NCBI GenBank assembly: GCA_019636235.1
Contig: JAHBXW010000001.1
Coordinates: forward strand, 620,001 to 684,000
Length of the DNA: 64,000 nucleotides
Direction: 5' to 3'
Source of the DNA: Planctomyces sp.
Lineage (GTDB): Bacteria > Planctomycetota > Planctomycetia > Planctomycetales > Planctomycetaceae
Made by a program: the position numbers and the translations under genes. The stretch's first letter is position 1. Each line of letters opens with the position of its first letter. Of this stretch, positions 1 to 64,000 are shown piece after piece. A model generated the notes under the pieces. The model saw only the letters and a list, made by a program, of their open reading frames with translations. It made no database searches and was not told the DNA's origin.

Positions 1-1392
1 TATTCGCGATCGTCGCTGCAGGCCCCGCCGGCCCGCATCTGGCCCGGTCAGCCGCGACCCGATTCCGCCGCCCACGTGATGTTGACCGAACAGCATGCGG
101 GAGGCACGCAGAGCCTCGATCTCCCGCCGTTCACGGCCTTCATGTGGGTTCCGCTGCGCGGCACGCGGCACCCGATCGACGAGTTCTTCTCGGGACAGGC
201 TGACGACTACCGCGTGGTCGGCACGGAAACGGTCGAGGGGCGCGAGCTGACGATTGTCGACGTCATCCTGGCGACGGAATTTCAGAGCGGCGTCCAGGAG
301 GCCGATGGATCGGTCACCCTGACTCCGATGGTGAATCATTACCGAGCCTGGCTCGACCTGAGCCGCGGCGCTCTGCCGTTGACGCTGCATCGCTGGCAAA
401 GGCTGCAGGGATACGACCTGTCGGATGCCGACCGGAAGCAGCCCCAGAAAGTGACCACCGTCGCGGAAGTTCGCACGCTCGAGAACGGGGCGTTCTATCC
501 GGCGGCGACGGCCTGTGACGATTATCAGCTGGACCCGAAGGCATCGAATTTCACGCAGGAGCAATGGGCCGAGGTGCGGGAGGGCAAACGCACCGTGAAG
601 CAGGTCGTATTCGACCGGATGACCTGGATGTGCGACGTCGTCCGGACCGATTACCCCCACGATGACGCGTTCTTCGTGCTGAACTTCTCAAACGAACAGC
701 CGTTGTTCGACCTCGACGCCGGCAAGGCGGTGGGAGCGATTGAACAGCAGCCTCCCCTGCCCGTCGGGCAGCCAGCGCCGCCGCTGCAAACGGCGCGCTG
801 GGTGGACGGCGAGACGCGCCAACTTGAGGACTTTCGGGGCCAGGTCGTCCTGCTCGACTTCTGGGGCCTGTGGTGCGGTCCGTGCCGCGGCGCCGTCCCC
901 GCCAACAAGCTGCTTCAGGAGCGGTTCCAGGGGCAGCCGGTCGTGTTCATCAGCGTGCACACGGCCGGCGGAGATCCCGAGAAGCTCGCCGGCCGGATCG
1001 CGGAGTTCGCCCGCCAGCAGGAATGGAACTACCTCGCGGCGATCGACGCCGGGACGATGATCGAGAACTCGCAGACCTGTGCGGCGTACGGCGTGCAGGG
1101 CTTTCCGACGCACATGGTCATCGGCCGGGACGGCCGCGTGACGTTCAACAGCGGGCTGCCCCCCGCCGGGCTGGAGGACCTTTTCGGGAAGTCCTGCGAC
1201 GAGGCGACGCCGGAGGACGAAGCCCGGATGGAGGCTTTCCAGAAGGCGCAGTTCGAGGCCGCTGGGGAGACCTATCCGCCCGCGGAGGGTCTCAGCCAGG
1301 CGGAGCTTTCCGAGGTCCTGACGCGAGTGTCGGCATTCCACCTGACGCAGGAGATCGCAGCGGCGCTGGCCGCCGAACCGGCGCCGGAATGA
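1..1392 (+). CDS. TlpA-like thioredoxin-fold protein (5' truncated by window)
   Basis: The reading frame is open from base 1, so the true start lies upstream; the first ATG inside the window is at 76. The last ~190 residues are a redoxin/TlpA domain: a segment reading VVLLDFWGLWCGPC carries the CxxC redox pair (Cys 267 and 270 counting from the ATG at 76), followed by a cis-Pro region (GFPTHMVIGRDGRV). Known members are extracytoplasmic thiol-disulfide reductases or redoxins. The ~240 residues before it match no family I recognise and contain scattered acidic and aromatic residues. The upstream region may hold a signal peptide that is not visible here. It is followed by a 328-bp gap before ispE. 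The redoxin fold is secure; substrate and partner are unknown. Confidence 0.8.
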   Translation, partial: YSRSSLQAPPARIWPGQPRPDSAAHVMLTEQHAGGTQSLDLPPFTAFMWVPLRGTRHPIDEFFSGQADDYRVVGTETVEGRELTIVDVILATEFQSGVQEADGSVTLTPMVNHYRAWLDLSRGALPLTLHRWQRLQGYDLSDADRKQPQKVTTVAEVRTLENGAFYPAATACDDYQLDPKASNFTQEQWAEVREGKRTVKQVVFDRMTWMCDVVRTDYPHDDAFFVLNFSNEQPLFDLDAGKAVGAIEQQPPLPVGQPAPPLQTARWVDGETRQLEDFRGQVVLLDFWGLWCGPCRGAVPANKLLQERFQGQPVVFISVHTAGGDPEKLAGRIAEFARQQEWNYLAAIDAGTMIENSQTCAAYGVQGFPTHMVIGRDGRVTFNSGLPPAGLEDLFGKSCDEATPEDEARMEAFQKAQFEAAGETYPPAEGLSQAELSEVLTRVSAFHLTQEIAAALAAEPAPE

Positions 1393-1477
1393 CGGGCGGC
1401 CGGCCTCATTTCGAGCGGCCGAATGCCTCGCCCGTCAAGCACAATCCCGTGAAGAATTTCCGCCACAACGACACGTC

Positions 1478-1505
1478 TTGACACCGCTAGGGGGCAGCGT
1501 AGCAT
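1478..1505 (+). promoter_or_regulatory. Candidate sigma70-type promoter in the gap before ispE
   Basis: TTGACA at 1478-1483 and TAGCAT at 1500-1505, 16 bp apart, lie in the 328-bp space between the TlpA-like gene and ispE. The -35 is perfect and the -10 matches at four of six positions. It would give a leader of about 210 nt before ispE. I see no other gene or strong hairpin in 1393-1720. Confidence 0.35.
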
Positions 1506-1720
1506 TGCCGGACGTTCCGGGCGGGCGGAACACAGCGGCGATTCCACATCCAGCAATAGCGATGAGAACAGGCTGAAAGCGCGGCCTGGAGTTCGGGCAT
1601 CGCGCCCACGCCGGATTGGCAGTGGCCCGTGCGCAGCGAATCCGCGGCACGGCAGACCGACCCCGTTGCGACAGCATCGCGTGTTGCGCACCACGAGCAT
1701 ACAGACAGGAAGTGACACGG

Positions 1721-2617
1721 ATGCGGTTCCGACGATCCGGGCCGTCCCTTGTCATCGACACCCCTGCCAAACTGAACCTGCACCTCGAGGTTCTGGGCAG
1801 GCGGCCGGACGGCTTTCATGAGCTGGAAACCGTAATGGTTTCAGTTGGCCTGTTCGACACGCTGGTGATCACGCCGGCTGACGAACGGATCGAACTGAGC
1901 TGTCAGGCGGACGGTGCATTCGCGGGTCAGCCGCTTCCGCCCTCCGACGCCCGCAACCTGGTCCTGCGGAGTGCGGAACTGCTGCGGGAGCTGACGGGCC
2001 ATCGCGAAGGGGCCTCCTTGGCGCTCGTCAAACGCATTCCTCTGGAAGCGGGGCTGGGGGGCGGATCGAGCAACGCCGCTGCGGCGCTGGTCGGCCTGAA
2101 CCGGGTCTGGAAACTGGGGCTGACGGGGGAGGAGCTGCATGCCGCGGCCGCGCGGCTGGGCAGCGATGTGAACTTCTTTCTGGATTCCGCGCCGCTGGCG
2201 GTCTGCCGGGGACGCGGCGAACAGGTGCGCCGCTCGCCCCTGATCGGCCCCTTGTGGTTCGTGATCGTCAAGCCGCCGGTCGGACTGTCGACCGCGGCCG
2301 TGTTCGGCCGTTACGCGGGCCTGGCGAGTCCGGCGCGGTCGCCGGAAGGGTTGATCGCCGGGGCCGCCGCAGGCAACGCCGCGGAATGCGGCCGCTGGAT
2401 GTTCAACGCCCTCGAGCGTCCGTCGCGCGAGTTGTCGCCGATCGTCGCCCGGACGCTGGATCAGATGCGCGAGGAGGATGTGGCCGGCTGCGCGATGACA
2501 GGCAGCGGGGCGGCGTGCTTCGCACTCTGCCGCAGTCGCGAACACGCGGAGCGGATCGGGCGACGGCTCCGCGGCCGCGTCCCGGGACGGGTGTACGTCG
2601 TCAGAACCACGGTATGA
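1721..2617 (+). CDS. ispE: 4-diphosphocytidyl-2-C-methyl-D-erythritol kinase
   Basis: GHMP kinase of the MEP isoprenoid pathway; it phosphorylates the 2-hydroxyl of CDP-methylerythritol using ATP. The N-terminus has the family signature PAKLNLHLEVLGRRPDGFHEL (residues 15-35), then the ATP-binding glycine/serine loop PLEAGLGGGSSNAAA (107-121), a SDVNFFL segment, and the C-terminal GSGAACFAL motif. At 298 aa it fits the usual 280-300. The ATG at 1721 is chosen because it is preceded by AGGAAGTGA and begins just before the conserved region; upstream in-frame codons add sequence without family similarity. spoVG follows 120 bp downstream, the same ispE-spoVG neighbourhood known in Firmicutes. Confidence 0.95.
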   Translation: MRFRRSGPSLVIDTPAKLNLHLEVLGRRPDGFHELETVMVSVGLFDTLVITPADERIELSCQADGAFAGQPLPPSDARNLVLRSAELLRELTGHREGASLALVKRIPLEAGLGGGSSNAAAALVGLNRVWKLGLTGEELHAAAARLGSDVNFFLDSAPLAVCRGRGEQVRRSPLIGPLWFVIVKPPVGLSTAAVFGRYAGLASPARSPEGLIAGAAAGNAAECGRWMFNALERPSRELSPIVARTLDQMREEDVAGCAMTGSGAACFALCRSREHAERIGRRLRGRVPGRVYVVRTTV

Positions 2618-2737
2618 AGGAGGACGATCCCGCGGCGAGGACAACCAGGATTTCCCCCGTCGGAAACGCCGGCGGGCCTCAGGGAACGACATGTCACGGC
2701 GGTCCATGGATCGCCGGAGCGCAGGGAGGAGTCAGCA

Positions 2738-3385
2738 ATGGACGTGACCGAAGTTCGCATCAAACTCATGCACGATCCCCAGGATCGGTTGCTGGCATTC
2801 TGTTCGCTGACCTTCGACGGCTGCTTCGTCATTCGCGATCTGAAGATCATCCGCGGCACGAAAGGGGCGTTCGTGGCGATGCCCAGCCGCAAGCTGACCG
2901 ACCGCTGCGCGCGATGCGGCGGCAAGAACACGCTGCGTTCCGCGTATTGCAATCATTGCGGGCGGAAGTTGACGGATTCGCGGGCCGTGCGGATGGCGGA
3001 CGGCCGCGCCAAGCTGTACGCGGACATCGCGCACCCCATCAATTCGGAATGCCGGGATCAGATTCAGGCCCGCGTCATCGAGGCCTATGACCAGGAAGTG
3101 ATTCTCGCCCAGCAGCCGGGATACGTCTGCCACTACGACGACTACGGAGACGACTACGACCCGGGCGACGCGGGCTTCTACGACGAGCCGGGGGTCGACG
3201 TGCGACACCATCCGCGTCCGCCGCTGCAGCGTTCCGGGGGCGGGAGCCTGCGCGTGGACTCGGGAGATGAGCCGGCCGCGCCGCCGCATGGCGAGGAAAC
3301 GCGCCGACGGACCCCCGCCAGCGGCAATGGCGGCGGCGGCGAACCACGCCAGGATGCGAACGCGTTCGGAGACGGCGTGCTGTAG
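2738..3385 (+). CDS. spoVG: SpoVG family protein with zinc-ribbon insertion
   Basis: The first 50 residues ([10 protein letters not shown]..., [23 protein letters not shown]) and the later [15 protein letters not shown] segment are the two halves of SpoVG, a small RNA/DNA-binding regulator. Between them sits an insert of about 35 residues with four cysteines (C57, C60, C71, C74: CxxC-x10-CxxC), which looks like a zinc ribbon. The canonical protein is about 95 aa; this one is 215 aa, with a long acidic/tyrosine-rich and then basic, proline-rich tail. A strong Shine-Dalgarno (GGGAGGAG) precedes the ATG. It lies downstream of ispE, so co-transcription is plausible. Family assignment is firm; the zinc role is inferred from the cysteine spacing. 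Confidence 0.88.
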
Positions 3386-3445
3386 GCCGCTCGCCGATGG
3401 TCCCGGAACGCACCACCAGCGGCGGGTGATCGCCGCGGGCCACGT

Positions 3446-4105
3446 TCAGCGCGCGGCGGACGCCAGCGCGCCCAGCGATTTCAGGAGCTCCCGCGTTTCG
3501 GCAAGCGGCAGCCCCACCACATTGCTGAGGCTGCCCTCGACGCGCTCCACGAACAGGCTCGCCAGCCCCTGCAACGCGTAGCCGCCCGCCTTGCCCCAGG
3601 GCTCATCGCTCGACAGATACCAGTCCAGCCAGTCCCTGTGACGCGCCGAGAACGTCACCTGCGTCCGTACCGCACAGGCGCGGACCATCCCGGCCGGACT
3701 GGATGCGGCGACCGCCGTCAGCGCCGTATGCGTCCGCCCGAAATAGAACCTCTCAAACCAGCCGCGCACGACTTCCACTCCCGCGGGCCTCTCCGGCGGC
3801 TGGCCCAGCACCACCAGCCCCTCCTGAGCCACCTCCCCGCCGACGATCACAGTATCCGCGGCCAGCACGAAGCCCGGCCCCCGCAGGGCCGCCACCGCCG
3901 CACGCTTCGCCTCCGCGATGGACAACGCCTGCGATTCAATGGCCGGCAGCGTCGTCAGCCCCTCGAATCCCGGCTCGGCCGACGATGCGGGCGGACACAC
4001 CACAATCCGTGCGGGCGGAACCAGCAGCGACAACAGCTCCAGCCGCCGCGGCGACCGAGACGCCAGAACGATCGGAGCAGGCGCTGGCGGTGAACCGTGC
4101 GGCAT
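3446..4105 (-). CDS. maf: Maf-like nucleotide pyrophosphatase
   Basis: Maf/HAM1-related enzyme; family members hydrolyse non-canonical or modified nucleoside triphosphates (dTTP/UTP or m7GTP types). The start shows IVLASRSPRRLELL (the S-x-SPRR signature), then VLAADTVIVGG, GQPPERP, and near the C-terminus EPWGKAGGYALQG, FVERVEGSLSNVVGLPL. At 219 aa it has family length. The ATG at 4105 is used because the conserved S-R-S-P-R-R lies about 15 residues in; an in-frame upstream extension would overlap metF. It begins 14 bp after metF ends, so the two form a minus-strand operon. It converges on spoVG with about 60 bp between stops. I cannot assign the nucleotide specificity. Confidence 0.9.
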   Translation of the reverse strand: MPHGSPPAPAPIVLASRSPRRLELLSLLVPPARIVVCPPASSAEPGFEGLTTLPAIESQALSIAEAKRAAVAALRGPGFVLAADTVIVGGEVAQEGLVVLGQPPERPAGVEVVRGWFERFYFGRTHTALTAVAASSPAGMVRACAVRTQVTFSARHRDWLDWYLSSDEPWGKAGGYALQGLASLFVERVEGSLSNVVGLPLAETRELLKSLGALASAAR

Positions 4106-4119
4106 GGGCCCGTGGGGGG

Positions 4120-5022
4120 TCAGGCGCTGGCTTCCGCCGGCCGGGCGTTCAGCGCATCGAGGATGCGCTGGCATGCCGACGACGAATTCAAGGCGTAGAA
4201 ATGAATGCCCGGAACGCCGGCGTCGATCAGTTCCTGACACTGCCGGATTGCAAACTCGACGCCGATGTCGAGCTGCGCGGCGAGGTCGTCCTTGGCGGCT
4301 TCAAGATTCGCGGCCAGTTCTAAAGGGATGATGGCCCCGCACATCGACGTGATGCGCCGGATCCGCCCGAACTCGACGATCGGCATGATGCCGGGCACGA
4401 TCGGCACGCGAATGCCGGCCGCGTCGCACGCGTCCCGGAACTGGAAGAAGCTGCGATTGCCGAAGAACAACTGGGTGAACACGGCGTCGGCGCCGGCGTC
4501 GATCTTTCGCTTCAGATGTGCCAGATCGCTCGGCAGGTCCGCCGCCTCTGGGTGTTTCTCGGGATATCCGGCGACGCCGATTCCCACCTCGGGCAGCCGT
4601 CGACGGATCAGCGAGACGAGTTCGTTCGCATGCGCCAACCCGCCGGCGACCTGCCGGAACGTCGTCTCGCCCCGGGGGGGATCGCCGCGAAGCGCCATGA
4701 AGTTGCTGATGCCCGCGGCCTGCGCGTAGTCCAGCCAGTCCTCGAGTTCCGGCGTCGTCGAACCGACGCAGGTGAAGTGCGCCGTGGCGGGAACCTGAAA
4801 CCGCCGCTGAATCTCCTGGCAGAGTTCAACGGTCCGAGTCCGAGTGCTGCCCCCCGCGCCGTACGTGCAGGAAATGAACGCGGGCTGATAGGGCGCCAGC
4901 CGGCTCAGGTTCTCCCACAACAGGTCGTCCGAGGAGGGCGACTTCGGAGGGAAGATTTCGATCGACAGGCAGAACGGCCGCTGCTGAAACAGCGTTTTCA
5001 AAGGCATCGACACTGGATTCAT
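4120..5022 (-). CDS. metF: 5,10-methylenetetrahydrofolate reductase
   Basis: Flavoprotein that reduces methylenetetrahydrofolate to methyltetrahydrofolate for methionine synthesis. Motifs: [10 protein letters not shown] near the N-terminus (with the catalytic Glu), [65 protein letters not shown], and GIHFYALN near the end. At 300 aa it matches the bacterial enzyme. The ATG at 5022 is taken; a second ATG at 5007 is equally possible since neither has a strong Shine-Dalgarno. It is upstream of maf by 14 bp and downstream of the large membrane/TPR gene by 39 bp, all on the minus strand. Confidence 0.94.
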
Positions 5023-5061
5023 CCGACAGCGACGTCAGGGCGGGCGGCGGGAAAGGACTGA

Positions 5062-8000
5062 TTACTGGGATTCGGCGGGGGACGGCGCCGCGGATGAATC
5101 CGGACGCTCCGCGTCCGCGGGCGGCGCCGCATCGGGCAGTGCGGATTCTGGCGGCGGCTCCTCGACGGATTCGGCCGAAGGAGATTCCTCAGCGGGCGCC
5201 TCCGCGGGGGGATCGCCCGGGGACTCTTGCGGAGACTCCGCGTCCGGGGTCGCCGCTTCGGTCGACTCGTCGGAGACGGGATCGTCCGCGAACATCCCGC
5301 TCCAGATCGGGATCTGGACTCCGGGGCCCTCAATCGGCAGCGATTCGCCGGTCTGCAGGTAGTGGTAGTACACAATCAGCGGACGAAACGCCGAATCAGG
5401 CGCGGCCGACAACGCCTCGGAGAGATCGGCCCGAGCCCGGCTCAGCCGCCCCTGCTGCAATTCAATCAGGGCCCGCTGAAACAGCAGCAGCGACTGCTGA
5501 TCGGGGAACGAGTACAGGGCCTCCAGAGCGCTCCGGGCGCGGGACGCCGCGAACAGCTGCTGCTTGAGCGGGACGCCCGAAATCAGCGGCGAGCCATCGA
5601 GCAGCGAGCGCAGCCGGGACACCGCGAGTTCATCGAGTTCCTGGCTGAACAGTTCCACCGTCCGCGAGTAGTTCCCATTGGCGACGTTGGCATACGCGGT
5701 GGTGACGCGCCACACGGAATCCAGTTCCGTCCCGGACTGCACATACGCCGCCATCCCTTCCAGCCGTTCCCAGGCCTCCTCCGTCCGGCCGACCGCCATC
5801 ATGAGCTGCGCCTGCACCAGCGACGCCACGGGATTCTGCACGAGATCGGTCTCGTGGTCGTTGATCGTCTGCAGCGCCAGTTCCGGGCAGCCGGCCTGCA
5901 TCGCCGCCTGCGCGACGGCCACTGGATCGGCCCCCTTGTCCAACTGCTCGCGGACCTGCTCGGCGATCTTCGGCAGGTCCTCGTTGAGCTGCCGGTACAA
6001 CTGGCGGTTCGCATCGCGGGCCGCGGCGTAGTTCGGATCAGAAGGCAGCAGCGCGGTCCAGCGCCCCGTCTGCCGGTTCAGTTCCTTGAGGTGCTGAAAC
6101 GCGACGTCGCGATAATTCAGGCTGACGAGATACTGGGCCAGCTCCTCGTGCAGCACGGCCTTGTTCGCGGCCGTCATGAGAGCGGCGTTGAATGCGGCGA
6201 GAATCTCGGCCGTCCGCAGATCGCTGCTGTAGTTCTGCCCCAGTTGCGCGAAGAACGCCCGTTCCTGGGACAGCATCGAGTAACACGTCAACGCGATGAG
6301 ATGATGGATTCTCGCGAGGTTGGGATCATCCCGGAGGGCGCGGCGGGCCTCGCGGATGGCGAGCATGCGGAGCGCGATTCCGGCCTCAGACGCGGCCTGC
6401 GGATTCGCCAGCTGCTGGGGCAGCGCGCTCGACAGAAACGCGTAGTGCATGGCGAGCTGGCCGCTCTCCGGCAACCACGGCTCGGGCTGGATCAGCCACT
6501 TCTCGTAAGTTGTGAGTTCCCGGGGCCAGATCGCCAGGCCCTCCGGGGGAGCGACATCCGCGCCGCGAAACGCCTGCGTCAGGAATCTCGTCCCCGGCTG
6601 CTGATCGACATAGGCCCGCAACTCCGGCCCGGCCCCGGCGTCGAACCGGCACATTTCCGCGGCGGCCGCCTGTATGCGCGTCAACCGCAGCTCCGGGTTC
6701 ATCAGGAACCGCAGCAGCAGGTCGTATTTGCCGGGGTCCTCGCCCGTCAGCCGAACCAGCAGCCGCGTCAACTGATAGTCGTCGAACGTCTTCCGCCACA
6801 CATCGGGACGCCCCGCGCGGGGGTTGGACTCCGACGCCGGCATGAACGCGAAATACGTGTCTCGATGCACGTCCAGCAGGTTCTCAGGCCCCTGCGCGTA
6901 CATCGCCAGCCGGGAATCGACAAACGGCTTCTGCCCCAGCCAGATCAGAATGTCCCCGTGTTCCACTCGCCCGTTGAACGGCCGGTCATCGAACGTCCCG
7001 TCGATCAGCTTCGCGTAGCTGGAAACCGCCGTGCGGAGCCGCCAGTCCAGTCCCATGCCCAGCCGACGGCCGGCCGGCCCGGTCAATGCGCCGTTTAGCA
7101 TCAGATAGGCCAGGCCGAACATGCCGAACACCGTTACGGCACGGCCGCCGCGAGAGAACAGCAACTCCGTCCAGGCAATCGAATACGTCTGCCGGAACGT
7201 CCGTGCGTACCAGGCCTGCGCGTTCAACCCCGCAATGACGGCATTCACGATCGCAGCCGCCGGCAGCAGATGTCCCCGCGCCGCCGCCAGTCCGTTGACG
7301 AACAGCCACAACAGCGCCCAGCCCGCGTGGAACTGCCGAACGTTGAGCAGCAGCGCCAGGAGCGCGACGCCGGCCAGCGACAGGCCCACGATCGCATGCA
7401 CATCCAGCAACGACCAGAAGGGAGCGCCGGACATCGGCTGCCACATCCAGGGGAAGTGCGGCCCCAGGCCGGTATAGGTCGCGATCTCCGGGTACTCAAT
7501 CGCGAACTGGACGTACGGCGATTTCAGGACGTGCCAGTGAAACGGATGAATCAGCGCGGCGATCGTCGCTGCCCCCGCCGCCATCGCCAGCGACCGCGGC
7601 AAAATTCCCGCGCCCGCCGTTTCGCCCTGCCGCAGCCAGTGGCCCAGCGCGAACAGCCAGACGATCGCCAGGCCGATCCACGCGCGGGGGTCGACATTGC
7701 TCCACAGGAAGAAGCCGATTCCCAGCCGCAGCATCAACCGGGGGTCCCCCTGCTGCACGGCCCGCTGCAGGGTTCGCAGTAGCCAGGCGAGGCCCAGGAT
7801 CGTCAAAACGTCCGGTCCGGCCGCGAGCCAGGGAAACGCCGCCACCAGGGCCGCCCCGCCGGCAATCGAACTCCACCAGGTCGGCGCCCCGGGACGGGAC
7901 GTGCGCCCCAGCAGCCAGAACGCCAATGCCGCAACGACGGCCGCCCACACCGTCAGCATTCGATCCCCGCCCAGGGAATGCAGCACGGACAAGACGATGT

Positions 8001-8397
8001 CGCCGGCCCAACTCAAATTAACCCAGGGATGGTTCGTCGCAGAGTTCGAAAATACGTCGGTCCGGGGAGGCAGGATCCCGTGCGACGTCAGGTATTCGCC
8101 CGTCCGCACCTTTACGAGGACGGACGAATCCGCCAGGTGCGTCCAGCCCAGCAAAAGCGCCAGCAGGACCACCGCGCCGCGCAGCACGATGTCCCCGCGG
8201 ATGGCTTCCTCCTCGACGAGTTCCGGCGTGAGCGGCTCGTACTCGGGCAGTTCGTCCTGTGGGGGCTGTGTTTCGTCCGGCGGCGGCGCGGGGGGCGCGT
8301 TGCTCGCGGGCGGCGCGGCCCCTTCCAGGGGCGTGCCGGGAACGGAAGGGGCGTCGGGCGCCGGATTCGGCCCCGGGCGGTCAGTGGCGTCGGACAC
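5062..8397 (-). CDS. Large GT-C-like integral membrane protein with TPR-like C-terminal half
   Basis: 1,111 aa starting at GTG. Residues 1-60 are Pro/Ala-rich and cytoplasmic-looking. Residues ~65-460 contain about ten hydrophobic segments. The segment [25 protein letters not shown] resembles the first extracytoplasmic loop of GT-C glycosyltransferases and their relatives (D-x-FS...PW...W). Residues ~600-1010 are helical with repeated Ala/Leu pairs typical of TPR-like arrays, such as [25 protein letters not shown] and [17 protein letters not shown]. The last ~90 residues are a Glu/Pro/Ser tail. Known planctomycete genomes carry such membrane-TPR fusions without assigned function. Catalytic activity is not shown. 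It is first in the minus-strand run with metF and maf. Confidence 0.6.
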
Positions 8398-8755
8398 GAG
8401 TGCTCAGGAACGTGCGGTGACGGGAAAGCGGATGATCATAAAACAGCACGGGGCCGCGACATCGGAAAACCGCTTCGAGTCGCAAGAAATTCCCGGAATG
8501 AAAGGCTTTGCGAATGCTAAAGGCGGACGGAGAAGAGAATCAAGCAGCCCGCCGAATGTGGCCTGGACCGACGCCCGCGGGGCCGCTCCGGGGTGGCTTG
8601 CATTCTCCCTTCGCTTCCGCGAAGAACCGTGGAGCGATGATCGCGAGGCTGCCGGGCGTCGGAGGCCGGTTCCCGCGCGGGTGCTGACCGGCGGGACGGG
8701 CGGCGAAAATTGGCGGATTCGCCGGGGGATGCGCCCCCGGTCAGGGAGAGCTGGC
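8398..8755. other. Divergent intergenic region between the membrane/TPR gene and purL
   Basis: These 358 bp separate two divergently transcribed genes and must hold both promoters. I see no convincing -35/-10 pair, hairpin or riboswitch-like fold. The only clear signal is the purL Shine-Dalgarno (AGGGAGAG, just before 8756). Confidence 0.5.
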
Positions 8756-11743
8756 ATGCTGTGGGAAGTCGAAATCCGTCCTCGAACCGGCGAGACGGAC
8801 CGCGAGGGGGAGCGGGTGCTGGCAGAGGCCCGCGCGTTGGGCATCGACACGCTCGAACGCGTCGAATCGGCGCGGTCCTTCCTGATCGAAGGGGAAGTCG
8901 ACGAGCAGCGTGTGGCGCAGGCGCTCGAACCGCTCCTCGCGGACAGCGTCGTCGAGACGACCACGATTCGTGCCCTGCCCGCGTCCGACGGCCTTCCCCG
9001 GGGCGAAGCCCCCGTCCTGTTGAACGTGCTCTTCAAACCGGGAGTCACCGACAACGTCGGCCATACGGCCCGGCTCGCCATCCGCGACCTCGGCGTCGAC
9101 GTCTCCGCCGTCTCGACCTGCCGCAAATACTACCTGGCCGGCCCCTGCACCGAGGAGCAACTCTCCCGGCTGGCCGCCCGCGTGTTGGCGAATGACGCCA
9201 TCGAACACATCCTTCGTGGCCCGCTCGCGCTCAACAGCCTGGCGATCGGCTCGCACTACCAGTTCGCACGGCAGGAAATCCCCATTCGCGACATGGGGGA
9301 TGAGACGCTCCAGACGCTGAGCCGCGAAGGGCAATTGTACCTCAGCCTCGCGGAGATGCGGACGATTCAGGCGCACTTTCAGTCGCTGGGCCGCGATCCC
9401 AGCGATATCGAGCTGGAGACGATCGCCCAGACCTGGAGCGAGCATTGCTCGCACAAGACGCTGCGGGGCCGCATCGCCTACAAGGACGCCGACGGAGAGC
9501 AGCGATTTGAGAATTTGCTGAAAGAGACCGTCTTCGCCGCGACTGACGCGCTGCGGAAGGAGTTCGGCCCGGACGACTGGTGCGTCAGCGTGTTCCGCGA
9601 CAACGCGGGCGTGGTCAAATTCAATGAGGAGTTCGACGTCTGCTTCAAGGTGGAGACGCACAACCACCCCTCGGCGATCGAACCCTACGGCGGCGCCAAC
9701 ACCGGTCTGGGCGGCGTGATCCGCGATCCGCTGGGAACCGGAATGGGCGCGCGGCCCGTCTGCAATACGGACGTGTTCTGCTTCGCGCCCCCGGATGTGC
9801 CGCACGCGGCCCTGCCGCCGGGCGTTTTGCATCCGCGGACTGTCATTCGCGGCGTCGTGGCCGGCGTGCGCGATTACGGCAATCGGATGGGCATCCCGAC
9901 GGTCAACGGCGCGGTGTTTTTTGATGACCGTTACCTGGGCAACCCGCTGGTGTACTGCGGCAACGTGGCGATGCTGCCGGTGGGCAAGTCGGAAAAAGAA
10001 GTCCATCCCGGCGACCTGATCGTGGCGGTCGGCGGACGGACTGGCCGGGACGGCATTCACGGCGCGACGTTTTCGAGCGCCGAACTGACGCACGAGAGCG
10101 AGACCCTGTCCGGCGGCGCGGTGCAGATCGGCAACGCCGTCGTCGAAAAGATGCTGATGGACGTGGTGCTCGTCGCCCGGGACCGCGGGCTGTTCAACGC
10201 GATCACCGACTGCGGCGCGGGGGGCTTCTCGAGCGCCGTGGGCGAAATGGGGGAGCAGACGGGCGCCGAGGTTTGGTTGGAGAAGGCGCCGCTGAAGTAC
10301 TCCGGACTGTCGTATACGGAAATCTGGATTTCCGAGGCCCAGGAGCGGATGGTGCTCGCGGTGGGGCCCGAGCAATGGGAGGATTTCCAGGCTCTGTGCG
10401 CGTCGGAAGGGGTCGAGGCGACGGTGATCGGCAAGTTCCGGGACGACGGACGTCTGCTGCTGAAATACGACGGCAACGTCGTCGGCGACCTGTCGATGGA
10501 GTTCCTCCATGAAGGCCGGCCGCCAGTCGTCCGCGAGGCGGTCTATCTCGGTCCTCAGACCGGTCGCAAGTTTCGACTCCCCCGCCCGAAGCGGACGCTC
10601 CCCGATGCGGGTTCAGCCGCTGCCAACAGCTGCCTGCTGGCCATCCTCGGCTCGCTGAACGTCTGCTCGCGAGAATGGATTATCCGCCAGTACGACCACG
10701 AAGTGCAGTCGGGCAGCGTCGTCAAACCGCTGATCGGGCGCCGGCAGGATGGCCCGTCCGACGCCGCCGTCGTCCGCCCCTCCCTGCGGTCCAGCCGCGG
10801 ACTCGTGATTTCCAACGGCATGAATCCGCGCTACGGCGATCTGGATCCCTATTGGATGGCCGCATCGGCGATCGATGAAGCGGTCCGGAATTGTGTGGCC
10901 GTCGGCGCCGATCCGGCCCGCATCGCGATCCTCGACAACTTCTGCTGGGGCAACACCGAGCGTCCGGAAACGTTGGGCACGCTGGTTCGTGCGGCCCTCG
11001 CCTGCCGGGACGTGGCCATCGCCTACCGGACCCCGTTCATCAGCGGCAAGGACTCGCTGAACAACGAGTTCACGTTCGCCGGCCCGGAAGGCTCGCAGAC
11101 GATCACGATTCCCTCATCGCTGCTGATCAGCGCGCTGGGTCAAATCGAGGACGTGGAACGCGCCGTCACGATGGACATCAAGGACGTTGGAAACCGGCTG
11201 CTGCTCGTCGGCGTGACAGCCGCTGAGCTGGGGGGCAGCCACCTGGATCTGGTGCTCGACGAGGCCGGCGCCCCGCGACCGGCATCGATCGACTCGGCCG
11301 CCTGGTCCAGCGTTCCACGAGTTGACGCATCGGCGGCCCCGCGAGTGTTTCACGGCCTGCATGCCGCGCTGCGGGCGGGCCGGGCTCGCGCCTGCCATGA
11401 CCTCAGCGAGGGTGGACTGGCGGTCACAATCGCGGAAATGGCGTTCGCTGGCGAGCGGGGCGCGGAGGTTCAGTTGCAGGCGGCGGCGGATGCGGCCGGG
11501 CTGGATGATCTGACGTTCCTGTTCTCCGAAAGCAACACCCGCTTCGTGCTCGAAGCGAAGCCAAACGACGTCGCCGCGATTCAGGCGGCGTTCCGCTCCG
11601 CGGGCGCGCCGGAACCGATCGACATCGGCCGAGTCACGTCGGGCGACCGAGTGACCATCGCCGGCCGCAACGGCGAATCGCTTGTCGATTGCCCGATCGC
11701 CGATCTGCGGGCCGCCTGGAAGTCGCCGCTCGCCTGGAACTGA
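8756..11743 (+). CDS. purL: Phosphoribosylformylglycinamidine synthase with two fused PurS-like domains
   Basis: 995 aa. Residues ~1-80 ([19 protein letters not shown]...) and ~95-170 ([22 protein letters not shown]) are two PurS-like units. The rest is Pur[54 protein letters not shown], and [12 protein letters not shown]. There is no C-terminal glutaminase domain, so ammonia should come from a separate PurQ, which is not in this window. In Bacillus-type systems PurS, PurL and PurQ are three proteins; here PurS appears built in. The ATG at 8756 follows AGGGAGAG and precedes the first PurS-like strand; the frame is open far upstream but without similarity. The SRAP gene starts 26 bp downstream. 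Confidence 0.93.
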
Positions 11744-11769
11744 AATCCCGCCCCGCCGAAGGCCGCGCC

Positions 11770-12453
11770 ATGTGCGGACGATACACGCTCCGAACGACGC
11801 CGCAGGAACTTGTCGAAGTGTTCTCGCTGTTCCGCGAGCCCGATGAGCTGCGTCCCCGGTACAACATCGCCCCCACGCAGACCGTGCTGACCGTTCGCCA
11901 CCAGAACTCGCACCGCGTCCCCGCCCCGGCCCGTTGGGGACTGATTCCCTCCTGGTCCAAAGACCCCAAAGCGGCGGCGCGGATGATCAACGCCCGCGCG
12001 GAAACCGTCGCCGAGAAGCCCGCCTTCCGATCGGCCTTCAAGGCCCGACGCTGCCTGATCCCCAGCGATGGGTTCTACGAATGGAAATCGATCGACGACC
12101 GCAAACAGCCGTACCACATCCGGCCGGCCGACCAGCCGCTGTTCGCCTTCGCCGGCTTGTGGGAAACCTGGAAGCCGCCCGAGGGCGCCGAACCGGTCGA
12201 AACCTGCACGATCCTCACGACGGAAGCCGACGCCCGGATGCGGGGCCTGCACGACCGGATGCCCGTGATCCTGCCGCCGGAAACCTGGGGCGCGTGGCTC
12301 GATCCGGATCTCCGCGAACCGGGCGCGCTGGTGTCGCTGCTGAACTCCGCGTCGGACATGCCGTACGAACTGACGCCCGTGAATCCGGCCGTCAACAACG
12401 CTCGGTTCGACAATCCCGCATGCGTCGAACCTGTCGAGTCTTCCGCAGAGTGA
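11770..12453 (+). CDS. SRAP domain protein (YedK/HMCES type)
   Basis: SOS-response-associated peptidase family; characterised members crosslink covalently through Cys2 to abasic sites in single-stranded DNA. Here the ATG at 11770 makes the protein begin MCGRYTL, placing the cysteine at position 2 as the mechanism needs. Further motifs: PRYNIAPTQ, RWGLIPSW, INARAET, FRSAFKARRCLIPSDGFYEWK, and a late HDRMPVIL with the conserved His. At 227 aa it has the usual length. It lies 26 bp after purL and is probably co-transcribed, but the two functions are not obviously linked. Confidence 0.93.
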   Translation: MCGRYTLRTTPQELVEVFSLFREPDELRPRYNIAPTQTVLTVRHQNSHRVPAPARWGLIPSWSKDPKAAARMINARAETVAEKPAFRSAFKARRCLIPSDGFYEWKSIDDRKQPYHIRPADQPLFAFAGLWETWKPPEGAEPVETCTILTTEADARMRGLHDRMPVILPPETWGAWLDPDLREPGALVSLLNSASDMPYELTPVNPAVNNARFDNPACVEPVESSAE

Positions 12454-12516
12454 CGGCGCCTTTTCTTGTTGAACGTGGCGCTCCGGCGATGCCGCCGCAT
12501 CCGGAACGCCGCCTCG

Positions 12517-13251
12517 TCAATCCGTCGAATTCGGGATCTCGATCCCGCCGATCTGAGCCAGCGCGTTCTGAGCCGCACGCTGCTCCGCTTCCTTCTTGCT
12601 CGGCCCCCACGCCGGCGAGAACAGCCGCGCCCCGACCCGCGCGCTGACCTTGAAGCATTTCAAATGGTCCGGGCCCTTCTCATCCAGAACCGTGTACACG
12701 GGCGTCTCCCCAAACTCCCGCTGCGACTGCTGCTGCAGCAGGCTCTTGAAGTTGACGCCGTTCGGCGAGCCGGCGACGGCGCCGATCTCATCCGGGACGC
12801 AGCGCAGGACGAAGGCCCGTGCGGCGTCGAACCCGCCATCCAGGTAGATCCCGCCAATCAGCGCCTCGAACACCGCCGCCGACACCGACCCCGGGATCCG
12901 CCCATGCGCCGAAATCCCCTTCCCCAGCAGCAGATAATCATCGAGGCCCAGCTTGCGGCTCATCCGCGCGCAGGTGGACCGGCTGACCACCTCCGACTTG
13001 ATCCGCGTCAACTCCCCTTCCGGGGCGTCGGGATAGCGGTCGTACAGCGCCTCGCAGACGACGACCCCCAGCACCGCATCTCCGAGAAACTCCAGCCGCT
13101 CGTTCGATTCCAGCCGCGTCCGCGACGCCGAAGCATGCGTCAGGCACCGCCGCAGGAGCGCCAAGTCGCTGAAACGGTAACCCAGCGTGGACTGGCAGGA
13201 GTCCAGCACGTCGTCCGTGAGCGATAGCACCGCGGTGAATCGATCCTGCAT
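12517..13251 (-). CDS. rnc: Ribonuclease III
   Basis: Double-strand RNA endonuclease of rRNA and mRNA processing. The nuclease domain carries NERLEFLGDAVLG (residues 50-62, with E54 and D58), then FEALIGGIYLDGG with catalytic Glu129. The C-terminal dsRNA-binding domain has NFKSLLQQQSQREFG and GPSKKEAEQRAAQNAL. At 244 aa it is typical. The usual Asp three residues before the catalytic Glu is Ala126 here (SAAVFEA). The ATG at 13251 is chosen as the nearest start before the conserved domain; the frame stays open upstream with no similarity. It is divergent from the epimerase gene and converges on the SRAP gene. Confidence 0.92.
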   Translation of the reverse strand: MQDRFTAVLSLTDDVLDSCQSTLGYRFSDLALLRRCLTHASASRTRLESNERLEFLGDAVLGVVVCEALYDRYPDAPEGELTRIKSEVVSRSTCARMSRKLGLDDYLLLGKGISAHGRIPGSVSAAVFEALIGGIYLDGGFDAARAFVLRCVPDEIGAVAGSPNGVNFKSLLQQQSQREFGETPVYTVLDEKGPDHLKCFKVSARVGARLFSPAWGPSKKEAEQRAAQNALAQIGGIEIPNSTD

Positions 13252-13460
13252 AAACCGGTGCGCCGGAAAAACCTCGGTCAGAACAGACGACTCGACGCCC
13301 GTGCATCGGAGTGTGTGCTGCGGGCACGGCCCATTCAAGCCTGAACGCCGTCTCCCATGCGGTCGATGCGTCCCGTACACTGCCTCGGGCCGGTCCGGAG
13401 ACCGGCGGCGGGCGGGACGACAGACACGCGATTTGACAGCAACGTTCGGCGGGAGCAGTC

Positions 13461-14468
13461 GTGGCAAGGATTCTGGTCACCGGCACAGCCGGGTTCATCG
13501 GGTTTCACCTCACGCGGCGGCTGCTGGCCCGCGGCGATGTCGTCGTCGGCGTGGACAACGTCAACGACTACTACTCGGTCCAGCTCAAAGAGGACCGGCT
13601 CGCGCAGCTCGTCGGCCAGCCCGGATTCACGTTCGTCCGCGCGGACCTCGCCAGCGAAGCCCAGTTGCGGCCGGCCTTCGCCGGCGGGTTCGACACCGTC
13701 GTCAACCTCGCCGCCCAGGCGGGCGTGCGCTACTCGCTGACCAATCCTCAGGCCTACGTCACCAGCAACCTCGTGGGCTTCACGAATATTCTGGAAGGCT
13801 GCCGCCACACGGGCGTCAAGCACCTGGTGTACGCGTCGTCGAGTTCCGTGTACGGCGCCAATACGCACATGCCCTTCTCGGTGCATGACAACGTCGACCA
13901 TCCGCTCAGCCTGTACGCCGCCAGCAAGAAGGCCAACGAGCTGATGGCGCACACCTACAGCCACCTGTACGGCCTGCCGACGACGGGGCTGCGGTTCTTC
14001 ACCGTCTATGGCCCCTGGGGCCGTCCCGACATGGCCCTGTTCATTTTTACGAAGGCGATCCTGGAAGGCCGGCCGATCGACGTCTTCAACGAAGGCCGGA
14101 TGCGCCGCGACTTCACTTACGTCGATGACATCGTCGAGGGGCTCGTGCGGGTCATCGACCATCCCGCGACCCCCAACGTCGCCTGGTCCGGCGACAAGCC
14201 CGATCCCGGCACCAGCCGCGCCCCCTACCGCGTCTACAACATCGGCAACAACCAGCCCGTCGAGCTGATGCACCTCATCAGCACGCTCGAAGCCTGCCTG
14301 GGACAGACGGCCAAGAAGAATCTGCTGCCCATGCAGCCGGGCGACGTCCCCGCCACGTTTGCGGACGTCGACGACCTGATCCGGGACGTGGGATTCAAAC
14401 CGGCGACGCCGATCGAAACCGGAGTCGCCCGCTTCGTCGAGTGGTATCGCAGCTATCACAGGGTCTGA
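13461..14468 (+). CDS. NAD-dependent UDP-glucuronate 4-epimerase-like SDR
   Basis: Extended short-chain dehydrogenase, 335 aa, starting at GTG with a GGGAG Shine-Dalgarno just upstream. The N-terminal Rossmann motif is [11 protein letters not shown]. It then shows [24 protein letters not shown], the Ser-rich YASSSSVYG, and the Tyr152-x3-Lys156 catalytic pair in YAASKKANE. The segments [19 protein letters not shown] and [13 protein letters not shown] are characteristic of UDP-glucuronate 4-epimerases (CapI/WbnF group), which make UDP-galacturonate for surface polysaccharides. The related UDP-glucose epimerases are less similar by these motifs. It stands alone: rnc diverges and the next gene converges. 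Confidence 0.85.
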
Positions 14469-14483
14469 CGGCCCCACGCGAAG

Positions 14484-15086
14484 TCACGGCGACTTGGGCG
14501 TCGTCCGCTGGCGGCCCGCCACCGCCTGAAGTTCCTGCCGCTGACCCCAGCGATAGAACACGAAGCCGGCCAGCACGCCGGTCGCCGATGCCGAGATCAC
14601 CGAAAACGGGCTCTGCGTGAATGTCGAATTCTCCGCCGCCGCCTGCGTCGTCAGCACCAGACCCACGGCGCTGATCGACAGCCCCAGCGCATCCGACAGG
14701 ATTTCCGCCGGACTGAGGCTCATTTTCGACAGCACCGCCAGCTTTCCGAACACAAGCTGCAACGCGTAACTGACGACCCCCGTCGCCATCATCGCGAAGG
14801 CTGCCCAGTGGAACGCCGGAAAAGCCAGCCGCTCCGCAAGCAGGTAAATCGGTTTGAGGATGCCGGCCTTGACCTCCTCAGCCCGTTCGTCGGCGTCGAC
14901 CTGTCGAGCGATATTGTCGACATGCCGCCGCGCGTCGCTCGCGAATTCATCGACCTCGTTGCGGATCGCCTCGCCGTTCGCCGCCGGGTTCGGAGCCTCC
15001 GAAGGGGGCGGTTCCGATTCCTGCCCCGACGCCCAGGCCGCCAGGAACAGCACGCACAACAGGGCCGGAAAAGCGATTCGCAACAT
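14484..15086 (-). CDS. Secreted/membrane protein of unknown function
   Basis: 200 aa. The ATG at 15086 is preceded by AGGTGAT and gives a clean signal peptide (MLRIAFPALLCVLFLAAWASG). A charged helical stretch (NEVDEFASDARRHVDNIARQVDADE) follows, then about three hydrophobic segments around residues 95-120, 135-155 and 170-190. I do not recognise the family. The acidic helical part resembles a periplasmic coiled coil. It converges on the epimerase gene, with the stops 15 bp apart, and is followed on its upstream side by mqnC. Confidence 0.6.
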   Translation of the reverse strand: MLRIAFPALLCVLFLAAWASGQESEPPPSEAPNPAANGEAIRNEVDEFASDARRHVDNIARQVDADERAEEVKAGILKPIYLLAERLAFPAFHWAAFAMMATGVVSYALQLVFGKLAVLSKMSLSPAEILSDALGLSISAVGLVLTTQAAAENSTFTQSPFSVISASATGVLAGFVFYRWGQRQELQAVAGRQRTTPKSP

Positions 15087-15209
15087 GACATCACCTGCAG
15101 GAGACGACAGCGGCACACCCGCCGGAGGCGGCCTCCGGATCGACCCCGGAGAAAACGTTGAAGCGTGATTCGCGGTTCACGCGGTTTTCTTGAAGCCGGA
15201 ATCGCGATG

Positions 15210-16412
15210 TCAGTTGACGGACGCCGACAGCCGCAACTCCTCCAGCGGAACGAGTTGCTCCGCGGGGCCGCAGGCGCGGGCCGCCGGACGCGGGATGTCG
15301 CCCCGAGGCGTCCGCTCCAGCAGCTCGTAATGCACGTTCCGCTGCCGCGGAATGTAGCCGGCGTCGGCGATGCAGCGGCGAATCTGTTCCAGCGACAGAT
15401 GATGCACCGTCCCCGCCTCCGCGACGACGTTCTCCTCGATCATCAGAGAACCCATGTCGTTCGCGCCGAAGAACAGCGCCAACTGGCCGATCTTCTCCCC
15501 CTGCGTGACCCACGACGACTGAATGTTGCGAATGTTGTCCAGATACAGCCGCGCCACGGCCTGCGTCTTCAGATACTCGAACGCTCCCGCCGGCGGAATC
15601 TTCGACATGTCCACGCCGTCCCGGCGATTGCCGAACCAGGGCGGCTCGTCCGGCGGCTGAAACGTCCAGCAGATGAATGCCGTAAAGCCGCCCGTCTCGT
15701 CCTGCAGCATCCGCAGCCGGTCCAGGTGTTCAATCCGGTCCTGCAGCGTCTCAACGTGTCCGAACATCATCGTGGCGCTCGACACGCCTCCCAGTTCGTG
15801 CCACGCCCGGTTGACGTTCAACCAGTCTTCCGTCAACGCCTTGCCGCGGGTGATCTGCTCCCGCACGCGGTCGACGAGAATCTCTCCGCCGCCTCCGGGC
15901 AGGCTCCCCAGGCCCGCCGCCTTCAACCGCTGCAGCACCGTCCGCAGCGGCAGCTTCGAAACCTTCGTGAAATGGTGCAGCTCCGGCGGACTGAACCCGT
16001 GCACGTTGATCTGCGGGAACCGCGCCTTGATGTCGCTGAGGTAGTCCTCGTACCACTCGATCGGCAGCGTGGGATGCATGCCCCCCTGCAGCAGGATCTG
16101 ATCCCCGCCGAGGTCGATCGTCTCATGAATCTTCTCGAACAGGACCGACTTTTCGAGGACATACGCCTCGCTGTGCTTCAACGGGCGATAGAACGCGCAG
16201 AAGTCGCAGACGGCCGCGCAGACGTTCGTGTAATTGATGTTGCGGTCGATGTTGTACGTTCGCTCGCGCTCCGGATGGAGCCGCTGCGTCACAGCATGGG
16301 CCGCTTCGCCGAGGGCCGCGAGGTCGGCGGACTGCAGGAGCGCCAGGCCGTCGGCGGGCGTGAGTCGCTGGCCTTTGACGGCCTTGTCGAGAATGGGTTG
16401 AATCGAAGTCAT
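15210..16412 (-). CDS. mqnC: Cyclic dehypoxanthinyl futalosine synthase (menaquinone biosynthesis)
   Basis: Radical SAM enzyme of the futalosine route to menaquinone, converting dehypoxanthinyl futalosine to its cyclic form. The cluster-binding motif is C65-x3-C69-x2-C72 in NINYTNVCAAVCDFCAFYR, typical of MqnC and its relatives MqnE and CofG/CofH. Other hallmarks are ILLQGGMHPTLPIEWYEDYL, HGFSPPELHHF, GLGSLPGGGGEIL and QSSWVTQGEKIGQLALFFGANDMGS. The 400-aa length from the ATG at 16412 fits. The frame is open ~440 bp farther upstream but that sequence has no similarity. No other menaquinone genes are nearby. MqnC is preferred over MqnE because of the QGGMHP motif. Confidence 0.9.
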   Translation of the reverse strand: MTSIQPILDKAVKGQRLTPADGLALLQSADLAALGEAAHAVTQRLHPERERTYNIDRNINYTNVCAAVCDFCAFYRPLKHSEAYVLEKSVLFEKIHETIDLGGDQILLQGGMHPTLPIEWYEDYLSDIKARFPQINVHGFSPPELHHFTKVSKLPLRTVLQRLKAAGLGSLPGGGGEILVDRVREQITRGKALTEDWLNVNRAWHELGGVSSATMMFGHVETLQDRIEHLDRLRMLQDETGGFTAFICWTFQPPDEPPWFGNRRDGVDMSKIPPAGAFEYLKTQAVARLYLDNIRNIQSSWVTQGEKIGQLALFFGANDMGSLMIEENVVAEAGTVHHLSLEQIRRCIADAGYIPRQRNVHYELLERTPRGDIPRPAARACGPAEQLVPLEELRLSASVN

Positions 16413-16830
16413 GAGGCAGACGTTATCGGGACGATTTCCGTCGGGGAGTATAGACGCCGGGCGCGGCGACGTCAGCGAACCGCCGCGGGCCGCGTTTCCC
16501 CTTGTCGCGGCGACGTTCCCGGCACAGACGCACGCCCTGGACGAGCGTCGCCGGCTCCGTCGCCGCGTGGGGGACGATTCCGATCGCCGGACCCAACGAG
16601 TTCCACGTCCGCACACTGCTTCCACTGGCTGCGTCCGCCGATTCAACCGGGTGTGGTTCGAGAACCGCAGCCGCGACGGGCGTTTAACGCCACGCTCGGC
16701 GAACCCCGACGGCCGGGGGCGTGTCGTTCCCGCGACCGTCGCCGAGTCGCTCGGATTGAGCCGTCCGTCGCGGGTTTTGTTCCGCTGATGGTCCCCCATG
16801 GAGATGGAATTCTCACGTCGGGAGAGAGGC

Positions 16831-16859
16831 TTGACCCCTTGGCCGACGGCCAATACTGT
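16831..16859 (+). promoter_or_regulatory. Promoter of tRNA-Val
   Basis: TTGACC at 16831-16836 and TACTGT at 16854-16859 are separated by exactly 17 bp and lie 32 bp before the tRNA. A short hairpin, CCCGTCC/GGACGGG with a 5-nt loop (16869-16887), sits in the leader just before the mature tRNA 5' end and may guide processing. The rest of the 479-bp gap from 16413 shows no gene. Confidence 0.7.
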
Positions 16860-16891
16860 TCCGCAAGTCCCGTCCCGTGCGGACGGGTCAG

Positions 16892-16965
16892 GCGCCCGTA
16901 GCTCAGTTGGTTAGAGTGCATGCTTGACATGCATGAGGTCACTGGTTCGAGTCCAGTCGGGCGCA
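16892..16965 (+). tRNA. tRNA-Val (anticodon GAC)
   Basis: A 74-nt cloverleaf. The acceptor stem is GCGCCCG pairing with CGGGCGC, with discriminator A at 16965; the D arm contains GCTCAGTTGGTTAGAGT. The anticodon stem CATGC/GCATG encloses the loop TTGACAT with anticodon GAC, and the T arm is ACTGG-TTCGAGT-CCAGT. The CCA tail is not encoded. The 3' part from base 33 on is duplicated at 30294-30337, marking this gene as the attachment site of the element that follows. The gene is left intact at the left junction. Confidence 0.96.
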
Positions 16966-16967
16966 TT
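16924..16967 (+). repeat. attL (44-bp direct repeat copy 1)
   Basis: It begins at the anticodon loop of tRNA-Val, covers the T arm and acceptor 3' strand, and ends two bases past the tRNA. It is identical to 30294-30337. Integration in the anticodon-loop-to-3'-end half of a tRNA is a known habit of tyrosine integrases. Confidence 0.92.
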
Positions 16968-17033
16968 TGATTCAACGCCAAGCCGATACGCGAGTTGCGT
17001 AACCTTCCGTCGTCCGGAAGTGCGGCCCTTTTG

Positions 17034-17073
17034 CCTGAAAGATCGTGGTAGCGACTACCGCTTTTCAGGGGGG
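17034..17073 (+). promoter_or_regulatory. Nested hairpin overlapping the integrase ribosome-binding site
   Basis: The outer arms are CCTGAAA (17034-17040) and TTTCAGG (17063-17069). The inner arms are GGTAG (17047-17051) and CTACC (17055-17059). The 3' outer arm runs into the integrase Shine-Dalgarno (AGGGGGGAA, 17067-17075), so the folded RNA could hide part of it. A second small inverted repeat, CTTCCG/CGGAAG, lies just before. The DNA could equally be an arm-type integrase or excisionase site. Both are inferences. Confidence 0.45.
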
Positions 17074-17081
17074 AACGCACG

Positions 17082-18275
17082 ATGCCGCGTCGGAAGACTA
17101 TCCCATCTTACCTCCATCACCGCGCCACCGGGCAGGCGCGGGTTCGGATCGACGGCCGGGATTTCTACCTGGGCGCGTACGGTTCGGATGCGTCTCGGCG
17201 CCGGTACGGCGAGCTGATCGCCAAGCACTGCTCTGGCGTCCTGGAGCCGCCTGGCGATCCGCTGAGCCCGTCTGCAGGCGAATCCGGCCCGTCCGTGGCT
17301 GAGATCGTCCTGGCGTTCCTGCGGCACGCTGAGGGGCACTACCGCAAGAATGGGCGGCCGACGTCCCAAGTCCACCTGTTCAAGAACGCGACGGGGCCGC
17401 TCGTGAGGCTGTATGGGCTTTCCCCGGCCGAGGAGTTCGGCCCGGCGGCTCTGCGGGCGGTCCGGCTGTCGATGATCGATGATCGCCGGTGGTGCCGATC
17501 AACGATCAACTCGCATGTCGCCCGGATCCGGCAGGTTTTCAAGTTCGCCGTCGAACACGAACTGATCCCTGCCGAAACGCTGAATCGACTGCGGGCCCTG
17601 GCGCCGCTCCTGGCCGGACGGACGGCGGCGCCGGATCACGCCCCGGTGATGCCCGTCCCGGAAGCGGACGTCAACGCGATCCTGCCCCACGTCAGCCGGC
17701 AGGTCCGCGACATGATCCGCCTGCAGCTTCTCTCCGGCTGCCGGCCGGACGAGATCGTCTCCCTGCGACCGTGCGACGTGAACCGCGAGGGGGAAGTTTG
17801 GGAATACGCCCCCGCCTCGCACAAGACGCAGCATCACGGGCGCCAGCGCCGAATCTACTTCGGCCCTCGCGCCCAGGCGATCCTGGCGCCGTACCTCGAC
17901 GACCGATCGGCTGAAGCGGCGTGCTTCTCGCCGGCGGAAGCGGAAGCGGAACGCCTGGCCCTGAAACGCCAGAAGCGGAAGTCGAAGGTTCAGCCTTCCC
18001 AGGCGGCCCGAACCGTCCGAAAGCGCCAGCGCGCCCCCGCAGCGACGTACACAGTGGCGAGCTATCGCCGCGCGATCCACCGGGCGTGCAAGGCGGCGGG
18101 CGTCGCGCCCTGGGCGCCGAACCGATTGCGGCACAGCCGGGCGACCGACCTGCGGCGCCGGTACGGCATCGAAGCCGCGCAGACCGTCTGCGGTCACTCC
18201 AAGCTGGACACGACACAGGTCTACGCCGAACGCGACCTCGAGCGGGCGCGATCGATCATGGCGGAATGCGGCTGA
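17082..18275 (+). CDS. Tyrosine recombinase (element integrase)
   Basis: 397 aa. Residues ~1-45 look like an arm-binding N-terminus (RVRIDGRDFYLGAYGS). Residues ~70-180 are a SAM-like core-binding domain, and 190-390 the catalytic domain. Catalytic residues: Arg221 (SGCRPDEI), Lys248, Arg350 in NRLRHSR, His372 (CGHSK) and the nucleophile Tyr381 (TTQVYAERD). The His of the usual H-x-x-R is Asn347. A basic insert of about 40 residues (280-320) lies between the Lys and the second Arg. It starts 114 bp from attL with a strong Shine-Dalgarno. It is the obvious candidate for integration into tRNA-Val. Confidence 0.93.
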   Translation: MPRRKTIPSYLHHRATGQARVRIDGRDFYLGAYGSDASRRRYGELIAKHCSGVLEPPGDPLSPSAGESGPSVAEIVLAFLRHAEGHYRKNGRPTSQVHLFKNATGPLVRLYGLSPAEEFGPAALRAVRLSMIDDRRWCRSTINSHVARIRQVFKFAVEHELIPAETLNRLRALAPLLAGRTAAPDHAPVMPVPEADVNAILPHVSRQVRDMIRLQLLSGCRPDEIVSLRPCDVNREGEVWEYAPASHKTQHHGRQRRIYFGPRAQAILAPYLDDRSAEAACFSPAEAEAERLALKRQKRKSKVQPSQAARTVRKRQRAPAATYTVASYRRAIHRACKAAGVAPWAPNRLRHSRATDLRRRYGIEAAQTVCGHSKLDTTQVYAERDLERARSIMAECG

Positions 18276-18382
18276 GCCCGTAGAATTCCTGCACGCGGGG
18301 ATAGGCTGATCCCCGAACGCCGCGCCCCTTGAGCGGCCCTCCCCGCGTGCTTTCTTTCTCAAGGGTCCGCAAGGGGCGGGCG

Positions 18383-19087
18383 ATGGCGACGAAACCGCTG
18401 CCGGAAGACGCTGAAGAACGGTTCCAACTGAGCCGTGCATGCGACATAGAGAGAGCTAAATGGGAAATGGCGCTCGACGCGATCTTGGTGCGGACTCGGG
18501 AGCGCAAGACGGAGTTCGACCGCCGCCGCGAGCTGCATGAGAAAGCGGTCGCGGCGTGGAAGGCGTTGGAAGCGAACCCTGTCGAAAAGCCAGTCTTTGA
18601 GCCGCGGCCGCTTGAGGTTCCTCCCGACTTCTCCCAGCCCTGGAGGCCGCTCGTCAAAACTGGACCGCTGAAAGACTACCTCGAATTCAGGGAACACGAG
18701 GAGTTGCTGGGCGCGCTGTGCAATCAGTTCGACGCCCTGGATGTTTCTGGAGTCGAAGCCGCCTTCAAAGACCTGGTCGGCATGCTGGATCGGCTTCAGC
18801 AGAGACTCGACGCACCCCCTGCCTCTGGGCCGGCGGCGGGAGCGGGCGAATTGCGTCTCGCCGACCGGCTGCGCGATTCAGGGATTCAGCGACGGCCGCT
18901 TGCGCTGATTCGGTTCTGCGACGGCAAGCGGACTGTTCGCCTGTCTGAACTGTCCCCGGGCATCTGGCCAGACGCCCCCGGCATCGGAGCCGTGAAAACG
19001 GCGCTGCACAGGGCGAACAACGCGCTCGTCAGGATCGGGCACGCGAAAACGCTGTCTCTGAGGGGGGCGGAAATCGTCTGGGTGTGA
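18383..19087 (+). CDS. Coiled-coil protein of unknown function
   Basis: 234 aa; the ATG at 18383 follows AAGGGG. Residues ~5-65 are a charged helix (ERFQLSRACDIERAKWEMALDAI...), the middle is Pro-rich, and residues ~95-140 form another predicted helix (LLGALCNQFDALDVSGVEAAFKDLVGMLDRLQQRL). The C-terminal ~75 residues (LALIRFCDGKRTVRLSELSPGIW...ALHRANNALVRIG) could be a small winged helix with a final beta strand (SLRGAEIVWV), which would suit a DNA-binding accessory or regulator. I do not recognise the family. It sits between integrase and HTH protein, where satellites often carry regulators. Confidence 0.5.
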   Translation: MATKPLPEDAEERFQLSRACDIERAKWEMALDAILVRTRERKTEFDRRRELHEKAVAAWKALEANPVEKPVFEPRPLEVPPDFSQPWRPLVKTGPLKDYLEFREHEELLGALCNQFDALDVSGVEAAFKDLVGMLDRLQQRLDAPPASGPAAGAGELRLADRLRDSGIQRRPLALIRFCDGKRTVRLSELSPGIWPDAPGIGAVKTALHRANNALVRIGHAKTLSLRGAEIVWV

Positions 19088-19097
19088 TTTTCTCGAA

Positions 19098-19136
19098 GTT
19101 ACATGGAAGTTACACCAGATGTAACTCTGGTGTAAC
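19098..19136. promoter_or_regulatory. Cluster of four GTTACA/TGTAAC half-sites (operator or origin candidate)
   Basis: Two direct GTTACA copies (19098-19103 and 19109-19114) are followed by two TGTAAC copies (19120-19125 and 19131-19136). The inner part is a perfect 11-bp inverted repeat, GTTACACCAGA / TCTGGTGTAAC, around a 6-nt centre that is itself a half-site. Copies recur every 11 bp, about one helical turn, so a protein array on one DNA face is plausible. There is no T-run, so it is not a classic terminator. It lies just before the DUF1580-like gene. Confidence 0.6.
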
Positions 19137-19195
19137 TCGCGGTCTGTCTGATGCGGATGTCGCCGATCGTGGCGACCCGCATCGGAGACACGCGA

Positions 19196-19495
19196 ATGCA
19201 GGCAGATCAGCAGGAGTACATCCCCCTCCCCCAGGCATCCGCCCACATACCTGGGAGCCCGCACCGATCGACGCCAGTGCGCTGGGCGCTGCATGGGCTG
19301 CACATCGGCGGGCAGATCATCCGGCTCCGCACCGTCCGGGTCGGCGGGCGGAGGTTCACTACGGCCGTGTGGATCGAAGAGTTTCTGGCGGCGTGCGACG
19401 GGCGCGATCAGCAGCCTGTCGCGATGACTCCCGCGCGCCGCCGCCGGCAGGCGGAAGCGGCTGTGGATGCGCTCGCCAGCATGGGCGTCGGTTGA
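19196..19495 (+). CDS. DUF1580-like helix-turn-helix protein
   Basis: 99 aa from the ATG at 19196 (an in-frame ATG at 19151 would add 15 residues). The pattern IPLPQASAHIPG...STPVRWALHGLHIGGQIIRLRTVRVGGRRFTTAVWIEEFLAAC matches DUF1580, a planctomycete-rich family that resembles MerR/AlpA-type excisionase HTH folds: a short HTH that reads the DNA, then a beta-hairpin wing, then a helix with the W-x-E-x-F-L element. The assignment is by motif memory only. Position after the integrase and next to the GTTACA array suggests a control or excision role. Confidence 0.65.
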   Translation: MQADQQEYIPLPQASAHIPGSPHRSTPVRWALHGLHIGGQIIRLRTVRVGGRRFTTAVWIEEFLAACDGRDQQPVAMTPARRRRQAEAAVDALASMGVG

Positions 19496-19509
19496 TCGGG
19501 CCCGCGCAC

Positions 19510-19536
19510 AAAAAAACGCCCGCTGGCAGGCGGGCG
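19510..19536 (-). terminator. Rho-independent terminator pointing to the minus strand
   Basis: The hairpin CGCCCGC (19517-19523) / GCGGGCG (19530-19536) has, on the minus strand, a run of seven T directly after it (A-run 19510-19516 on plus). It sits between the HTH gene and the replication gene, both on the plus strand, so it would stop an antisense transcript coming from inside the replication gene. Confidence 0.5.
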
Positions 19537-19556
19537 CGAACACAGGAGGAGCACGC

Positions 19557-21212
19557 ATGCTACCCACTGCGGCACGAGGCCGCCACCACAACACGCCCCT
19601 CGCCGATCGCACCGCGGAAATGGCGGTCATCGGCTGCATGCTGCTCGATCCCGAGCTGGACGATCCGCGACTGGGCGTGGGGACGTTCACCGGGACGGAC
19701 ACCGCGCGGGTCTACGAGGCGATCCTCAGCATGCGAGTGGAGGACGCCGCCACGAGCGATCCCGTGTCGGTCGCCCAGCGCCTCGCCGATCGCGGCTGGC
19801 TCGAGGATATCCCTGGCGGCGTGGCCGGCATCGCGGACTACATGGCGACGCCGGGGGAACTCGCCAGCTACGGCTCTTACGTGGATCGGTTGATCCACCT
19901 GCAGGCCCAGCGCGAGGCTGCCCTGGCGCTCGAGTCGGCGATGCGGATGCTCACCGCGCCGGGCGCCGACCTACATGCCGCTGCGCTGGCCCTGGACGGC
20001 ATCCGGGACGAGCTGGCGGCCTCGCGGACCAGTGGATACCTGAGCCCGGCGGAGCTGGTCGCCGCCCACCCCGACCTGCCGCGTCCAGTCATCCACGGTC
20101 TCCTGCGCGCCGGCGAGGTCGCGAACCTGATCGGTGGCTCAAAATCGCAAAAAAGCTGGGCGGTCCTGCAGCTCGCGATCTGTGGCGCCATCGGCATGCC
20201 GTGGCTGGGGCGTTACGAGGTCGAGGCAGGGCCGGTGCTGCTGATCGATGCGGAGCTGAGACTGCCAGTCCTCGCATCGCGGCTCAGGACTGTCGCTGAT
20301 GCCATGGCGGTGAGCGTCTCATGGCTGGGGCAGCGGCTGCTGATCCGGGCGCTCCGCGGCGAGCGCGCCGACCTGCTCTCGGTGTTGGCGCACGCCCGGC
20401 GGATGCGGCCGGCCCCGTCGCTGCTGATTGTTGACCCGCTGTATCGCCTCCTGCCCGCCGGCGTCGACGAAAACTCCAACCACGACATCGCGCACCTGTA
20501 CTCCGCGATCGATCAGACGGCGGAGCGGATTGGGTGCGGCGTCGTCGTCGTCCACCACAGTTCAAAGGGCGCGCAAGCGGACAAGCGCGTGACGGACGTC
20601 GGCGCGGGCGCCGGTGCGGCGTCTCGAGCTGTGGACGCCCATCTGGTGATGCGCGAGCACGAGGATCCCGACTGCGTCGCTCTGGATGCGGTCGTGCGCT
20701 CATTCCCCCGGCCGGAGCCAGTCGTCCTGCGGTGGTGCTTCCCGCTTTGGCGGCCGGATGAGGACCTCGACCCTGCCCGGCTCCGCGGCGCATCCTCGCC
20801 TGCCGATCAGCGGCAGGCCGATCGCGACGCAGTCGGGATCCGGAAGATCGTCGAGACGCTCCGGCGGGGCCCCGCGACCGCCCGCAAGATCCAGGATACG
20901 ACCGGCATTTCCCGCTGCCGCCTGGCCCGGCTGCTGGCGTCGCTGGTGGAGGCCGGAGACCTCCAGTCCGCGGACCGCCGCATCCGCGGAAACGACTGCC
21001 TGGAGTATCGGCTGACCGACGTGAGCGATGAGTCACCGCCCACGTTACCCGCGTCGCCGCCCACGTCATCCGACGTGCGTGCGCGGCCCACCCCCGTAGG
21101 GGGGGCCGCCCACGTCCACGTCACGTCGGCGGCATCCCCGTCCGTGGGTGGTCTGTGGGGTGGGGCATCGCCCACGTCCACGGGTCCGGAGATGTCTGGG
21201 GGTGATGGATGA
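19557..21212 (+). CDS. Replication ATPase: DnaB-N-like domain fused to RepA-type AAA ATPase
   Basis: 551 aa; the ATG at 19557 follows AGGAGGAG. Residues ~12-110 (PLADRTAEMAVIGCMLLDP...VYEAI) resemble the N-terminal helical domain of DnaB helicase. Residues ~180-380 are a RepA-like RecA-fold ATPase: GGSKSQKS Walker A (193-200), LLIDAE, LLIVDPLYRL Walker B with Asp293, and VVVVHHSSKG as sensor. Residues ~425-490 look like a winged helix (TARKIQDTTGISRCRLARLLASLVEAG). The last ~60 residues are low complexity, Pro/Ser/Thr/Gly. Known RepA-like hexameric helicases start plasmid and phage replication. No primase motif is seen. The next gene overlaps by ATGA. Confidence 0.75.
   Translation: MLPTAARGRHHNTPLADRTAEMAVIGCMLLDPELDDPRLGVGTFTGTDTARVYEAILSMRVEDAATSDPVSVAQRLADRGWLEDIPGGVAGIADYMATPGELASYGSYVDRLIHLQAQREAALALESAMRMLTAPGADLHAAALALDGIRDELAASRTSGYLSPAELVAAHPDLPRPVIHGLLRAGEVANLIGGSKSQKSWAVLQLAICGAIGMPWLGRYEVEAGPVLLIDAELRLPVLASRLRTVADAMAVSVSWLGQRLLIRALRGERADLLSVLAHARRMRPAPSLLIVDPLYRLLPAGVDENSNHDIAHLYSAIDQTAERIGCGVVVVHHSSKGAQADKRVTDVGAGAGAASRAVDAHLVMREHEDPDCVALDAVVRSFPRPEPVVLRWCFPLWRPDEDLDPARLRGASSPADQRQADRDAVGIRKIVETLRRGPATARKIQDTTGISRCRLARLLASLVEAGDLQSADRRIRGNDCLEYRLTDVSDESPPTLPASPPTSSDVRARPTPVGGAAHVHVTSAASPSVGGLWGGASPTSTGPEMSGGDG
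21038..21177. repeat. Four GCCCACGT repeats at the 3' end of the replication gene (iteron candidates)
   Basis: Identical 8-mers start at 21038, 21059, 21108 and 21170. Copies 1, 2 and 4 share a codon phase but copy 3 is in another phase, so the repetition is not forced by a repeated peptide. They fall in the low-complexity tail of the replication ATPase, a place where iteron origins are often embedded in phages and plasmids. The uneven spacing (21, 49, 62 bp) weakens the iteron reading. Confidence 0.45.
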
Positions 21213-21694
21213 GTTACCCGGCCGCCGATGAGCTGCTCGACGTCCGACCGCAGCCGGAGCGATTCGCGCTCGTCCTCGAGATCCCGCCCGATCGAATCCC
21301 CGCGACGATCCGGCTCCGGGCCGTGCTGAAGCACTTATGGCGAGCCTGGCGATGCCGCGCTGTCGCGATTGAGCGGGTTGACTGCCCGGGCAACCGGGAC
21401 GGACTCCAGAGTCTCGACGATGCAGTTTTTGCCTGGCACCACGTACGGAGGAAACTTCTGATGCCCGACGACCACTACCTCGACGACGTTGCAGTCATCA
21501 GCCAGCCTGACCTGGCGAAGTCCAGTTACAGAATGGCGCTCGTCGAACTGATCGGAGCTGGCGCCCGGGACGGCGAGTTGTGCCTGCGGGTCATCCTGCC
21601 GGGCGGCGCCGAGTTCGTCGTCGATCAACCGGCCGCGCTAAGCATCGCCGTCGACCTGCAGGCGATGGTCCTGCAGGCCCGTCAACGCGAGTGA
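21209..21694 (+). CDS. Hypothetical protein coupled to the replication ATPase
   Basis: 161 aa; its ATG overlaps the previous stop (ATGA), so translational coupling is likely. The first ~80 residues (PERFALVLEIPPDRIPATIRLRAVLKHLWRAWRCRAVAIERV) have the look of small phage proteins of the replication region. The second half, from Met85 (MPDDHYLDDVAVISQ...), is preceded by GGAGGAAA at the right distance and might be made separately from 21461. No family recognised. Confidence 0.5.
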   Translation: MSYPAADELLDVRPQPERFALVLEIPPDRIPATIRLRAVLKHLWRAWRCRAVAIERVDCPGNRDGLQSLDDAVFAWHHVRRKLLMPDDHYLDDVAVISQPDLAKSSYRMALVELIGAGARDGELCLRVILPGGAEFVVDQPAALSIAVDLQAMVLQARQRE

Positions 21695-21765
21695 TTTCCC
21701 CGTAAACTTTCCGCGGCGCGTGTTGCGCCGCAATAGCTGCCCGTGATAGTGCAGGAGTGATTTCG

Positions 21766-22248
21766 ATGAAGAGTGATTCGAAAACCGAACCGAAGCCCGA
21801 GGCCGTCAGCCCGGACGTGGCATCCGTTGCCGCGCAGATCGCCGGCGCGGTGGGCAGCGCGATCGCCGAGGCGATCAAGCAAACCCTCAGTACGCTCATC
21901 GACGCGCGGCCGCGATCGTTCGCAGAACAAATCGCGGACGGCAGCGAACGCATCCAGCGCGAGGCCGAGGCGTTCGACGCCGCACAGGCGGAAGCCTGGG
22001 CCGCGCTCGCCGAGGGCCCCAAGAAATTCAAATGCCGCGTTGCAACCCGAACATTGCACGGCGCCACGAAAACCATCAACCGCGAATGCATCGTCGGCGC
22101 CGCGTCCGCGCCCGACGCGGAAGCGAAATACAAATCCGCGTTTTCGATCAGGCATGTCAGCACGCCCGCGTTTTTGCAGACCGTTGATGCCGACGCCCGA
22201 TTCCAGGACCTCGACGAAAACTATCCCGCCGCCTACGTGGCTGGCTGA
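21766..22248 (+). CDS. Hypothetical protein with amphipathic N-terminal helices
   Basis: 160 aa; the ATG at 21766 is preceded by CAGGAGTG (a GTG at 21757 is the alternative). Residues ~15-45 are small and hydrophobic (VASVAAQIAGAVGSAIAEAIKQTLSTL), then a charged helix, then a domain with KKFKCRVATRTLHGATKTINRECIVGAASAPDAEAKYKSAF, which looks like a small beta-rich fold. It lies 71 bp after the previous gene. In phages this slot often holds small structural or scaffold-like proteins, but I cannot assign it. Confidence 0.5.
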   Translation: MKSDSKTEPKPEAVSPDVASVAAQIAGAVGSAIAEAIKQTLSTLIDARPRSFAEQIADGSERIQREAEAFDAAQAEAWAALAEGPKKFKCRVATRTLHGATKTINRECIVGAASAPDAEAKYKSAFSIRHVSTPAFLQTVDADARFQDLDENYPAAYVAG

Positions 22249-22312
22249 CAACCGCCGCAAACAGTGCGGGCCGCTTTACCATTTCCTGTAAGTCATCACA
22301 CGGAGGAATCGA

Positions 22313-22675
22313 ATGTCACAAAAAGTTCTCATCAGAGAATCGAACGAGACGCTGCTCGGCGGACCCCCGCCTGCGCGACCAGCAGTCCGCCCGGGCATCG
22401 GGACGGCCGTCCGCAACCTGCGCCGGACGATCGAATCGCGCTTCCGCGCCGGCGGCAAGCTGACTGCCGTCGAGTCGAAAAACCTGGCGTCGTGCCTGGA
22501 ACTCGCCGCGTCGAAGCTGCGTCGCGAAGCCTCTGCGAAGCCTGTCGCGAGCGTCGTCGAGTCGCAGGCCAAGCCCGCCAGCCGCCCGGCGGTTCCCGGG
22601 GCGTCAGCGCGGTCGAAGCCGAAGCCGGCCAAGCACGAACTCACCGACGCCGAGATTGCGAAGCTGTTCCGCTGA
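22313..22675 (+). CDS. Small basic hypothetical protein
   Basis: 120 aa; the ATG at 22313 follows CGGAGGAA. Arg/Lys/Ala/Pro-rich: a folded core (GTAVRNLRRTIESRFRAGGKLTAVESKNLASCLELAASKLRRE) and a long Ala/Pro/Lys linker, ending in a short helix HELTDAEIAKLFR. Such a tail may be a docking peptide. No family recognised. It is the last gene before a hairpin that seems to divide the replication genes from the tail-like genes. Confidence 0.5.
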   Translation: MSQKVLIRESNETLLGGPPPARPAVRPGIGTAVRNLRRTIESRFRAGGKLTAVESKNLASCLELAASKLRREASAKPVASVVESQAKPASRPAVPGASARSKPKPAKHELTDAEIAKLFR

Positions 22676-22741
22676 TTGACACTCGCGTCCGTCATGCCAT
22701 TGCCGGAGTCGTTGCCGGCTCGCCGAAATGGCGGACGCGAA

Positions 22742-22776
22742 GGGGGCGGCCGGTAGTCTCCCTGCCAGCCGCCCCC
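22742..22776 (+). terminator. GC-rich hairpin, possible terminator
   Basis: Perfect 9-bp arms GGGGGCGGC (22742-22750) and GCCGCCCCC (22768-22776), followed by AACTTTGAAATC. The T-run is weak, so it may attenuate rather than stop transcription. A TTGACA at 22676-22681 just before has no good -10. Confidence 0.45.
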
Positions 22777-22822
22777 AACTTTGAAATCTCTCACAATTGC
22801 CCCCTTTCCCTCAGGAGTTGAA

Positions 22823-23131
22823 ATGCTGATACCCGCGATCATCACCGAGTCCACCACCGCCGACGTGACAATCAACATCCCCGGCATCGTTCCAATGAAC
22901 CTCACGTACAAGCCGATGACCCTGTCTCAACATCAGGCGTTCGTCCGGCGCATCCGCGACCTGAACGACGCGGCATCCGATCAGGCGATCCTCGATGAGA
23001 TCGCCGCCCGTGTCGTCACCTGGTCTCTCGATGCGCCGGTGTCCGCTGAGACCGTTGGCCGGTTGCAGTCGCCCATCGGCGATCAGCTCTACGAAACGAT
23101 CTTCGGGACGCCTTCCGCGCCGAAGCGCTGA
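22823..23131 (+). CDS. Tail-assembly-chaperone-like protein
   Basis: 102 aa; the ATG at 22823 follows TCAGGAG. Layout: a beta-rich start (IPAIITESTTADVTINIPGIVPMNLTYKPMT), then a helical part (QHQAFVRRIRDLNDAASDQAILDEIAARVVTWSL) and a final helix (SAETVGRLQSPIGDQLYETIFG). This is the pattern of small phage proteins made just before the tape measure protein, which act as chaperones for it. The large tape-measure-like gene does follow, at 76 bp. The -1 frame stays open past the stop to 23202, which recalls the G/GT frameshift pair of phage lambda. Assignment rests mostly on order and shape. Confidence 0.5.
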   Translation: MLIPAIITESTTADVTINIPGIVPMNLTYKPMTLSQHQAFVRRIRDLNDAASDQAILDEIAARVVTWSLDAPVSAETVGRLQSPIGDQLYETIFGTPSAPKR

Positions 23132-23206
23132 ATCCCCCTGAGCGCCCCGGCCGGTGGGATTCGACCGGGGTGATTCTTCACGAACACACACGCCGAGAGT
23201 GACGCC

Positions 23207-25183
23207 ATGCAAGCAACAGGCCAGGGCACGGGTCCGATCTACCGCGACGTCGTTTTCCGGATCAAGCTGGAGCGACATCAAGATTCCATCGATCCCAGCA
23301 GCTTGAACCCGCGCAACCGGGCGGGGCTCTCCGCGTCATCCGTGGCCGGCAGTGCGATCGGCGGACAGCAGCGGTCCGTCCAGGATCAGTTGCACCAAAT
23401 CCGACTCAAGAACCGCCTCGATTATCTGATGGCGCGATCGGCGCGCAACGAACGCCAGTGGCTTCACGAAGATCGCCTGCGGCAGCAGCAGCGCCGCCGC
23501 GAGAACACACTCGCCAGCCTGCAACTGCAACGGTCCGCTCAAATGCGCAGCGCGGGCAGCAGCCTCATGTCCGCCGGCAGCGATGCGCTCGGCCTGCTGA
23601 AGAACCTGTCGATCCTGAGCGCGACCAGCGAGAAGGACATCGAGAAACTGGCCCGTCGCTGGCTGTACCTCACGGCCGCATTCGAGAGCGGCCGCGGGGC
23701 CATCAGCGTCGTTCAGAACCTCTGGGCCGCACTGGACAAATTCAAGAGAGTCGGCGGTCTCAGCGCCTCAATCACCAGCCTCGGCGGGGCCGGCGGTCTG
23801 GCGTCGCGGATTGGCGGCGGCGCCATGTCGTTCCTCACGGGACTCGGCGCGGCGGGCGGGCTGCTGTCACTGGGCGGCCTCAAGTACACGGCCGCGTCCG
23901 CCTATGGCGGAATGAAGGCGATGGGCGCCAGCGCTCTTGGTGGAAAGGCGCTCGCCCTGGCAAAACCGGCGTTTGCCATCACGGGCGGTTTAGTGGGCGG
24001 AGAGTACCTGTCGCGACAGTTCAGCCGAGACGGGAAAGGGACGCTCGAGACCGGCTGGGAGGCGGTCCAGAATTGGAATCGCGAGAATTCGTACTACGGC
24101 CGGGGCCGCGTCATTTCCGACGCATGGAAAGAACGCCGCTCCCCGGAAGGCATCGAGCGTCGCCAAGAGATTCGCGGGAAACGACACGAACTCCTGGCCG
24201 GGTATCGAGAGCAACTCCGCGACGCGCAGATCGAAATGCGGGAAGCCGACGCCTCTCGACGAAGTGGCCGGGCCGGGCTGCACATGCTCCGGCAGGGGGC
24301 GCTCCAGGACCTGGGCGCCGCCCGGAAGAACCTCGCCGAGGCGCGGACGAACCCCGGCGGCGACCTGGGCGTCAACCGCAAGCAGGAGGCGCTGGCACTG
24401 CGGGAAGTCGAACAGGCCCAGCGCCGACTGCTGGACGTGGACACGCGCCGCGCACAGTTAGTTCAGGAAGAACTGAAGCAGCGGCGGGCGATCACGCAGG
24501 AACTGAAGGCGCAGGTTCAATCCGCGAAGAAAGGCGCGGAAGGCGAGCAAATCCGGTTCGGGCAACTCGGCAAAGGCTCGCAGCAACGCGTGTTGGAGCT
24601 TTTCAAAAAGCACGACAAAGGCGAGAAGTTGAACGAGTTTGAAATCGAGACCCTTCGGGATTATGGCATTGGTCACCGGATCATTGATGAACACGATCGT
24701 GAGAAAGGAGAGAAAGCCGGCCTGACAATGGAATTTATTCGCGGCAGCAAGAGCCTCTACGTCTCCGAAGAACTCCAAATGGCGGAACGCCAGCTCCAGG
24801 ATTCGCAGGAGAACGAGATGATTCTGCAGCACGAGGATTTCACTCAGGAACAGCGTCGCCGGGCGCAGGCCGATCAGGCGATGGGCGCCACAACGGAGCG
24901 GGTCGCGGCGGAGGCGCGGGAAGCGGGCCTGGTCGGCGAAAACCTGATGGAATCCGCGCACCGCATGCGGGAGTTGAACACTGCCATGCAAGAACTCTCT
25001 GAAACGCTGGGATCCATGTCCCAGAGGGCCCGAGAAGCGAAGAACAATCTGCGCATGGATGATGCGGTGAAGGGCGCGACCGACGCTCTCAGGAACGCGA
25101 TTGGCAAGATGGCCGGCGACGTCCATCAGGTAGCGGAAGAAGCGAAGCGCCGAAATCTGAGTCAGATCAGTCAGCGGCGGTGA
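23207..25183 (+). CDS. Tape-measure-like protein
   Basis: 658 aa, the longest orphan of the element. Residues ~50-130 are charged coiled coil. Residues ~180-270 are Gly/Ala/Leu-rich with two or three hydrophobic stretches (SITSLGGAGGLASRIGGG, MSFLTGLGAAGGLLSLGG). The rest is long charged helix with Gln/Arg/Glu. Tape measure proteins of tailed phages share this makeup: long helical rods with central hydrophobic segments. If the family ratio of about 0.15 nm per residue holds, the tail would be near 100 nm. There is no lytic-enzyme domain. With the chaperone-like gene it forms a two-gene tail module with no other tail gene. A plain coiled-coil protein is the alternative. Confidence 0.55.
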   Translation: MQATGQGTGPIYRDVVFRIKLERHQDSIDPSSLNPRNRAGLSASSVAGSAIGGQQRSVQDQLHQIRLKNRLDYLMARSARNERQWLHEDRLRQQQRRRENTLASLQLQRSAQMRSAGSSLMSAGSDALGLLKNLSILSATSEKDIEKLARRWLYLTAAFESGRGAISVVQNLWAALDKFKRVGGLSASITSLGGAGGLASRIGGGAMSFLTGLGAAGGLLSLGGLKYTAASAYGGMKAMGASALGGKALALAKPAFAITGGLVGGEYLSRQFSRDGKGTLETGWEAVQNWNRENSYYGRGRVISDAWKERRSPEGIERRQEIRGKRHELLAGYREQLRDAQIEMREADASRRSGRAGLHMLRQGALQDLGAARKNLAEARTNPGGDLGVNRKQEALALREVEQAQRRLLDVDTRRAQLVQEELKQRRAITQELKAQVQSAKKGAEGEQIRFGQLGKGSQQRVLELFKKHDKGEKLNEFEIETLRDYGIGHRIIDEHDREKGEKAGLTMEFIRGSKSLYVSEELQMAERQLQDSQENEMILQHEDFTQEQRRRAQADQAMGATTERVAAEAREAGLVGENLMESAHRMRELNTAMQELSETLGSMSQRAREAKNNLRMDDAVKGATDALRNAIGKMAGDVHQVAEEAKRRNLSQISQRR

Positions 25184-25224
25184 ATCCTTCAGGCCAATTG
25201 GCCGCAGGTTTCTGTCCGGGAACC

Positions 25225-25404
25225 TCAGGCCCGTTCCCGCGCGGCCGCATTCAATGCACTCCGCATCCACTGACTCAAATCGAGCAGCTCCGCGTCCGCA
25301 GCGGCCCGCCAGGCGTCCAGTTCCTGTAGAGACACGCGAAACGTCAGCTTTTCCGACTTCGCGAGGCGGGGGCGTACAGGGGCTTTGGCGGGGCGTTTCT
25401 TCAT
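25225..25404 (-). CDS. Small ribbon-helix-helix-like protein
   Basis: 59 aa; the only minus-strand gene of the element. After a basic arm (KKRPAKAPVRPRLAKSEK) comes LTFRVSLQELDAWRAAADAELLDLSQWMRSALNAAARE, which fits a ribbon-helix-helix: a beta strand (KLTFRV), then two helices. These fold as dimers and bind short repeated operators. A divergent gene starts at 25541 and the space between holds two GTACTGAC copies. Role inferred: repressor of the element. No partner toxin is adjacent. Confidence 0.6.
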   Translation of the reverse strand: MKKRPAKAPVRPRLAKSEKLTFRVSLQELDAWRAAADAELLDLSQWMRSALNAAARERA

Positions 25405-25413
25405 GGCGACAGC

Positions 25414-25487
25414 GTACTGACTTCGTCCGGCCGTGGTCAAATCCTGAAAAATTCCGGAGTCTCGTGAACCGCTGGCAATGTACTGAC
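25414..25487. promoter_or_regulatory. Divergent control region with two GTACTGAC copies
   Basis: GTACTGAC occurs at 25414-25421 and 25480-25487. Reading the minus strand, TTGACC and TACGCT about 18 bp apart could drive the RHH gene, with one GTACTGAC copy overlapping that -10. This is what self-control by a ribbon-helix-helix protein would look like. Confidence 0.4.
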
Positions 25488-25540
25488 GTTGTATAGGCAC
25501 TGGTTAGTTGCACTATCACCACCAGCTATGGAGCGCAAAC

Positions 25541-25831
25541 ATGCCGACCGCCACCAAAACCGCCACGTCAACCCGGCCCGCATCGTTCGCGAAAGACGTC
25601 CGCAAGATCGACCGGGAGTTGCGGAAACAGCAGACCCGGACGCCCGACCCGTTCAAGATTCAGGTCTACGGCGAGGACGGCGAACTGGTCATCGTCTTCC
25701 CTGAGTCGGAGCAACTCATCGACTGCGCCGCTTGCGGGCTGACGCCGACCCAGGGCGTGGCCTGGCTGATCCGGGAGCAGGCCCGCCATCTGGGCGACCT
25801 GGCCGCCGCGATCGAAGCCGAAGGCTGCTGA
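25541..25831 (+). CDS. Small hypothetical protein
   Basis: 96 aa from the ATG at 25541 (a weak upstream in-frame start at 25508 exists). The N-terminus is Thr/Ala-rich and basic, then [59 protein letters not shown] short beta-hairpin followed by helices, with CAAC in the loop, suggests a compact fold, but I do not recognise a family. It is divergent from the RHH gene and may share its control. Confidence 0.45.
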
Positions 25832-25896
25832 TTCTCGACGCATCCCCGGCGGCCGGGATTACCGCTTTCCCGCTTTCCAAGAGGAGATCACACACC

Positions 25897-26181
25897 ATGA
25901 CCAAGTCTTGTTCCTGTCCTGAACCGAGCGACCGTCCAATCACTGCCGGCGACACCGTGCGGCTGAAGTCCGGCGGCCCGGTGATGACCGTCAGTGCGAT
26001 CAAAGACGGCATCGCGACCTGCGTCTGGTTCACCAAAGATCAGTCCAGTGTGGGGCTGAACGCGCTCGCCAGCACGGTCCGCGTCGGCGTCGCCGCGCTG
26101 GTTTTCATGCGGGTTGTGAAGTTCCGGGTCCACGAGCCACCGACCACGGCAAAGCCCGCGTATGACGCACACCGCCTCTAG
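25897..26181 (+). CDS. YodC-like (DUF2158) small protein
   Basis: 94 aa; the ATG at 25897 follows GAGGAG. The segment [35 protein letters not shown] matches the DUF2158/YodC pattern (GD-V-LKSGGP-MTV...C-WF), a small beta-barrel of unknown function found in many phages and islands. The C-terminal third ([20 protein letters not shown]) is extra. It lies 65 bp after the previous gene. Confidence 0.65.
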
Positions 26182-26229
26182 AACCCGGCGGCGCCGCGGT
26201 CAGGTCTGAGTTGCCACTGATCGCGGCGT

Positions 26230-26280
26230 GGGGGCGGCACGGCGCCGAATGCGTGAGACGTTCGGCCGCCGTGCTCCCCC
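26230..26280. other. Long imperfect stem-loop
   Basis: About 18 base pairs in three blocks: GGGGG/CCCCC, GCACGGCG/CGCCGTGC and CCGAA/TTCGG, with small bulges and an 11-nt loop. There is no T-run on either side. It fills most of the 141-bp gap between the YodC-like gene and the first recombinase-like gene. It might protect an mRNA end or be a small RNA. Confidence 0.5.
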
Positions 26281-26322
26281 GGCTGACACCTCTTCCCCAT
26301 CCGTCAAATCTGGAGATCACCG

Positions 26323-26778
26323 ATGCCCACTCGCACCCCGCTCAAGACCTGGACCGCTGACGACGTGCAACGGTTGCTGAATGCGTGCCAAAAACTCGAC
26401 GGCACGATCGACGGCATCCCCGCCGCCGACTGGTGGGCGGCCTTCACTCAGTTGCTGCTCGAGACCGGGATCCGGGCCAGCGACGCCCTCGCGCTCTCGC
26501 CCGCGAGCCTGAATTTCGATCGTGGCACGGTCCGCGTGCATGTCCGCAAGCTCAGCCGGGACTTCGACCTCGACCTCAGCGAATCTCTGGTCGCCGACTT
26601 TCTGGAGATCATCCTGCATGGGGAACCTCGCGAACGCCTGTTCCCGTGGCGGGAAACACGCGGCCGGCTGGTCACGACGTTCCAGACGCTGTGCCGCGCC
26701 GCGGGCATCGAGGGCGCCGCCTCGCCGTTCGCCACGGCCCGCATGACGCACGTTCAACGCCAGGCCGGAGGGCGATGA
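26323..26778 (+). CDS. Short tyrosine-recombinase-like protein lacking the C-terminal active site
   Basis: 151 aa; the ATG at 26323 follows GGAG. LKTWTADDVQRLLNACQ and QLLLETGIRASDALALSPASLNFDRGTVRVHVRK correspond to the start of a recombinase catalytic domain, including the first Arg (GIRASD). After that the chain becomes short and ends with ATARMTHVQRQ; the H-x-x-R, the second His and the Tyr are missing. The N-terminal core-binding domain is also absent. It could be a decayed gene or a DNA-binding partner of the next gene, which begins 50 bp later. Confidence 0.55.
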   Translation: MPTRTPLKTWTADDVQRLLNACQKLDGTIDGIPAADWWAAFTQLLLETGIRASDALALSPASLNFDRGTVRVHVRKLSRDFDLDLSESLVADFLEIILHGEPRERLFPWRETRGRLVTTFQTLCRAAGIEGAASPFATARMTHVQRQAGGR

Positions 26779-26827
26779 AGCTCCCCGACTCGCACTGATT
26801 CGAGTCCCTTCACTGAAAGGCCAAGCC

Positions 26828-29092
26828 ATGTCTGCGATTCCCCTGCAGACGCTGCTGGAGCTGGTTCACCATGATTTCCGCTCCGCGCATCCGCAGCTTT
26901 CCGATCACGCCGTGCGGAACTTCCACTTCGCGGTTCGCAGTCTGGAGCGCTTCGCCGGCGGCACGCTCGAGCCGGCGAACCTGTCGGAATCGCTGTTCGA
27001 TCGCTGGTACGCCGACGCCCGACGTTCCGGAAGCGAATCGACGGCCCGCGTGCGGCGCACGCTGATCCTCAAGCTCTGGCGCTGGCTGGCTGCGGCTGGG
27101 CATTGTCCGCCGCTTCCCGAGTCCCTGACCGACGTGCCGGACGCCGCCGATCGATACGCCGCGATGGACGCCGCCGCGGAGGGGCTGACGCTGCGGGGGT
27201 TGCTGTGGGAACGCTACGTCCCGGTTCGCCGCAACCTGAAGCCGAAGTCCGCCGAACAGGTCGAGTTCTCGGTCCGGGCGTTGTACCGGTTTCACGATCG
27301 CGCTGTCCGCGTGGACGAGCTGTCCGAACAGACGATCATGCCGTTCATCGCGCACCTTCAGGACACGCGGTCCGGGCACACGGCGCGACGCTCGGCCACG
27401 CATCTGATGATGCTCTGGCGGTTCGCCTGGCGGCGGAAGTTGATTGAGGTCGAGATTCCGCGGGACTACGAGCCGCCGCGGCTGTTGCGGACGATTCCCA
27501 AGGCGTGGACGCTCGACGAACTGGGCCGCATCTTCGAGGAATGCTTGAACCGCCCCGGGATGATCCGGGGCACGGACATCCGGGCGGCTGATTTTTGGCT
27601 GTCGCTGGTCACGTTCGCCTACGAGTCCGGGGCCCGCATCGGCGCCATCCTGGCCGTCCGTCCCGAGGACGTGGACCTGCGGGAATCTCAGGTCGTCCTG
27701 CGGGCGGACGCTGCGAAAACGGGCGTTGAGCAACTCGTGCCGATCAACGATGCGGCGCGCACGGCCATCGGCCGGATTCTCGGTCGCGACGCCGAACGGG
27801 TCTGGCCCTGGCCGGCCGCGGCTCGGCAGCTCTGGGGCGATCATCGAGAAATCCTGCTCGACGCGGGCGTCATTCGAGAGGACGAACAGGGGGTCGGGTT
27901 CCACCGCTACCGGCGGACGTGCGCCACACAGTCGGTCATCGCCGCTGGCTGGGACCATGCCCGCATTGCCCTGGGGCATTCGCAGGAAAGCATGACGCGA
28001 TCGTACGTCGATCTGCGGCAGGTTCCGCGGCCGCGACTGCATCTGCCGATGCCGTCGATCGTTCAGACCGCTGTCCGAAATCAGCCCGCGCTGCAGTTCT
28101 CTCCGCAGCCCGTGGCGCTGATCGGCGAGTCCGGCAAGTCATCGGCGATCGAGGGGGCTGATCCGTCCCGTCGCCTCTGCGGCATCGACCCGGACGAGCC
28201 GGCTGAAGTCTTTGGAGACTGGCAGTTCCGCCGGGGCGGATTCGTCGCCTTCGAAGGCCGGTGGACCCAATTGGAGAAGCGGCACGCGCTCGTCTTGCGG
28301 CTGCTGGTGGAGCGCGGCCCGCGATCATCGATCACAAAGCGGGACATCCTCGCCGTCGCAGGCGAGCCGCCGACCGGCAATCCACATCGGGCGGCAGACG
28401 CGATCATCAACTCGCTGCGGCGATCGCTGCGGCGGCGGTACCCGGAATTCCGCGAGGCGGACCCGATCCGCGTGGCCCGAGGCGGCCCATCGCACGGGAC
28501 GGGCTGGACGCTCAAGATTGATGCCGCGCCGTGCCCGCTGGGTTCGCTGCGGGTCACGGCGGACGGGTTCGAATTCGAGGGGCGGTTCTACCCGGCCGAA
28601 GCGTCGCCGCTCCGGGACGCCGTGGAACACATGCTGGCGGGCGAATTGATCCCCAAGGGCTCCGGACGCCTGGCGACGGCCGTTCGGAACTACCTGCGGC
28701 GCGTTCTGGGGCTCCCGAAGTCCGCCAATCCCATCATCCGGCACGCCGGCATTGGCTGGGGGCTGAGTCTGCCGGGACAGGACCGAGCCGCGCTCGCCTT
28801 CACGCTGACCGACGACGGCGTTCGGATCGGCGGCCGGCTGTTCCGACCCAGCCCCTACGGGCAGCGCGTCCTGGCGGCGTTGCGGGGCGCGGATGCTCCG
28901 ATCGGGCATCGGGAAATCTGCGAAGCGGTCGGGGCGGCGCCCTCCCACAAACGAGCCCGCAAAGCCGTTTCCAGCCTGCGTCGCTGGCTTCGCGGCGTGC
29001 TGTCGCTGTCGTGCGATCCGATTCCCTGCGGCGGCGTGCATGAGGGCGGGACATGGTCGCTTACACTGACCCCGCCCGCCCGGTGCGGTTGA
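26828..29092 (+). CDS. Tyrosine recombinase fused to three tandem winged-helix-like domains
   Basis: 754 aa. Residues ~1-95 and ~120-205 are two SAM-like core-binding domains. Residues ~225-400 are a complete catalytic domain: Arg270 (SGARIGAI), Lys297, His359-x-x-Arg362 (FHRYRR), His384 (LGHSQ) and Tyr393 (RSYVD). Residues ~465-565, ~573-650 and ~657-747 are three similar units. Each opens with a beta pair such as GFVAFEGRWTQLE, GFEFEGRFYPAE or GVRIGGRLFRPS, and continues with helices and a closing strand (GTGWTLKI, GIGWGLSL, GGTWSLTL), as in OmpR-type winged helices. I know no family with this order. It may act in excision, in resolving replicated DNA, or as a regulator. Confidence 0.75.
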   Translation: MSAIPLQTLLELVHHDFRSAHPQLSDHAVRNFHFAVRSLERFAGGTLEPANLSESLFDRWYADARRSGSESTARVRRTLILKLWRWLAAAGHCPPLPESLTDVPDAADRYAAMDAAAEGLTLRGLLWERYVPVRRNLKPKSAEQVEFSVRALYRFHDRAVRVDELSEQTIMPFIAHLQDTRSGHTARRSATHLMMLWRFAWRRKLIEVEIPRDYEPPRLLRTIPKAWTLDELGRIFEECLNRPGMIRGTDIRAADFWLSLVTFAYESGARIGAILAVRPEDVDLRESQVVLRADAAKTGVEQLVPINDAARTAIGRILGRDAERVWPWPAAARQLWGDHREILLDAGVIREDEQGVGFHRYRRTCATQSVIAAGWDHARIALGHSQESMTRSYVDLRQVPRPRLHLPMPSIVQTAVRNQPALQFSPQPVALIGESGKSSAIEGADPSRRLCGIDPDEPAEVFGDWQFRRGGFVAFEGRWTQLEKRHALVLRLLVERGPRSSITKRDILAVAGEPPTGNPHRAADAIINSLRRSLRRRYPEFREADPIRVARGGPSHGTGWTLKIDAAPCPLGSLRVTADGFEFEGRFYPAEASPLRDAVEHMLAGELIPKGSGRLATAVRNYLRRVLGLPKSANPIIRHAGIGWGLSLPGQDRAALAFTLTDDGVRIGGRLFRPSPYGQRVLAALRGADAPIGHREICEAVGAAPSHKRARKAVSSLRRWLRGVLSLSCDPIPCGGVHEGGTWSLTLTPPARCG

Positions 29093-29148
29093 GCCACTAT
29101 GGTCCGGAGGTTCCCGCATCGCGGCCGGCATCATTCATCGGAAGTTCA

Positions 29149-29331
29149 ATGCCGACACTCACGAACCGTGCCGAGAATCAGGCGGACATCCGCGCGGCGG
29201 CGCGTAGACTTCTGGACGAGTTGATTCTCGAATCGCTCACCAGGCCCGGCGTCACGGAGATCCGCATCCGCATCCCGATCAATCACGGGAAGTTCTCCCT
29301 GCCCCGGGGATCCGTCGAGAGAACCGCATGA
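29149..29331 (+). CDS. Small protein upstream of the terminase-like gene
   Basis: 60 aa from the ATG at 29149 (the frame opens earlier, at 29053). Helical start (NRAENQADIRAAARRLLDELILESL), then VTEIRIRIPINHGKF. Its stop overlaps the next ATG (ATGA), so the two are translationally coupled. It may be a partner or dimeric DNA-binding protein. No family recognised. Confidence 0.45.
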   Translation: MPTLTNRAENQADIRAAARRLLDELILESLTRPGVTEIRIRIPINHGKFSLPRGSVERTA

Positions 29332-29813
29332 GCGCCAACCCCGGACGAACACCCGCCGCCGAGATCGAACGCCGCATCGAGCACGTCCTGGAGCTGCTCA
29401 AGATGCAGCTCACCAAGGGCGACATCAAACGACACTGCCGCGAACGTTGGGGCGTCAGCACTCACACCGCTGAGCGATACCTGGCACGCGCGCGAGAGGC
29501 GTTGCTGAAGGACTCGAAACGCGGCCGGGCCGAGCATGTCGCCGACGTGTACGGGCTGCTGCGGTCGATCATCGAATCCCCCAGCGAACCGAGCCGGACG
29601 AAGCTCCGCGCCGCGAACCAGCTCTGCCGGCTGCTGGGCCTGAACTCGCCCAAGGAATTGATCGTCGAACAATCGCTGCGAGCCGAAGTCAGCATCGACC
29701 TGGGCAAGCCGCAGTCGGCCGCGGAACTGAAAGCCGAACTCGATCGCCGCCGCCTGGCCGCAGCCCGGGCCGCGTCTCGGCGATTGCCGGCGCCCGAGCC
29801 GAGTGAGAACTGA
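29328..29813 (+). CDS. Terminase-small-subunit-like HTH protein
   Basis: 161 aa. Residues ~10-60 form an HTH (IERRIEHVLELLKMQLTKGDIKRHCRERWGVSTHTAERYLARARE), followed by a helical middle (VADVYGLLRSIIESPSEPSRTKLRAANQLCRLLGLNSPKELIVEQ) and a basic tail. The HTH, the oligomerisation-type helices and the LLGL-x-x-P segment are the layout of phage small terminases, which choose the DNA to be packaged. No large terminase is in the element. PICIs encode just such a lone small subunit to redirect the helper phage motor. An ordinary HTH regulator is the alternative. It is the last gene before a terminator. Confidence 0.5.
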   Translation: MSANPGRTPAAEIERRIEHVLELLKMQLTKGDIKRHCRERWGVSTHTAERYLARAREALLKDSKRGRAEHVADVYGLLRSIIESPSEPSRTKLRAANQLCRLLGLNSPKELIVEQSLRAEVSIDLGKPQSAAELKAELDRRRLAAARAASRRLPAPEPSEN

Positions 29814-29839
29814 TCTGCGCATCAACCGGCGGAGCCGGG

Positions 29840-29882
29840 AACCGGGGTTGCGGGTTCAGGCGTTACCGCAGCCCCGGTTTTT
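29840..29882 (+). terminator. Rho-independent terminator of the element's plus-strand genes
   Basis: 14-bp arms 29840-29853 (AACCGGGGTTGCGG) and 29866-29879 with one G-T wobble, 12-nt loop, then TTTTT at 29878-29882. It starts 26 bp after the terminase-like gene stop. Confidence 0.85.
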
Positions 29883-29942
29883 CTTTGCGCCGCCAGAACG
29901 TGTCGAGACGTTCAGCAGCTTCGCGGCGTCGGGCTGGGAGGA

Positions 29943-29968
29943 AACCTTCCGCAAATTTGCGGAAGGTT
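29943..29968. repeat. 26-bp perfect palindrome
   Basis: The half AACCTTCCGCAAA (29943-29955) is followed directly by its exact reverse complement. It lies alone in the 480-bp stretch between the last gene and attR. Such a perfect, loop-free palindrome suits a dimeric DNA-binding protein. I see no credible gene in 29883-30293. Confidence 0.8.
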
Positions 29969-30293
29969 GGTCAGTGCGCTCCCCCTGTCTCATATTCGCC
30001 AGCCGCGCCGCGACCAATGCCCGCTGACTCTCAGTCAGGTGGCGCCGCCCGAGGCCCTGGCTTCGCGTCTGACGCGTCCATCACCTGAGCCCGGGTCATT
30101 GCGTACATTGCTCGCGCACGCGAGGGCGTTCTGCAGAGCCCTCTACCACCTTTGCGCCGGAAAACCACAATTCTTCACGCGTTCTCGCGACGCATGCGAC
30201 GCTTGCACCGATTGCGAAAAGCCGCGATACTCCCTGAACAAACTCAGGCAATCGGGCGCGTAACTGGCTTTCATCGGCGGCCTTATGGTGTCT

Positions 30294-30337
30294 TTGACAT
30301 GCATGAGGTCACTGGTTCGAGTCCAGTCGGGCGCATT
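30294..30337 (+). repeat. attR (44-bp direct repeat copy 2, tRNA-Val fragment)
   Basis: Identical to 16924-16967. It holds only the anticodon loop to 3' end of tRNA-Val, so it is not a functional tRNA. Beyond it chromosomal genes resume. Confidence 0.92.
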
Positions 30338-30436
30338 GGACGCGGTTTCGCCGCAGGGTCTGGCCAGCGCCAGCCCGGCGGGCCGGGTCACAGGAGCGGG
30401 CCGGAATTCTCCGGCCAGAACGGAAACAGGCGACGC

Positions 30437-30673
30437 ATGACGCGATCTTCGCTGATGCTTTCACTGGCCGCCGCGTTGCTGTTGGGCACGGCGGCGGGCA
30501 CTTCCGCACAGGCCGGATCCCGCAAGGACGTCCGCCAGTGCTGCGGCAATCCTCCGGCCAATCCCTGCGAGAAGCCGAAGAAGGAGCCCAGCTTCGAGAA
30601 GCAGTTCAAAGAGGTCATCTGCGCTCCGGTCGGGTCGAAGAAGGCCAAGAAGCTCGAAAAGAAGGGGTGCTGA
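30437..30673 (+). CDS. Small secreted Lys/Cys-rich protein
   Basis: 78 aa. The ATG at 30437 gives a clean signal peptide (SLMLSLAAALLLGTAAGTSAQA). The mature part, ~53 residues, has five cysteines (QCCGN, NPCEK, VICAP, KGC) and many lysines (KKPK-like clusters, KKAKKLEKKGC). No family recognised; the Cys pairs suggest disulfides. It is the first chromosomal gene right of attR and lies 51 bp before thrC. Confidence 0.6.
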   Translation: MTRSSLMLSLAAALLLGTAAGTSAQAGSRKDVRQCCGNPPANPCEKPKKEPSFEKQFKEVICAPVGSKKAKKLEKKGC

Positions 30674-30724
30674 GGCGTCCCGCCGCGGACGTCGCGGTCC
30701 CCCGCCCTGCTCCCGGCCAGTGCG

Positions 30725-31981
30725 ATGCCCCTCGCTGAGTCCTGCTTTCCCGAGCGTCCGACGTTCGTCACGCATCTGGAATGCAGCCTGACGGGCGAAC
30801 GCTACGAGGCCGATCGGCCTCACGGCCTTTCCCGCGCCGGCAAACCGCTGCTGGTCCGGTACGATCTCGAACAACTGGGCCGTTCGCTGTCGCCGACCGA
30901 GCTCGCGAGCCGCTCGCCGGACCTCTGGCGCTACCGGGAATTTCTGCCCGTCCGGCGAACGCAAAGCATCGTCAGCCTGGGCGAAGTCGTCACTCCGCTC
31001 ATCGCGGCCCCGGGCCTGCGGACCGGTTCGGGGGATGTGTTCATCAAGGACGAAAGCCGGCTGCCGACTGGGTCGTTCAAGGCCCGCGGGCTGTGCCTGG
31101 CGGTGTCGATGGCGCGGGAATTCGGCCTGCGGCGGCTGGCGCTGCCGACGAATGGCAACGCGGGCGCCGCGATGGCGGCCTATGCCGCGCGGGCCGGCAT
31201 GGAGGCGTTCGTCTTCTGCCCCGAGGACACGCCCGAGGTGAACGTGCGCGAAATCGCCGCCCAGGGCGCGCACGTATGGCGGGTCAACGGCCTGATCACC
31301 GACTGCGGAAAAATCGTCGCCGCCGGTCGCGAAGCCATGAACTGGTTCGATTGCTCGACGCTCAAGGAGCCTTACCGGATCGAGGGCAAGAAGACGATGG
31401 GCCTCGAACTGGCCGAGCAGTTCGGCTGGCGGCTGCCGGACGTGATCTTTTACCCGACGGGCGGCGGAACCGGCCTGATCGGCATGTGGAAGGCGTTCGA
31501 GGAGCTTCAGACGCTGGGCTGGATTTCCGGTCCGCTGCCGCGGATGGTCGCGGTGCAGGCGTCGGGCTGCGCGCCGATCGTCCGGGCCTGGGAATCGGGA
31601 GCCGAGTTCGCGGAACCCTGGCCGAACGCGCACACCGTCGCGTCGGGCATCCGCGTGCCCGCGGCGGTGGGCGACTTCCTGATGCTCCGCGCGCTGCGCA
31701 AGAGCGATGGCTTTGGCATCGCGGTCGACGACGCGGACATTCTCCAGGCCCGGGACGACGTCGCCCGTCGCGAGGGCCTGCTGCTGTGCCCCGAAGGGGC
31801 CGCCACCTATGCGGCCTACCGCGCCGCCTGCCGCGACGGCCGAGTGCGCAGCAGCGACGTCGCGGTGTTGTTCAACTGCGCGAGCGGCCTCAAATACGAA
31901 CTGCCGCCGGCGACGCGCGCCCTCGACCGGACGCAGCCGATCCGGTTCGAGGATCTGCTCCCCGAAACGCGCAATGCCTGA
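30725..31981 (+). CDS. thrC: Threonine synthase
   Basis: PLP enzyme that turns O-phosphohomoserine into threonine. Lys119 in LPTGSFKARG is the PLP lysine. Other signs: ECSLTGERYEADRPHGLSRAG (the degenerate zinc-ribbon-like start of this class), TPLIAAPGL, KDESRLPTGSF, LPTNGNAGAAMAAYAARAG, and the PLP phosphate loop YPTGGGTGLIGMWKAFEEL. At 418 aa it fits the longer bacterial class. PLP relatives such as threonine dehydratase lack the Cys-containing start. It converges on cydB with 15 bp between genes. Confidence 0.9.
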   Translation: MPLAESCFPERPTFVTHLECSLTGERYEADRPHGLSRAGKPLLVRYDLEQLGRSLSPTELASRSPDLWRYREFLPVRRTQSIVSLGEVVTPLIAAPGLRTGSGDVFIKDESRLPTGSFKARGLCLAVSMAREFGLRRLALPTNGNAGAAMAAYAARAGMEAFVFCPEDTPEVNVREIAAQGAHVWRVNGLITDCGKIVAAGREAMNWFDCSTLKEPYRIEGKKTMGLELAEQFGWRLPDVIFYPTGGGTGLIGMWKAFEELQTLGWISGPLPRMVAVQASGCAPIVRAWESGAEFAEPWPNAHTVASGIRVPAAVGDFLMLRALRKSDGFGIAVDDADILQARDDVARREGLLLCPEGAATYAAYRAACRDGRVRSSDVAVLFNCASGLKYELPPATRALDRTQPIRFEDLLPETRNA

Positions 31982-31996
31982 CCAGCCGCCGCCGGT

Positions 31997-33025
31997 TCAT
32001 TCCGCCGGAACCTCATCGGTCTTGAAGATCCGGAACAGGAAGTACAGCGACGGCAGAATGGCCGCCGCCCCAAACGGCAGCGACAGCACCAGGAACCGCA
32101 GCGTCGGCTCCGGCGCCGCAACTTCCGACAGCTCGAAGTCGGGATAGATCAGGTACGGATGCTGCGCCACGCCCCAGCCGAGGATGACAAGGAAGATCTC
32201 TCCCGCGGACAAGATCCGACTCAGCAAATAGCGTCTCGTGAATACCGCCCAGGCTGACGCGGCGAAACAGAACACGCCGGCTACGACGATGCCCAGGCTG
32301 CGCCCGCTCAGCAACTTGTTGAAAAACCAAGGGGCCTCGCGGCGTGAGAGCAGCAGCACCAGGCAGGCCGCGGCCGCGGTGGCCGTCCCTGCGAGAATCG
32401 CCCGCCAGCGAAAATCCTCCCGGAGCGCGCCCTGCGTCTCATTCGTGAGGTACACCGCCGCGAGATAGCCGCATGTCGCCACGGCCAGAAATCCATTCGC
32501 CAGGCAGTAAGGGGACAGCCAGATGTACGGCCGCGTAAGTTCGACCCCGCCCCCGGGCATGTGGCGGATCGCACCTTCTGTCACCACGCCGAATGCCGCC
32601 CCCAATACCGCGGGGGTGATCAGCGACGCCACGCCGAACACCACGCCCCACATGCTGGTCTTCACCGCCGCTTCCGCCTGTCGGCTTTGATACGACCGGA
32701 ACACAAACGCCGCGCCGCGCAGCATGATGCCCAGCAGCGCGAGATGGAACGGCACGAACAGCGCCACCCCCAGCGCGGCGTATCCCGTCGGAAACGCGGT
32801 GAACAGCAACACCACGACGAAGATCAGCCAGACGTGGTTCGCCTCCCAGACCGGCCCCATCGCCTTCTGAATCGCCAGCCGCTGTTCCGTCTTCCGCGAC
32901 CCGGTCGCAAACAGGTCCCACACGCCGCCCCCGAAGTCCGCGCCCCCCAGCAGCGCATAGGCGATCAATCCGACCAGCGCGGCGCCGGCGGACAGGTTGC
33001 TCCACAAGTCGGGCCAGTCGCCCAT
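31997..33025 (-). CDS. cydB: Cytochrome bd ubiquinol oxidase subunit II
   Basis: 342 aa with eight to nine membrane segments. The N-terminus (LIAYALLGGADFGGGVWDLFATG) carries the CydB pattern, followed by KAMGPVWEANHVWLIFVVVLLFTAFP, the most conserved stretch of the family. The subunit binds a quinol-oxidase core with CydA in the inner membrane and reduces oxygen at high affinity. The ATG at 33025 follows GGAGAA. It starts 12 bp after cydA, so they form an operon. Confidence 0.95.
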   Translation of the reverse strand: MGDWPDLWSNLSAGAALVGLIAYALLGGADFGGGVWDLFATGSRKTEQRLAIQKAMGPVWEANHVWLIFVVVLLFTAFPTGYAALGVALFVPFHLALLGIMLRGAAFVFRSYQSRQAEAAVKTSMWGVVFGVASLITPAVLGAAFGVVTEGAIRHMPGGGVELTRPYIWLSPYCLANGFLAVATCGYLAAVYLTNETQGALREDFRWRAILAGTATAAAACLVLLLSRREAPWFFNKLLSGRSLGIVVAGVFCFAASAWAVFTRRYLLSRILSAGEIFLVILGWGVAQHPYLIYPDFELSEVAAPEPTLRFLVLSLPFGAAAILPSLYFLFRIFKTDEVPAE

Positions 33026-33037
33026 CGTTCTCCGCCC

Positions 33038-34336
33038 TCACTCCGACTGCGATCCGATGGCCAGCCGCCGCAACAGTCCCACGACCGTCGCCCCCAGCAG
33101 GACGTACAGGATGCTGAACCCGATGAACAGTTCCGGCACCCCTGCCGCGGGCGTCACCGCGTCCGCCGTTCGCATGACCCCCTGAATGACCCACGGCTGA
33201 CGACCCACTTCCGTCACGAACCAGCCAGCCTCCAGTCCCACAAACCCCAGCGGCATGCCCAGCGCCAGCGACCACAGCAGCCGGCGCCGCGCGACCACGT
33301 CGCCTCCGCGGAACCAGGCCCACCAGTACCACCCGGACAGCGCCAGGAGCGCCATTCCCGAACCCACCATCGCCTGAAACGCCGCGTGCGTCAGTTCGAC
33401 ATTCGGCCATTCGCTCCGCGGGACCGCATCAAGCCCCGGAACCTCGGCGGCCGGATCGAACGTCGCCAGGTAACTCAGTCCGCCCGGAATCTCCAGCGCG
33501 TACCGCGTCTCGCCGGCCTCCGTGTCGGGCCAGCCGCCGATCCGCAGCGGAGCGTGCGTCTGCGTTTTGAACTGCCCTTCCATCGCCGCGAATTTCACCG
33601 GCTGCGTGCGGAACACATACTTCGCCAGCAGGTCCCCGCTGAGCGGCTGCAGCACCGCCGAAACCGCCCCCACGGCCATCGCCGCGACGAGCGCCGCACG
33701 CGTCGACTCGCTGCGGTCGCCGCGAAGCATCCGCAACGCGTACCAGCCCGCGACGGCGAAGGCCACGGCCAGGTAGCAGGCGAGCGTCGAGTGCCAGGCC
33801 ATGTAGAACCACAGCGGCTGCCGGAATATGGCGATCGGATCAGTCACCGACACCCGCGCTCCGTCCCACTCGAAGCCCACCGGCTGCTGCATCCAGGCGT
33901 TCACCCCCAAGACGAGGACGCCCGAGAGCATCCCGCTGACGGCGATGACGACGCCGCAGCCCCAGTGGGCCCGCGGGCTCATCCGGTCCCAGCCATACAA
34001 ATACAAACCGATGAAAATCGCCTCGACGAAGAAGGCGTAGCCCTCCAGCCCGAAGATGTGTCCGACGACCGCGCCCAGCAACTCCATGTACCGCGGCCAC
34101 AACAATCCGAGTTCGAGGGACAGGGCTGTTCCGGACACGGCCCCCACGGCGAACAGCAGCCCCGTCGTCTTGGCCCAGGTCTTCGCCAGCGCCTTGTAGT
34201 GCGGCCGGCCCGTCCGCAGGTACAGGCCCTCGACGATGACCATCAGCAACGGCAGGCCGATGCCGACGGCGGCGAACACCATGTGGAACGCCAGCGAGAC
34301 GGTCATCTGCAGGCGCGCGGCGATCAGGCTGTCCAT
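33038..34336 (-). CDS. cydA: Cytochrome bd ubiquinol oxidase subunit I
   Basis: 432 aa from the ATG at 34336, which has a GAGGA Shine-Dalgarno 6 bp away; an ATG at 34372 is possible but poorer. His18 (QMTVSLAFHMVFA) and His182 (YMAWHSTLACY) are heme ligands in the family, Glu98 and Glu105 lie in GLEGYAFFVEAIF, and GRQPWVIQG is the conserved late motif. The quinol-binding Q loop (KFAAMEGQFKTQTHAP) is of the short kind. Inner-membrane terminal oxidase, co-transcribed with cydB. No cydX or cydDC is seen nearby. Confidence 0.95.
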   Translation of the reverse strand: MDSLIAARLQMTVSLAFHMVFAAVGIGLPLLMVIVEGLYLRTGRPHYKALAKTWAKTTGLLFAVGAVSGTALSLELGLLWPRYMELLGAVVGHIFGLEGYAFFVEAIFIGLYLYGWDRMSPRAHWGCGVVIAVSGMLSGVLVLGVNAWMQQPVGFEWDGARVSVTDPIAIFRQPLWFYMAWHSTLACYLAVAFAVAGWYALRMLRGDRSESTRAALVAAMAVGAVSAVLQPLSGDLLAKYVFRTQPVKFAAMEGQFKTQTHAPLRIGGWPDTEAGETRYALEIPGGLSYLATFDPAAEVPGLDAVPRSEWPNVELTHAAFQAMVGSGMALLALSGWYWWAWFRGGDVVARRRLLWSLALGMPLGFVGLEAGWFVTEVGRQPWVIQGVMRTADAVTPAAGVPELFIGFSILYVLLGATVVGLLRRLAIGSQSE

Positions 34337-34529
34337 CGGTTCCTCAACGGCGGCGTCCGCGCCGTCCCGCATCCCACGTCGGACGCCTGACGGATTCTAT
34401 GACGCCGCGTCGCTGGCCCGGGACCTGAGACCGGAGATTCGCAATAGCGGGAGACGGCGCGGAAAGCTGCGCCCTTTCGCGTTGATCATTCAACCGAGGC
34501 ATTCGACGCGTCGCTCGACAGGTGGTCTG

Positions 34530-35165
34530 ATGCCGCCGAAGTCTTTCGAAGCGGGCACAATGTCACACACTTGGACTCCACACAGCCACTCTGAAGAGCT
34601 GCGCGAGCGGCTGACTGCCGCGCTTTCACTGGAGACCGCATTCTCTGCCACGGTCTTCCGGACATGCGGAATGGAATACGCCACGAAATTGGATGTGATC
34701 ACCGGCGCTGGATCGCGGAAATTCGGCGGGCGTTGGAATCCGCCTGCTCAGTTCTGTGCCGTCTATGCGGCCTTGGATGCCGAGACAGCATTTGGTGAAT
34801 CGATCACGACGGGCGACAAGTACGGAATCTCAGCCGCCATGCGGATGCCGCTGGTCACGGTGGCAATTCGCGCCGAGCTCTCCCGTATTTTGGATATTTC
34901 CGCTCCGCAGATTCGGAAGAAACTCGGCGTGACCATGGCCGCGATGACGAAAACCGATTGGAAAGCCGCCCAGAACAGAAATCAGGAGGCCTTCACCCAA
35001 CTGCTTGGACGGCTGGCCTTCGAAGTTGGCCTCGAAGGATTGATCGTGCCGTCGATCTACTCGAGAGGTCGCCAGAACTTGGTAGTCTTTCCGGAGCGGA
35101 TGCTGACGACCAGCCGTCTTGAAGTCGTCAACGGCGACATGCTGCCTGAAGGCCGGGGCGGCTAA
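34530..35165 (+). CDS. RES-domain toxin
   Basis: 211 aa from the ATG at 34530 (CAGGTGG upstream); an ATG at 34560 is possible. The RES pattern is visible: VFRTCG with Arg44, RKFGGRWNPPAQFCAVYAALDAETAFGES with Tyr79 and Glu90, then ILDIS and the closing IVPSIYSRGRQNLVVFPE. Studied RES toxins destroy cellular NAD+ by phosphorolysis. The matching antitoxin gene is on the opposite strand, and the two stop codons overlap. Base composition looks a bit less GC-rich than its neighbours, which suits a mobile toxin-antitoxin pair. Confidence 0.85.
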   Translation: MPPKSFEAGTMSHTWTPHSHSEELRERLTAALSLETAFSATVFRTCGMEYATKLDVITGAGSRKFGGRWNPPAQFCAVYAALDAETAFGESITTGDKYGISAAMRMPLVTVAIRAELSRILDISAPQIRKKLGVTMAAMTKTDWKAAQNRNQEAFTQLLGRLAFEVGLEGLIVPSIYSRGRQNLVVFPERMLTTSRLEVVNGDMLPEGRGG

Positions 35166-35578
35166 TTGGGCGCGCCCGACTCCAGTTCGAACACCATCCG
35201 CCACAGGCGATCCACTTCGCCTCGCTCAATCAGTTCGATCGGCTTGAAACCATCGAAGGCTTCGTTCGGCTGCTTCAGCCACGCGCCGATGAATTCCGCC
35301 TTGATCACGCGAGCCAGAGCGTCCCCGATCCGCGTCATTTCGAGCATCGTCTTCCGGCTCGCCTCGCTGAAGGGCTTGCCGCCTTCCCAGTCGGCGATGG
35401 CTCGCTCCGAGTAGCCGGTCGCCCGGGAGAAATCCTTCCGAGTCAATCCGAGACTTGTCCTGAGCGTCCCGATCGCGACGCCACCCGTTTGCACGACCGC
35501 AGCCCGAGCCAGAGTTTCTCGCGCCGGGGCCGACCCGGGCGCCTTGCGTGTTGACTTGCGGCGAGTTTTGAGTGCCAT
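35162..35578 (-). CDS. Xre/MbcA/ParS-type antitoxin of the RES toxin
   Basis: 138 aa from the ATG at 35578. After a basic arm, residues ~35-80 form an Xre-like HTH (IGTLRTSLGLTRKDFSRATGYSERAIADWEGGKPFSEASRK). The C-terminal part (WLKQPNEAFDGFKPIELIERGEVDRLWRMVFELESG) is the DUF2384 domain that covers the RES active site in known complexes. In typical loci the antitoxin precedes the toxin on the same strand; here it faces the toxin gene tail to tail. The frame also opens upstream to 35719, but the Met at 35578 best fits the family. Confidence 0.85.
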   Translation of the reverse strand: MALKTRRKSTRKAPGSAPARETLARAAVVQTGGVAIGTLRTSLGLTRKDFSRATGYSERAIADWEGGKPFSEASRKTMLEMTRIGDALARVIKAEFIGAWLKQPNEAFDGFKPIELIERGEVDRLWRMVFELESGAPN

Positions 35579-35939
35579 GACGTTGCCTCGAATCCTGTTG
35601 CTGTCCGAAGTATCGGTCATTTGCCGCAGAAGATCAAGCACATTCGCATGCAGTTTTTCATGTTCCTGGTTTTTGACGCCCGTCCAGCAACAGGCGGGCG
35701 CGCCGGGCGCCACTGTCAACCGGTCTCAGGTGAAGTGTGCCACTGGCTCCTCCACTGCCGATGTGGGATCATCGGCCGCTGGCCCTCAATGGGAAGGGGA
35801 GCGGCATGGGACATCGCAAACAGGTGGAGCGAGTTCACGAACCCGGGCATCTGCACGAATTCACCTTTCTGGTACGGCTGGGCGCCGGGCGCCACGAGGC
35901 GCTACGGCTCTGTGAGCCGTGGCGAATGGTGAAGGCGGC

Positions 35940-36126
35940 GCCGGGCGCCACGGGCGGATTGCCCGCCAGTGTGGCGTGTTGAACGCCCGACCCATGTGGT
36001 AGGGGAAGGTGTCCCATTGCGAATCGCGCCGATCGACGTACAGTGAGTGTGGTACCTGCGAGTGCACGGCTCGGCAGAGGCGTGCACCCAAGATCAGAGC
36101 CGTCCAACCGGGCCACCCCGCCCGGA
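35940..36126. repeat. Imperfect long direct repeat, copy 1
   Basis: About 187 bp, roughly four fifths identical by eye to 37298-37486. Shared landmarks: GTGTGGCGTGTTGAACGCCC, ATGTGGTAG, ACGTACAG, GCACGGCTCGGCAGAG and GTCCAACCGGGCC. The copies bracket the orphan membrane gene. Confidence 0.8.
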
Positions 36127-36181
36127 CTACCCACGATCCATGGCCTCAGGGAGCACCGTTTGACCACCACGCACATCGGCA

Positions 36182-36198
36182 CTGGCAGAGCCAGTGGA
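36182..36198. repeat. Short palindrome CACTGGC-aga-GCCAGTG
   Basis: Perfect 7-bp arms around three bases. A partial relative, GCCACTGGCTCCTCCACTGC, is near 35750. Likely a small dispersed repeat. Confidence 0.5.
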
Positions 36199-36444
36199 AC
36201 ACACCTCCGTTAACCCGACAGTGCCACCCCGCCGCACTGTATTTCGATGTTGGGTCCAACTCAGATCTCGGGAATTTTGGTGGCGATAACAAGTGATCCC
36301 CTTCGAATGACCCAGCCTTCAAAACCATCATGGAACATTCTTCGACTTTGCCCTACATTGCCGAAGGCCACCCAAGCGACCACACTCAAGACTAGAGCCA
36401 GGCATCGAACGATGTCGGAGCATCCGGTCGGCTCGGGGAGTCCC

Positions 36445-36522
36445 GTAGGGTGGGTCGAGACACGAGACCCACCGGAATTCCACCCTGCGATGGTGGGTCT
36501 GCGCAAGCTTGACCCACCCTAC
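36445..36522. repeat. 78-bp MITE-like element with 12-bp inverted ends
   Basis: The ends GTAGGGTGGGTC (36445-36456) and GACCCACCCTAC (36511-36522) are perfect inverted repeats. Inside lies a second pair, AGACCCACC (36465-36473) and GGTGGGTCT (36492-36500). No coding sequence. A TATAAA follows at 36528, 53 bp before the next gene, so the element may set its promoter context. Confidence 0.75.
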
Positions 36523-36580
36523 TTGAATATAAAAAGAGAGCACCTTTAAGAACTTTCACCGATGCGTGGGGGAGGCGGCG

Positions 36581-37273
36581 ATGAGCGAAATGGTGCGCAT
36601 TAACACATTGCGTGGGTATGAAGAAATACTCGGATTAGATCGCCGTGCCGAGCGTCCCGTGTTGCATCGAGCCGTCGCCGCCGTGGGGGCCTTTTACACA
36701 GCGAGTCGCGACAAGAGGATTGCCAGATTGCTCGCGACAATAGTGGCGGATGCGGAGTTGCCAAGGGATTTGAGGGCGTCGGCCTATATCAATATGTTAG
36801 AAGTGTTGTCTCACCCAATTGAAGAATTTCCAGTTGACTTGTCCGATTTTGATGTTGAACGGGACGCAAGATGGAAGATTGTTGAGAATGCGATGCAAGT
36901 TCACGTTGATCGCATCTCGCGATCGAATGCAGCGCGGCACGCCGTCCATTGGACTCTGGCGTTTGCGATCGCGTATGTCATCGCCTGGTCCGCAACGGCG
37001 ACAATCGGAATCAGCGCCGTGCGCATGAGCTACCAACTGAGACTTGAATCGCCGATTCCCCTCGACGGCGCCATCCGCGCAATCGACGGCGATGCACCGG
37101 CATGGTCGCCGTGCCCGTTCATTATTGTCGTACCGAAGTGGCGAGACGGCGGCCATCTACTGACGCTGGTGGATCGAGAGGAGTATTGGTATTCGACCTA
37201 TCATTCAGGAAACTTCTTCTGGGCTTTTGGATTCCACAAGAAGCTGTCCAGCCGGTTTATTGGAGCATCATGA
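36581..37273 (+). CDS. Orphan membrane protein, lower GC
   Basis: 230 aa; the ATG at 36581 follows GGGGGAGG. Residues 1-115 are helical and soluble (LHRAVAAVGAFYTASRDKRIARLLATIVADAELPRDLRASAYINMLEVL), which resembles HEAT-like or TPR-like repeats. Residues ~121-144 are a membrane segment (TLAFAIAYVIAWSATATIGI), followed by a region with YQLRLESPIPLDG and a Trp/Phe-rich end. Codon choice and base content are clearly richer in A and T than in neighbouring genes. It stands between two long direct repeats, so it may be an acquired cassette. No family recognised. Confidence 0.55.
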   Translation: MSEMVRINTLRGYEEILGLDRRAERPVLHRAVAAVGAFYTASRDKRIARLLATIVADAELPRDLRASAYINMLEVLSHPIEEFPVDLSDFDVERDARWKIVENAMQVHVDRISRSNAARHAVHWTLAFAIAYVIAWSATATIGISAVRMSYQLRLESPIPLDGAIRAIDGDAPAWSPCPFIIVVPKWRDGGHLLTLVDREEYWYSTYHSGNFFWAFGFHKKLSSRFIGAS

Positions 37274-37297
37274 TTGAGGCCTGCAAAGGCGCCAGCG

Positions 37298-37486
37298 CCA
37301 GGCGCCACGAGCGGCTTGCCCGCCCGTGTGGCGTGTTGAACGCCCAACCGATGTGGTAGCGGAAGATGTTCCGTTTCGAATCGATCCGAACAACGTACAG
37401 CGAGCGTGTTTGGTACGAGCGCACGGCTCGGCAGAGCCGTGGCACTCAGAATCCGAGGCGTCCAACCGGGCCTCCCCGCCTGAATC
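37298..37486. repeat. Imperfect long direct repeat, copy 2
   Basis: Same landmarks as 35940-36126, same orientation, starting about 25 bp after the orphan gene stop. It fills about half of the 370-bp gap before the phosphatase gene; the rest of that gap shows nothing clear. Confidence 0.8.
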
Positions 37487-37643
37487 AGGGGAAAGAGTCA
37501 GACTCCCGACTGTCGCCAAACAGCCGTCTCCATTCGATCAAGCTGGGACACGGTCCCAGTCTACGAAACTGACATTCGTCGAGATGCAGCGTCCGGAATT
37601 GGCCGCCGGACGCGTCAGCCATTCGCCGCCAGGTCGTCGGCAC

Positions 37644-38366
37644 TCAGTGCGCGGACCAGGTCGCCCCATCGGGAAACCGCATCGCCAGCAGCGCCCCTTG
37701 GTTGGAACAGTCGATCCCGAACGTCGACCCCCAAGCGAACGGCCGCACGACGCCATCGACGAACTTCGCATTCCCCCAGTGGCCATACACGACCCGGTCA
37801 GCTCCGCGATACGTCGACCACCAGTCGGAGCAGCCCCAGATCAGAATGGCTTCCAGTTCATCTTCCACGGGAATGTCGTCTCCCGACAGGCCCGCATGCG
37901 CTCCGACCACGTCCGGCGTGCGCACGTACGGCTTCAACCGGCGAAAGAACTCCCGGTGGCTGCTCGGCAGCGCCTCAATGAACCGCCCATAGGGCAACTC
38001 GACTCGGCGTTCAAACAGCTCCGGTCCGAGTTCCGACAACGCGCTCGTCAGGGCGTCCGCCGCCTCTTCACTGTAGCTCCGGACCGTGGCCAGCCCCTGC
38101 ATCCCGACCAGCCAGGAGTGCCGGCCGGGATCCTCGAGAGTCCACACCATGGCGGCCTCGTGGTTGCCCGTCAGAAATGTGACCCGCGCGGGAACCGATC
38201 GCTCGAACTCCAACAGCGTGTCGACCACTCCCCGGCTGTCCGCGCCGCGATCGATGTAGTCGCCCAGGAAGATCACGTCGTCGTCGGCCCCGGGCGTGAT
38301 CTGACTCAGGACGTTCCTGAGGAGGTCCGCACGGCCGTGAATGTCTCCGATGGCATAGGTCGCCAT
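37644..38366 (-). CDS. PPP-family metallophosphatase
   Basis: 240 aa. It has the three metal-binding signatures of the PPP family: GDIHGRADLL at the N-terminus, GDYIDRG (residues ~35-41) and GNHEAA (~66-71), plus the later His motifs GAHAGLSG and YGHWG. The closest described kin are the phage-lambda-type and ApaH-like Ser/Thr phosphatases. Such enzymes act on phosphoproteins or dinucleoside polyphosphates; the substrate here is unknown. The HAD-like gene lies 30 bp upstream on the same strand, so they may be one operon. Confidence 0.88.
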   Translation of the reverse strand: MATYAIGDIHGRADLLRNVLSQITPGADDDVIFLGDYIDRGADSRGVVDTLLEFERSVPARVTFLTGNHEAAMVWTLEDPGRHSWLVGMQGLATVRSYSEEAADALTSALSELGPELFERRVELPYGRFIEALPSSHREFFRRLKPYVRTPDVVGAHAGLSGDDIPVEDELEAILIWGCSDWWSTYRGADRVVYGHWGNAKFVDGVVRPFAWGSTFGIDCSNQGALLAMRFPDGATWSAH

Positions 38367-38396
38367 TTGGCCCGCTCCCGCTTGTTCGCCGACTCG

Positions 38397-39356
38397 TCAC
38401 ACCCCCAGCAACTGCGGCACGTGTTCCAGTTCGGTGATCAGCCGGTCCGGACGCGTCTGCGGGTCCTTGAGATCCTGCGACTGCACCTGACAGGTGTGCG
38501 CGTCCGCGGCGTACAACGCCGTTCGAAAGCCCTGGCTGCGGGCCACGGCCAGATCATCAATCAGCCGATGGCTGACGTACAACACCTGTGACGGCTCAAT
38601 CCCCAACTGGCGGTATTGCTCGGCCGCCACAGCGAACAGCGTTGGCGAGGGCTTCTTCACGCCGAAGTGAAACGACAGCGCCGTCAGTTCCGGCGAGATC
38701 AGCCCCGCCAGCCCCGCCGTCGGATCATCCTTCTGCAGCGCGTGCTGCAACTGCTTGAGGCTGAATGGCTGCGCGTCGTCGATCAGTCCCTGGCGCAGCC
38801 CGGCCTGGGCGACCCGGCGGAGCGTGGCCGTTCCGCCGGGGGCCATCCCGACCCCCTGCAGCATCGAATGGAAGAAGTAAGCGACCTTTACCGCCAGCTG
38901 CTCGGGCTCGCCGTAGAACGCGCGGTCGTACTCGTATTCGTTCCGCAGCAACCGGTCGATCAGCTTGAACCAGATCCGCGAGGAATCGACCTCGGGCACG
39001 TCCCCTTTGCGTTTGGTCGACGCCATCTGCAGCTCTTCGACGACCTTCCCGTACTGCTGCAGCATGTATTCCCAGGGCTGCCCCGGCTTGCGGGACATGC
39101 TGTTCCACATGTTGAATTCGTCGATCGTCTTCTGCAGGGCGACCTGCATGCGGAGCTGCTGGGGGTGGACGTGCCGCAGGGCGCCGTCATGGATGGTGAG
39201 CAGCGTGCCGTAGACGCACCAGGAGACGGCGCGGATATTCTCCAGCGGCTTGAGGGCCGGCGTGGCGTTCAGCGGCTTCTGAACCGGGGCCTTCGGCCAG
39301 ATCAGATTGGGCCGCGCGGCCAGCCACTCGATGTATTCCGAGAGTGATTTGCCCAT
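38397..39356 (-). CDS. HAD-like protein with Cys in place of the nucleophile Asp
   Basis: 319 aa. Residues ~42-53 read RAVSWCVYGTLL. In haloacid-dehalogenase enzymes this strand is hhhD-x-(D/Y)-GTL, so the nucleophile Asp is Cys47 here, and Tyr49 matches the dehalogenase-type second position. Motif III is present as GVKKPSPTLF (Lys), and motif IV as YVSHRLIDDLAVARSQGF. A large helical cap lies between (residues ~70-225). The Asp-to-Cys change should block ordinary phosphotransfer, so it may be a binding protein, or use other chemistry. It starts just before the iscA-like terminator. Confidence 0.7.
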   Translation of the reverse strand: MGKSLSEYIEWLAARPNLIWPKAPVQKPLNATPALKPLENIRAVSWCVYGTLLTIHDGALRHVHPQQLRMQVALQKTIDEFNMWNSMSRKPGQPWEYMLQQYGKVVEELQMASTKRKGDVPEVDSSRIWFKLIDRLLRNEYEYDRAFYGEPEQLAVKVAYFFHSMLQGVGMAPGGTATLRRVAQAGLRQGLIDDAQPFSLKQLQHALQKDDPTAGLAGLISPELTALSFHFGVKKPSPTLFAVAAEQYRQLGIEPSQVLYVSHRLIDDLAVARSQGFRTALYAADAHTCQVQSQDLKDPQTRPDRLITELEHVPQLLGV

Positions 39357-39362
39357 CCCACG

Positions 39363-39402
39363 AAATCAAAACGACCCCCGGACGGGCCAGCCGCCGAGGG
39401 TC
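39363..39402 (-). terminator. Rho-independent terminator after the IscA-like gene
   Basis: On the minus strand, 9-bp arms GACCCTCGG and CCGGGGGTC (with one G-T pair) are followed by GTTTTGATTT. It lies ~70 bp past the IscA-like stop and just before the HAD-like start, so it separates the two genes. Confidence 0.75.
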
Positions 39403-39472
39403 TTCCGGTGACGAGATATGCGCCGCGCCGCCCGGGGCCGCATCGCCCCGGGTCGCGGACGGTCTCTGCCGA

Positions 39473-39802
39473 TCAAACGGAGAAGCTGCTGCCGCAGCCG
39501 CAGGATCGGGTGACGTTCGGATTGGCGAACGTGAAGCCGCGGCGGTCGAGGCCGTCGTGAAAATCGACGATCGTGCCGTCAAGGTACAGATCGCTTTTCT
39601 TGTCGACGGCGACCTTCAGGCCATGCTGTTCGCTCACATGGTCCTTCGCGGCATCGGCCGATTCATCGAAGCTCAGACGGTACTGGAACCCGCTGCAGCC
39701 GCCCCCCGCGACGATGACCCGCAGGACGGTCGACTCCGACATATTCTGTTCCGCGATCACGCGCTTGACTTCGGCGACGGCCTTTTCGGACACCTTGACC
39801 AT
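39473..39802 (-). CDS. A-type iron-sulfur carrier (IscA/ErpA family)
   Basis: 109 aa from the ATG at 39802 (GGAGAAAG upstream). It has the three cluster-binding cysteines: one in [11 protein letters not shown] and the pair in RSCGCGSSF, the hallmark of the HesB/IscA/ErpA family. These proteins carry 2Fe-2S or 4Fe-4S clusters to target enzymes. I cannot separate IscA, ErpA and SufA by eye. No other isc or suf gene is near; nadA, an Fe-S enzyme, lies 178 bp upstream on the same strand and could be a client. Confidence 0.9.
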
Positions 39803-39980
39803 TGCAGTCTTTCTCCAGAACCTCTTGCCAATAACGAAGTTTCCGAACGGCGGGCGCATGTGGCGCGCCGGGAGGAATCGAGGAATTATAACAACCTGCC
39901 GGTCTGCACAAGGGAGGATTTGGCCCGCGATACGGATCGTCGAACCGGATGCCGCTCTGCCGGCGGCCCCGCGCTCGCCG

Positions 39981-40988
39981 TCACTTCAGCAAACTCCGTT
40001 CGAGCACTTCCCGGGCGGCATCAAAGTGAGGCTGCCAAACGATTTCCGGACGGCCGTCCCGCAGGCAGTCTCGAACTTTCTGGAGCGTGTTGCGGGCCAT
40101 GTGCGGGCAGCGGTTGCAGGCGCAGGTCTCGCCGGTCGAGGCCATTATCCCCGGCACGGGGACATACGTGTGCTGCGGGGCGATCTTCTGCAGCGGATGG
40201 ATCATGTTGGCTTCGGTGGCCACGAGCAGCGTCGTCGGCTCGGCCCGGGCCGCCACGAACTGCCGCATTTTCTCAGTCCCGCCGATGAAGTCGGCGTGCT
40301 CGAGAATGTTCCGCGGGCACTCGGGATGGGCGATGACCAGGCTGCCCGGATTGTTCCGCTTCGCCCGCAGCAGGTCCTGAATTGAAAACACTTCGTGCAC
40401 CATGCACGACCCCGGCCAGAGGATCATCGGCCGGCCTGTGACCTCCACCAGGTAGCGCCCCAGGTGCTGGTCCGGGACGAACAGAATCTCCTTCTCCGCC
40501 GGGACGCGATCGATGATCTCGCGGGCGTTGCCGCTGGTCACGATCCAGTCGCAAAGGGCTTTGACGGCCGCCGTTGTGTTGATGTACGCGACGGTCTCGA
40601 ACGTCCGTCCTTCGGCTCGCAGCTGGTCCTGAAACAGCCTCAGTTCAGGCGCCGGGCAACTGTCGGCCAGCGAGCAACCGGCCAGCAGATCGGGCATCAG
40701 CACCCGCTTGGAAGGGTTCAGAATCTTGGCCGATTCCCCCATGAAGTGGACGCCGGCGAACACGATCGTCCCGGAAGCCACCTTCGTCGCCGCCCGGGCC
40801 AGCTGCAGGCTATCGCCGCTGACGTCCGCGACATCCTGAATTTCGCCGTCGACGTAGTAGTGCGCCAGGATCGTGGCGTCTTTCTCGACCTTGAGCCGGT
40901 CGATCTCGTCCATCAGGTCAAGCGGATCCTCCTCGATCGGCGTCGGGGCGCCGGGTTCGATGATGGGCAACTGCAGATCGGCGGGCAT
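39981..40988 (-). CDS. nadA: Quinolinate synthase
   Basis: 4Fe-4S enzyme of NAD biosynthesis, condensing iminoaspartate with dihydroxyacetone phosphate. Key stretches: [40 protein letters not shown], the first ligand in [24 protein letters not shown] for the second, and [14 protein letters not shown] for the third. [22 protein letters not shown] and [11 protein letters not shown] are also typical. At 335 aa it is the usual length. nadB and nadC are not in the window. Confidence 0.95.
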
Positions 40989-41408
40989 GTTCGAAAGTCC
41001 TCCGGTGGGATTATATCAGTTCTCGCGAGGAGCGTCGGGCAACGGCTCCACGGTTTCCCGGAGTGAGCGTCTTTGTTCCGGGGAACCGTTCCCCGAGGTC
41101 CGCTGGCGCCGTGACGGGGACCAGCCGGGCCGGCGAGCCAATTTCGCCGAGGAGAACTCGACCGGGCCGGGCCAGTCTTGGTAGACTTCGGTCTGCCGCT
41201 CAACGCGCCTGCACGCTTTGCGGGCGGATCGAGTGGATGCCCGTGGGTTAGCCGCCTGCCGCGGCCTTCGTCCGACGTCCGCAGGGACGTTGTGCGAAGC
41301 CGGTCGCGCGGCCGGGCTCCGCCGAGTCTGTCAGCCAACTTGGGAACGTTTCGTCCCCTGTCCGGTTCCCTCGGCGATCATTTCGTTCGACTTCCCGCCA
41401 CGCCTGTC
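40989..41408. other. Divergent intergenic region, nadA / tatC
   Basis: 420 bp between two divergent genes. The tatC frame is open through part of it (from 41178) but shows no similarity or Shine-Dalgarno. I find no convincing promoter, riboswitch or small gene. Confidence 0.4.
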
Positions 41409-42524
41409 ATGCCGCAGCGATCCAAGGACCTGTTCGACGATACGGTGATGACGTTCGGGGAACACCTCGAAGCGCTCCGCATCCATCTGTTCAAGGCGTT
41501 GGTCGGCGTCGTTCTGGCGATGATCTTCTGCCTGTACCACGGCGACGTCATTGTCGCGATCGTCCGCCAGCCGCTGGACCATGCGCTGAAGACTTACGGC
41601 CGGAATTTCGCCGGCGGCGAGGACGGGGACCAGCCGGCAGAGAAGAAATCGTCCTGGGGGAAGATCAAGCAGTGGACCGGCCTGGACACGCTGTTCGGCT
41701 CCGAGGGGGACGAGGCCCCTGCGGACGAGCCGCCGCTGGAATCGGACGCGCCCGCGGCGGAAGCGGTGGAACCCCCTGACACGATGACCGTCCAGGTGTC
41801 GGCGGCGCAGATCGCCAGGGCCCTGCATGACTTTGACGCGGAACAATTCCCACTGCCGGCGGGCGAGGCCGCAAATGGAACCGTCTCGCTGCAGGTGACG
41901 TCGCCCTTGATCCGCGAACTGAAGAACGTCGTCCTGATGTCGCAGCGGCCGGTCACGCTGAACGTCCAGGAAGGCTTCATGATGTACCTGAAGCTGTCCT
42001 TCGTGGGGGGCCTGATCGTCGCCAGCCCGTGGGTCTTTTATCAGGTGTGGATGTTTATCGCGGCGGGGCTGTATCCGCACGAGCGGAAGTACGTGTACCT
42101 GTACGGCGGCCTCAGTCTGGCGCTGTTTCTGATCGGCGTCGTGTTCTGCTACTACCTGGTGTTTCCGTTTGTGCTGCGGTTCCTGGTGAGCTTCAACGCG
42201 GACCTGGAGCTGGTGCTGCAGGCGCGGCTGTCCGAGTGGGTGTCGTTCGCGATTCTGCTGCCGGTGATGTTCGGCGTGAGCTTCCAGTTGCCGCTGGTGA
42301 TGCTGTTCCTGGAGCGCTTGCAGATCCTGGAGACGCAGACGTTCATCGATCAGCGGCGGATGGCAATTCTGCTGATATCGATTCTATCGATGGTGCTGAC
42401 GCCGGCTGACCCGATCAGCATGTTGCTGATGATGTTTCCGCTGATGGGGCTGTACGAGCTGGGTATCCTGTTGTGCAGGCGGCTGCCCGGTCATGCGCCG
42501 GAGGACGAACCGGCCGCCGGGTAA
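41409..42524 (+). CDS. tatC: Twin-arginine translocase TatC with large periplasmic insertion
   Basis: 371 aa, against about 250 for the usual protein. The N-terminus has the receptor motif FGEHLEALR (16-24) and TM1 (~27-45). Instead of a short first periplasmic loop there is an acidic, low-complexity plus ordered insert of about 120 residues (~62-180). TM2 follows with the family stretch ASPWVFYQVWMFIAAGLYPHERKY, then four more segments ending in LTPADPISMLLMMFPLMGLYELGI. TatC recognises Tat signal peptides in the inner membrane. The LpoB-like gene at 58.4 kb carries such a signal. No tatA/B is adjacent. Confidence 0.92.
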   Translation: MPQRSKDLFDDTVMTFGEHLEALRIHLFKALVGVVLAMIFCLYHGDVIVAIVRQPLDHALKTYGRNFAGGEDGDQPAEKKSSWGKIKQWTGLDTLFGSEGDEAPADEPPLESDAPAAEAVEPPDTMTVQVSAAQIARALHDFDAEQFPLPAGEAANGTVSLQVTSPLIRELKNVVLMSQRPVTLNVQEGFMMYLKLSFVGGLIVASPWVFYQVWMFIAAGLYPHERKYVYLYGGLSLALFLIGVVFCYYLVFPFVLRFLVSFNADLELVLQARLSEWVSFAILLPVMFGVSFQLPLVMLFLERLQILETQTFIDQRRMAILLISILSMVLTPADPISMLLMMFPLMGLYELGILLCRRLPGHAPEDEPAAG

Positions 42525-42673
42525 TCCGACTCGGAGGCCCGTGCGACTTCGAACTCGCCGGCGATCGCGCCGGAAGCCGTTGCAGGGGGTCCGCCCGTCT
42601 GGAACGATGAGGAAACCGATTTCGGGCGACCAGCGTCCCACAGGCGGTCCGGCGGGCGTGGATGGGAAGTGCG

Positions 42674-44161
42674 ATGTCATTGCAGCATGCATTCAGCGTC
42701 TTTCGAACGCGATTCAGCCCGTTCGTCTTTGCGATGACCTGGCTGCGGACGCGGGCCTGGAAATCGCTCGTCTGGAGCACTCCGGCGATCGGCATCGCCC
42801 TGGGCGCCGCGGCGGTCATGTCGGAATCGGCTGCCGTCTCGGACGGCGACCGCTTGAATCGCTACGTCGCGGCGGCCGAACGGGCCATCGCCCGAGAGGA
42901 TTTCGAGGGCGCGGAACTCCGCTACCGCCGCGCGATGCAGATTGATCCTTCCAACGGCGACGTCCGATTCGGCATCGGCGTCGTGACGGCCCAGCAGGGG
43001 GACATGCCTCGCGCCGTCCAGCAGATGTCGGTCCTCGCGGAAGAGCGGACGGAGTCCGGCGCCCGCGCAGCGTTCTGGATCGTCGAGAAGATGCTGGAAT
43101 CCAAGAACCTGTCGCGGGACGATCAGCGGCTGCTGCTGAACCGGCTGGAGCGGATCGTCGAAATCAGCCCCAAGCACGTTCCGGCGCGGCTGGAACTCGC
43201 CCGTCGGTATGTGGAGGCGGGGTTCGCCACCAGAGCCGTCGAACACATGAAGGCCGCCGCCGCGGAGCAGCCCGAGCATCTGCTGCTGCTGTCGCAGGTG
43301 TACACGCGGGCGGGTCAGCCGGCTCAGGCGCGGGTCACGGCGGAGCAGGCGTCGCGCTACTGGACGCGGCGGCTGGAGGTTGAGCCGCAGAACGTGGTGG
43401 CGCGGATGCGGTATGCGGATTCGCTGATGGCGCTGAACCGCCATCAGGACGCCGTGGACGCGATCAATGAGGGGCTGCGACTGGGGAACTCGCCCGAGCT
43501 GCGGCGTCACGCAGGGGCGATCCACGCGGTCCTGGCGAGTGTGGCGATCAAATCCAGGGATTCCGCGGCCGCGTTGACGCTGCTCAGCGCCGCCCTGCAA
43601 TACGACCCGGCCAGCGTGCCGGCGCTGAGCCTGTTGACGAGCCTGGCCGGCGAGCAGGATTCCAGCGCGGAGGCGCGGCGCATGCTCAAGGAGCGGCTCG
43701 CCGCGGGGAACGTCCCCTGGATGATCCACCTGCTGCTGGGCACGAGCGCCGCCGGCGATGACTCTGCAGAGGCGGAACGGCACCTGGAGCAGGCGCTGGC
43801 CCTCAATCCCAAAGTCCCGGAGACGTTGAACAACCTCGCGTGGGTGCTTTCCGCGCAGCAGCCGCCCAAGCTGGAACGGGCGCTGGAGCTGGCCGATCAG
43901 GCCGTCTCACTGGCGCCGGCGCGACCCGAATTTCGGGAGACGCGCGGTCAGATCCTCGTCAAATTGATGCGCTGGCAGGATGCCCTGGCCGACCTGGAAC
44001 TCGCCCTCCCGGCGTACAACTCCAGCGAGGCGCTGCGTCCCGGAGTCTCCAAGATTCACGATGCGCTGGCCGCGGCGTATGCCGGCCTGGGCGACGACCA
44101 GATGGCGTCGGAACACCAGCGGCTGGCCGCGGCGCGCGGCGGCTCGGCCGCCCTGCCCTGA
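42674..44161 (+). CDS. TPR protein with N-terminal membrane anchor
   Basis: 495 aa; the ATG at 42674 follows GGGAAG, with an alternative at 42662. Residues ~20-50 hold a membrane or signal segment (VWSTPAIGIALGAAAVMSE). Then come many TPR-like units of 34 residues, such as AERAIAREDFEGAELRYRRAMQIDPSNGDVRFGIGVV and EAERHLEQALALNPKVPETLNNLAWVLS. TPR arrays serve as protein-docking scaffolds. No enzyme domain. It stands 150 bp after tatC. Confidence 0.75.
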   Translation: MSLQHAFSVFRTRFSPFVFAMTWLRTRAWKSLVWSTPAIGIALGAAAVMSESAAVSDGDRLNRYVAAAERAIAREDFEGAELRYRRAMQIDPSNGDVRFGIGVVTAQQGDMPRAVQQMSVLAEERTESGARAAFWIVEKMLESKNLSRDDQRLLLNRLERIVEISPKHVPARLELARRYVEAGFATRAVEHMKAAAAEQPEHLLLLSQVYTRAGQPAQARVTAEQASRYWTRRLEVEPQNVVARMRYADSLMALNRHQDAVDAINEGLRLGNSPELRRHAGAIHAVLASVAIKSRDSAAALTLLSAALQYDPASVPALSLLTSLAGEQDSSAEARRMLKERLAAGNVPWMIHLLLGTSAAGDDSAEAERHLEQALALNPKVPETLNNLAWVLSAQQPPKLERALELADQAVSLAPARPEFRETRGQILVKLMRWQDALADLELALPAYNSSEALRPGVSKIHDALAAAYAGLGDDQMASEHQRLAAARGGSAALP

Positions 44162-44394
44162 GAATTCTCCCGCGATCGGGCCACTGGCGACGTAACACCC
44201 GCAGGCGGCGACCGCCGCCACGCGGCCGGATCGCGTGAAGGGCGCGCGGTTCCTGGGCGCCGTAGCAGTTTCGCCCGCAACCCGCCCAGCATGCAGACAT
44301 TGCGTCTGTCCCCCGGCCGGGTATCCTTGTCCACAGGGCGGCGGCGAGCGGCCGTGCCCGGTTCATGAACTTTCGCAGTCGGAGGCGCCGACGC

Positions 44395-46035
44395 ATGAAG
44401 ACGGCAAGGCATGGCAGGACGGCCGCAGCGTTCGTCGGGTTGTTGCTCGGCTTCTGCCTTCACTCAACCGGGACGCTCCACGCCGAGACCGCCGCAGACG
44501 CGCCGGCGGCATCCGACGAGGCGCAGCGGCTGGCCGATCGCATCGACGAGTTGATCGCCGCGCGCTGGGCCGCGGATGGCATCACTCCGGCGCCCATCTC
44601 CGACGATGCGGAGTTCTACCGCCGGGCGTCGCTCGATCTGTGCGGACGGACGCCCCCCGGTTCTGAAGTTCGCGACTTCATCGCGGACAATTCTCCGGAC
44701 AAGCGGCGCGCCGCGATCGACCGGATGCTCTCCGGGCCGACGTACATCGTGAATGCGACGAATCGCTGGCGGGAGGCGATGATCCCCGAGGCCTCCGCGC
44801 AACAGGAGGCCCGGTTCTCCCTGCCCGGCTTTGAATCGTGGCTGCGATCGCGGATCGCCGAGAACCGGAATTTCGCCGAGATCGCCCGGGAAATGCTGAC
44901 GCTGCCGATCGGCGGCGACTCGATGGCGGCCTTCCTGCAGCCGACGGAACCGACGCCGGCGGCGTTCTACCAGGCGAAGCAAGGCAAGCCGGAAGAGCTG
45001 GGAGCGGCGACGTCGCGGCTGTTCCTGGGCGTGCGGCTCGAATGCGCACAGTGCCACGACCACCCGTTTGATTCCTGGAAGCGCGAGCAGTTCTGGGAAT
45101 ACGCCGCGTTCTTCGGCGACCTGCAGCCCATGCAGCCGCCGGAAAGTCTGGCGGAAGTCGTCTCGATCGCCCTGCCCGACAAACGATCGCTGAAGATTCC
45201 CGAAACGGACATCGTCGTCACGGCCGGGTTTCTGGACGGTCAGCGTCCGAACTGGAACGCCGGTTCCGCCGCTTCGACGCGGGACGTCCTCGCGGAGTGG
45301 ATCACGTCCCGGGACAACCCCTGGTTCGCACGCGCGGCCGCCAACCGCGTCTGGGCGCAGATGTTCGGCATCGGACTTGTCGAACCTCTGGACGATTTCA
45401 GCCCGAACAATCCGCCCAGCCATCCGGAACTTTTGGACGATCTCGCGACCGCGTTCGCTGATCAGGGATACGACCTGCGGTTCCTGACGCGGGCCATCGC
45501 CCTCAGCCAGACGTACCAGCGGACCAGCCGCCGGACGCACGACTCGCAGGACGATCCGCGCACATTCGCCCGAGTGTCCGTGCGGGCGATGTCGCCCGAA
45601 CAGATCTTCGACAGCCTCGCCCAGGCCACCGGGTACCTGCAGCCGTTCGACCCCGAAGCGCCGCTGGACTTCAACAACGATCCGGCGCGGCAGGAATTCC
45701 TGGAGACGTTCGCCAACGACAGCGAATCGACGATCGAACGGCAGTCGACGATCCTCCAGGCGCTGACGCTGATGAACGGCGCCTACATCGCCGAAGCGAC
45801 GGACATTGTCCGCAGCCGCACGTTGACCGCCGTGGTTGAAGCGCCGTTCCTGGACGTGTCCGAGAAGATCGAGGCGCTGTTTTTCGCGGCGTTGAGCCGG
45901 TCCCCACTTCCCGAGGAGCTTTCAAAGTTCCGCGAGTACGTCGAGGCGGGCGGGCCGACGGGGGATCAACAGCAGGCGCTGGCGGACGTGTACTGGGCGA
46001 TCCTCAATTCGAGCGAATTCGCTGTCAATCACTGA
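44395..46035 (+). CDS. DUF1549/DUF1553 secreted protein with CxxCH motif
   Basis: 546 aa from the ATG at 44395, which gives a signal peptide (AAAFVGLLLGFCLHSTGTLHA). The DUF1549 part (IDELIAARWAADGITPAPISDDAEFYRRASLDLCGRTP) comes first. ECAQCHDHPFDSWKREQFWEYAAFFG carries the CAQCH motif, resembling a heme c site. The DUF1553 part (WITSRDNPWFARAAANRVWAQMFGIGLVEPLDDF...) follows. The pair is a signature of planctomycetes and some verrucomicrobia, often beside a DUF1501 sulfatase-like gene; none is adjacent here. Function in the family is not known to me. Confidence 0.9.
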   Translation: MKTARHGRTAAAFVGLLLGFCLHSTGTLHAETAADAPAASDEAQRLADRIDELIAARWAADGITPAPISDDAEFYRRASLDLCGRTPPGSEVRDFIADNSPDKRRAAIDRMLSGPTYIVNATNRWREAMIPEASAQQEARFSLPGFESWLRSRIAENRNFAEIAREMLTLPIGGDSMAAFLQPTEPTPAAFYQAKQGKPEELGAATSRLFLGVRLECAQCHDHPFDSWKREQFWEYAAFFGDLQPMQPPESLAEVVSIALPDKRSLKIPETDIVVTAGFLDGQRPNWNAGSAASTRDVLAEWITSRDNPWFARAAANRVWAQMFGIGLVEPLDDFSPNNPPSHPELLDDLATAFADQGYDLRFLTRAIALSQTYQRTSRRTHDSQDDPRTFARVSVRAMSPEQIFDSLAQATGYLQPFDPEAPLDFNNDPARQEFLETFANDSESTIERQSTILQALTLMNGAYIAEATDIVRSRTLTAVVEAPFLDVSEKIEALFFAALSRSPLPEELSKFREYVEAGGPTGDQQQALADVYWAILNSSEFAVNH

Positions 46036-46134
46036 CGAACGGCCCCGCGACACGCCAGCCGCGCTGACCGCGGCCGTACCGGCGTGCCACTGCGACGCTC
46101 GCGCCGCCGGTCGACGGGTCGTCGCCAGCCCCCG

Positions 46135-48348
46135 TCACGAGGGGGGATCTTCGCCCAGCATCCGCCAGAATTCCTCTTCTCCCGCGTCCGATTCCGCTGC
46201 AGGCCGGGCGGGTCGGCCCGACGGCGTCGCGCCGGGACGTCCGGAGGCGCCGGGACGTCCCTTCGCGCCAGGAGGCCGTTGCGTGTGGGACGGCCGCTGT
46301 GCGGCGCCGGCCGGCCGCTGCGATGAGTTCGAGGGTTTCGAGGACTTCGAGGCAGGGCTCGCCGGCTGTTGAGCTCCCGCCGGCTTCCCGCCGCGAGCCA
46401 ACACCTCCCCGCAGGCGACGCAGCGTCCGCGGGAATCGATCGGTTCGCCGCAGGCGTTGCACAACAGGATCGGCCGGTCGGCTTCCTCGATCGGCGCCGG
46501 TGACCGCTCGCGTTTCAGGGATGCCGCTCGCGGAGGGGTGGTCATTGGCGCCCCCGCCTTGCGTCCGGAATCCGCCGGGACGAATGTGCTCGGTCCGCGC
46601 GGCGCAGGAGCGGGAGGCGCCGCAGGGGGCTCCTTCGCTGCATGCGCCTGCGGCGTGGCCGACTTTCGCTGCACCGACTTTCGCGGGGCCAATTCACGCT
46701 GGGGAGTGGACTGCGAAGCGGCCGCCTGCGGGGGAGGCAGGGGCGGAGACTCGGAGGCTGCGCCCGCCTCGCGCGGCAGCGTGCGGAGGTTTTCTTCGCG
46801 GATGATCGTCGTTCGCGCCGCCAGTCCGCTTTGCGGCTCCCGGGCGGTGACATGCACGCGCGCCTGCTCGTCGTAGTGAATCGTCACTTCGATCGGCGTC
46901 ATCGCCGGCAGGTTCGGCGGCAGCCCGTCGATCTGGCATTCGCCGAGGTCCACATGCGGATCGCCCGGAGTCGCTGCCCCTTCGATGATCCGCAGGCTGA
47001 CCCGGTGCTGATTGGCGCTGACGGTTCCGAAATTCTGCCGGGCGGAGACTGGCAGCGGCGTGTTCGGCGGAATCAGATCGTAGGGCTGACGCCGCCCCGT
47101 GACCGGATCGCGGACCAAGATCCCCAGCGATCGCGCGCTGACGCTCTGCTGCTTGAACCGCGCCAGCCGCGCCGTCGCCTCCTGATTCAGCACCGACGCC
47201 GTCAGCTTCTCGCCGCTGAGCAGCATGCCGCAGTAGTACGCGGCCCCGTGCGCGATCGACTGATCCGGCGACAACGTCGAATTCAATGTCGCCCCGCTGA
47301 AGCTCTGCAGCATGCTCCGAATCATCGGCATCCGCGAGGCGCCCCCCGTCACCAGCACGGCGTTGACGTGCGCCCAGCCGGCGTGTTTCGATGAAGCGGC
47401 CCCGCGTCCTTCCGTCTTGAGCTTATGCTCGCGGAGCATCTGTTCGGTGATCAGCCGCGCCTTTTCGACCAGCGACTGCGTGAGCTTCTCGAACTGGGCG
47501 CGGTCGATGGCGAACGTCTTGCGGCGTCCGCCATGCTGCATCACGATCGCCGCCCGCGGCCGCACGCTGAGCGCGCGTTTCGCCTGTTCGACGTCGATGG
47601 ACAACGCCTGCATGCTCTGCCGGTCCAGCCGCGGATCGTTCTCCGGAGACTCCCGTACGAACTGCTCGCAGGCCCAGTTCGACAGCGCCTGATTCCAGTC
47701 GAGGCCCCCCAGCCGCAGATCGCCCCCTGTGGCGACGACGGTCACCTGGTCCTTGTTGTAGCGCACCAGAGACAGGTCGAACGTGCCGCCCCCGAGATCG
47801 AACACCATCACCGTCTGGTCATCCGCCAGTTCCGCGAACCACATCCCCTCCCCCAGCACGTAACACAGCGCCGCCGCCACGGGTTCGTTGATGACGTCGA
47901 CCCGCTCCAGCCCCGCCTTTGTCCCCGCCTCGATCGTCCGTTGCCGCTGGAAATCGCTGAACTGCGCCGGCACGGTCACGACCGCGTGCCGGATCGTGAC
48001 GCCCAGCCGCTCCTCCGCGCCGTCCAGCAGCTTGCGGATGATGAACGACGAAATATCGACCGGAGAATACGACTGGCCGTCGATCACCCAGTTCTTGCGG
48101 GGATCGCCCATGAAGCGCTTGGCGTGCTGTACGACTCGCTCCGGCTGGGCGACGGCGTTTCGCTGGGCTTCGGTGCCGACGACGATCTCATCCCCTTCAA
48201 ACAGGACGACCGACGGCGTGCTGAGTTCCCCCTCGGAATTGGGGCAGCCGACCGGCTGCCCCTGAGGCGTCAGATAGGACAGGCACGAATAGGTCGTGCC
48301 GAGATCGATGCCCACGGCCTGCAGCGCCGGAGCCGTCTTCGGAGGCAT
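46135..48348 (-). CDS. Hsp70 (DnaK-like) with Pro-rich zinc-ribbon tail
   Basis: 737 aa. Residues ~10-400 are the Hsp70 ATPase: GIDLGTTYSCLSYL, VITVPAQF-like VVTVPAQFSDFQRQ, VINEPVAAALCY, VFDLGGGTFDLSLV and LVTGGASRMPMIRSML. Residues ~400-545 are the beta-sandwich substrate domain, without the usual lid. From ~545 on the chain is Pro/Ala/Ser-rich, with a zinc-ribbon-like CNACGE...CVACGE at about 630-650 and a final helix EEEFWRMLGED. Canonical DnaK is ~640 aa with a helical lid. It stands alone; grpE and dnaJ are not seen. Confidence 0.88.
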   Translation of the reverse strand: MPPKTAPALQAVGIDLGTTYSCLSYLTPQGQPVGCPNSEGELSTPSVVLFEGDEIVVGTEAQRNAVAQPERVVQHAKRFMGDPRKNWVIDGQSYSPVDISSFIIRKLLDGAEERLGVTIRHAVVTVPAQFSDFQRQRTIEAGTKAGLERVDVINEPVAAALCYVLGEGMWFAELADDQTVMVFDLGGGTFDLSLVRYNKDQVTVVATGGDLRLGGLDWNQALSNWACEQFVRESPENDPRLDRQSMQALSIDVEQAKRALSVRPRAAIVMQHGGRRKTFAIDRAQFEKLTQSLVEKARLITEQMLREHKLKTEGRGAASSKHAGWAHVNAVLVTGGASRMPMIRSMLQSFSGATLNSTLSPDQSIAHGAAYYCGMLLSGEKLTASVLNQEATARLARFKQQSVSARSLGILVRDPVTGRRQPYDLIPPNTPLPVSARQNFGTVSANQHRVSLRIIEGAATPGDPHVDLGECQIDGLPPNLPAMTPIEVTIHYDEQARVHVTAREPQSGLAARTTIIREENLRTLPREAGAASESPPLPPPQAAASQSTPQRELAPRKSVQRKSATPQAHAAKEPPAAPPAPAPRGPSTFVPADSGRKAGAPMTTPPRAASLKRERSPAPIEEADRPILLCNACGEPIDSRGRCVACGEVLARGGKPAGAQQPASPASKSSKPSNSSQRPAGAAQRPSHTQRPPGAKGRPGASGRPGATPSGRPARPAAESDAGEEEFWRMLGEDPPS

Positions 48349-48643
48349 GGTCCCGCCTTCGCAGTGTCAGAGGTCTGGTCGGACTTTCGACGTCGACGCC
48401 GAGCGCCGATTTCATCCTAGCACCGGCCGTTCACCAAATGCCACGCGGCGCATGCCGAGACTAACGCAGCCCCTGCGGGCGGGCGGCCGCATTCCCGGAC
48501 GGCTCCGGAATCCGCAGCGTTTGCAGGCCGCGGCCGGGCGTCTAAGATCGAAGGTTCCTGACGCCGACCGAGGACCGTCGCGCCCCTCCCTCGCGAGTCC
48601 CCGGCCCGAACATTCCCACCCCTTCCGCTGACAGGTTTCACCC

Positions 48644-49741
<1,098 letters not shown>

Positions 49742-49752
49742 TCGCCTCCGGC

Positions 49753-50577
49753 ATGTCGTTCCGCCCGAACTATTCCCGCGTCTGGCTGACGTTCGTCCGC
49801 AACTCGCTGATCCGCGAGATGACGTTCCGCGGCAACTTCATCGCCGAAGTGCTGACGATCCTGTTCTGGTTCGCGGCGCAGATCGTGCTGTTCGACGTCA
49901 TCTACCGGCACGCGCCGCTGATCCGCGACTGGACGCGGCACGAGTATTTCGCCTTCATGGCGACGGGGATGCTGGTCAACTCCATCGTCGAGGCGCTGTT
50001 CATGCCGAACTGTGCGAACTTCGGCGAGCTGATTCGCACAGGCAACCTGGACTTCGCGCTGCTCAAGCCGATCGACACCCAGTTCCTGATTTCGACGCAA
50101 TACTTTTCGTGGTCGCAGATCGTCGAGATCGCGCTGGCCATCGCGCTGCTGGTGCGTTCCGTCTGGGCCTCCGGCATCCCTGTCACGCCGGGCCGGGTGA
50201 TCGTCTACGCCGGACTCGTCGCTTGTGCGGTCGCGTTCTACTACGCGCTGATGCTGGTTCTCGCCAGCACCAGCGTGTGGCTGGGCCGGAATCAGAGCCT
50301 GTACGACTTCTGGTTCTACATCACGTCGTTCGGCCGGTACCCGCAGAACGTCTATCGCGGCCAGTCGGCGGTCGGGGACGTGATCTGGTTCGGATTCTCG
50401 TTTCTGGTCCCTTTGCTGCTGGTCATCACGCTGCCCGCCCGCGTCGTGCTGTCGAAGGTCATCGAGCCCGACATCCGGATCATCGTCCTGGCCCCGGCGG
50501 GGACGCTGTTGCTGTTGTGGGTCGCCCGAGTCGTGTTTCAGAAGGCGCTGAACTCCTACCGCAGCGCGAGTTCCTGA
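49753..50577 (+). CDS. ABC-2 type permease subunit
   Basis: 274 aa with six membrane segments, from the ATG at 49753 (the frame opens earlier without similarity). [27 protein letters not shown] and the stretch [25 protein letters not shown] are marks of the ABC-2 group, in which two permeases and one ATPase form an exporter. The ATPase and second permease are not in this window. It follows the adenylate-forming gene by 11 bp, which may mean the pair exports a product made from an activated acid. Confidence 0.8.
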
Positions 50578-50687
50578 GGCGCGCACGCGGGGCGACAAGC
50601 CACGTCCCGTCGAAGCGCCGCCCCCGGCCAGGCACAAACAGCCCGTCGTTCCCCTGCCTGGCAGCCGTCCGCTATAACTCCTCCACC

Positions 50688-51485
50688 ATGAAGCAGAACC
50701 CAGTCAAACAGGCGTTGCGGGCCGGCAAACCGCAGGTCGGCACCTGGCTGTCGCTCGGAAACCTGACCGCCGCGCGCGTCCTGGCACGATCCGGATTTCC
50801 CTGGCTGACGGTCGATCTGGAGCATTCGCCGATCGACTGGAACGAGGCGGCGGCGCTGTTCGGCGCGATCGCCGATGCCGGCTGCGTGCCGCTATGCCGC
50901 GTCCCCGAGGGGCGCCACGAGAACATCAAGCGGGCCCTCGATTCGGGCGCGTTCGGAATCGTCGTCCCGATGGTCGACACCGTCGAACAGGCGCAGGCCG
51001 CCATCGCCGCGGCGAAGTATCCGCCGACCGGGAACCGGTCCGTGGGAGGGACGCTGCCGTCGATCAATTTCGACGCGGGACCCGGCGAGTATTTCCGTCG
51101 GGCGAACGACGAGATTCTGGTGATCCTGCAGACGGAATCGCCGCGCGGCGTCGAGAACGCCGAAGCGATCTACAGCCTGCCCGGCGTGGATGCGATCTTC
51201 GTCGGCCCCAACGATCTGACCGCGCAGATGCGCGGCCCCGACGGCAAGGACCCGTCGCCTGAAGCGCACGAGGCCATGCTGCAGCGCATCCTCGCCGCCG
51301 GCCGCAAAACGGGCACGCCTGTCGGCCTGCACGTCATGAGCGTTGAAGCCTGCCGGACCCGGATCGACGAGGGCTGGCAGTTCATCGCCCTGGGCAGCGA
51401 ACTGCGGGCCATGACCGTGCAGGTCCAGCAATGGCTGGGCGCTCTCGATATGCGTCCCGAGAAGGGCGAGCTCGCGCGGTACTGA
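50688..51485 (+). CDS. HpcH/HpaI-family aldolase
   Basis: 265 aa from the ATG at 50688. The fold is the class II pyruvate aldolase: [53 protein letters not shown], and the metal-binding [34 protein letters not shown]. Known members (HpaI, RhmA, GarL) split 2-keto-3-deoxy sugar acids or related ketoacids into pyruvate and an aldehyde. The substrate cannot be read from sequence. 110 bp separate it from the permease gene, and the SDR gene follows at 28 bp. Confidence 0.9.
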
Positions 51486-51513
51486 CTGGACGAATCGAAA
51501 GGCGAGGCGCCGG

Positions 51514-52536
51514 ATGGCCAGGGATGGCTCGGAATCGGAACGCCGACTGCTCGTGACGGGCGCGACAGGACTCGTCGGACGCCACGTCGTGGAACGGGCT
51601 CTGAACGAAGGCTGGGACATTGCGGCGCTGGTCCGCCAGCCGGAGGCCTGCGCGGCATTCGAACCCCGCGGCGTGCGGCTGATTCCGGGATCGCTGACGG
51701 ACGCCGATTCCATCGCCCGAGCCGCCGCCGGCGTCACGCATGTCGTTCACTGCGCGGCGAAGGTCGGCGACTGGGGACCGGTGGAGGCCTATCGCGAGGT
51801 CAACGTCCAGGGGCTGCGGAATCTGCTGCGGGCGTTCGAGAATTCGGCCGCGCTGAAGCGATTCGTCCATGTGAGTTCGCTGGGCGTGTATCCCGCCCGC
51901 GATCACTACGGGACCGATGAATCGACGCCGCCCAGCGCCTCGGGCATCGACGGCTACACCCGCTCCAAGGTCGAAGCCGAAGCGGAGCTGCTGCGCGCAG
52001 TCCGCGACCGCGGCCTGCCCGGAGTCATCGTCCGACCGGGCTTCATCTACGGCCCCGGCGACCGGTCCGTGCTGCCGCGGTTGCTGGAGCGGCTGGCCGC
52101 CGGGCAGTTCCGGTATCTGGGCGATCCCGATCGGCTGATGAACAACACCTGCGTCGCGAACCTGATCGACGCCATCTGGCTGGTGTTGAACCGTGACGAT
52201 CTCGCGGGCGAAGCGTTCAATGTCACGGATGGCCGGCTGGTGTCAAAACGGGAGTTCGTCTCGACGGTGGCACGGCTGGCCGGCCTGCCGGAGCCGACGC
52301 GGGTTGTGCCGCTCGGCCTGGCCCGGGGGCTGGCGACGCTGTTGGAGACAATCTGGCGCTGGCGGTGCCGCGAGACGGCGCCGGTGCTGTCGCGAGCCCG
52401 CATCAAGTTTCTGGGCCTTAATCTCGACTTTTCGATCGACAAGGCGAAACGCGTCCTCGGGTATAATCCGCGGGTCGATTTTCAACAGGGGATTGTCGAC
52501 GCGATGTCGTCCCTGCAGGAGCCGCCGGCGCCATGA
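51514..52536 (+). CDS. 3-beta-HSD-like NAD(P)-dependent SDR
   Basis: 340 aa; the ATG at 51514 is preceded by AAAGGCGAGG. The Rossmann motif is VTGATGLVGRHV. VVHCAAKVGDWG, the Ser of VHVSSLGVY, the Tyr-x3-Lys in GYTRSKVEAE, and VRPGFIYGPGD mark an extended SDR of the 3-beta-hydroxysteroid dehydrogenase/isomerase type. The C-terminal part (IKFLGLNLDFSIDKAKRVLGYNPRVDFQQGI) is also of this class. Bacterial kin act on sterols, lipids (OleD type) or sugars. It is coupled to the next gene by ATGA. Confidence 0.82.
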   Translation: MARDGSESERRLLVTGATGLVGRHVVERALNEGWDIAALVRQPEACAAFEPRGVRLIPGSLTDADSIARAAAGVTHVVHCAAKVGDWGPVEAYREVNVQGLRNLLRAFENSAALKRFVHVSSLGVYPARDHYGTDESTPPSASGIDGYTRSKVEAEAELLRAVRDRGLPGVIVRPGFIYGPGDRSVLPRLLERLAAGQFRYLGDPDRLMNNTCVANLIDAIWLVLNRDDLAGEAFNVTDGRLVSKREFVSTVARLAGLPEPTRVVPLGLARGLATLLETIWRWRCRETAPVLSRARIKFLGLNLDFSIDKAKRVLGYNPRVDFQQGIVDAMSSLQEPPAP

Positions 52537-52841
52537 ACCCGCTCCCGCCGCTCGAAATCGATGAGATCCGGCAGGCGTCCGCATCGTCGCCCGCTGCACA
52601 CGAATCCGCAGAATCTGCGGAACTGGCCAGCCTGTCGTCGGTGGACGTCGCCGCGCGCTGGATCGTGGGGCTTGCGATTTACGTCGCATCCATCGGACCG
52701 ATGTACTGGCACTGGCACGCAGCGAAGTTCGTCAACGGTCCGAAGTGGATCGCCGTGCTCTACGAGCCTTTGTATCTGGCCTCGAATTTCAAGCCCGTCG
52801 GCCGCTGGCTGAACTGGTACATCCAGTTGTGGATTGAATAG
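52533..52841 (+). CDS. Small membrane protein coupled to the SDR gene
   Basis: 102 aa; its ATG overlaps the stop of the SDR gene by four bases. Residues 1-35 are Ser/Ala/Glu-rich, then a membrane stretch (WIVGLAIYVASIGPMYWHW) and a possible re-entrant or second helix (VLYEPLYLASNFKPVGRWLNWYIQLWIE). No family recognised. The coupling suggests a partner of the SDR at the membrane. Confidence 0.6.
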   Translation: MNPLPPLEIDEIRQASASSPAAHESAESAELASLSSVDVAARWIVGLAIYVASIGPMYWHWHAAKFVNGPKWIAVLYEPLYLASNFKPVGRWLNWYIQLWIE

Positions 52842-52892
52842 TTCGTCAGGATTGCGTCCAGGCCGCTTCCCGGGGTCGCGTCAGCACAGGGT

Positions 52893-55800
52893 TCATTCGA
52901 ACCGCAGCAGACCGAACCCTTCGGGTCGATGGCGTTCCCCCGCGGGCCAGGTCCAGGCCTCCTGCGCAATTCCCGGCATCGTTCGCACAATCCCGACGGC
53001 CCACGCGGTTCCCGGCCGGGGCGGCGCGGGCGTCAGCTCCTCCCACGGAATCGCCGCTTCGATCCGCCAGTAGGCGTCGTCCCCGTACGCGGCCACATGC
53101 CAGCGCGGATCCCACGTCTGATCCTCCCAGCAGGCGTCGCGCGTCCAGCCCCGCTCATCGATCTCCAGGGAATAGAAGCTGCAATAATCACGATTGACGT
53201 CGAGCGCCAGCGACAGCCGGTCGAAGTTCAGCAGGTCCGCGTCGCGCGGGCGCCCGGCATACTCCGGCGGATGACGCGGCAGGTCCGGGCGGCGCGGCAC
53301 GCTGGCCGCGATGTACAAGTAGCGCTCGTCATACGCGAACAGGCAGATCGGCCGCGACTCTCCTCCAGTGCGTCGAATCTGCGGTCGGTCGATCGCGGCG
53401 CCCGTCTCCGGCGCGACATCCCGGGAGAACTCTTCGGCTCCGACCAGCCGCAGTTCTTCCGCGCCCTCCCAGCAGTCATCGGACAACACGCCATCCAGGC
53501 GCGGCGGCCGCGCCGCGCGCGTGCAGACCCCCACGACCTGCCAGGACTGAACCTGCGGCTGCAGCAGCCACAATTCGCCGCTGGCGGCGCGGGACCACGC
53601 GCCCGCGGTGCGTGAGAACGACTCCATGATCGCATCCGCGTCTCGATGCCGATCCTGCCTGCGCAACAAAGTCGCCCAGCAGAACTGCAGATCGGCCGCT
53701 TGCGCCTCATCGGGCGCGGCCCGCGACAGCACGTCGACGACGCGCGCCGCCTGCGCGACCCGCTTTTCCGCATCCAGACGCCGCCGTCCGATGGCATCGC
53801 CTCCCGGAACGGACTTCCCGATCGCCCCGCCCGCCCGCGACAGGACTGACTGCAGGTCGCCGACCTCCACGCCTCCCGCCGCCTGACGGATCAACGCCGC
53901 CCGCTGCTCCGCGTCCACCGCGACGCCTGCCGCCGGTTCGACCGACTGCCGCTCCAGTGTGTGTCCCCGCGCCCGCCGCCACTCAAACTCCTCGCTGGAC
54001 CACATCGCCAGCAGCCAGCGCGCGGCCGCATGCGCCGCTGGCTCGCGCGGATAATTCCCGACGACCTCCAGCAACGTCGCTTCGGCCGCGTCCCAGCGAC
54101 CGCTCCGCCACTGCTCTTCGGCGAGCTGCCACAACTGCAGCGCTGCCTGGTCCGGCGGGAGACCGCGCGTGAGATTTCCAATCTGCGCGACGAGCTGATC
54201 AGCGAGTTCCGGCCGTTCACGGGCGCGTTCGGCGATGCCGGCCAGTTGACGCTGCCGCTGGGCGATCTCCTGCCGCGCATCCCGCGTCCGATCCTCGGTG
54301 ATGACGATCGTCCGGCGGGCGTCCGCTGACGAAGACGCGCTGATCGCCGCGGACAGCGAACGCGAGGTTTCTCCGCCGACCAGCCGCGCGTCGCGCCACG
54401 ATTCCGCACGCGGCGCGGGGAGCGCCGACAGTCCGGTCAGCCGCGAAGCGGAGCCCGCCGTCGCCGTCGCCAGAGTCGCCCCCTGCCGCGGCAGCCATTC
54501 AAACGGATCGATCGTCGAGCCTCCGGTGCTCCCGGCCGGCATCCGTGAATACACCGCCTGTGGCCGCCAGGGCGGCAGACCGGATGCGTCCCACGCCCGC
54601 CGAGTCGGTCCCGTGCCCTCTTCCGCGGCGAGGCGCAGCGCGTCCTCCAGCACCTCGTGCAGCAGCGCCGTCGGCGCGTCGTCCGCGGGCGCGTCGTCCA
54701 GCAGAAGCATGTCGGGACGCCAGCAGCGAATCTGCGTCGCCAGCATCACGGCCAGAATGTTGCGGACATTCTGATCCGTCAGCAGCGCCCACTCCTTCAT
54801 CAGCCGTTCGGGCTGGCGTTCCAGCCCCGGCGCGGACAGGGGCAGCCGCCACTCCGTGGCGGCGAACGCGCCTCCCGCGGAGATCACGGCGTCGGCGAAC
54901 CGCCGCTCCGTCGCGGTCGCATCGGGCGCCGCATCCGCGGAATCCCGCCGAATCAGCGCCCAGACTCCTTCGCGATGCCCGCGCTCCCCCGCGTCCCGCG
55001 TCATCTGCATCAATGACGCGCGATCGGCCGTCGCATGCAGCGCGAGCGCGGCGAGCCGTCGCCCTCGCCCTCGAGCCGCTCTCCAGGTCGCGCCGAAGTC
55101 CTCGGAGATCAGAATCTTGCCGAACTCGCCCGCCGCCACGACCCGCCCCTCCCCCGCGGCGCACAGGCTGCGAATTGAACCCGGCTCACCCGTCAGCTGC
55201 GGTTCCCAGGTCGTTCCGCTATCAGGCGAATGCCAGATGACGCTCCCCGGCATGCCGGCCGCCCATACGTCCGGACCGTCCGCCGACACCGCCTGAAAGT
55301 TGAAGATCAGCGTCGCCTCCCGCGGCAGCGACTGCCCCGCGGCACGCCACGAGGACGCCACGGAGGTCGCCGTCAGCACCTGAGCGCCGTCCCCCGCCAG
55401 CCACAGCGACTCCGACTGCCGATCGCGTCGCAGCGAGTGGAAGCCGCGCAGGCTGGGCGGCGTCGAGGCGGCCTGCAAACCGCCCAGCGTGGCGGTCGCC
55501 ACGCGCCCCCGTCCCCCCGCGACGATCCCCGCTTCCGGCGTCGCAAAATGGCCCGTCGTCCAACCGGCCGTCATCCGTCCCGGCATCGCCTCCCAGGTCT
55601 CGCCGCCATCCTCGGTCGTCAACACGCCCGTCGCGACGCTGTCCGTGGACTCGCCGATCAGCACGCCCTGCTCGGCGTTGAAGAACTGCACCCGCGTGAT
55701 GCGCGGCAGGGGCATCGACGTCGCCGGCTGCCACGTCTGACCCCCGTCCTCGGTCTGAAACAGCACGCCGAACGACCGCTGCGTGAAGGGCTTCGTGTCG

Positions 55801-56138
55801 CCGCCGGCGATCCAGCCCCGGCGTTCATTGAGAAACGAGACGCAGGCCAGATTCGCGGTCGTCGGGATGGCGATGAACCGCCACGTCTTCCCGCCGTCGT
55901 CCGTCCGCCACGCGGCGCCGCGGTCTCCGACGGCCCAGCCGACCAGCGGAGTGAGGAACGTCACGTCGTTGAGCGCCGCGTCGTCCTGCTCGGGGGTCGG
56001 CGTCGCCGTCGGCCAGGTCGGCTCCGCTGGGCGCCGCGCAACCTGCGCGCTGACGGGCGAGGACCAACCCGCGATCAGCACGGCCGCCGCCGCCAGCGCT
56101 CCGACCGCGAACAGGCGTTCCTTCCTTGCAACGGCCAT
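52893..56138 (-). CDS. Large secreted protein: Ycf48/BNR-like propeller plus CBM9-like C-terminus
   Basis: 1,081 aa. Signal peptide at residues ~8-30 (AVGALAAAAVLIAGWSSPVSA). Residues ~50-370 contain repeats of the type VGWAVGDRGAAWRTDDGGKTW, GVLFQTEDGGQTW and TGVLTTEDGGETW, the Asp-box/Ycf48-like blades of a beta-propeller. A long helical middle (~480-900) has DNA-repair-unlike, TPR-like traits. The last ~200 residues (RLDGVLSDDCWEGAEEL..., YDERYLYIAASV, WRIEAAIPWEEL) match CBM9/DOMON-like sugar or heme-binding modules. Likely acts in the periplasm or at the surface. Function unknown. Confidence 0.75.
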   Translation of the reverse strand: MAVARKERLFAVGALAAAAVLIAGWSSPVSAQVARRPAEPTWPTATPTPEQDDAALNDVTFLTPLVGWAVGDRGAAWRTDDGGKTWRFIAIPTTANLACVSFLNERRGWIAGGDTKPFTQRSFGVLFQTEDGGQTWQPATSMPLPRITRVQFFNAEQGVLIGESTDSVATGVLTTEDGGETWEAMPGRMTAGWTTGHFATPEAGIVAGGRGRVATATLGGLQAASTPPSLRGFHSLRRDRQSESLWLAGDGAQVLTATSVASSWRAAGQSLPREATLIFNFQAVSADGPDVWAAGMPGSVIWHSPDSGTTWEPQLTGEPGSIRSLCAAGEGRVVAAGEFGKILISEDFGATWRAARGRGRRLAALALHATADRASLMQMTRDAGERGHREGVWALIRRDSADAAPDATATERRFADAVISAGGAFAATEWRLPLSAPGLERQPERLMKEWALLTDQNVRNILAVMLATQIRCWRPDMLLLDDAPADDAPTALLHEVLEDALRLAAEEGTGPTRRAWDASGLPPWRPQAVYSRMPAGSTGGSTIDPFEWLPRQGATLATATAGSASRLTGLSALPAPRAESWRDARLVGGETSRSLSAAISASSSADARRTIVITEDRTRDARQEIAQRQRQLAGIAERARERPELADQLVAQIGNLTRGLPPDQAALQLWQLAEEQWRSGRWDAAEATLLEVVGNYPREPAAHAAARWLLAMWSSEEFEWRRARGHTLERQSVEPAAGVAVDAEQRAALIRQAAGGVEVGDLQSVLSRAGGAIGKSVPGGDAIGRRRLDAEKRVAQAARVVDVLSRAAPDEAQAADLQFCWATLLRRQDRHRDADAIMESFSRTAGAWSRAASGELWLLQPQVQSWQVVGVCTRAARPPRLDGVLSDDCWEGAEELRLVGAEEFSRDVAPETGAAIDRPQIRRTGGESRPICLFAYDERYLYIAASVPRRPDLPRHPPEYAGRPRDADLLNFDRLSLALDVNRDYCSFYSLEIDERGWTRDACWEDQTWDPRWHVAAYGDDAYWRIEAAIPWEELTPAPPRPGTAWAVGIVRTMPGIAQEAWTWPAGERHRPEGFGLLRFE

Positions 56139-56310
56139 CGCCGCTCCTTCGGCTGAGAGTCGAAGGGCGGATCGTAAGCCAAGGCATCGGAAGCGGGGAG
56201 ACCGGTTCCCCAGGCCGCTCAGCGCGGGGCCTCAGCGCGGAGCGTCGTCGGGGCGAATCGCTGCGTACCGGCGCGGCAGGCGCCTGCACCCCGTCCCGCC
56301 GCCCGGGATG

Positions 56311-57681
56311 TCACTCCGCGTCGCCGGCGATCCTGATCGGCTCGTCCCAGCCGGTCTTAAGCACCTTTCCCACCAGGTGCGAATCGGGGAAGTTCACCAG
56401 CACGTACGAACTGCGGCCGTCTTCGACCTCGATCTCCGTGAGCGCCGGAAAGCCGAACTTTCCTGCCTGGTCGCCGGGCGTCAACTGCAGCGAGCGCTGT
56501 CCCGCGGGCAGTTCCAGCCGCAGAACCTGAATGCGATCGGGGAGCAGTCCCCAGCAGCGCGTGTCGGGCGCTTCGGCCGCCTCCCAGGCGACGCCCAGGA
56601 CGTTCAGCGCGAAATCCAGCACCGGCGCCGCATGCGCGCCCGTCCCTTCCTTGACGCCGTAAATGATGCCCTTCTTCAAGGCCCGGCGCGCCACGGCCCG
56701 CCCCAGGATCTCCGCCCGACGAGACTCGAAATGCGCCTCGGCCAGCCGGCCCACATCGACCAGCGTCGCCGTCTCCCCGGCCGGCCGATCGTCGACCGCC
56801 ACTTTCAGGTGCTGAATCCGGTTGACCCGACGGACGACGACCGGCACACGGATCGGCGCGAGCGTCGGCGGCACGTTCTGCTTCGCGAGCGCGCTGAGAA
56901 TCCGGTCCGCGATCAGCATCGCCGCCTGCGTCGGAATCTCCGAACGCTCCTCGCGGATCGGTCCGGCGCCGACCATCGCAATGATGTGCACCACGCCCTG
57001 CCCCGGAGGGCACAGCGGCGCGCTTTCCGCCCGCGCGAGATCGACCTGCCCATCCCGGAAGTCCGGCTGCCAGGAGACGACCATCGCACGGTTCCGGACG
57101 ACTTCATCCGGATTCGTCTGCCGCTCCTCCTGCAGCGTGGCCCGCAAGTACGGCCCCAACGCCACCTGCAGCGACTCCAGTTCCGGGTGTTCTTCGAACC
57201 CGCCCGCCCGATCGATCAGCTCCCGCTGCTTGGCCGCGATCTGCAGCGAATACGCCTCGGCATCCCCGCCGTCTCCCATCAGGTTCGACAGCGCCAGCAT
57301 CGCCCGAATCAGAATCCGTTCGTGATCCTCGCCCGAGTACGCCAGCCGCGTGTCGTCCGTCAGCATGGCCTTCGCGGATTCGACGACGTCCTTCTGCTCC
57401 AGGTGGTCGAAGCGGTCGCGGACCGTCCTCAACAAGCGCTCCGCCTGCCGCGGCTGGCCGTCGAACAGCTCGACGATCGCCTGGTCGAGAAGCAGGACGT
57501 CCTCGTCCCGCTTCGGCTTTTCGCGCAGTCGGACAATCTCCGCCCGGGCGGCGGTCAGGTCGCCGCGAAAGAACTGCTGGCGCACGCCCGCCAGCCGGTC
57601 GACATGCGAACTGCAACCCGCCAGCCACGCTGCGGCCAGAAGCGCGGTCAGCAGAGCGGGAGTGCGGCGGGCGACGGACAT
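56311..57681 (-). CDS. COG3014-like lipoprotein
   Basis: 456 aa from the ATG at 57681. Lipobox LAAAWLAGCSS at about residues 19-29. The N-terminal half is TPR-like (GDLTAARAEIVRLREKPKRDEDVLLLDQAIVELFDGQPRQAERLLRTV). The second half (GVVHIIAMVGAGPIREERSEIPTQAAMLIADRILSAL..., VPVVVRRVNR, ALKKGIIYG) resembles COG3014. In many Proteobacteria COG3014 is paired with an LpoB-like lipoprotein gene, and here the LpoB-like gene is 79 bp upstream on the same strand. Function unknown; cell-envelope role is inferred from the pairing. Confidence 0.65.
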   Translation of the reverse strand: MSVARRTPALLTALLAAAWLAGCSSHVDRLAGVRQQFFRGDLTAARAEIVRLREKPKRDEDVLLLDQAIVELFDGQPRQAERLLRTVRDRFDHLEQKDVVESAKAMLTDDTRLAYSGEDHERILIRAMLALSNLMGDGGDAEAYSLQIAAKQRELIDRAGGFEEHPELESLQVALGPYLRATLQEERQTNPDEVVRNRAMVVSWQPDFRDGQVDLARAESAPLCPPGQGVVHIIAMVGAGPIREERSEIPTQAAMLIADRILSALAKQNVPPTLAPIRVPVVVRRVNRIQHLKVAVDDRPAGETATLVDVGRLAEAHFESRRAEILGRAVARRALKKGIIYGVKEGTGAHAAPVLDFALNVLGVAWEAAEAPDTRCWGLLPDRIQVLRLELPAGQRSLQLTPGDQAGKFGFPALTEIEVEDGRSSYVLVNFPDSHLVGKVLKTGWDEPIRIAGDAE

Positions 57682-57760
57682 TCCAGGCGGCCAGGAGACA
57701 GGAGGAGCTTTCCGACAGCGGGGCGCGACGCCTCGCATTCGCCCGGATCCGGAACGCGAA

Positions 57761-58432
57761 TCACCCGTAATTTCGAAGCTTGCCCAGCTTCGTTTTGTGG
57801 TAGCCCTTCCGCAGCTCGGCCGACTCCTTGTCCGTGTCGCCCGTCTGCACGTCCACGAGTTCCAGCGTCATCAGATAGTCCCGCTGATAGTCCTTGTTGT
57901 TGTTCGTGGTGCCCGACGTGATCTTCGCGAACAGCAGGTATTCGAACGGCTGATCGAGCTGCTCAAGAGCCGCGGCGAACATCCGGCGATTGGTTGGCAG
58001 GAACAGGTCGTCGGGACGGAGCCGGCATTCCCGCAGCCCGGCTTCGACGAACCGGCGATTGATGACCTGAAACGATCCCGATTGGCTGATGATCGTGTCG
58101 ATCTGCTCGTAGATCTGCTCGCGGAAGTCGCCGACTTCCTCGATGCTTTTGTTTTCGACGCCGACGAAACAGATGCGTTTGCGCCCGGGAAGCCCCGGCG
58201 GCTGCTGATGCGAGACCTGCTCGATCACGGTCTGCTGACGGCCCAGCAGCCGGCAGGTCGCCTCGTTGATCAACGGCTCCCAGGTTTCCGCTCCGGCCGC
58301 GTGACTGCCCACCATGTCGCGGTCCGACTGGCTGAGCACATGCGCTGTCTGTCGGCCGCGGCACCCCGACTGCAACAGCGGCAGAGCGGGCAGACCGAGG
58401 GCGAGCGTATGGAGAAACTGACGTCGTTGCAT
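57761..58432 (-). CDS. LpoB-like lipoprotein with twin-arginine signal
   Basis: 223 aa. The N-terminus MQRRQFLHTLALGLPALPLLQSGCRG has a twin Arg followed by F-L and a lipobox-like Cys24, so Tat export as a lipoprotein is likely. The body (RICFVGVENKSIEEVGDFREQIYEQIDTIISQSGSFQVINRRFVEAGLRE, FEYLLFAKITSGTTNNNKDYQRDYLMTLELVDVQTGDT) has the LpoB/CsgG-like fold pattern. E. coli LpoB activates penicillin-binding protein 1b. Planctomycete peptidoglycan makes that plausible but unproven. Operon with the COG3014-like gene. Confidence 0.7.
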   Translation of the reverse strand: MQRRQFLHTLALGLPALPLLQSGCRGRQTAHVLSQSDRDMVGSHAAGAETWEPLINEATCRLLGRQQTVIEQVSHQQPPGLPGRKRICFVGVENKSIEEVGDFREQIYEQIDTIISQSGSFQVINRRFVEAGLRECRLRPDDLFLPTNRRMFAAALEQLDQPFEYLLFAKITSGTTNNNKDYQRDYLMTLELVDVQTGDTDKESAELRKGYHKTKLGKLRNYG

Positions 58433-58662
58433 CGCGGCATCCCTTCCGCGCGGTGAGCGGAAATCGCTCGCAGGGGTCCAATCTGTAGCATGACAACTCG
58501 TCTGGACGCCAGACGGTTTCGAGGACCCCTTCCGCGACGGGGGTGTTCATCGGCAGAATCGCCCGGGGCGCTCAGCCCGGCTGGCGATTCGGCGGCGACG
58601 CAAAAACGCCCACTTCGCCCACGCTTCGGGCGCGACGCCGCAATCTCCGCCGACGCCTCAAA

Positions 58663-59523
58663 TTACCCGCCGTAATAACGTTCGACGGCCATCCCGGAAC
58701 GCTCAACAGCATCGGCGATCGCATCGAGTTCGGCGACCGACAAGGGTTCGACGAAGCTTTCCGCAGGTTGCCTCGCCACCGTATAGACCTGCACCAGCTT
58801 CAGTTTGCCTCCGGCCTCCCGGATGTCGATCAAACGCTCGACGAACCTCTCGATCTCCGTGGGGGGCGGCGGAGCCCCGTGGATCCGCATGAACAGGCTC
58901 TGCAGCACCAGCGGCCGCTTCCGCGCGGCGGCGGCGATGTTGTCCAGCACGCGCTGGAACGGGATCGTCGTCCGCTCAACAAGCTTGAAATAGTCCTCGG
59001 TGCCCGCCTCCAGCTTCGCCCAGATCTCCCCCTGGTTCGCGTCCAGGATCTCCAGTCCGCGCTCGACCGCCGGACGATGGAACATTGTCGCGTTCGTGAT
59101 CAGCACCAGCTTGACCGCGTCCAGACCCAGCCGCCGCTTGAGGTCCGCCACCGAGGCCACGATCTCGTCGAAGTTGCGGTACGTCGTCGGCTCGCCGTCG
59201 CCTGAAAACGCAATGTCATTCAGCCGCCGCAGCGGCCCGGGCACGTCGGCGAACGCGGGATCCTCGAACAGCCGGCCGCTCGTGACCAGGTCGAGAACGT
59301 CCTCGAGTTCCGCCAGAACGGCGTCCAGTTCGACAAACCGCGTCTCCGCTTCGCTGCGCCGATCGACCTGACAGTAAATGCAGTCGAAGTTGCAGACTTT
59401 GTCCGGGTTGAGGTTCACCCCGACGGAAATGCCGCGGCTGCGCCGGGACAACACCGGGTAAACGAACCGGTTCAGTTCGTATCGGCGGGAGTGAGAGCGG
59501 TGCTGGGGAAGCGGAGAGGTCAC
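58663..59523 (-). CDS. Radical SAM protein
   Basis: 286 aa from a GTG at 59523; another GTG at 59649 would add 42 residues without similarity. The cluster motif is CNFDCIYCQ (C-x3-C-x2-C). Before it are FVYPVLSRRSRGISVGVNLNPDKV, and later DIAFSGDGEPTTYRNFDEIV, VKLVLITNATMFH and VLQSLFMRIHGAPP. This is the pattern of the COG0731-like radical SAM group, wyosine-related or maturase-like. The exact reaction is unknown. It stands alone. Confidence 0.78.
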   Translation of the reverse strand: MTSPLPQHRSHSRRYELNRFVYPVLSRRSRGISVGVNLNPDKVCNFDCIYCQVDRRSEAETRFVELDAVLAELEDVLDLVTSGRLFEDPAFADVPGPLRRLNDIAFSGDGEPTTYRNFDEIVASVADLKRRLGLDAVKLVLITNATMFHRPAVERGLEILDANQGEIWAKLEAGTEDYFKLVERTTIPFQRVLDNIAAAARKRPLVLQSLFMRIHGAPPPPTEIERFVERLIDIREAGGKLKLVQVYTVARQPAESFVEPLSVAELDAIADAVERSGMAVERYYGG

Positions 59524-59666
59524 GGGCGGCGGCGAGATTCTGACGTGCGGGAGCGAGTCGAATTCTAGGCGTTCTCCCACGTGGAGAGCAGGCGTGCCGG
59601 AGAAGTTCGGGGCATTCCCTGTCACCCGGGGCTCATTCCGCGCGATCACTCTTTACAGATCACTTT

Positions 59667-59690
59667 TGTTGCGTTATTAACGATGCAACA
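59667..59690. promoter_or_regulatory. Inverted repeat upstream of the short recombinase
   Basis: TGTTGC (59667-59672) and GCAACA (59685-59690) are exact inverse copies around 12 bases that hold GTTATTAAC. The surroundings are markedly AT-rich for this genome. It is 25 bp before the recombinase start, so an operator or promoter element is plausible. Confidence 0.4.
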
Positions 59691-59714
59691 TTTCTGCTCA
59701 GTCATGACACTCCC

Positions 59715-60464
59715 ATGAGCAAAACTCCCTGGACGCTGACCCGCGACATGTTCCTCAGCGAGGGCGAGGCCGGCCGTCTGCTCGGACACCTGGCGAGGCG
59801 CGTGCGCGACGCCGCGCCCAACGCCCGGCTCGTCGCGTCCGTCGATCGCCTGATCGTCGAATCGCTGCTGCTGTCCGGCCTTCGAAACAGCGAGTTCTGT
59901 GCGCTCCGGCTGGCCGACACCATCCTCGGCCGCCAGCAATCGGTGTTCGCCGTCGCCGGTACGCCCCGGGAGGACCGGACGGTCCTCGTGCCGGCCGCGC
60001 TCAGTCGTCGGCTCGTCGAATACGTCCGCGACGTCCGCCCCGGGCTGCTTCCGCCAGCCATCGATCCCCGGGATCTCACGCAGCCGCTGATCTTCAACGA
60101 ACGCCGGCAGCCCTACGAGCGCACGGGCCTGTACCGCCGGGTCGTCCGCATCCTGACCGACGCCGGATTCCGCGACCGCGCCAGCGTACAGTTTCTGCGG
60201 CACTCCTACGGCTTTCTCGCCTATCAGCGCAGCGGCGGAAACCTGATGTTCGTGCAGCGGCAGCTCGGACATGCGCATCCGGGAGTGACCGCCATCTACG
60301 ACCAGTTTCTGGACCGTTCCGAACCGGATCTTGTGGAACGCATCGCCGCCGGATTGTCGGCCCCGGACGATGCCTCGCCTTCCCCGAAGCGCCGACCCGC
60401 GAAGCATCGCTCGCCGAACCTCGCCGGCGCGAGCGACGCCTCCGCCCGAAGGAAGCCCCAATGA
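59715..60464 (+). CDS. Catalytic-domain-only tyrosine recombinase-like protein
   Basis: 249 aa. There is no separate N-terminal core-binding domain; the chain enters the catalytic fold at once. Arg57 (SGLRNSEF), Arg162 (QFLRHSYGF), His186 (QLGHAHPG) and Tyr195 (TAIYDQF) are present. The His of H-x-x-R is Gln159, and the beta-hairpin Lys is not evident (REDRTVLVP). A basic, Pro/Ser-rich tail of ~45 residues follows. The ATG at 59715 is the first in frame. The ACP gene starts inside its stop codon (ATGA). Activity is possible but doubtful. Confidence 0.75.
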   Translation: MSKTPWTLTRDMFLSEGEAGRLLGHLARRVRDAAPNARLVASVDRLIVESLLLSGLRNSEFCALRLADTILGRQQSVFAVAGTPREDRTVLVPAALSRRLVEYVRDVRPGLLPPAIDPRDLTQPLIFNERRQPYERTGLYRRVVRILTDAGFRDRASVQFLRHSYGFLAYQRSGGNLMFVQRQLGHAHPGVTAIYDQFLDRSEPDLVERIAAGLSAPDDASPSPKRRPAKHRSPNLAGASDASARRKPQ

Positions 60465-60874
60465 CAGCTGCCATTCAGCCCGCATGGACCGACTTTCAGG
60501 ACGTCCTCGCCGAAACGCTGGGCGCCGAGCCGGGGGACGTTCACCCGCAGTCCAACTTCTTCAGCGACCTGGGAGGCGAGTCGATCGATCTGATCGACCT
60601 GGGGTTTCGCTGCCAGAAGACCTTTGGCGTGACCGTCGCGTTTCAGACGATGGTCCCGAAGGGCATTGAGACGGATGACGAAGGGCGGCTGACCCCAGCA
60701 TCCCGGGCGGCCATTCTGGCGGCTTTGCCGATTCGCGAGACCGATATTCCCGACGGCCCGTTTCACTATCAGCAACTGGTCACGGCACGCGTGCTCCACG
60801 AGCTGGTTGCGGCACAGGCGCGCTTTGGGCGTGCGAACCAAACGGCCTCCAGCCCGGGAGTCGATGCCGCCTGA
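60461..60874 (+). CDS. Acyl-carrier-protein-like protein
   Basis: 137 aa. The ATG overlaps the stop of the recombinase-like gene. NFFSDLGGESIDLIDLGFRCQKTFGV matches the carrier-protein attachment site, with Ser41 as the phosphopantetheine serine (GGES-I-D replaces the usual G-x-DS-L-D). Four-helix carrier proteins are ~80 aa; this one has ~60 extra residues including ADDEGRL-like and LVTARVLHELVAAQARFG helices. It probably carries an acyl group in a side pathway. No synthase gene is adjacent. Confidence 0.75.
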   Translation: MTAAIQPAWTDFQDVLAETLGAEPGDVHPQSNFFSDLGGESIDLIDLGFRCQKTFGVTVAFQTMVPKGIETDDEGRLTPASRAAILAALPIRETDIPDGPFHYQQLVTARVLHELVAAQARFGRANQTASSPGVDAA

Positions 60875-60919
60875 GGCGGTTCTGAAATCGATCCGGCGAC
60901 CCCGTCGGTTGAGGCCCCG

Positions 60920-63442
60920 TCAGGGAGACTCCGCCTCCCCCGCCTGGGCCGCTTCCCGCGCTGTCTGTTCCTGCCGAAGCTGATCCAGTCGCGACGCCGG
61001 CGGCGGAGCATCGCTGGCCGGGGCCTCGGCCGCCGCCACCGGCGCGTCCTGCGGCGCAGGGTCGACACGCAGCCGCCCCGCCCCCAGCGTGCACGGCACC
61101 GGCTCGCCGTTCACCGGCACGTTCACCTGGCAGAGCAGGTTCTTCGTCTGGCCGATCGGTGCGTCCGCGGCGGCCGTGACCTTGAACTTCAGCTCCTTCT
61201 GGTCGCTGGTGAACTTCAACGGCTCCGCTTCGCAGTTCGCGGGCAGGCCGACCAGCGTCACGTCCGCCTCGCCGTCGAAGTCACGCAGCTTTTCGACGTC
61301 GACATGCACGAACGTTTCCTGCCCCTGTTTGACCACCGCCTGGCGGAATTCAAACTTCAAATGCGGACCCTCGACTCGAAGCGGGACCCAGTTCGACGCG
61401 ATCTCGTACGAGCCGCCGAAGGCGCGGCGTTCCCCGCCGCCCCCCCCGCCCCCGCGCATGCCCCGCCGCTGATTCGGATTCCGGGAGATGGCCCGCACCG
61501 CGACATGCGACATCCGCATCGGCGCGTTCGCCGCCGCGTTGACCGGAATCACCGCCTCGGTCTCCCCGGCGGCGATCTCCGTCGCGTTCGCCGAGCTGCA
61601 GCCGGGCGCGTTCTGCAGCAACAGCACCCGCACCGGGTCGTTGAAGCCTTCCGCCCGCTCGATGACGACCTTCAGCGGCAGCGACCCGCCCTGCACGATC
61701 GGAGCTTTGGGCGGCTCGAGCCGCACTTTGAACGGCGCCGGCTTCGTCACGACGATCGGCAGTCGGTCCTGCCGCTCCTCCCACACCCGCAGGTTGTTCT
61801 GACCGCGCACGAGCAGGATCTGCTGGGACACCAGCCCATGCACGAGCGAATCCGGCTGGTCCGGATCGCCCGTCCGCAGACCGAGCGTGGACCAGCGGCC
61901 GGCCATGGGCGCATCTTCCGCCGCGCGGACGATCACCGGGACAGTCGCGTCCCCGCGCCAATCCTCCGGCAGCTCCACGGTTACGCCGTCCGGCAGATTT
62001 TCCGGCAGCAGCGCGACGGGTCCGCCCGTGTCCTGCCGCCCGATGTTCAGTTGCACGCCGATCGCCCCCCCCTGCGGCACGACCAGCGTGGGCTGCACGT
62101 ACTGCCGGGGCTCGACGGTGGTCGCCGTCAGCCGAGGAGAAACGGTCGTGACTTCAACGCGATAGGTCATCGCCGGTCCGCCGCCACCCAGGTGATCGCG
62201 GATCTGCGCGAAATACTCGCCATCCTCCGGCACGTTGAATCGCAGCGCGCTGTCCGGTTCGCGATTGTCGTCGTTCTCGGCGAGCTGCGCCCCGCTGGCG
62301 TTGTAGATCGTCAGCACGGTGTCGGCCGCGGAGCGGAGCTTGCGGGCGTACACCTGAATGTTGAGCACCTGTCCCTTGGAGGCGGTGAAGCGATACAGGT
62401 CGACGTCGCCGGGCTCGGCGAGCTGGCCGTTCCAGGCGCCGGGCGCGGGGGCCGGCGTGGCCTCCTCGCGGGTGTTGTTCGGCTCCTGCTCGTTCACGCT
62501 TTCCAGGGCGGAGACCCGGAATGGGTGCGCGGAGGGAGCGACGCCGAACTCATCCGCCGCCTCGACGAGCGCCAACTCGCGGCCGTCCGTCGGCACGACA
62601 AACGGCTGCTCGAACACGCCGGCGGCGTCTCCCAGAAACGTGATGTTCAGCGAATCGCCGGGCCGTCCGCCCAGCGGGAAGATCGCCGCGGGCCGGGGAA
62701 ACCGCCCGACGTGCATCAGGTAATAGGCGTTCTGGTCGCCGCCATAGGCCACGTCGCGAAGCTGGATCACATAGCGGCCGTCGGCGGGCGGCACGAACGA
62801 GATGATCGGATCATTCCAGAACAGCGGCGTGTCGTCGCTGGCTTCCAGTTCAAAGCGATTGGAATCGAGGATGGCGATGTACGGATCGAAGTACTCGCCG
62901 CCGTTGCCGGCGCTGGCGCCCAGCCGCAGGCCGACGACCTCCACGTTGATCCGCTCCCCCTGCCGCGCGTCGAACGCGAAGTAATCGACGTCTTCGCTGG
63001 TGATCTGGCCGTGCACGGTCACCCCGGGCGTCAGCACCTGCGGCTCACGGAAGTCGGAGTTCGGCTCCTGCTCCTCAATGACGGGCAACGTTCCGACCCA
63101 ATAGCACAGCAGGTTCGACAGGCCGGTGGCGGTCCGCAGCCGGAACCGTTGCGAGCCGAGCGGGCAGTCGGGACGAATGCGGACAACGATCTCGAGTTCG
63201 CGCCCCCGCCGCTGGCCGTCCTCGGGGACCGTCAGCGAGACGACCTCCAGGCCCTCGTCGTACAGCATCAACTCCTCCGCGTCCTCGAGGCCCGTGCCAC
63301 GAAGCGTCAGCGTCGATTCCGTGCCCCGCTGGCCGCCGTGCGGAAGCACCTGCTGCAGTCGCGGGTTGACGGCCAGCGCCGGGCTGGCGGCCGCCAGCAG
63401 AAACAGTCCACACGTCGTCGCTAGCAGCGATTGGACTCGCAT
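60920..63442 (-). CDS. Secreted PPC-domain-like protein
   Basis: 840 aa from the ATG at 63442, which gives a signal peptide (SLLATTCGLFLLAAASPALA). The first ~100 residues are an IPT/TIG-like beta domain (LQQVLPHGGQRGTESTLTLRGTGL). Two pre-peptidase C-terminal-like modules follow: EQEPNSDFREPQVLTPGVTVHGQITSEDVDYFAFDARQGERI and EQEPNNTREEATPAPAPGAWNGQLAEPGDVDLYRFTASKGQV. The rest is beta-rich, ending in an Ala/Pro-rich tail and a short helix. Family is common in planctomycetes; no protease domain is present. Confidence 0.85.
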   Translation of the reverse strand: MRVQSLLATTCGLFLLAAASPALAVNPRLQQVLPHGGQRGTESTLTLRGTGLEDAEELMLYDEGLEVVSLTVPEDGQRRGRELEIVVRIRPDCPLGSQRFRLRTATGLSNLLCYWVGTLPVIEEQEPNSDFREPQVLTPGVTVHGQITSEDVDYFAFDARQGERINVEVVGLRLGASAGNGGEYFDPYIAILDSNRFELEASDDTPLFWNDPIISFVPPADGRYVIQLRDVAYGGDQNAYYLMHVGRFPRPAAIFPLGGRPGDSLNITFLGDAAGVFEQPFVVPTDGRELALVEAADEFGVAPSAHPFRVSALESVNEQEPNNTREEATPAPAPGAWNGQLAEPGDVDLYRFTASKGQVLNIQVYARKLRSAADTVLTIYNASGAQLAENDDNREPDSALRFNVPEDGEYFAQIRDHLGGGGPAMTYRVEVTTVSPRLTATTVEPRQYVQPTLVVPQGGAIGVQLNIGRQDTGGPVALLPENLPDGVTVELPEDWRGDATVPVIVRAAEDAPMAGRWSTLGLRTGDPDQPDSLVHGLVSQQILLVRGQNNLRVWEERQDRLPIVVTKPAPFKVRLEPPKAPIVQGGSLPLKVVIERAEGFNDPVRVLLLQNAPGCSSANATEIAAGETEAVIPVNAAANAPMRMSHVAVRAISRNPNQRRGMRGGGGGGGERRAFGGSYEIASNWVPLRVEGPHLKFEFRQAVVKQGQETFVHVDVEKLRDFDGEADVTLVGLPANCEAEPLKFTSDQKELKFKVTAAADAPIGQTKNLLCQVNVPVNGEPVPCTLGAGRLRVDPAPQDAPVAAAEAPASDAPPPASRLDQLRQEQTAREAAQAGEAESP

Positions 63443-63512
63443 CAATCGTCTCCGTGGCGGGGGACCCGAGGCGTGGTCGTGGATGCCGCCGCGGAGGGCG
63501 GATCCGGCAGGT

Positions 63513-64000
63513 TTACGTATACCGTACCGCACGATGCTGCGGCTCGAAATACTCCGGCAGCAGACTGTCGACCTGCAGCAGCCCTTTGCGCGTCAGCGCG
63601 ATGTGTCCGTTGCTCCGTTCCAGGTAACCGGCCCGCTGCTGATTCCGCAGCGGCTCGTCGAACTCGCTGAGCGGGTCGACGCCGAACTTGCGTTCGAACT
63701 CGGCGACGTCCAGGCGGCCCTCTTTCATCTGCAGCACCCATTCGCGGATCAGCCGCTGGTGGGGCGTGGGCGTCAATGCCCGATGGATGGGCAGCCGCCC
63801 TTCGCCGACCGTCTGCAGATACTGCTCGATCGCGTCCAGGTTCTGGTAATGGACGCCCTGGAAATGCCCGAAGGACGACACGCCCACGGCCAGGATGTCG
63901 CTGCCGCGGAACAGGTTGTCCCGATACACGAACCGGTCGGTCTCCGGGTTCCTCACAAGTTCGTTGCCGCTCGACAGGCCGTAGCCCGCGGCGAGGAACC
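63513..64000 (-). CDS. HemN/HemW-like radical SAM protein, C-terminal part (cut by window)
   Basis: Only the last ~160 residues are in the window; the frame is open to base 64000. [49 protein letters not shown] has the pattern of the coproporphyrinogen-oxidase-like family downstream of its radical SAM domain. The closing part ([14 protein letters not shown]...[28 protein letters not shown]) is its winged helix. HemN and HemW differ in the missing N-terminus, so I do not choose. It precedes the PPC-like gene on the same strand by 70 bp. Confidence 0.75.

Follow-up and report, generated by a model that had tools for sequence, protein, structure and literature searches.

Why should a tyrosine recombinase carry three OmpR-like winged-helix (wHTH) units at its C-terminus? 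The direction and site choice of tyrosine recombinases are normally governed by separate small DNA-bending proteins or by an N-terminal arm-binding domain. The question is raised by a gene at 26828–29092 (+) of the window, the whole 64,000-nucleotide stretch of planctomycete DNA analyzed here, in which an uninterrupted ORF of coding-like composition (GC3 0.82 versus GC2 0.53) encodes a fusion protein of 754 aa. Our search of the literature, which fell short of most subscription journals, found no published fusion of a bacterial tyrosine recombinase with an OmpR-type wHTH. We judge the chances about even that the protein is an accessory recombinase, probably active, of a planctomycete tRNA-island mobility module, whose wHTH repeats bind arm or accessory sites in cis.

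The recombinase half is complete. PF00589 was the sole Pfam domain above its cut-off in the protein (residues 259–396, E 6e-11, 42.8 bits against a cut-off of 27.1). An earlier note, made from the letters alone, had read an R-K-H-R-H-Y active site at residues 270–393 behind two core-binding domains, and both readings held. Alignment with other recombinase domains placed all six catalytic residues (R270, K297, H359, R362, H384 and Y393) where the note had put them, and the recombinase-family profile matched twice, at residues ~8–104 and 120–410. The first core-binding (SAM-like) domain spans residues 8–104 (26849–27139, +; the second of the profile matches, domain E 2.3e-10), and the second spans residues ~120–213 (27185–27466, +; the family profile and a sub-threshold PF13495 match, E 0.033). 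The catalytic domain, defined by PF00589 and the residue alignment, occupies residues ~214–410 (27467–28057, +). The same six residues are retained in the aligned fusions and in nearly all unfused relatives, and are lost in adjacent dead domains. To judge from its sequence, the recombinase part of the fusion protein is probably active. It scored 43.7 bits against the XerC/XerD equivalog models, far below their cut-off of 329.6.

Our analysis also revealed the nature of the tail (residues 462–749). A unit profile was built solely from the single units of three other genomes, the window being left out to avoid circularity. It detected unit 1 (residues 462–564; 28211–28519, +), unit 2 (residues 572–651; 28541–28780, +) and unit 3 (residues 659–749; 28802–29074, +) at 36.9, 8.8 and 24.0 bits, respectively, whereas 1000 shuffled versions of the tail gave at most 4.1 bits. 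Units 1 and 3 are intact, and a direct BLASTP comparison aligns them at E 3e-5. The alignment showed unit 2 to be degenerate, ~15–20 residues shorter and without the helix-2 segment. Thus, of the three similar units claimed in the earlier note, all were recovered by the outside-only profile, with the reservation that the middle one is incomplete. The units are basic, with net charges of +10, +3 and +6. An alignment of the whole tail was discarded, as it mis-threaded single units across the repeats.

The assignment of the units to the OmpR type was borne out by several comparisons. Unit 1 scored 21 bits with a profile made only of response regulators (classical OmpR), while none of 1000 shuffles exceeded 1.1, and an alignment of the units that includes bridging unfused relatives matched OmpR-family proteins of the PDB by sequence at E 2e-9. 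AlphaFold2 modeled unit 1, given with eleven homologous units, at pLDDT 91 in the order strands-HHH-EE, which is the OmpR/PhoB layout of an N-terminal beta sheet, three helices and a C-terminal hairpin wing. Foldseek comparison of this model with the PDB returned a top 50 consisting essentially of OmpR/PhoB-type DNA-binding domains (TM about 0.6–0.7), and comparison with viral structures gave zero matches at E <= 0.001. A single-sequence AlphaFold2 model of all 754 aa reached pLDDT 40, and we took from it the order of secondary structure as support. The window units lie below the Pfam Trans_reg_C cut-off (26.2 bits), while the homologous unit of a fusion in another genome, G016, exceeds it at 27.3 bits. 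For units 1 and 3, we encountered neither a different fold nor a failure to superimpose, the two outcomes that had been named as speaking against the claim.

The gene resides in a 13.37 kb island (16924–30340) integrated at tRNA-Val(gac). A 47-nt attL-like direct repeat (16924–16970, +) overlaps the 3' part of the tRNA gene (16892–16965), and an attR-like copy with one mismatch (98% identical; 30294–30340, +) forms the right end of the island. Beside the tRNA lies the island's own integrase (17082–18275, +; phrog_1, PF00589). With its integrase and a directly repeated copy of the tRNA 3' end at either boundary, the segment qualifies as a tRNA-integrated mobile island. The further contents are a DUF1580 gene, a DnaB/RepA-like AAA_25 ATPase, small genes, a long coiled protein, a truncated recombinase and the fusion, which is the second recombinase of the island besides the integrase. 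In the circular form, as deduced from the coordinates, about 1.4 kb would separate the end of the fusion gene from the integrase, which would follow it in the same orientation. PADLOC gave no match for the fusion as a defense gene.

Two further elements of the island were considered. To the eye, the C-terminus encoded by the gene that follows the integrase (18329–19087, +) resembles a wHTH; its similarity to the OmpR-like profile was not significant, and the gene was rejected as a further OmpR-like partner. Its only homologue found, in G016 (C37, L165), likewise stands just after an integrase. An inverted repeat, AGTTACACCAG..CTGGTGTAACT, at 19108–19137 just before the DUF1580 gene is a likely operator.

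A class-wide sample of 398 genomes was searched with the full recombinase and wHTH profile. End-to-end matches occurred in five places, namely the window, its congener G001, another genus of the family (G002) and two genes of the Planctomycetaceae MAG OFTM22 (G016), so that four of the 398 genomes carry the fusion. The architecture proposed for the window therefore recurs elsewhere, once in a congener, once in one other genus and twice in a third. The window protein is the only one with three wHTH units, each of the others having one, and in G016 the wHTH of one of the fusions is interrupted by an in-frame TAG, which we count against the explanation that we favor. Relatives of the recombinase were present at E 1e-20 in 86 of the 398 genomes, nearly all unfused; most thus do without the wHTH, which is therefore dispensable for the core reaction, a further point against that explanation. 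On a maximum-likelihood tree, in which only well-supported branches were counted, the fused label requires at least three changes, indicating repeated gains and/or losses of the fusion.

Searches beyond this sample gave few additions. Viral contigs yielded no fusion, phages and plasmids yielded unfused recombinases only, and the named GTDB genomes returned nothing with the window/congener pair and only the MAG OFTM22 with the G016 pair. Two weak matches were rejected: that in G029 was PriA, and that in G063 (E 0.0035) lay inside an unrelated enzyme. Downstream of an unfused relative in G038 (L109:16775–19624), we observed long tandem arrays, with ~20 in-register copies of a 72-bp unit followed by 126-bp units.

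The surroundings of the fusion are constant in part. The three fusions with complete context all lie in tRNA-integrated islands of 12–17 kb. The G001 island, of 12.47 kb, is bounded at tRNA-Leu by perfect repeats of 53 bp. Its fusion precedes the integrase by ~80 bp and is codirectional with it, and the apparent defense cargo consists of genes for an OLD-family nuclease and an Mrr/type IV restriction-like protein (L093:10308–13809). The G002 fusion, also codirectional, is located ~285–340 bp upstream of the integrase in an island of ~16.7 kb with ~45-bp repeats at tRNA-Met, the cargo of which includes a terminase small subunit gene. An unfused relative in G050 occupies a 13.6 kb tRNA-Met island. 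Across the three complete islands, the cargo varies, while the integrase and the second recombinase do not, suggesting that the fusion is part of the mobility module.

A gene just upstream of int, as in G001 and G002, is also where a regulator might be expected to sit, and OmpR-type units are classic transcription-factor domains. The protein could accordingly be mainly a transcription regulator of the island, its wHTH array occupying operators for autoregulation or integrase control and its recombinase part being mostly a DNA-binding or dimerizing body; a perfect palindrome between the gene and attR would suit such a role. However, the six catalytic residues have been kept in a recombinase that shares 51% identity with its nearest relative, although the dead neighboring domain shows that loss is tolerated. 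Moreover, the Pfam search found no receiver domain in the protein, so that it does not qualify as an OmpR/PhoB response regulator, and other input domains are likewise absent. We regard a primarily regulatory protein as distinctly unlikely and retain the accessory recombinase with cis-acting wHTH repeats as the preferred reading.

The palindrome itself, to which the earlier note had drawn attention at 29943, is real: AACCTTCCGCAAATTTGCGGAAGGTT at 29943–29968 is a perfect 26-mer and a candidate binding or recombination site. It is single-copy, with no second occurrence in the genome even when up to 3 mismatches are allowed, and no similar palindrome was seen in the G001, G002 and G016 loci. We therefore rejected it as a site common to the islands, and no such common site was found among the islands examined, which also weighs against the explanation that we favor. 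Two 10-bp arms around a 6-bp center can be read in it, as would suit a multimer resolvase of the excised or replicating circle, that is, a Xer-like system that incorporates its accessory proteins, as opposed to an aid to excision or integration. The RepA/DnaB-like AAA_25 ATPase suggests that the island has a replicating circular form, and an unfused relative is encoded on the Planctopirus limnophila plasmid pPLIM01. However, the pPLIM01 relative lacks the wHTH tail and has a putative role on the plasmid, and the other fusion loci have nothing resembling the palindrome. We consider a dedicated resolvase unlikely.

The unfused relatives of the wHTH units bear on the accessory recombinase that we favor. 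The comparison covered the 12 unfused wHTH loci with a readable upstream side, four more being cut by contig ends. At nine of these 12, a tyrosine recombinase gene, broken in one case, lies directly upstream on the same strand; by position, these genes show the linkage to a tyrosine recombinase expected of a candidate wHTH directionality factor. The other three loci have no upstream recombinase, and two of them are identical copies. At a generous 1% per gene, the chance of at least nine in 12 is about 2e-16, the loci not being fully independent. Domains that occur as a fusion in certain genomes and as neighboring genes elsewhere are a classical sign of functional partnership. To our knowledge, the directionality factors described so far are Xis/MerR-like wHTHs rather than OmpR-like ones, and we count this against our explanation.

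We also considered whether the fusion might be debris. Directly upstream of it lies a catalytically dead, truncated recombinase (26323–26778, +), which matches PF00589 positions 4–128 and lacks the H-xx-R...H...Y end. Together with the stop codon in one G016 copy, this fragment could mark the pair as a selfish nested remnant, a decaying passenger in which the C-terminal domain is accidental. Such a remnant is very improbable, since several lineages acquired or retained the fusion, the frames of the window and congener genes are intact with dN below dS (0.51 and 1.46 between the two recombinases, dS being near saturation), the number of units is three in the window against one in the congener, and the linked standalone wHTH genes point to a functional association.

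The dead domain has counterparts elsewhere. In L099, L100 and L106, an equivalent domain shares one reading frame with an active recombinase as a fusion, and in L101 the dead and active recombinases are split between overlapping frames. Dead and active recombinases thus form a conserved pair, of which the window encodes the dead partner as a separate gene. In relatives, DNA-binding modules have also been multiplied at the N-terminus, with two or three tandem core-binding domains ahead of one catalytic domain (L104:854–2578, with three, and L098:9265–10794).

How would an accessory recombinase with wHTH repeats work? The recombinase part would synapse and cut a core site on the island DNA, and the wHTH units would bind neighboring arm or accessory sites in cis. 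The tail may then serve as a C-terminal stand-in for an arm-binding domain or for a separate wHTH directionality factor, setting site choice and direction. The protein would most likely assist excision or integration, or else resolve the excised circle. The gene's place beside int points toward excision, while the pPLIM01 relative and the RepA-like gene point slightly toward resolution. The earlier note had suggested that the recombinase also reads DNA, for example in connection with excision or multimer resolution; such a role agrees with the location in an island and with the integrase–wHTH pairs. DNA architecture and gene control by the wHTH proteins would be compatible rather than exclusive, because known directionality factors of tyrosine recombinases, in many cases wHTH proteins whose genes lie near int, can regulate transcription as well (PMC11963761). 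More tentatively, though still plausibly, OmpR-type winged helices may be dedicated partners of tyrosine recombinases in planctomycete integrative elements, captured in several lineages as a repeatable C-terminal array for accessory sites.

The fusion resembles several known systems in part. It shares with tRNA-island integrases (PF00589; XerA/XerD/phage-Int type) a core-binding and a catalytic domain, a full active site and att repeats at a tRNA; it differs from them in its tandem core-binding domains, its C-terminal OmpR-type array and its place as a second recombinase beside the integrase. With OmpR/PhoB wHTH proteins (Trans_reg_C, PF00486) it shares the fold, the LR-x2-LR pattern of the recognition helix and the C-terminal wing; unlike them, it has no receiver, and its units are recombinase-attached, repeated and, in the window, sub-threshold in Pfam. 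As with the directionality factors Xis, Cox and RdfS (PMC11963761), a wHTH is paired with a tyrosine recombinase near int, a partnership that is predicted here; those factors, however, are separate small Xis/MerR-like proteins, whereas the wHTH of the fusion is OmpR-type and covalently attached. A comparable architecture is that of CryptonF of fungi and oomycetes, a tyrosine recombinase with the C-terminal DNA-binding domain GCR1_C (PMC3212892); in contrast to the fusion, CryptonF is eukaryotic and has a different DNA-binding domain in single copy.

If our reading is correct, a single polypeptide would supply both the recombinase and, in cis, its arm-binding or directionality factor. A natural, recurrent fusion of this kind would allow the influence of accessory sites on direction to be studied within one protein, with the number of units, one or three, as a natural experiment. 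It would also mark the unfused OmpR-like neighbors as partners of integrases in a phylum that has received little study.

Elsewhere in the window, we observed a RES-domain toxin gene (34536–35162, +; PF08808, 65.8 bits) and a candidate Xre-type antitoxin gene (35165–35719, −), which are arranged convergently, not in tandem.
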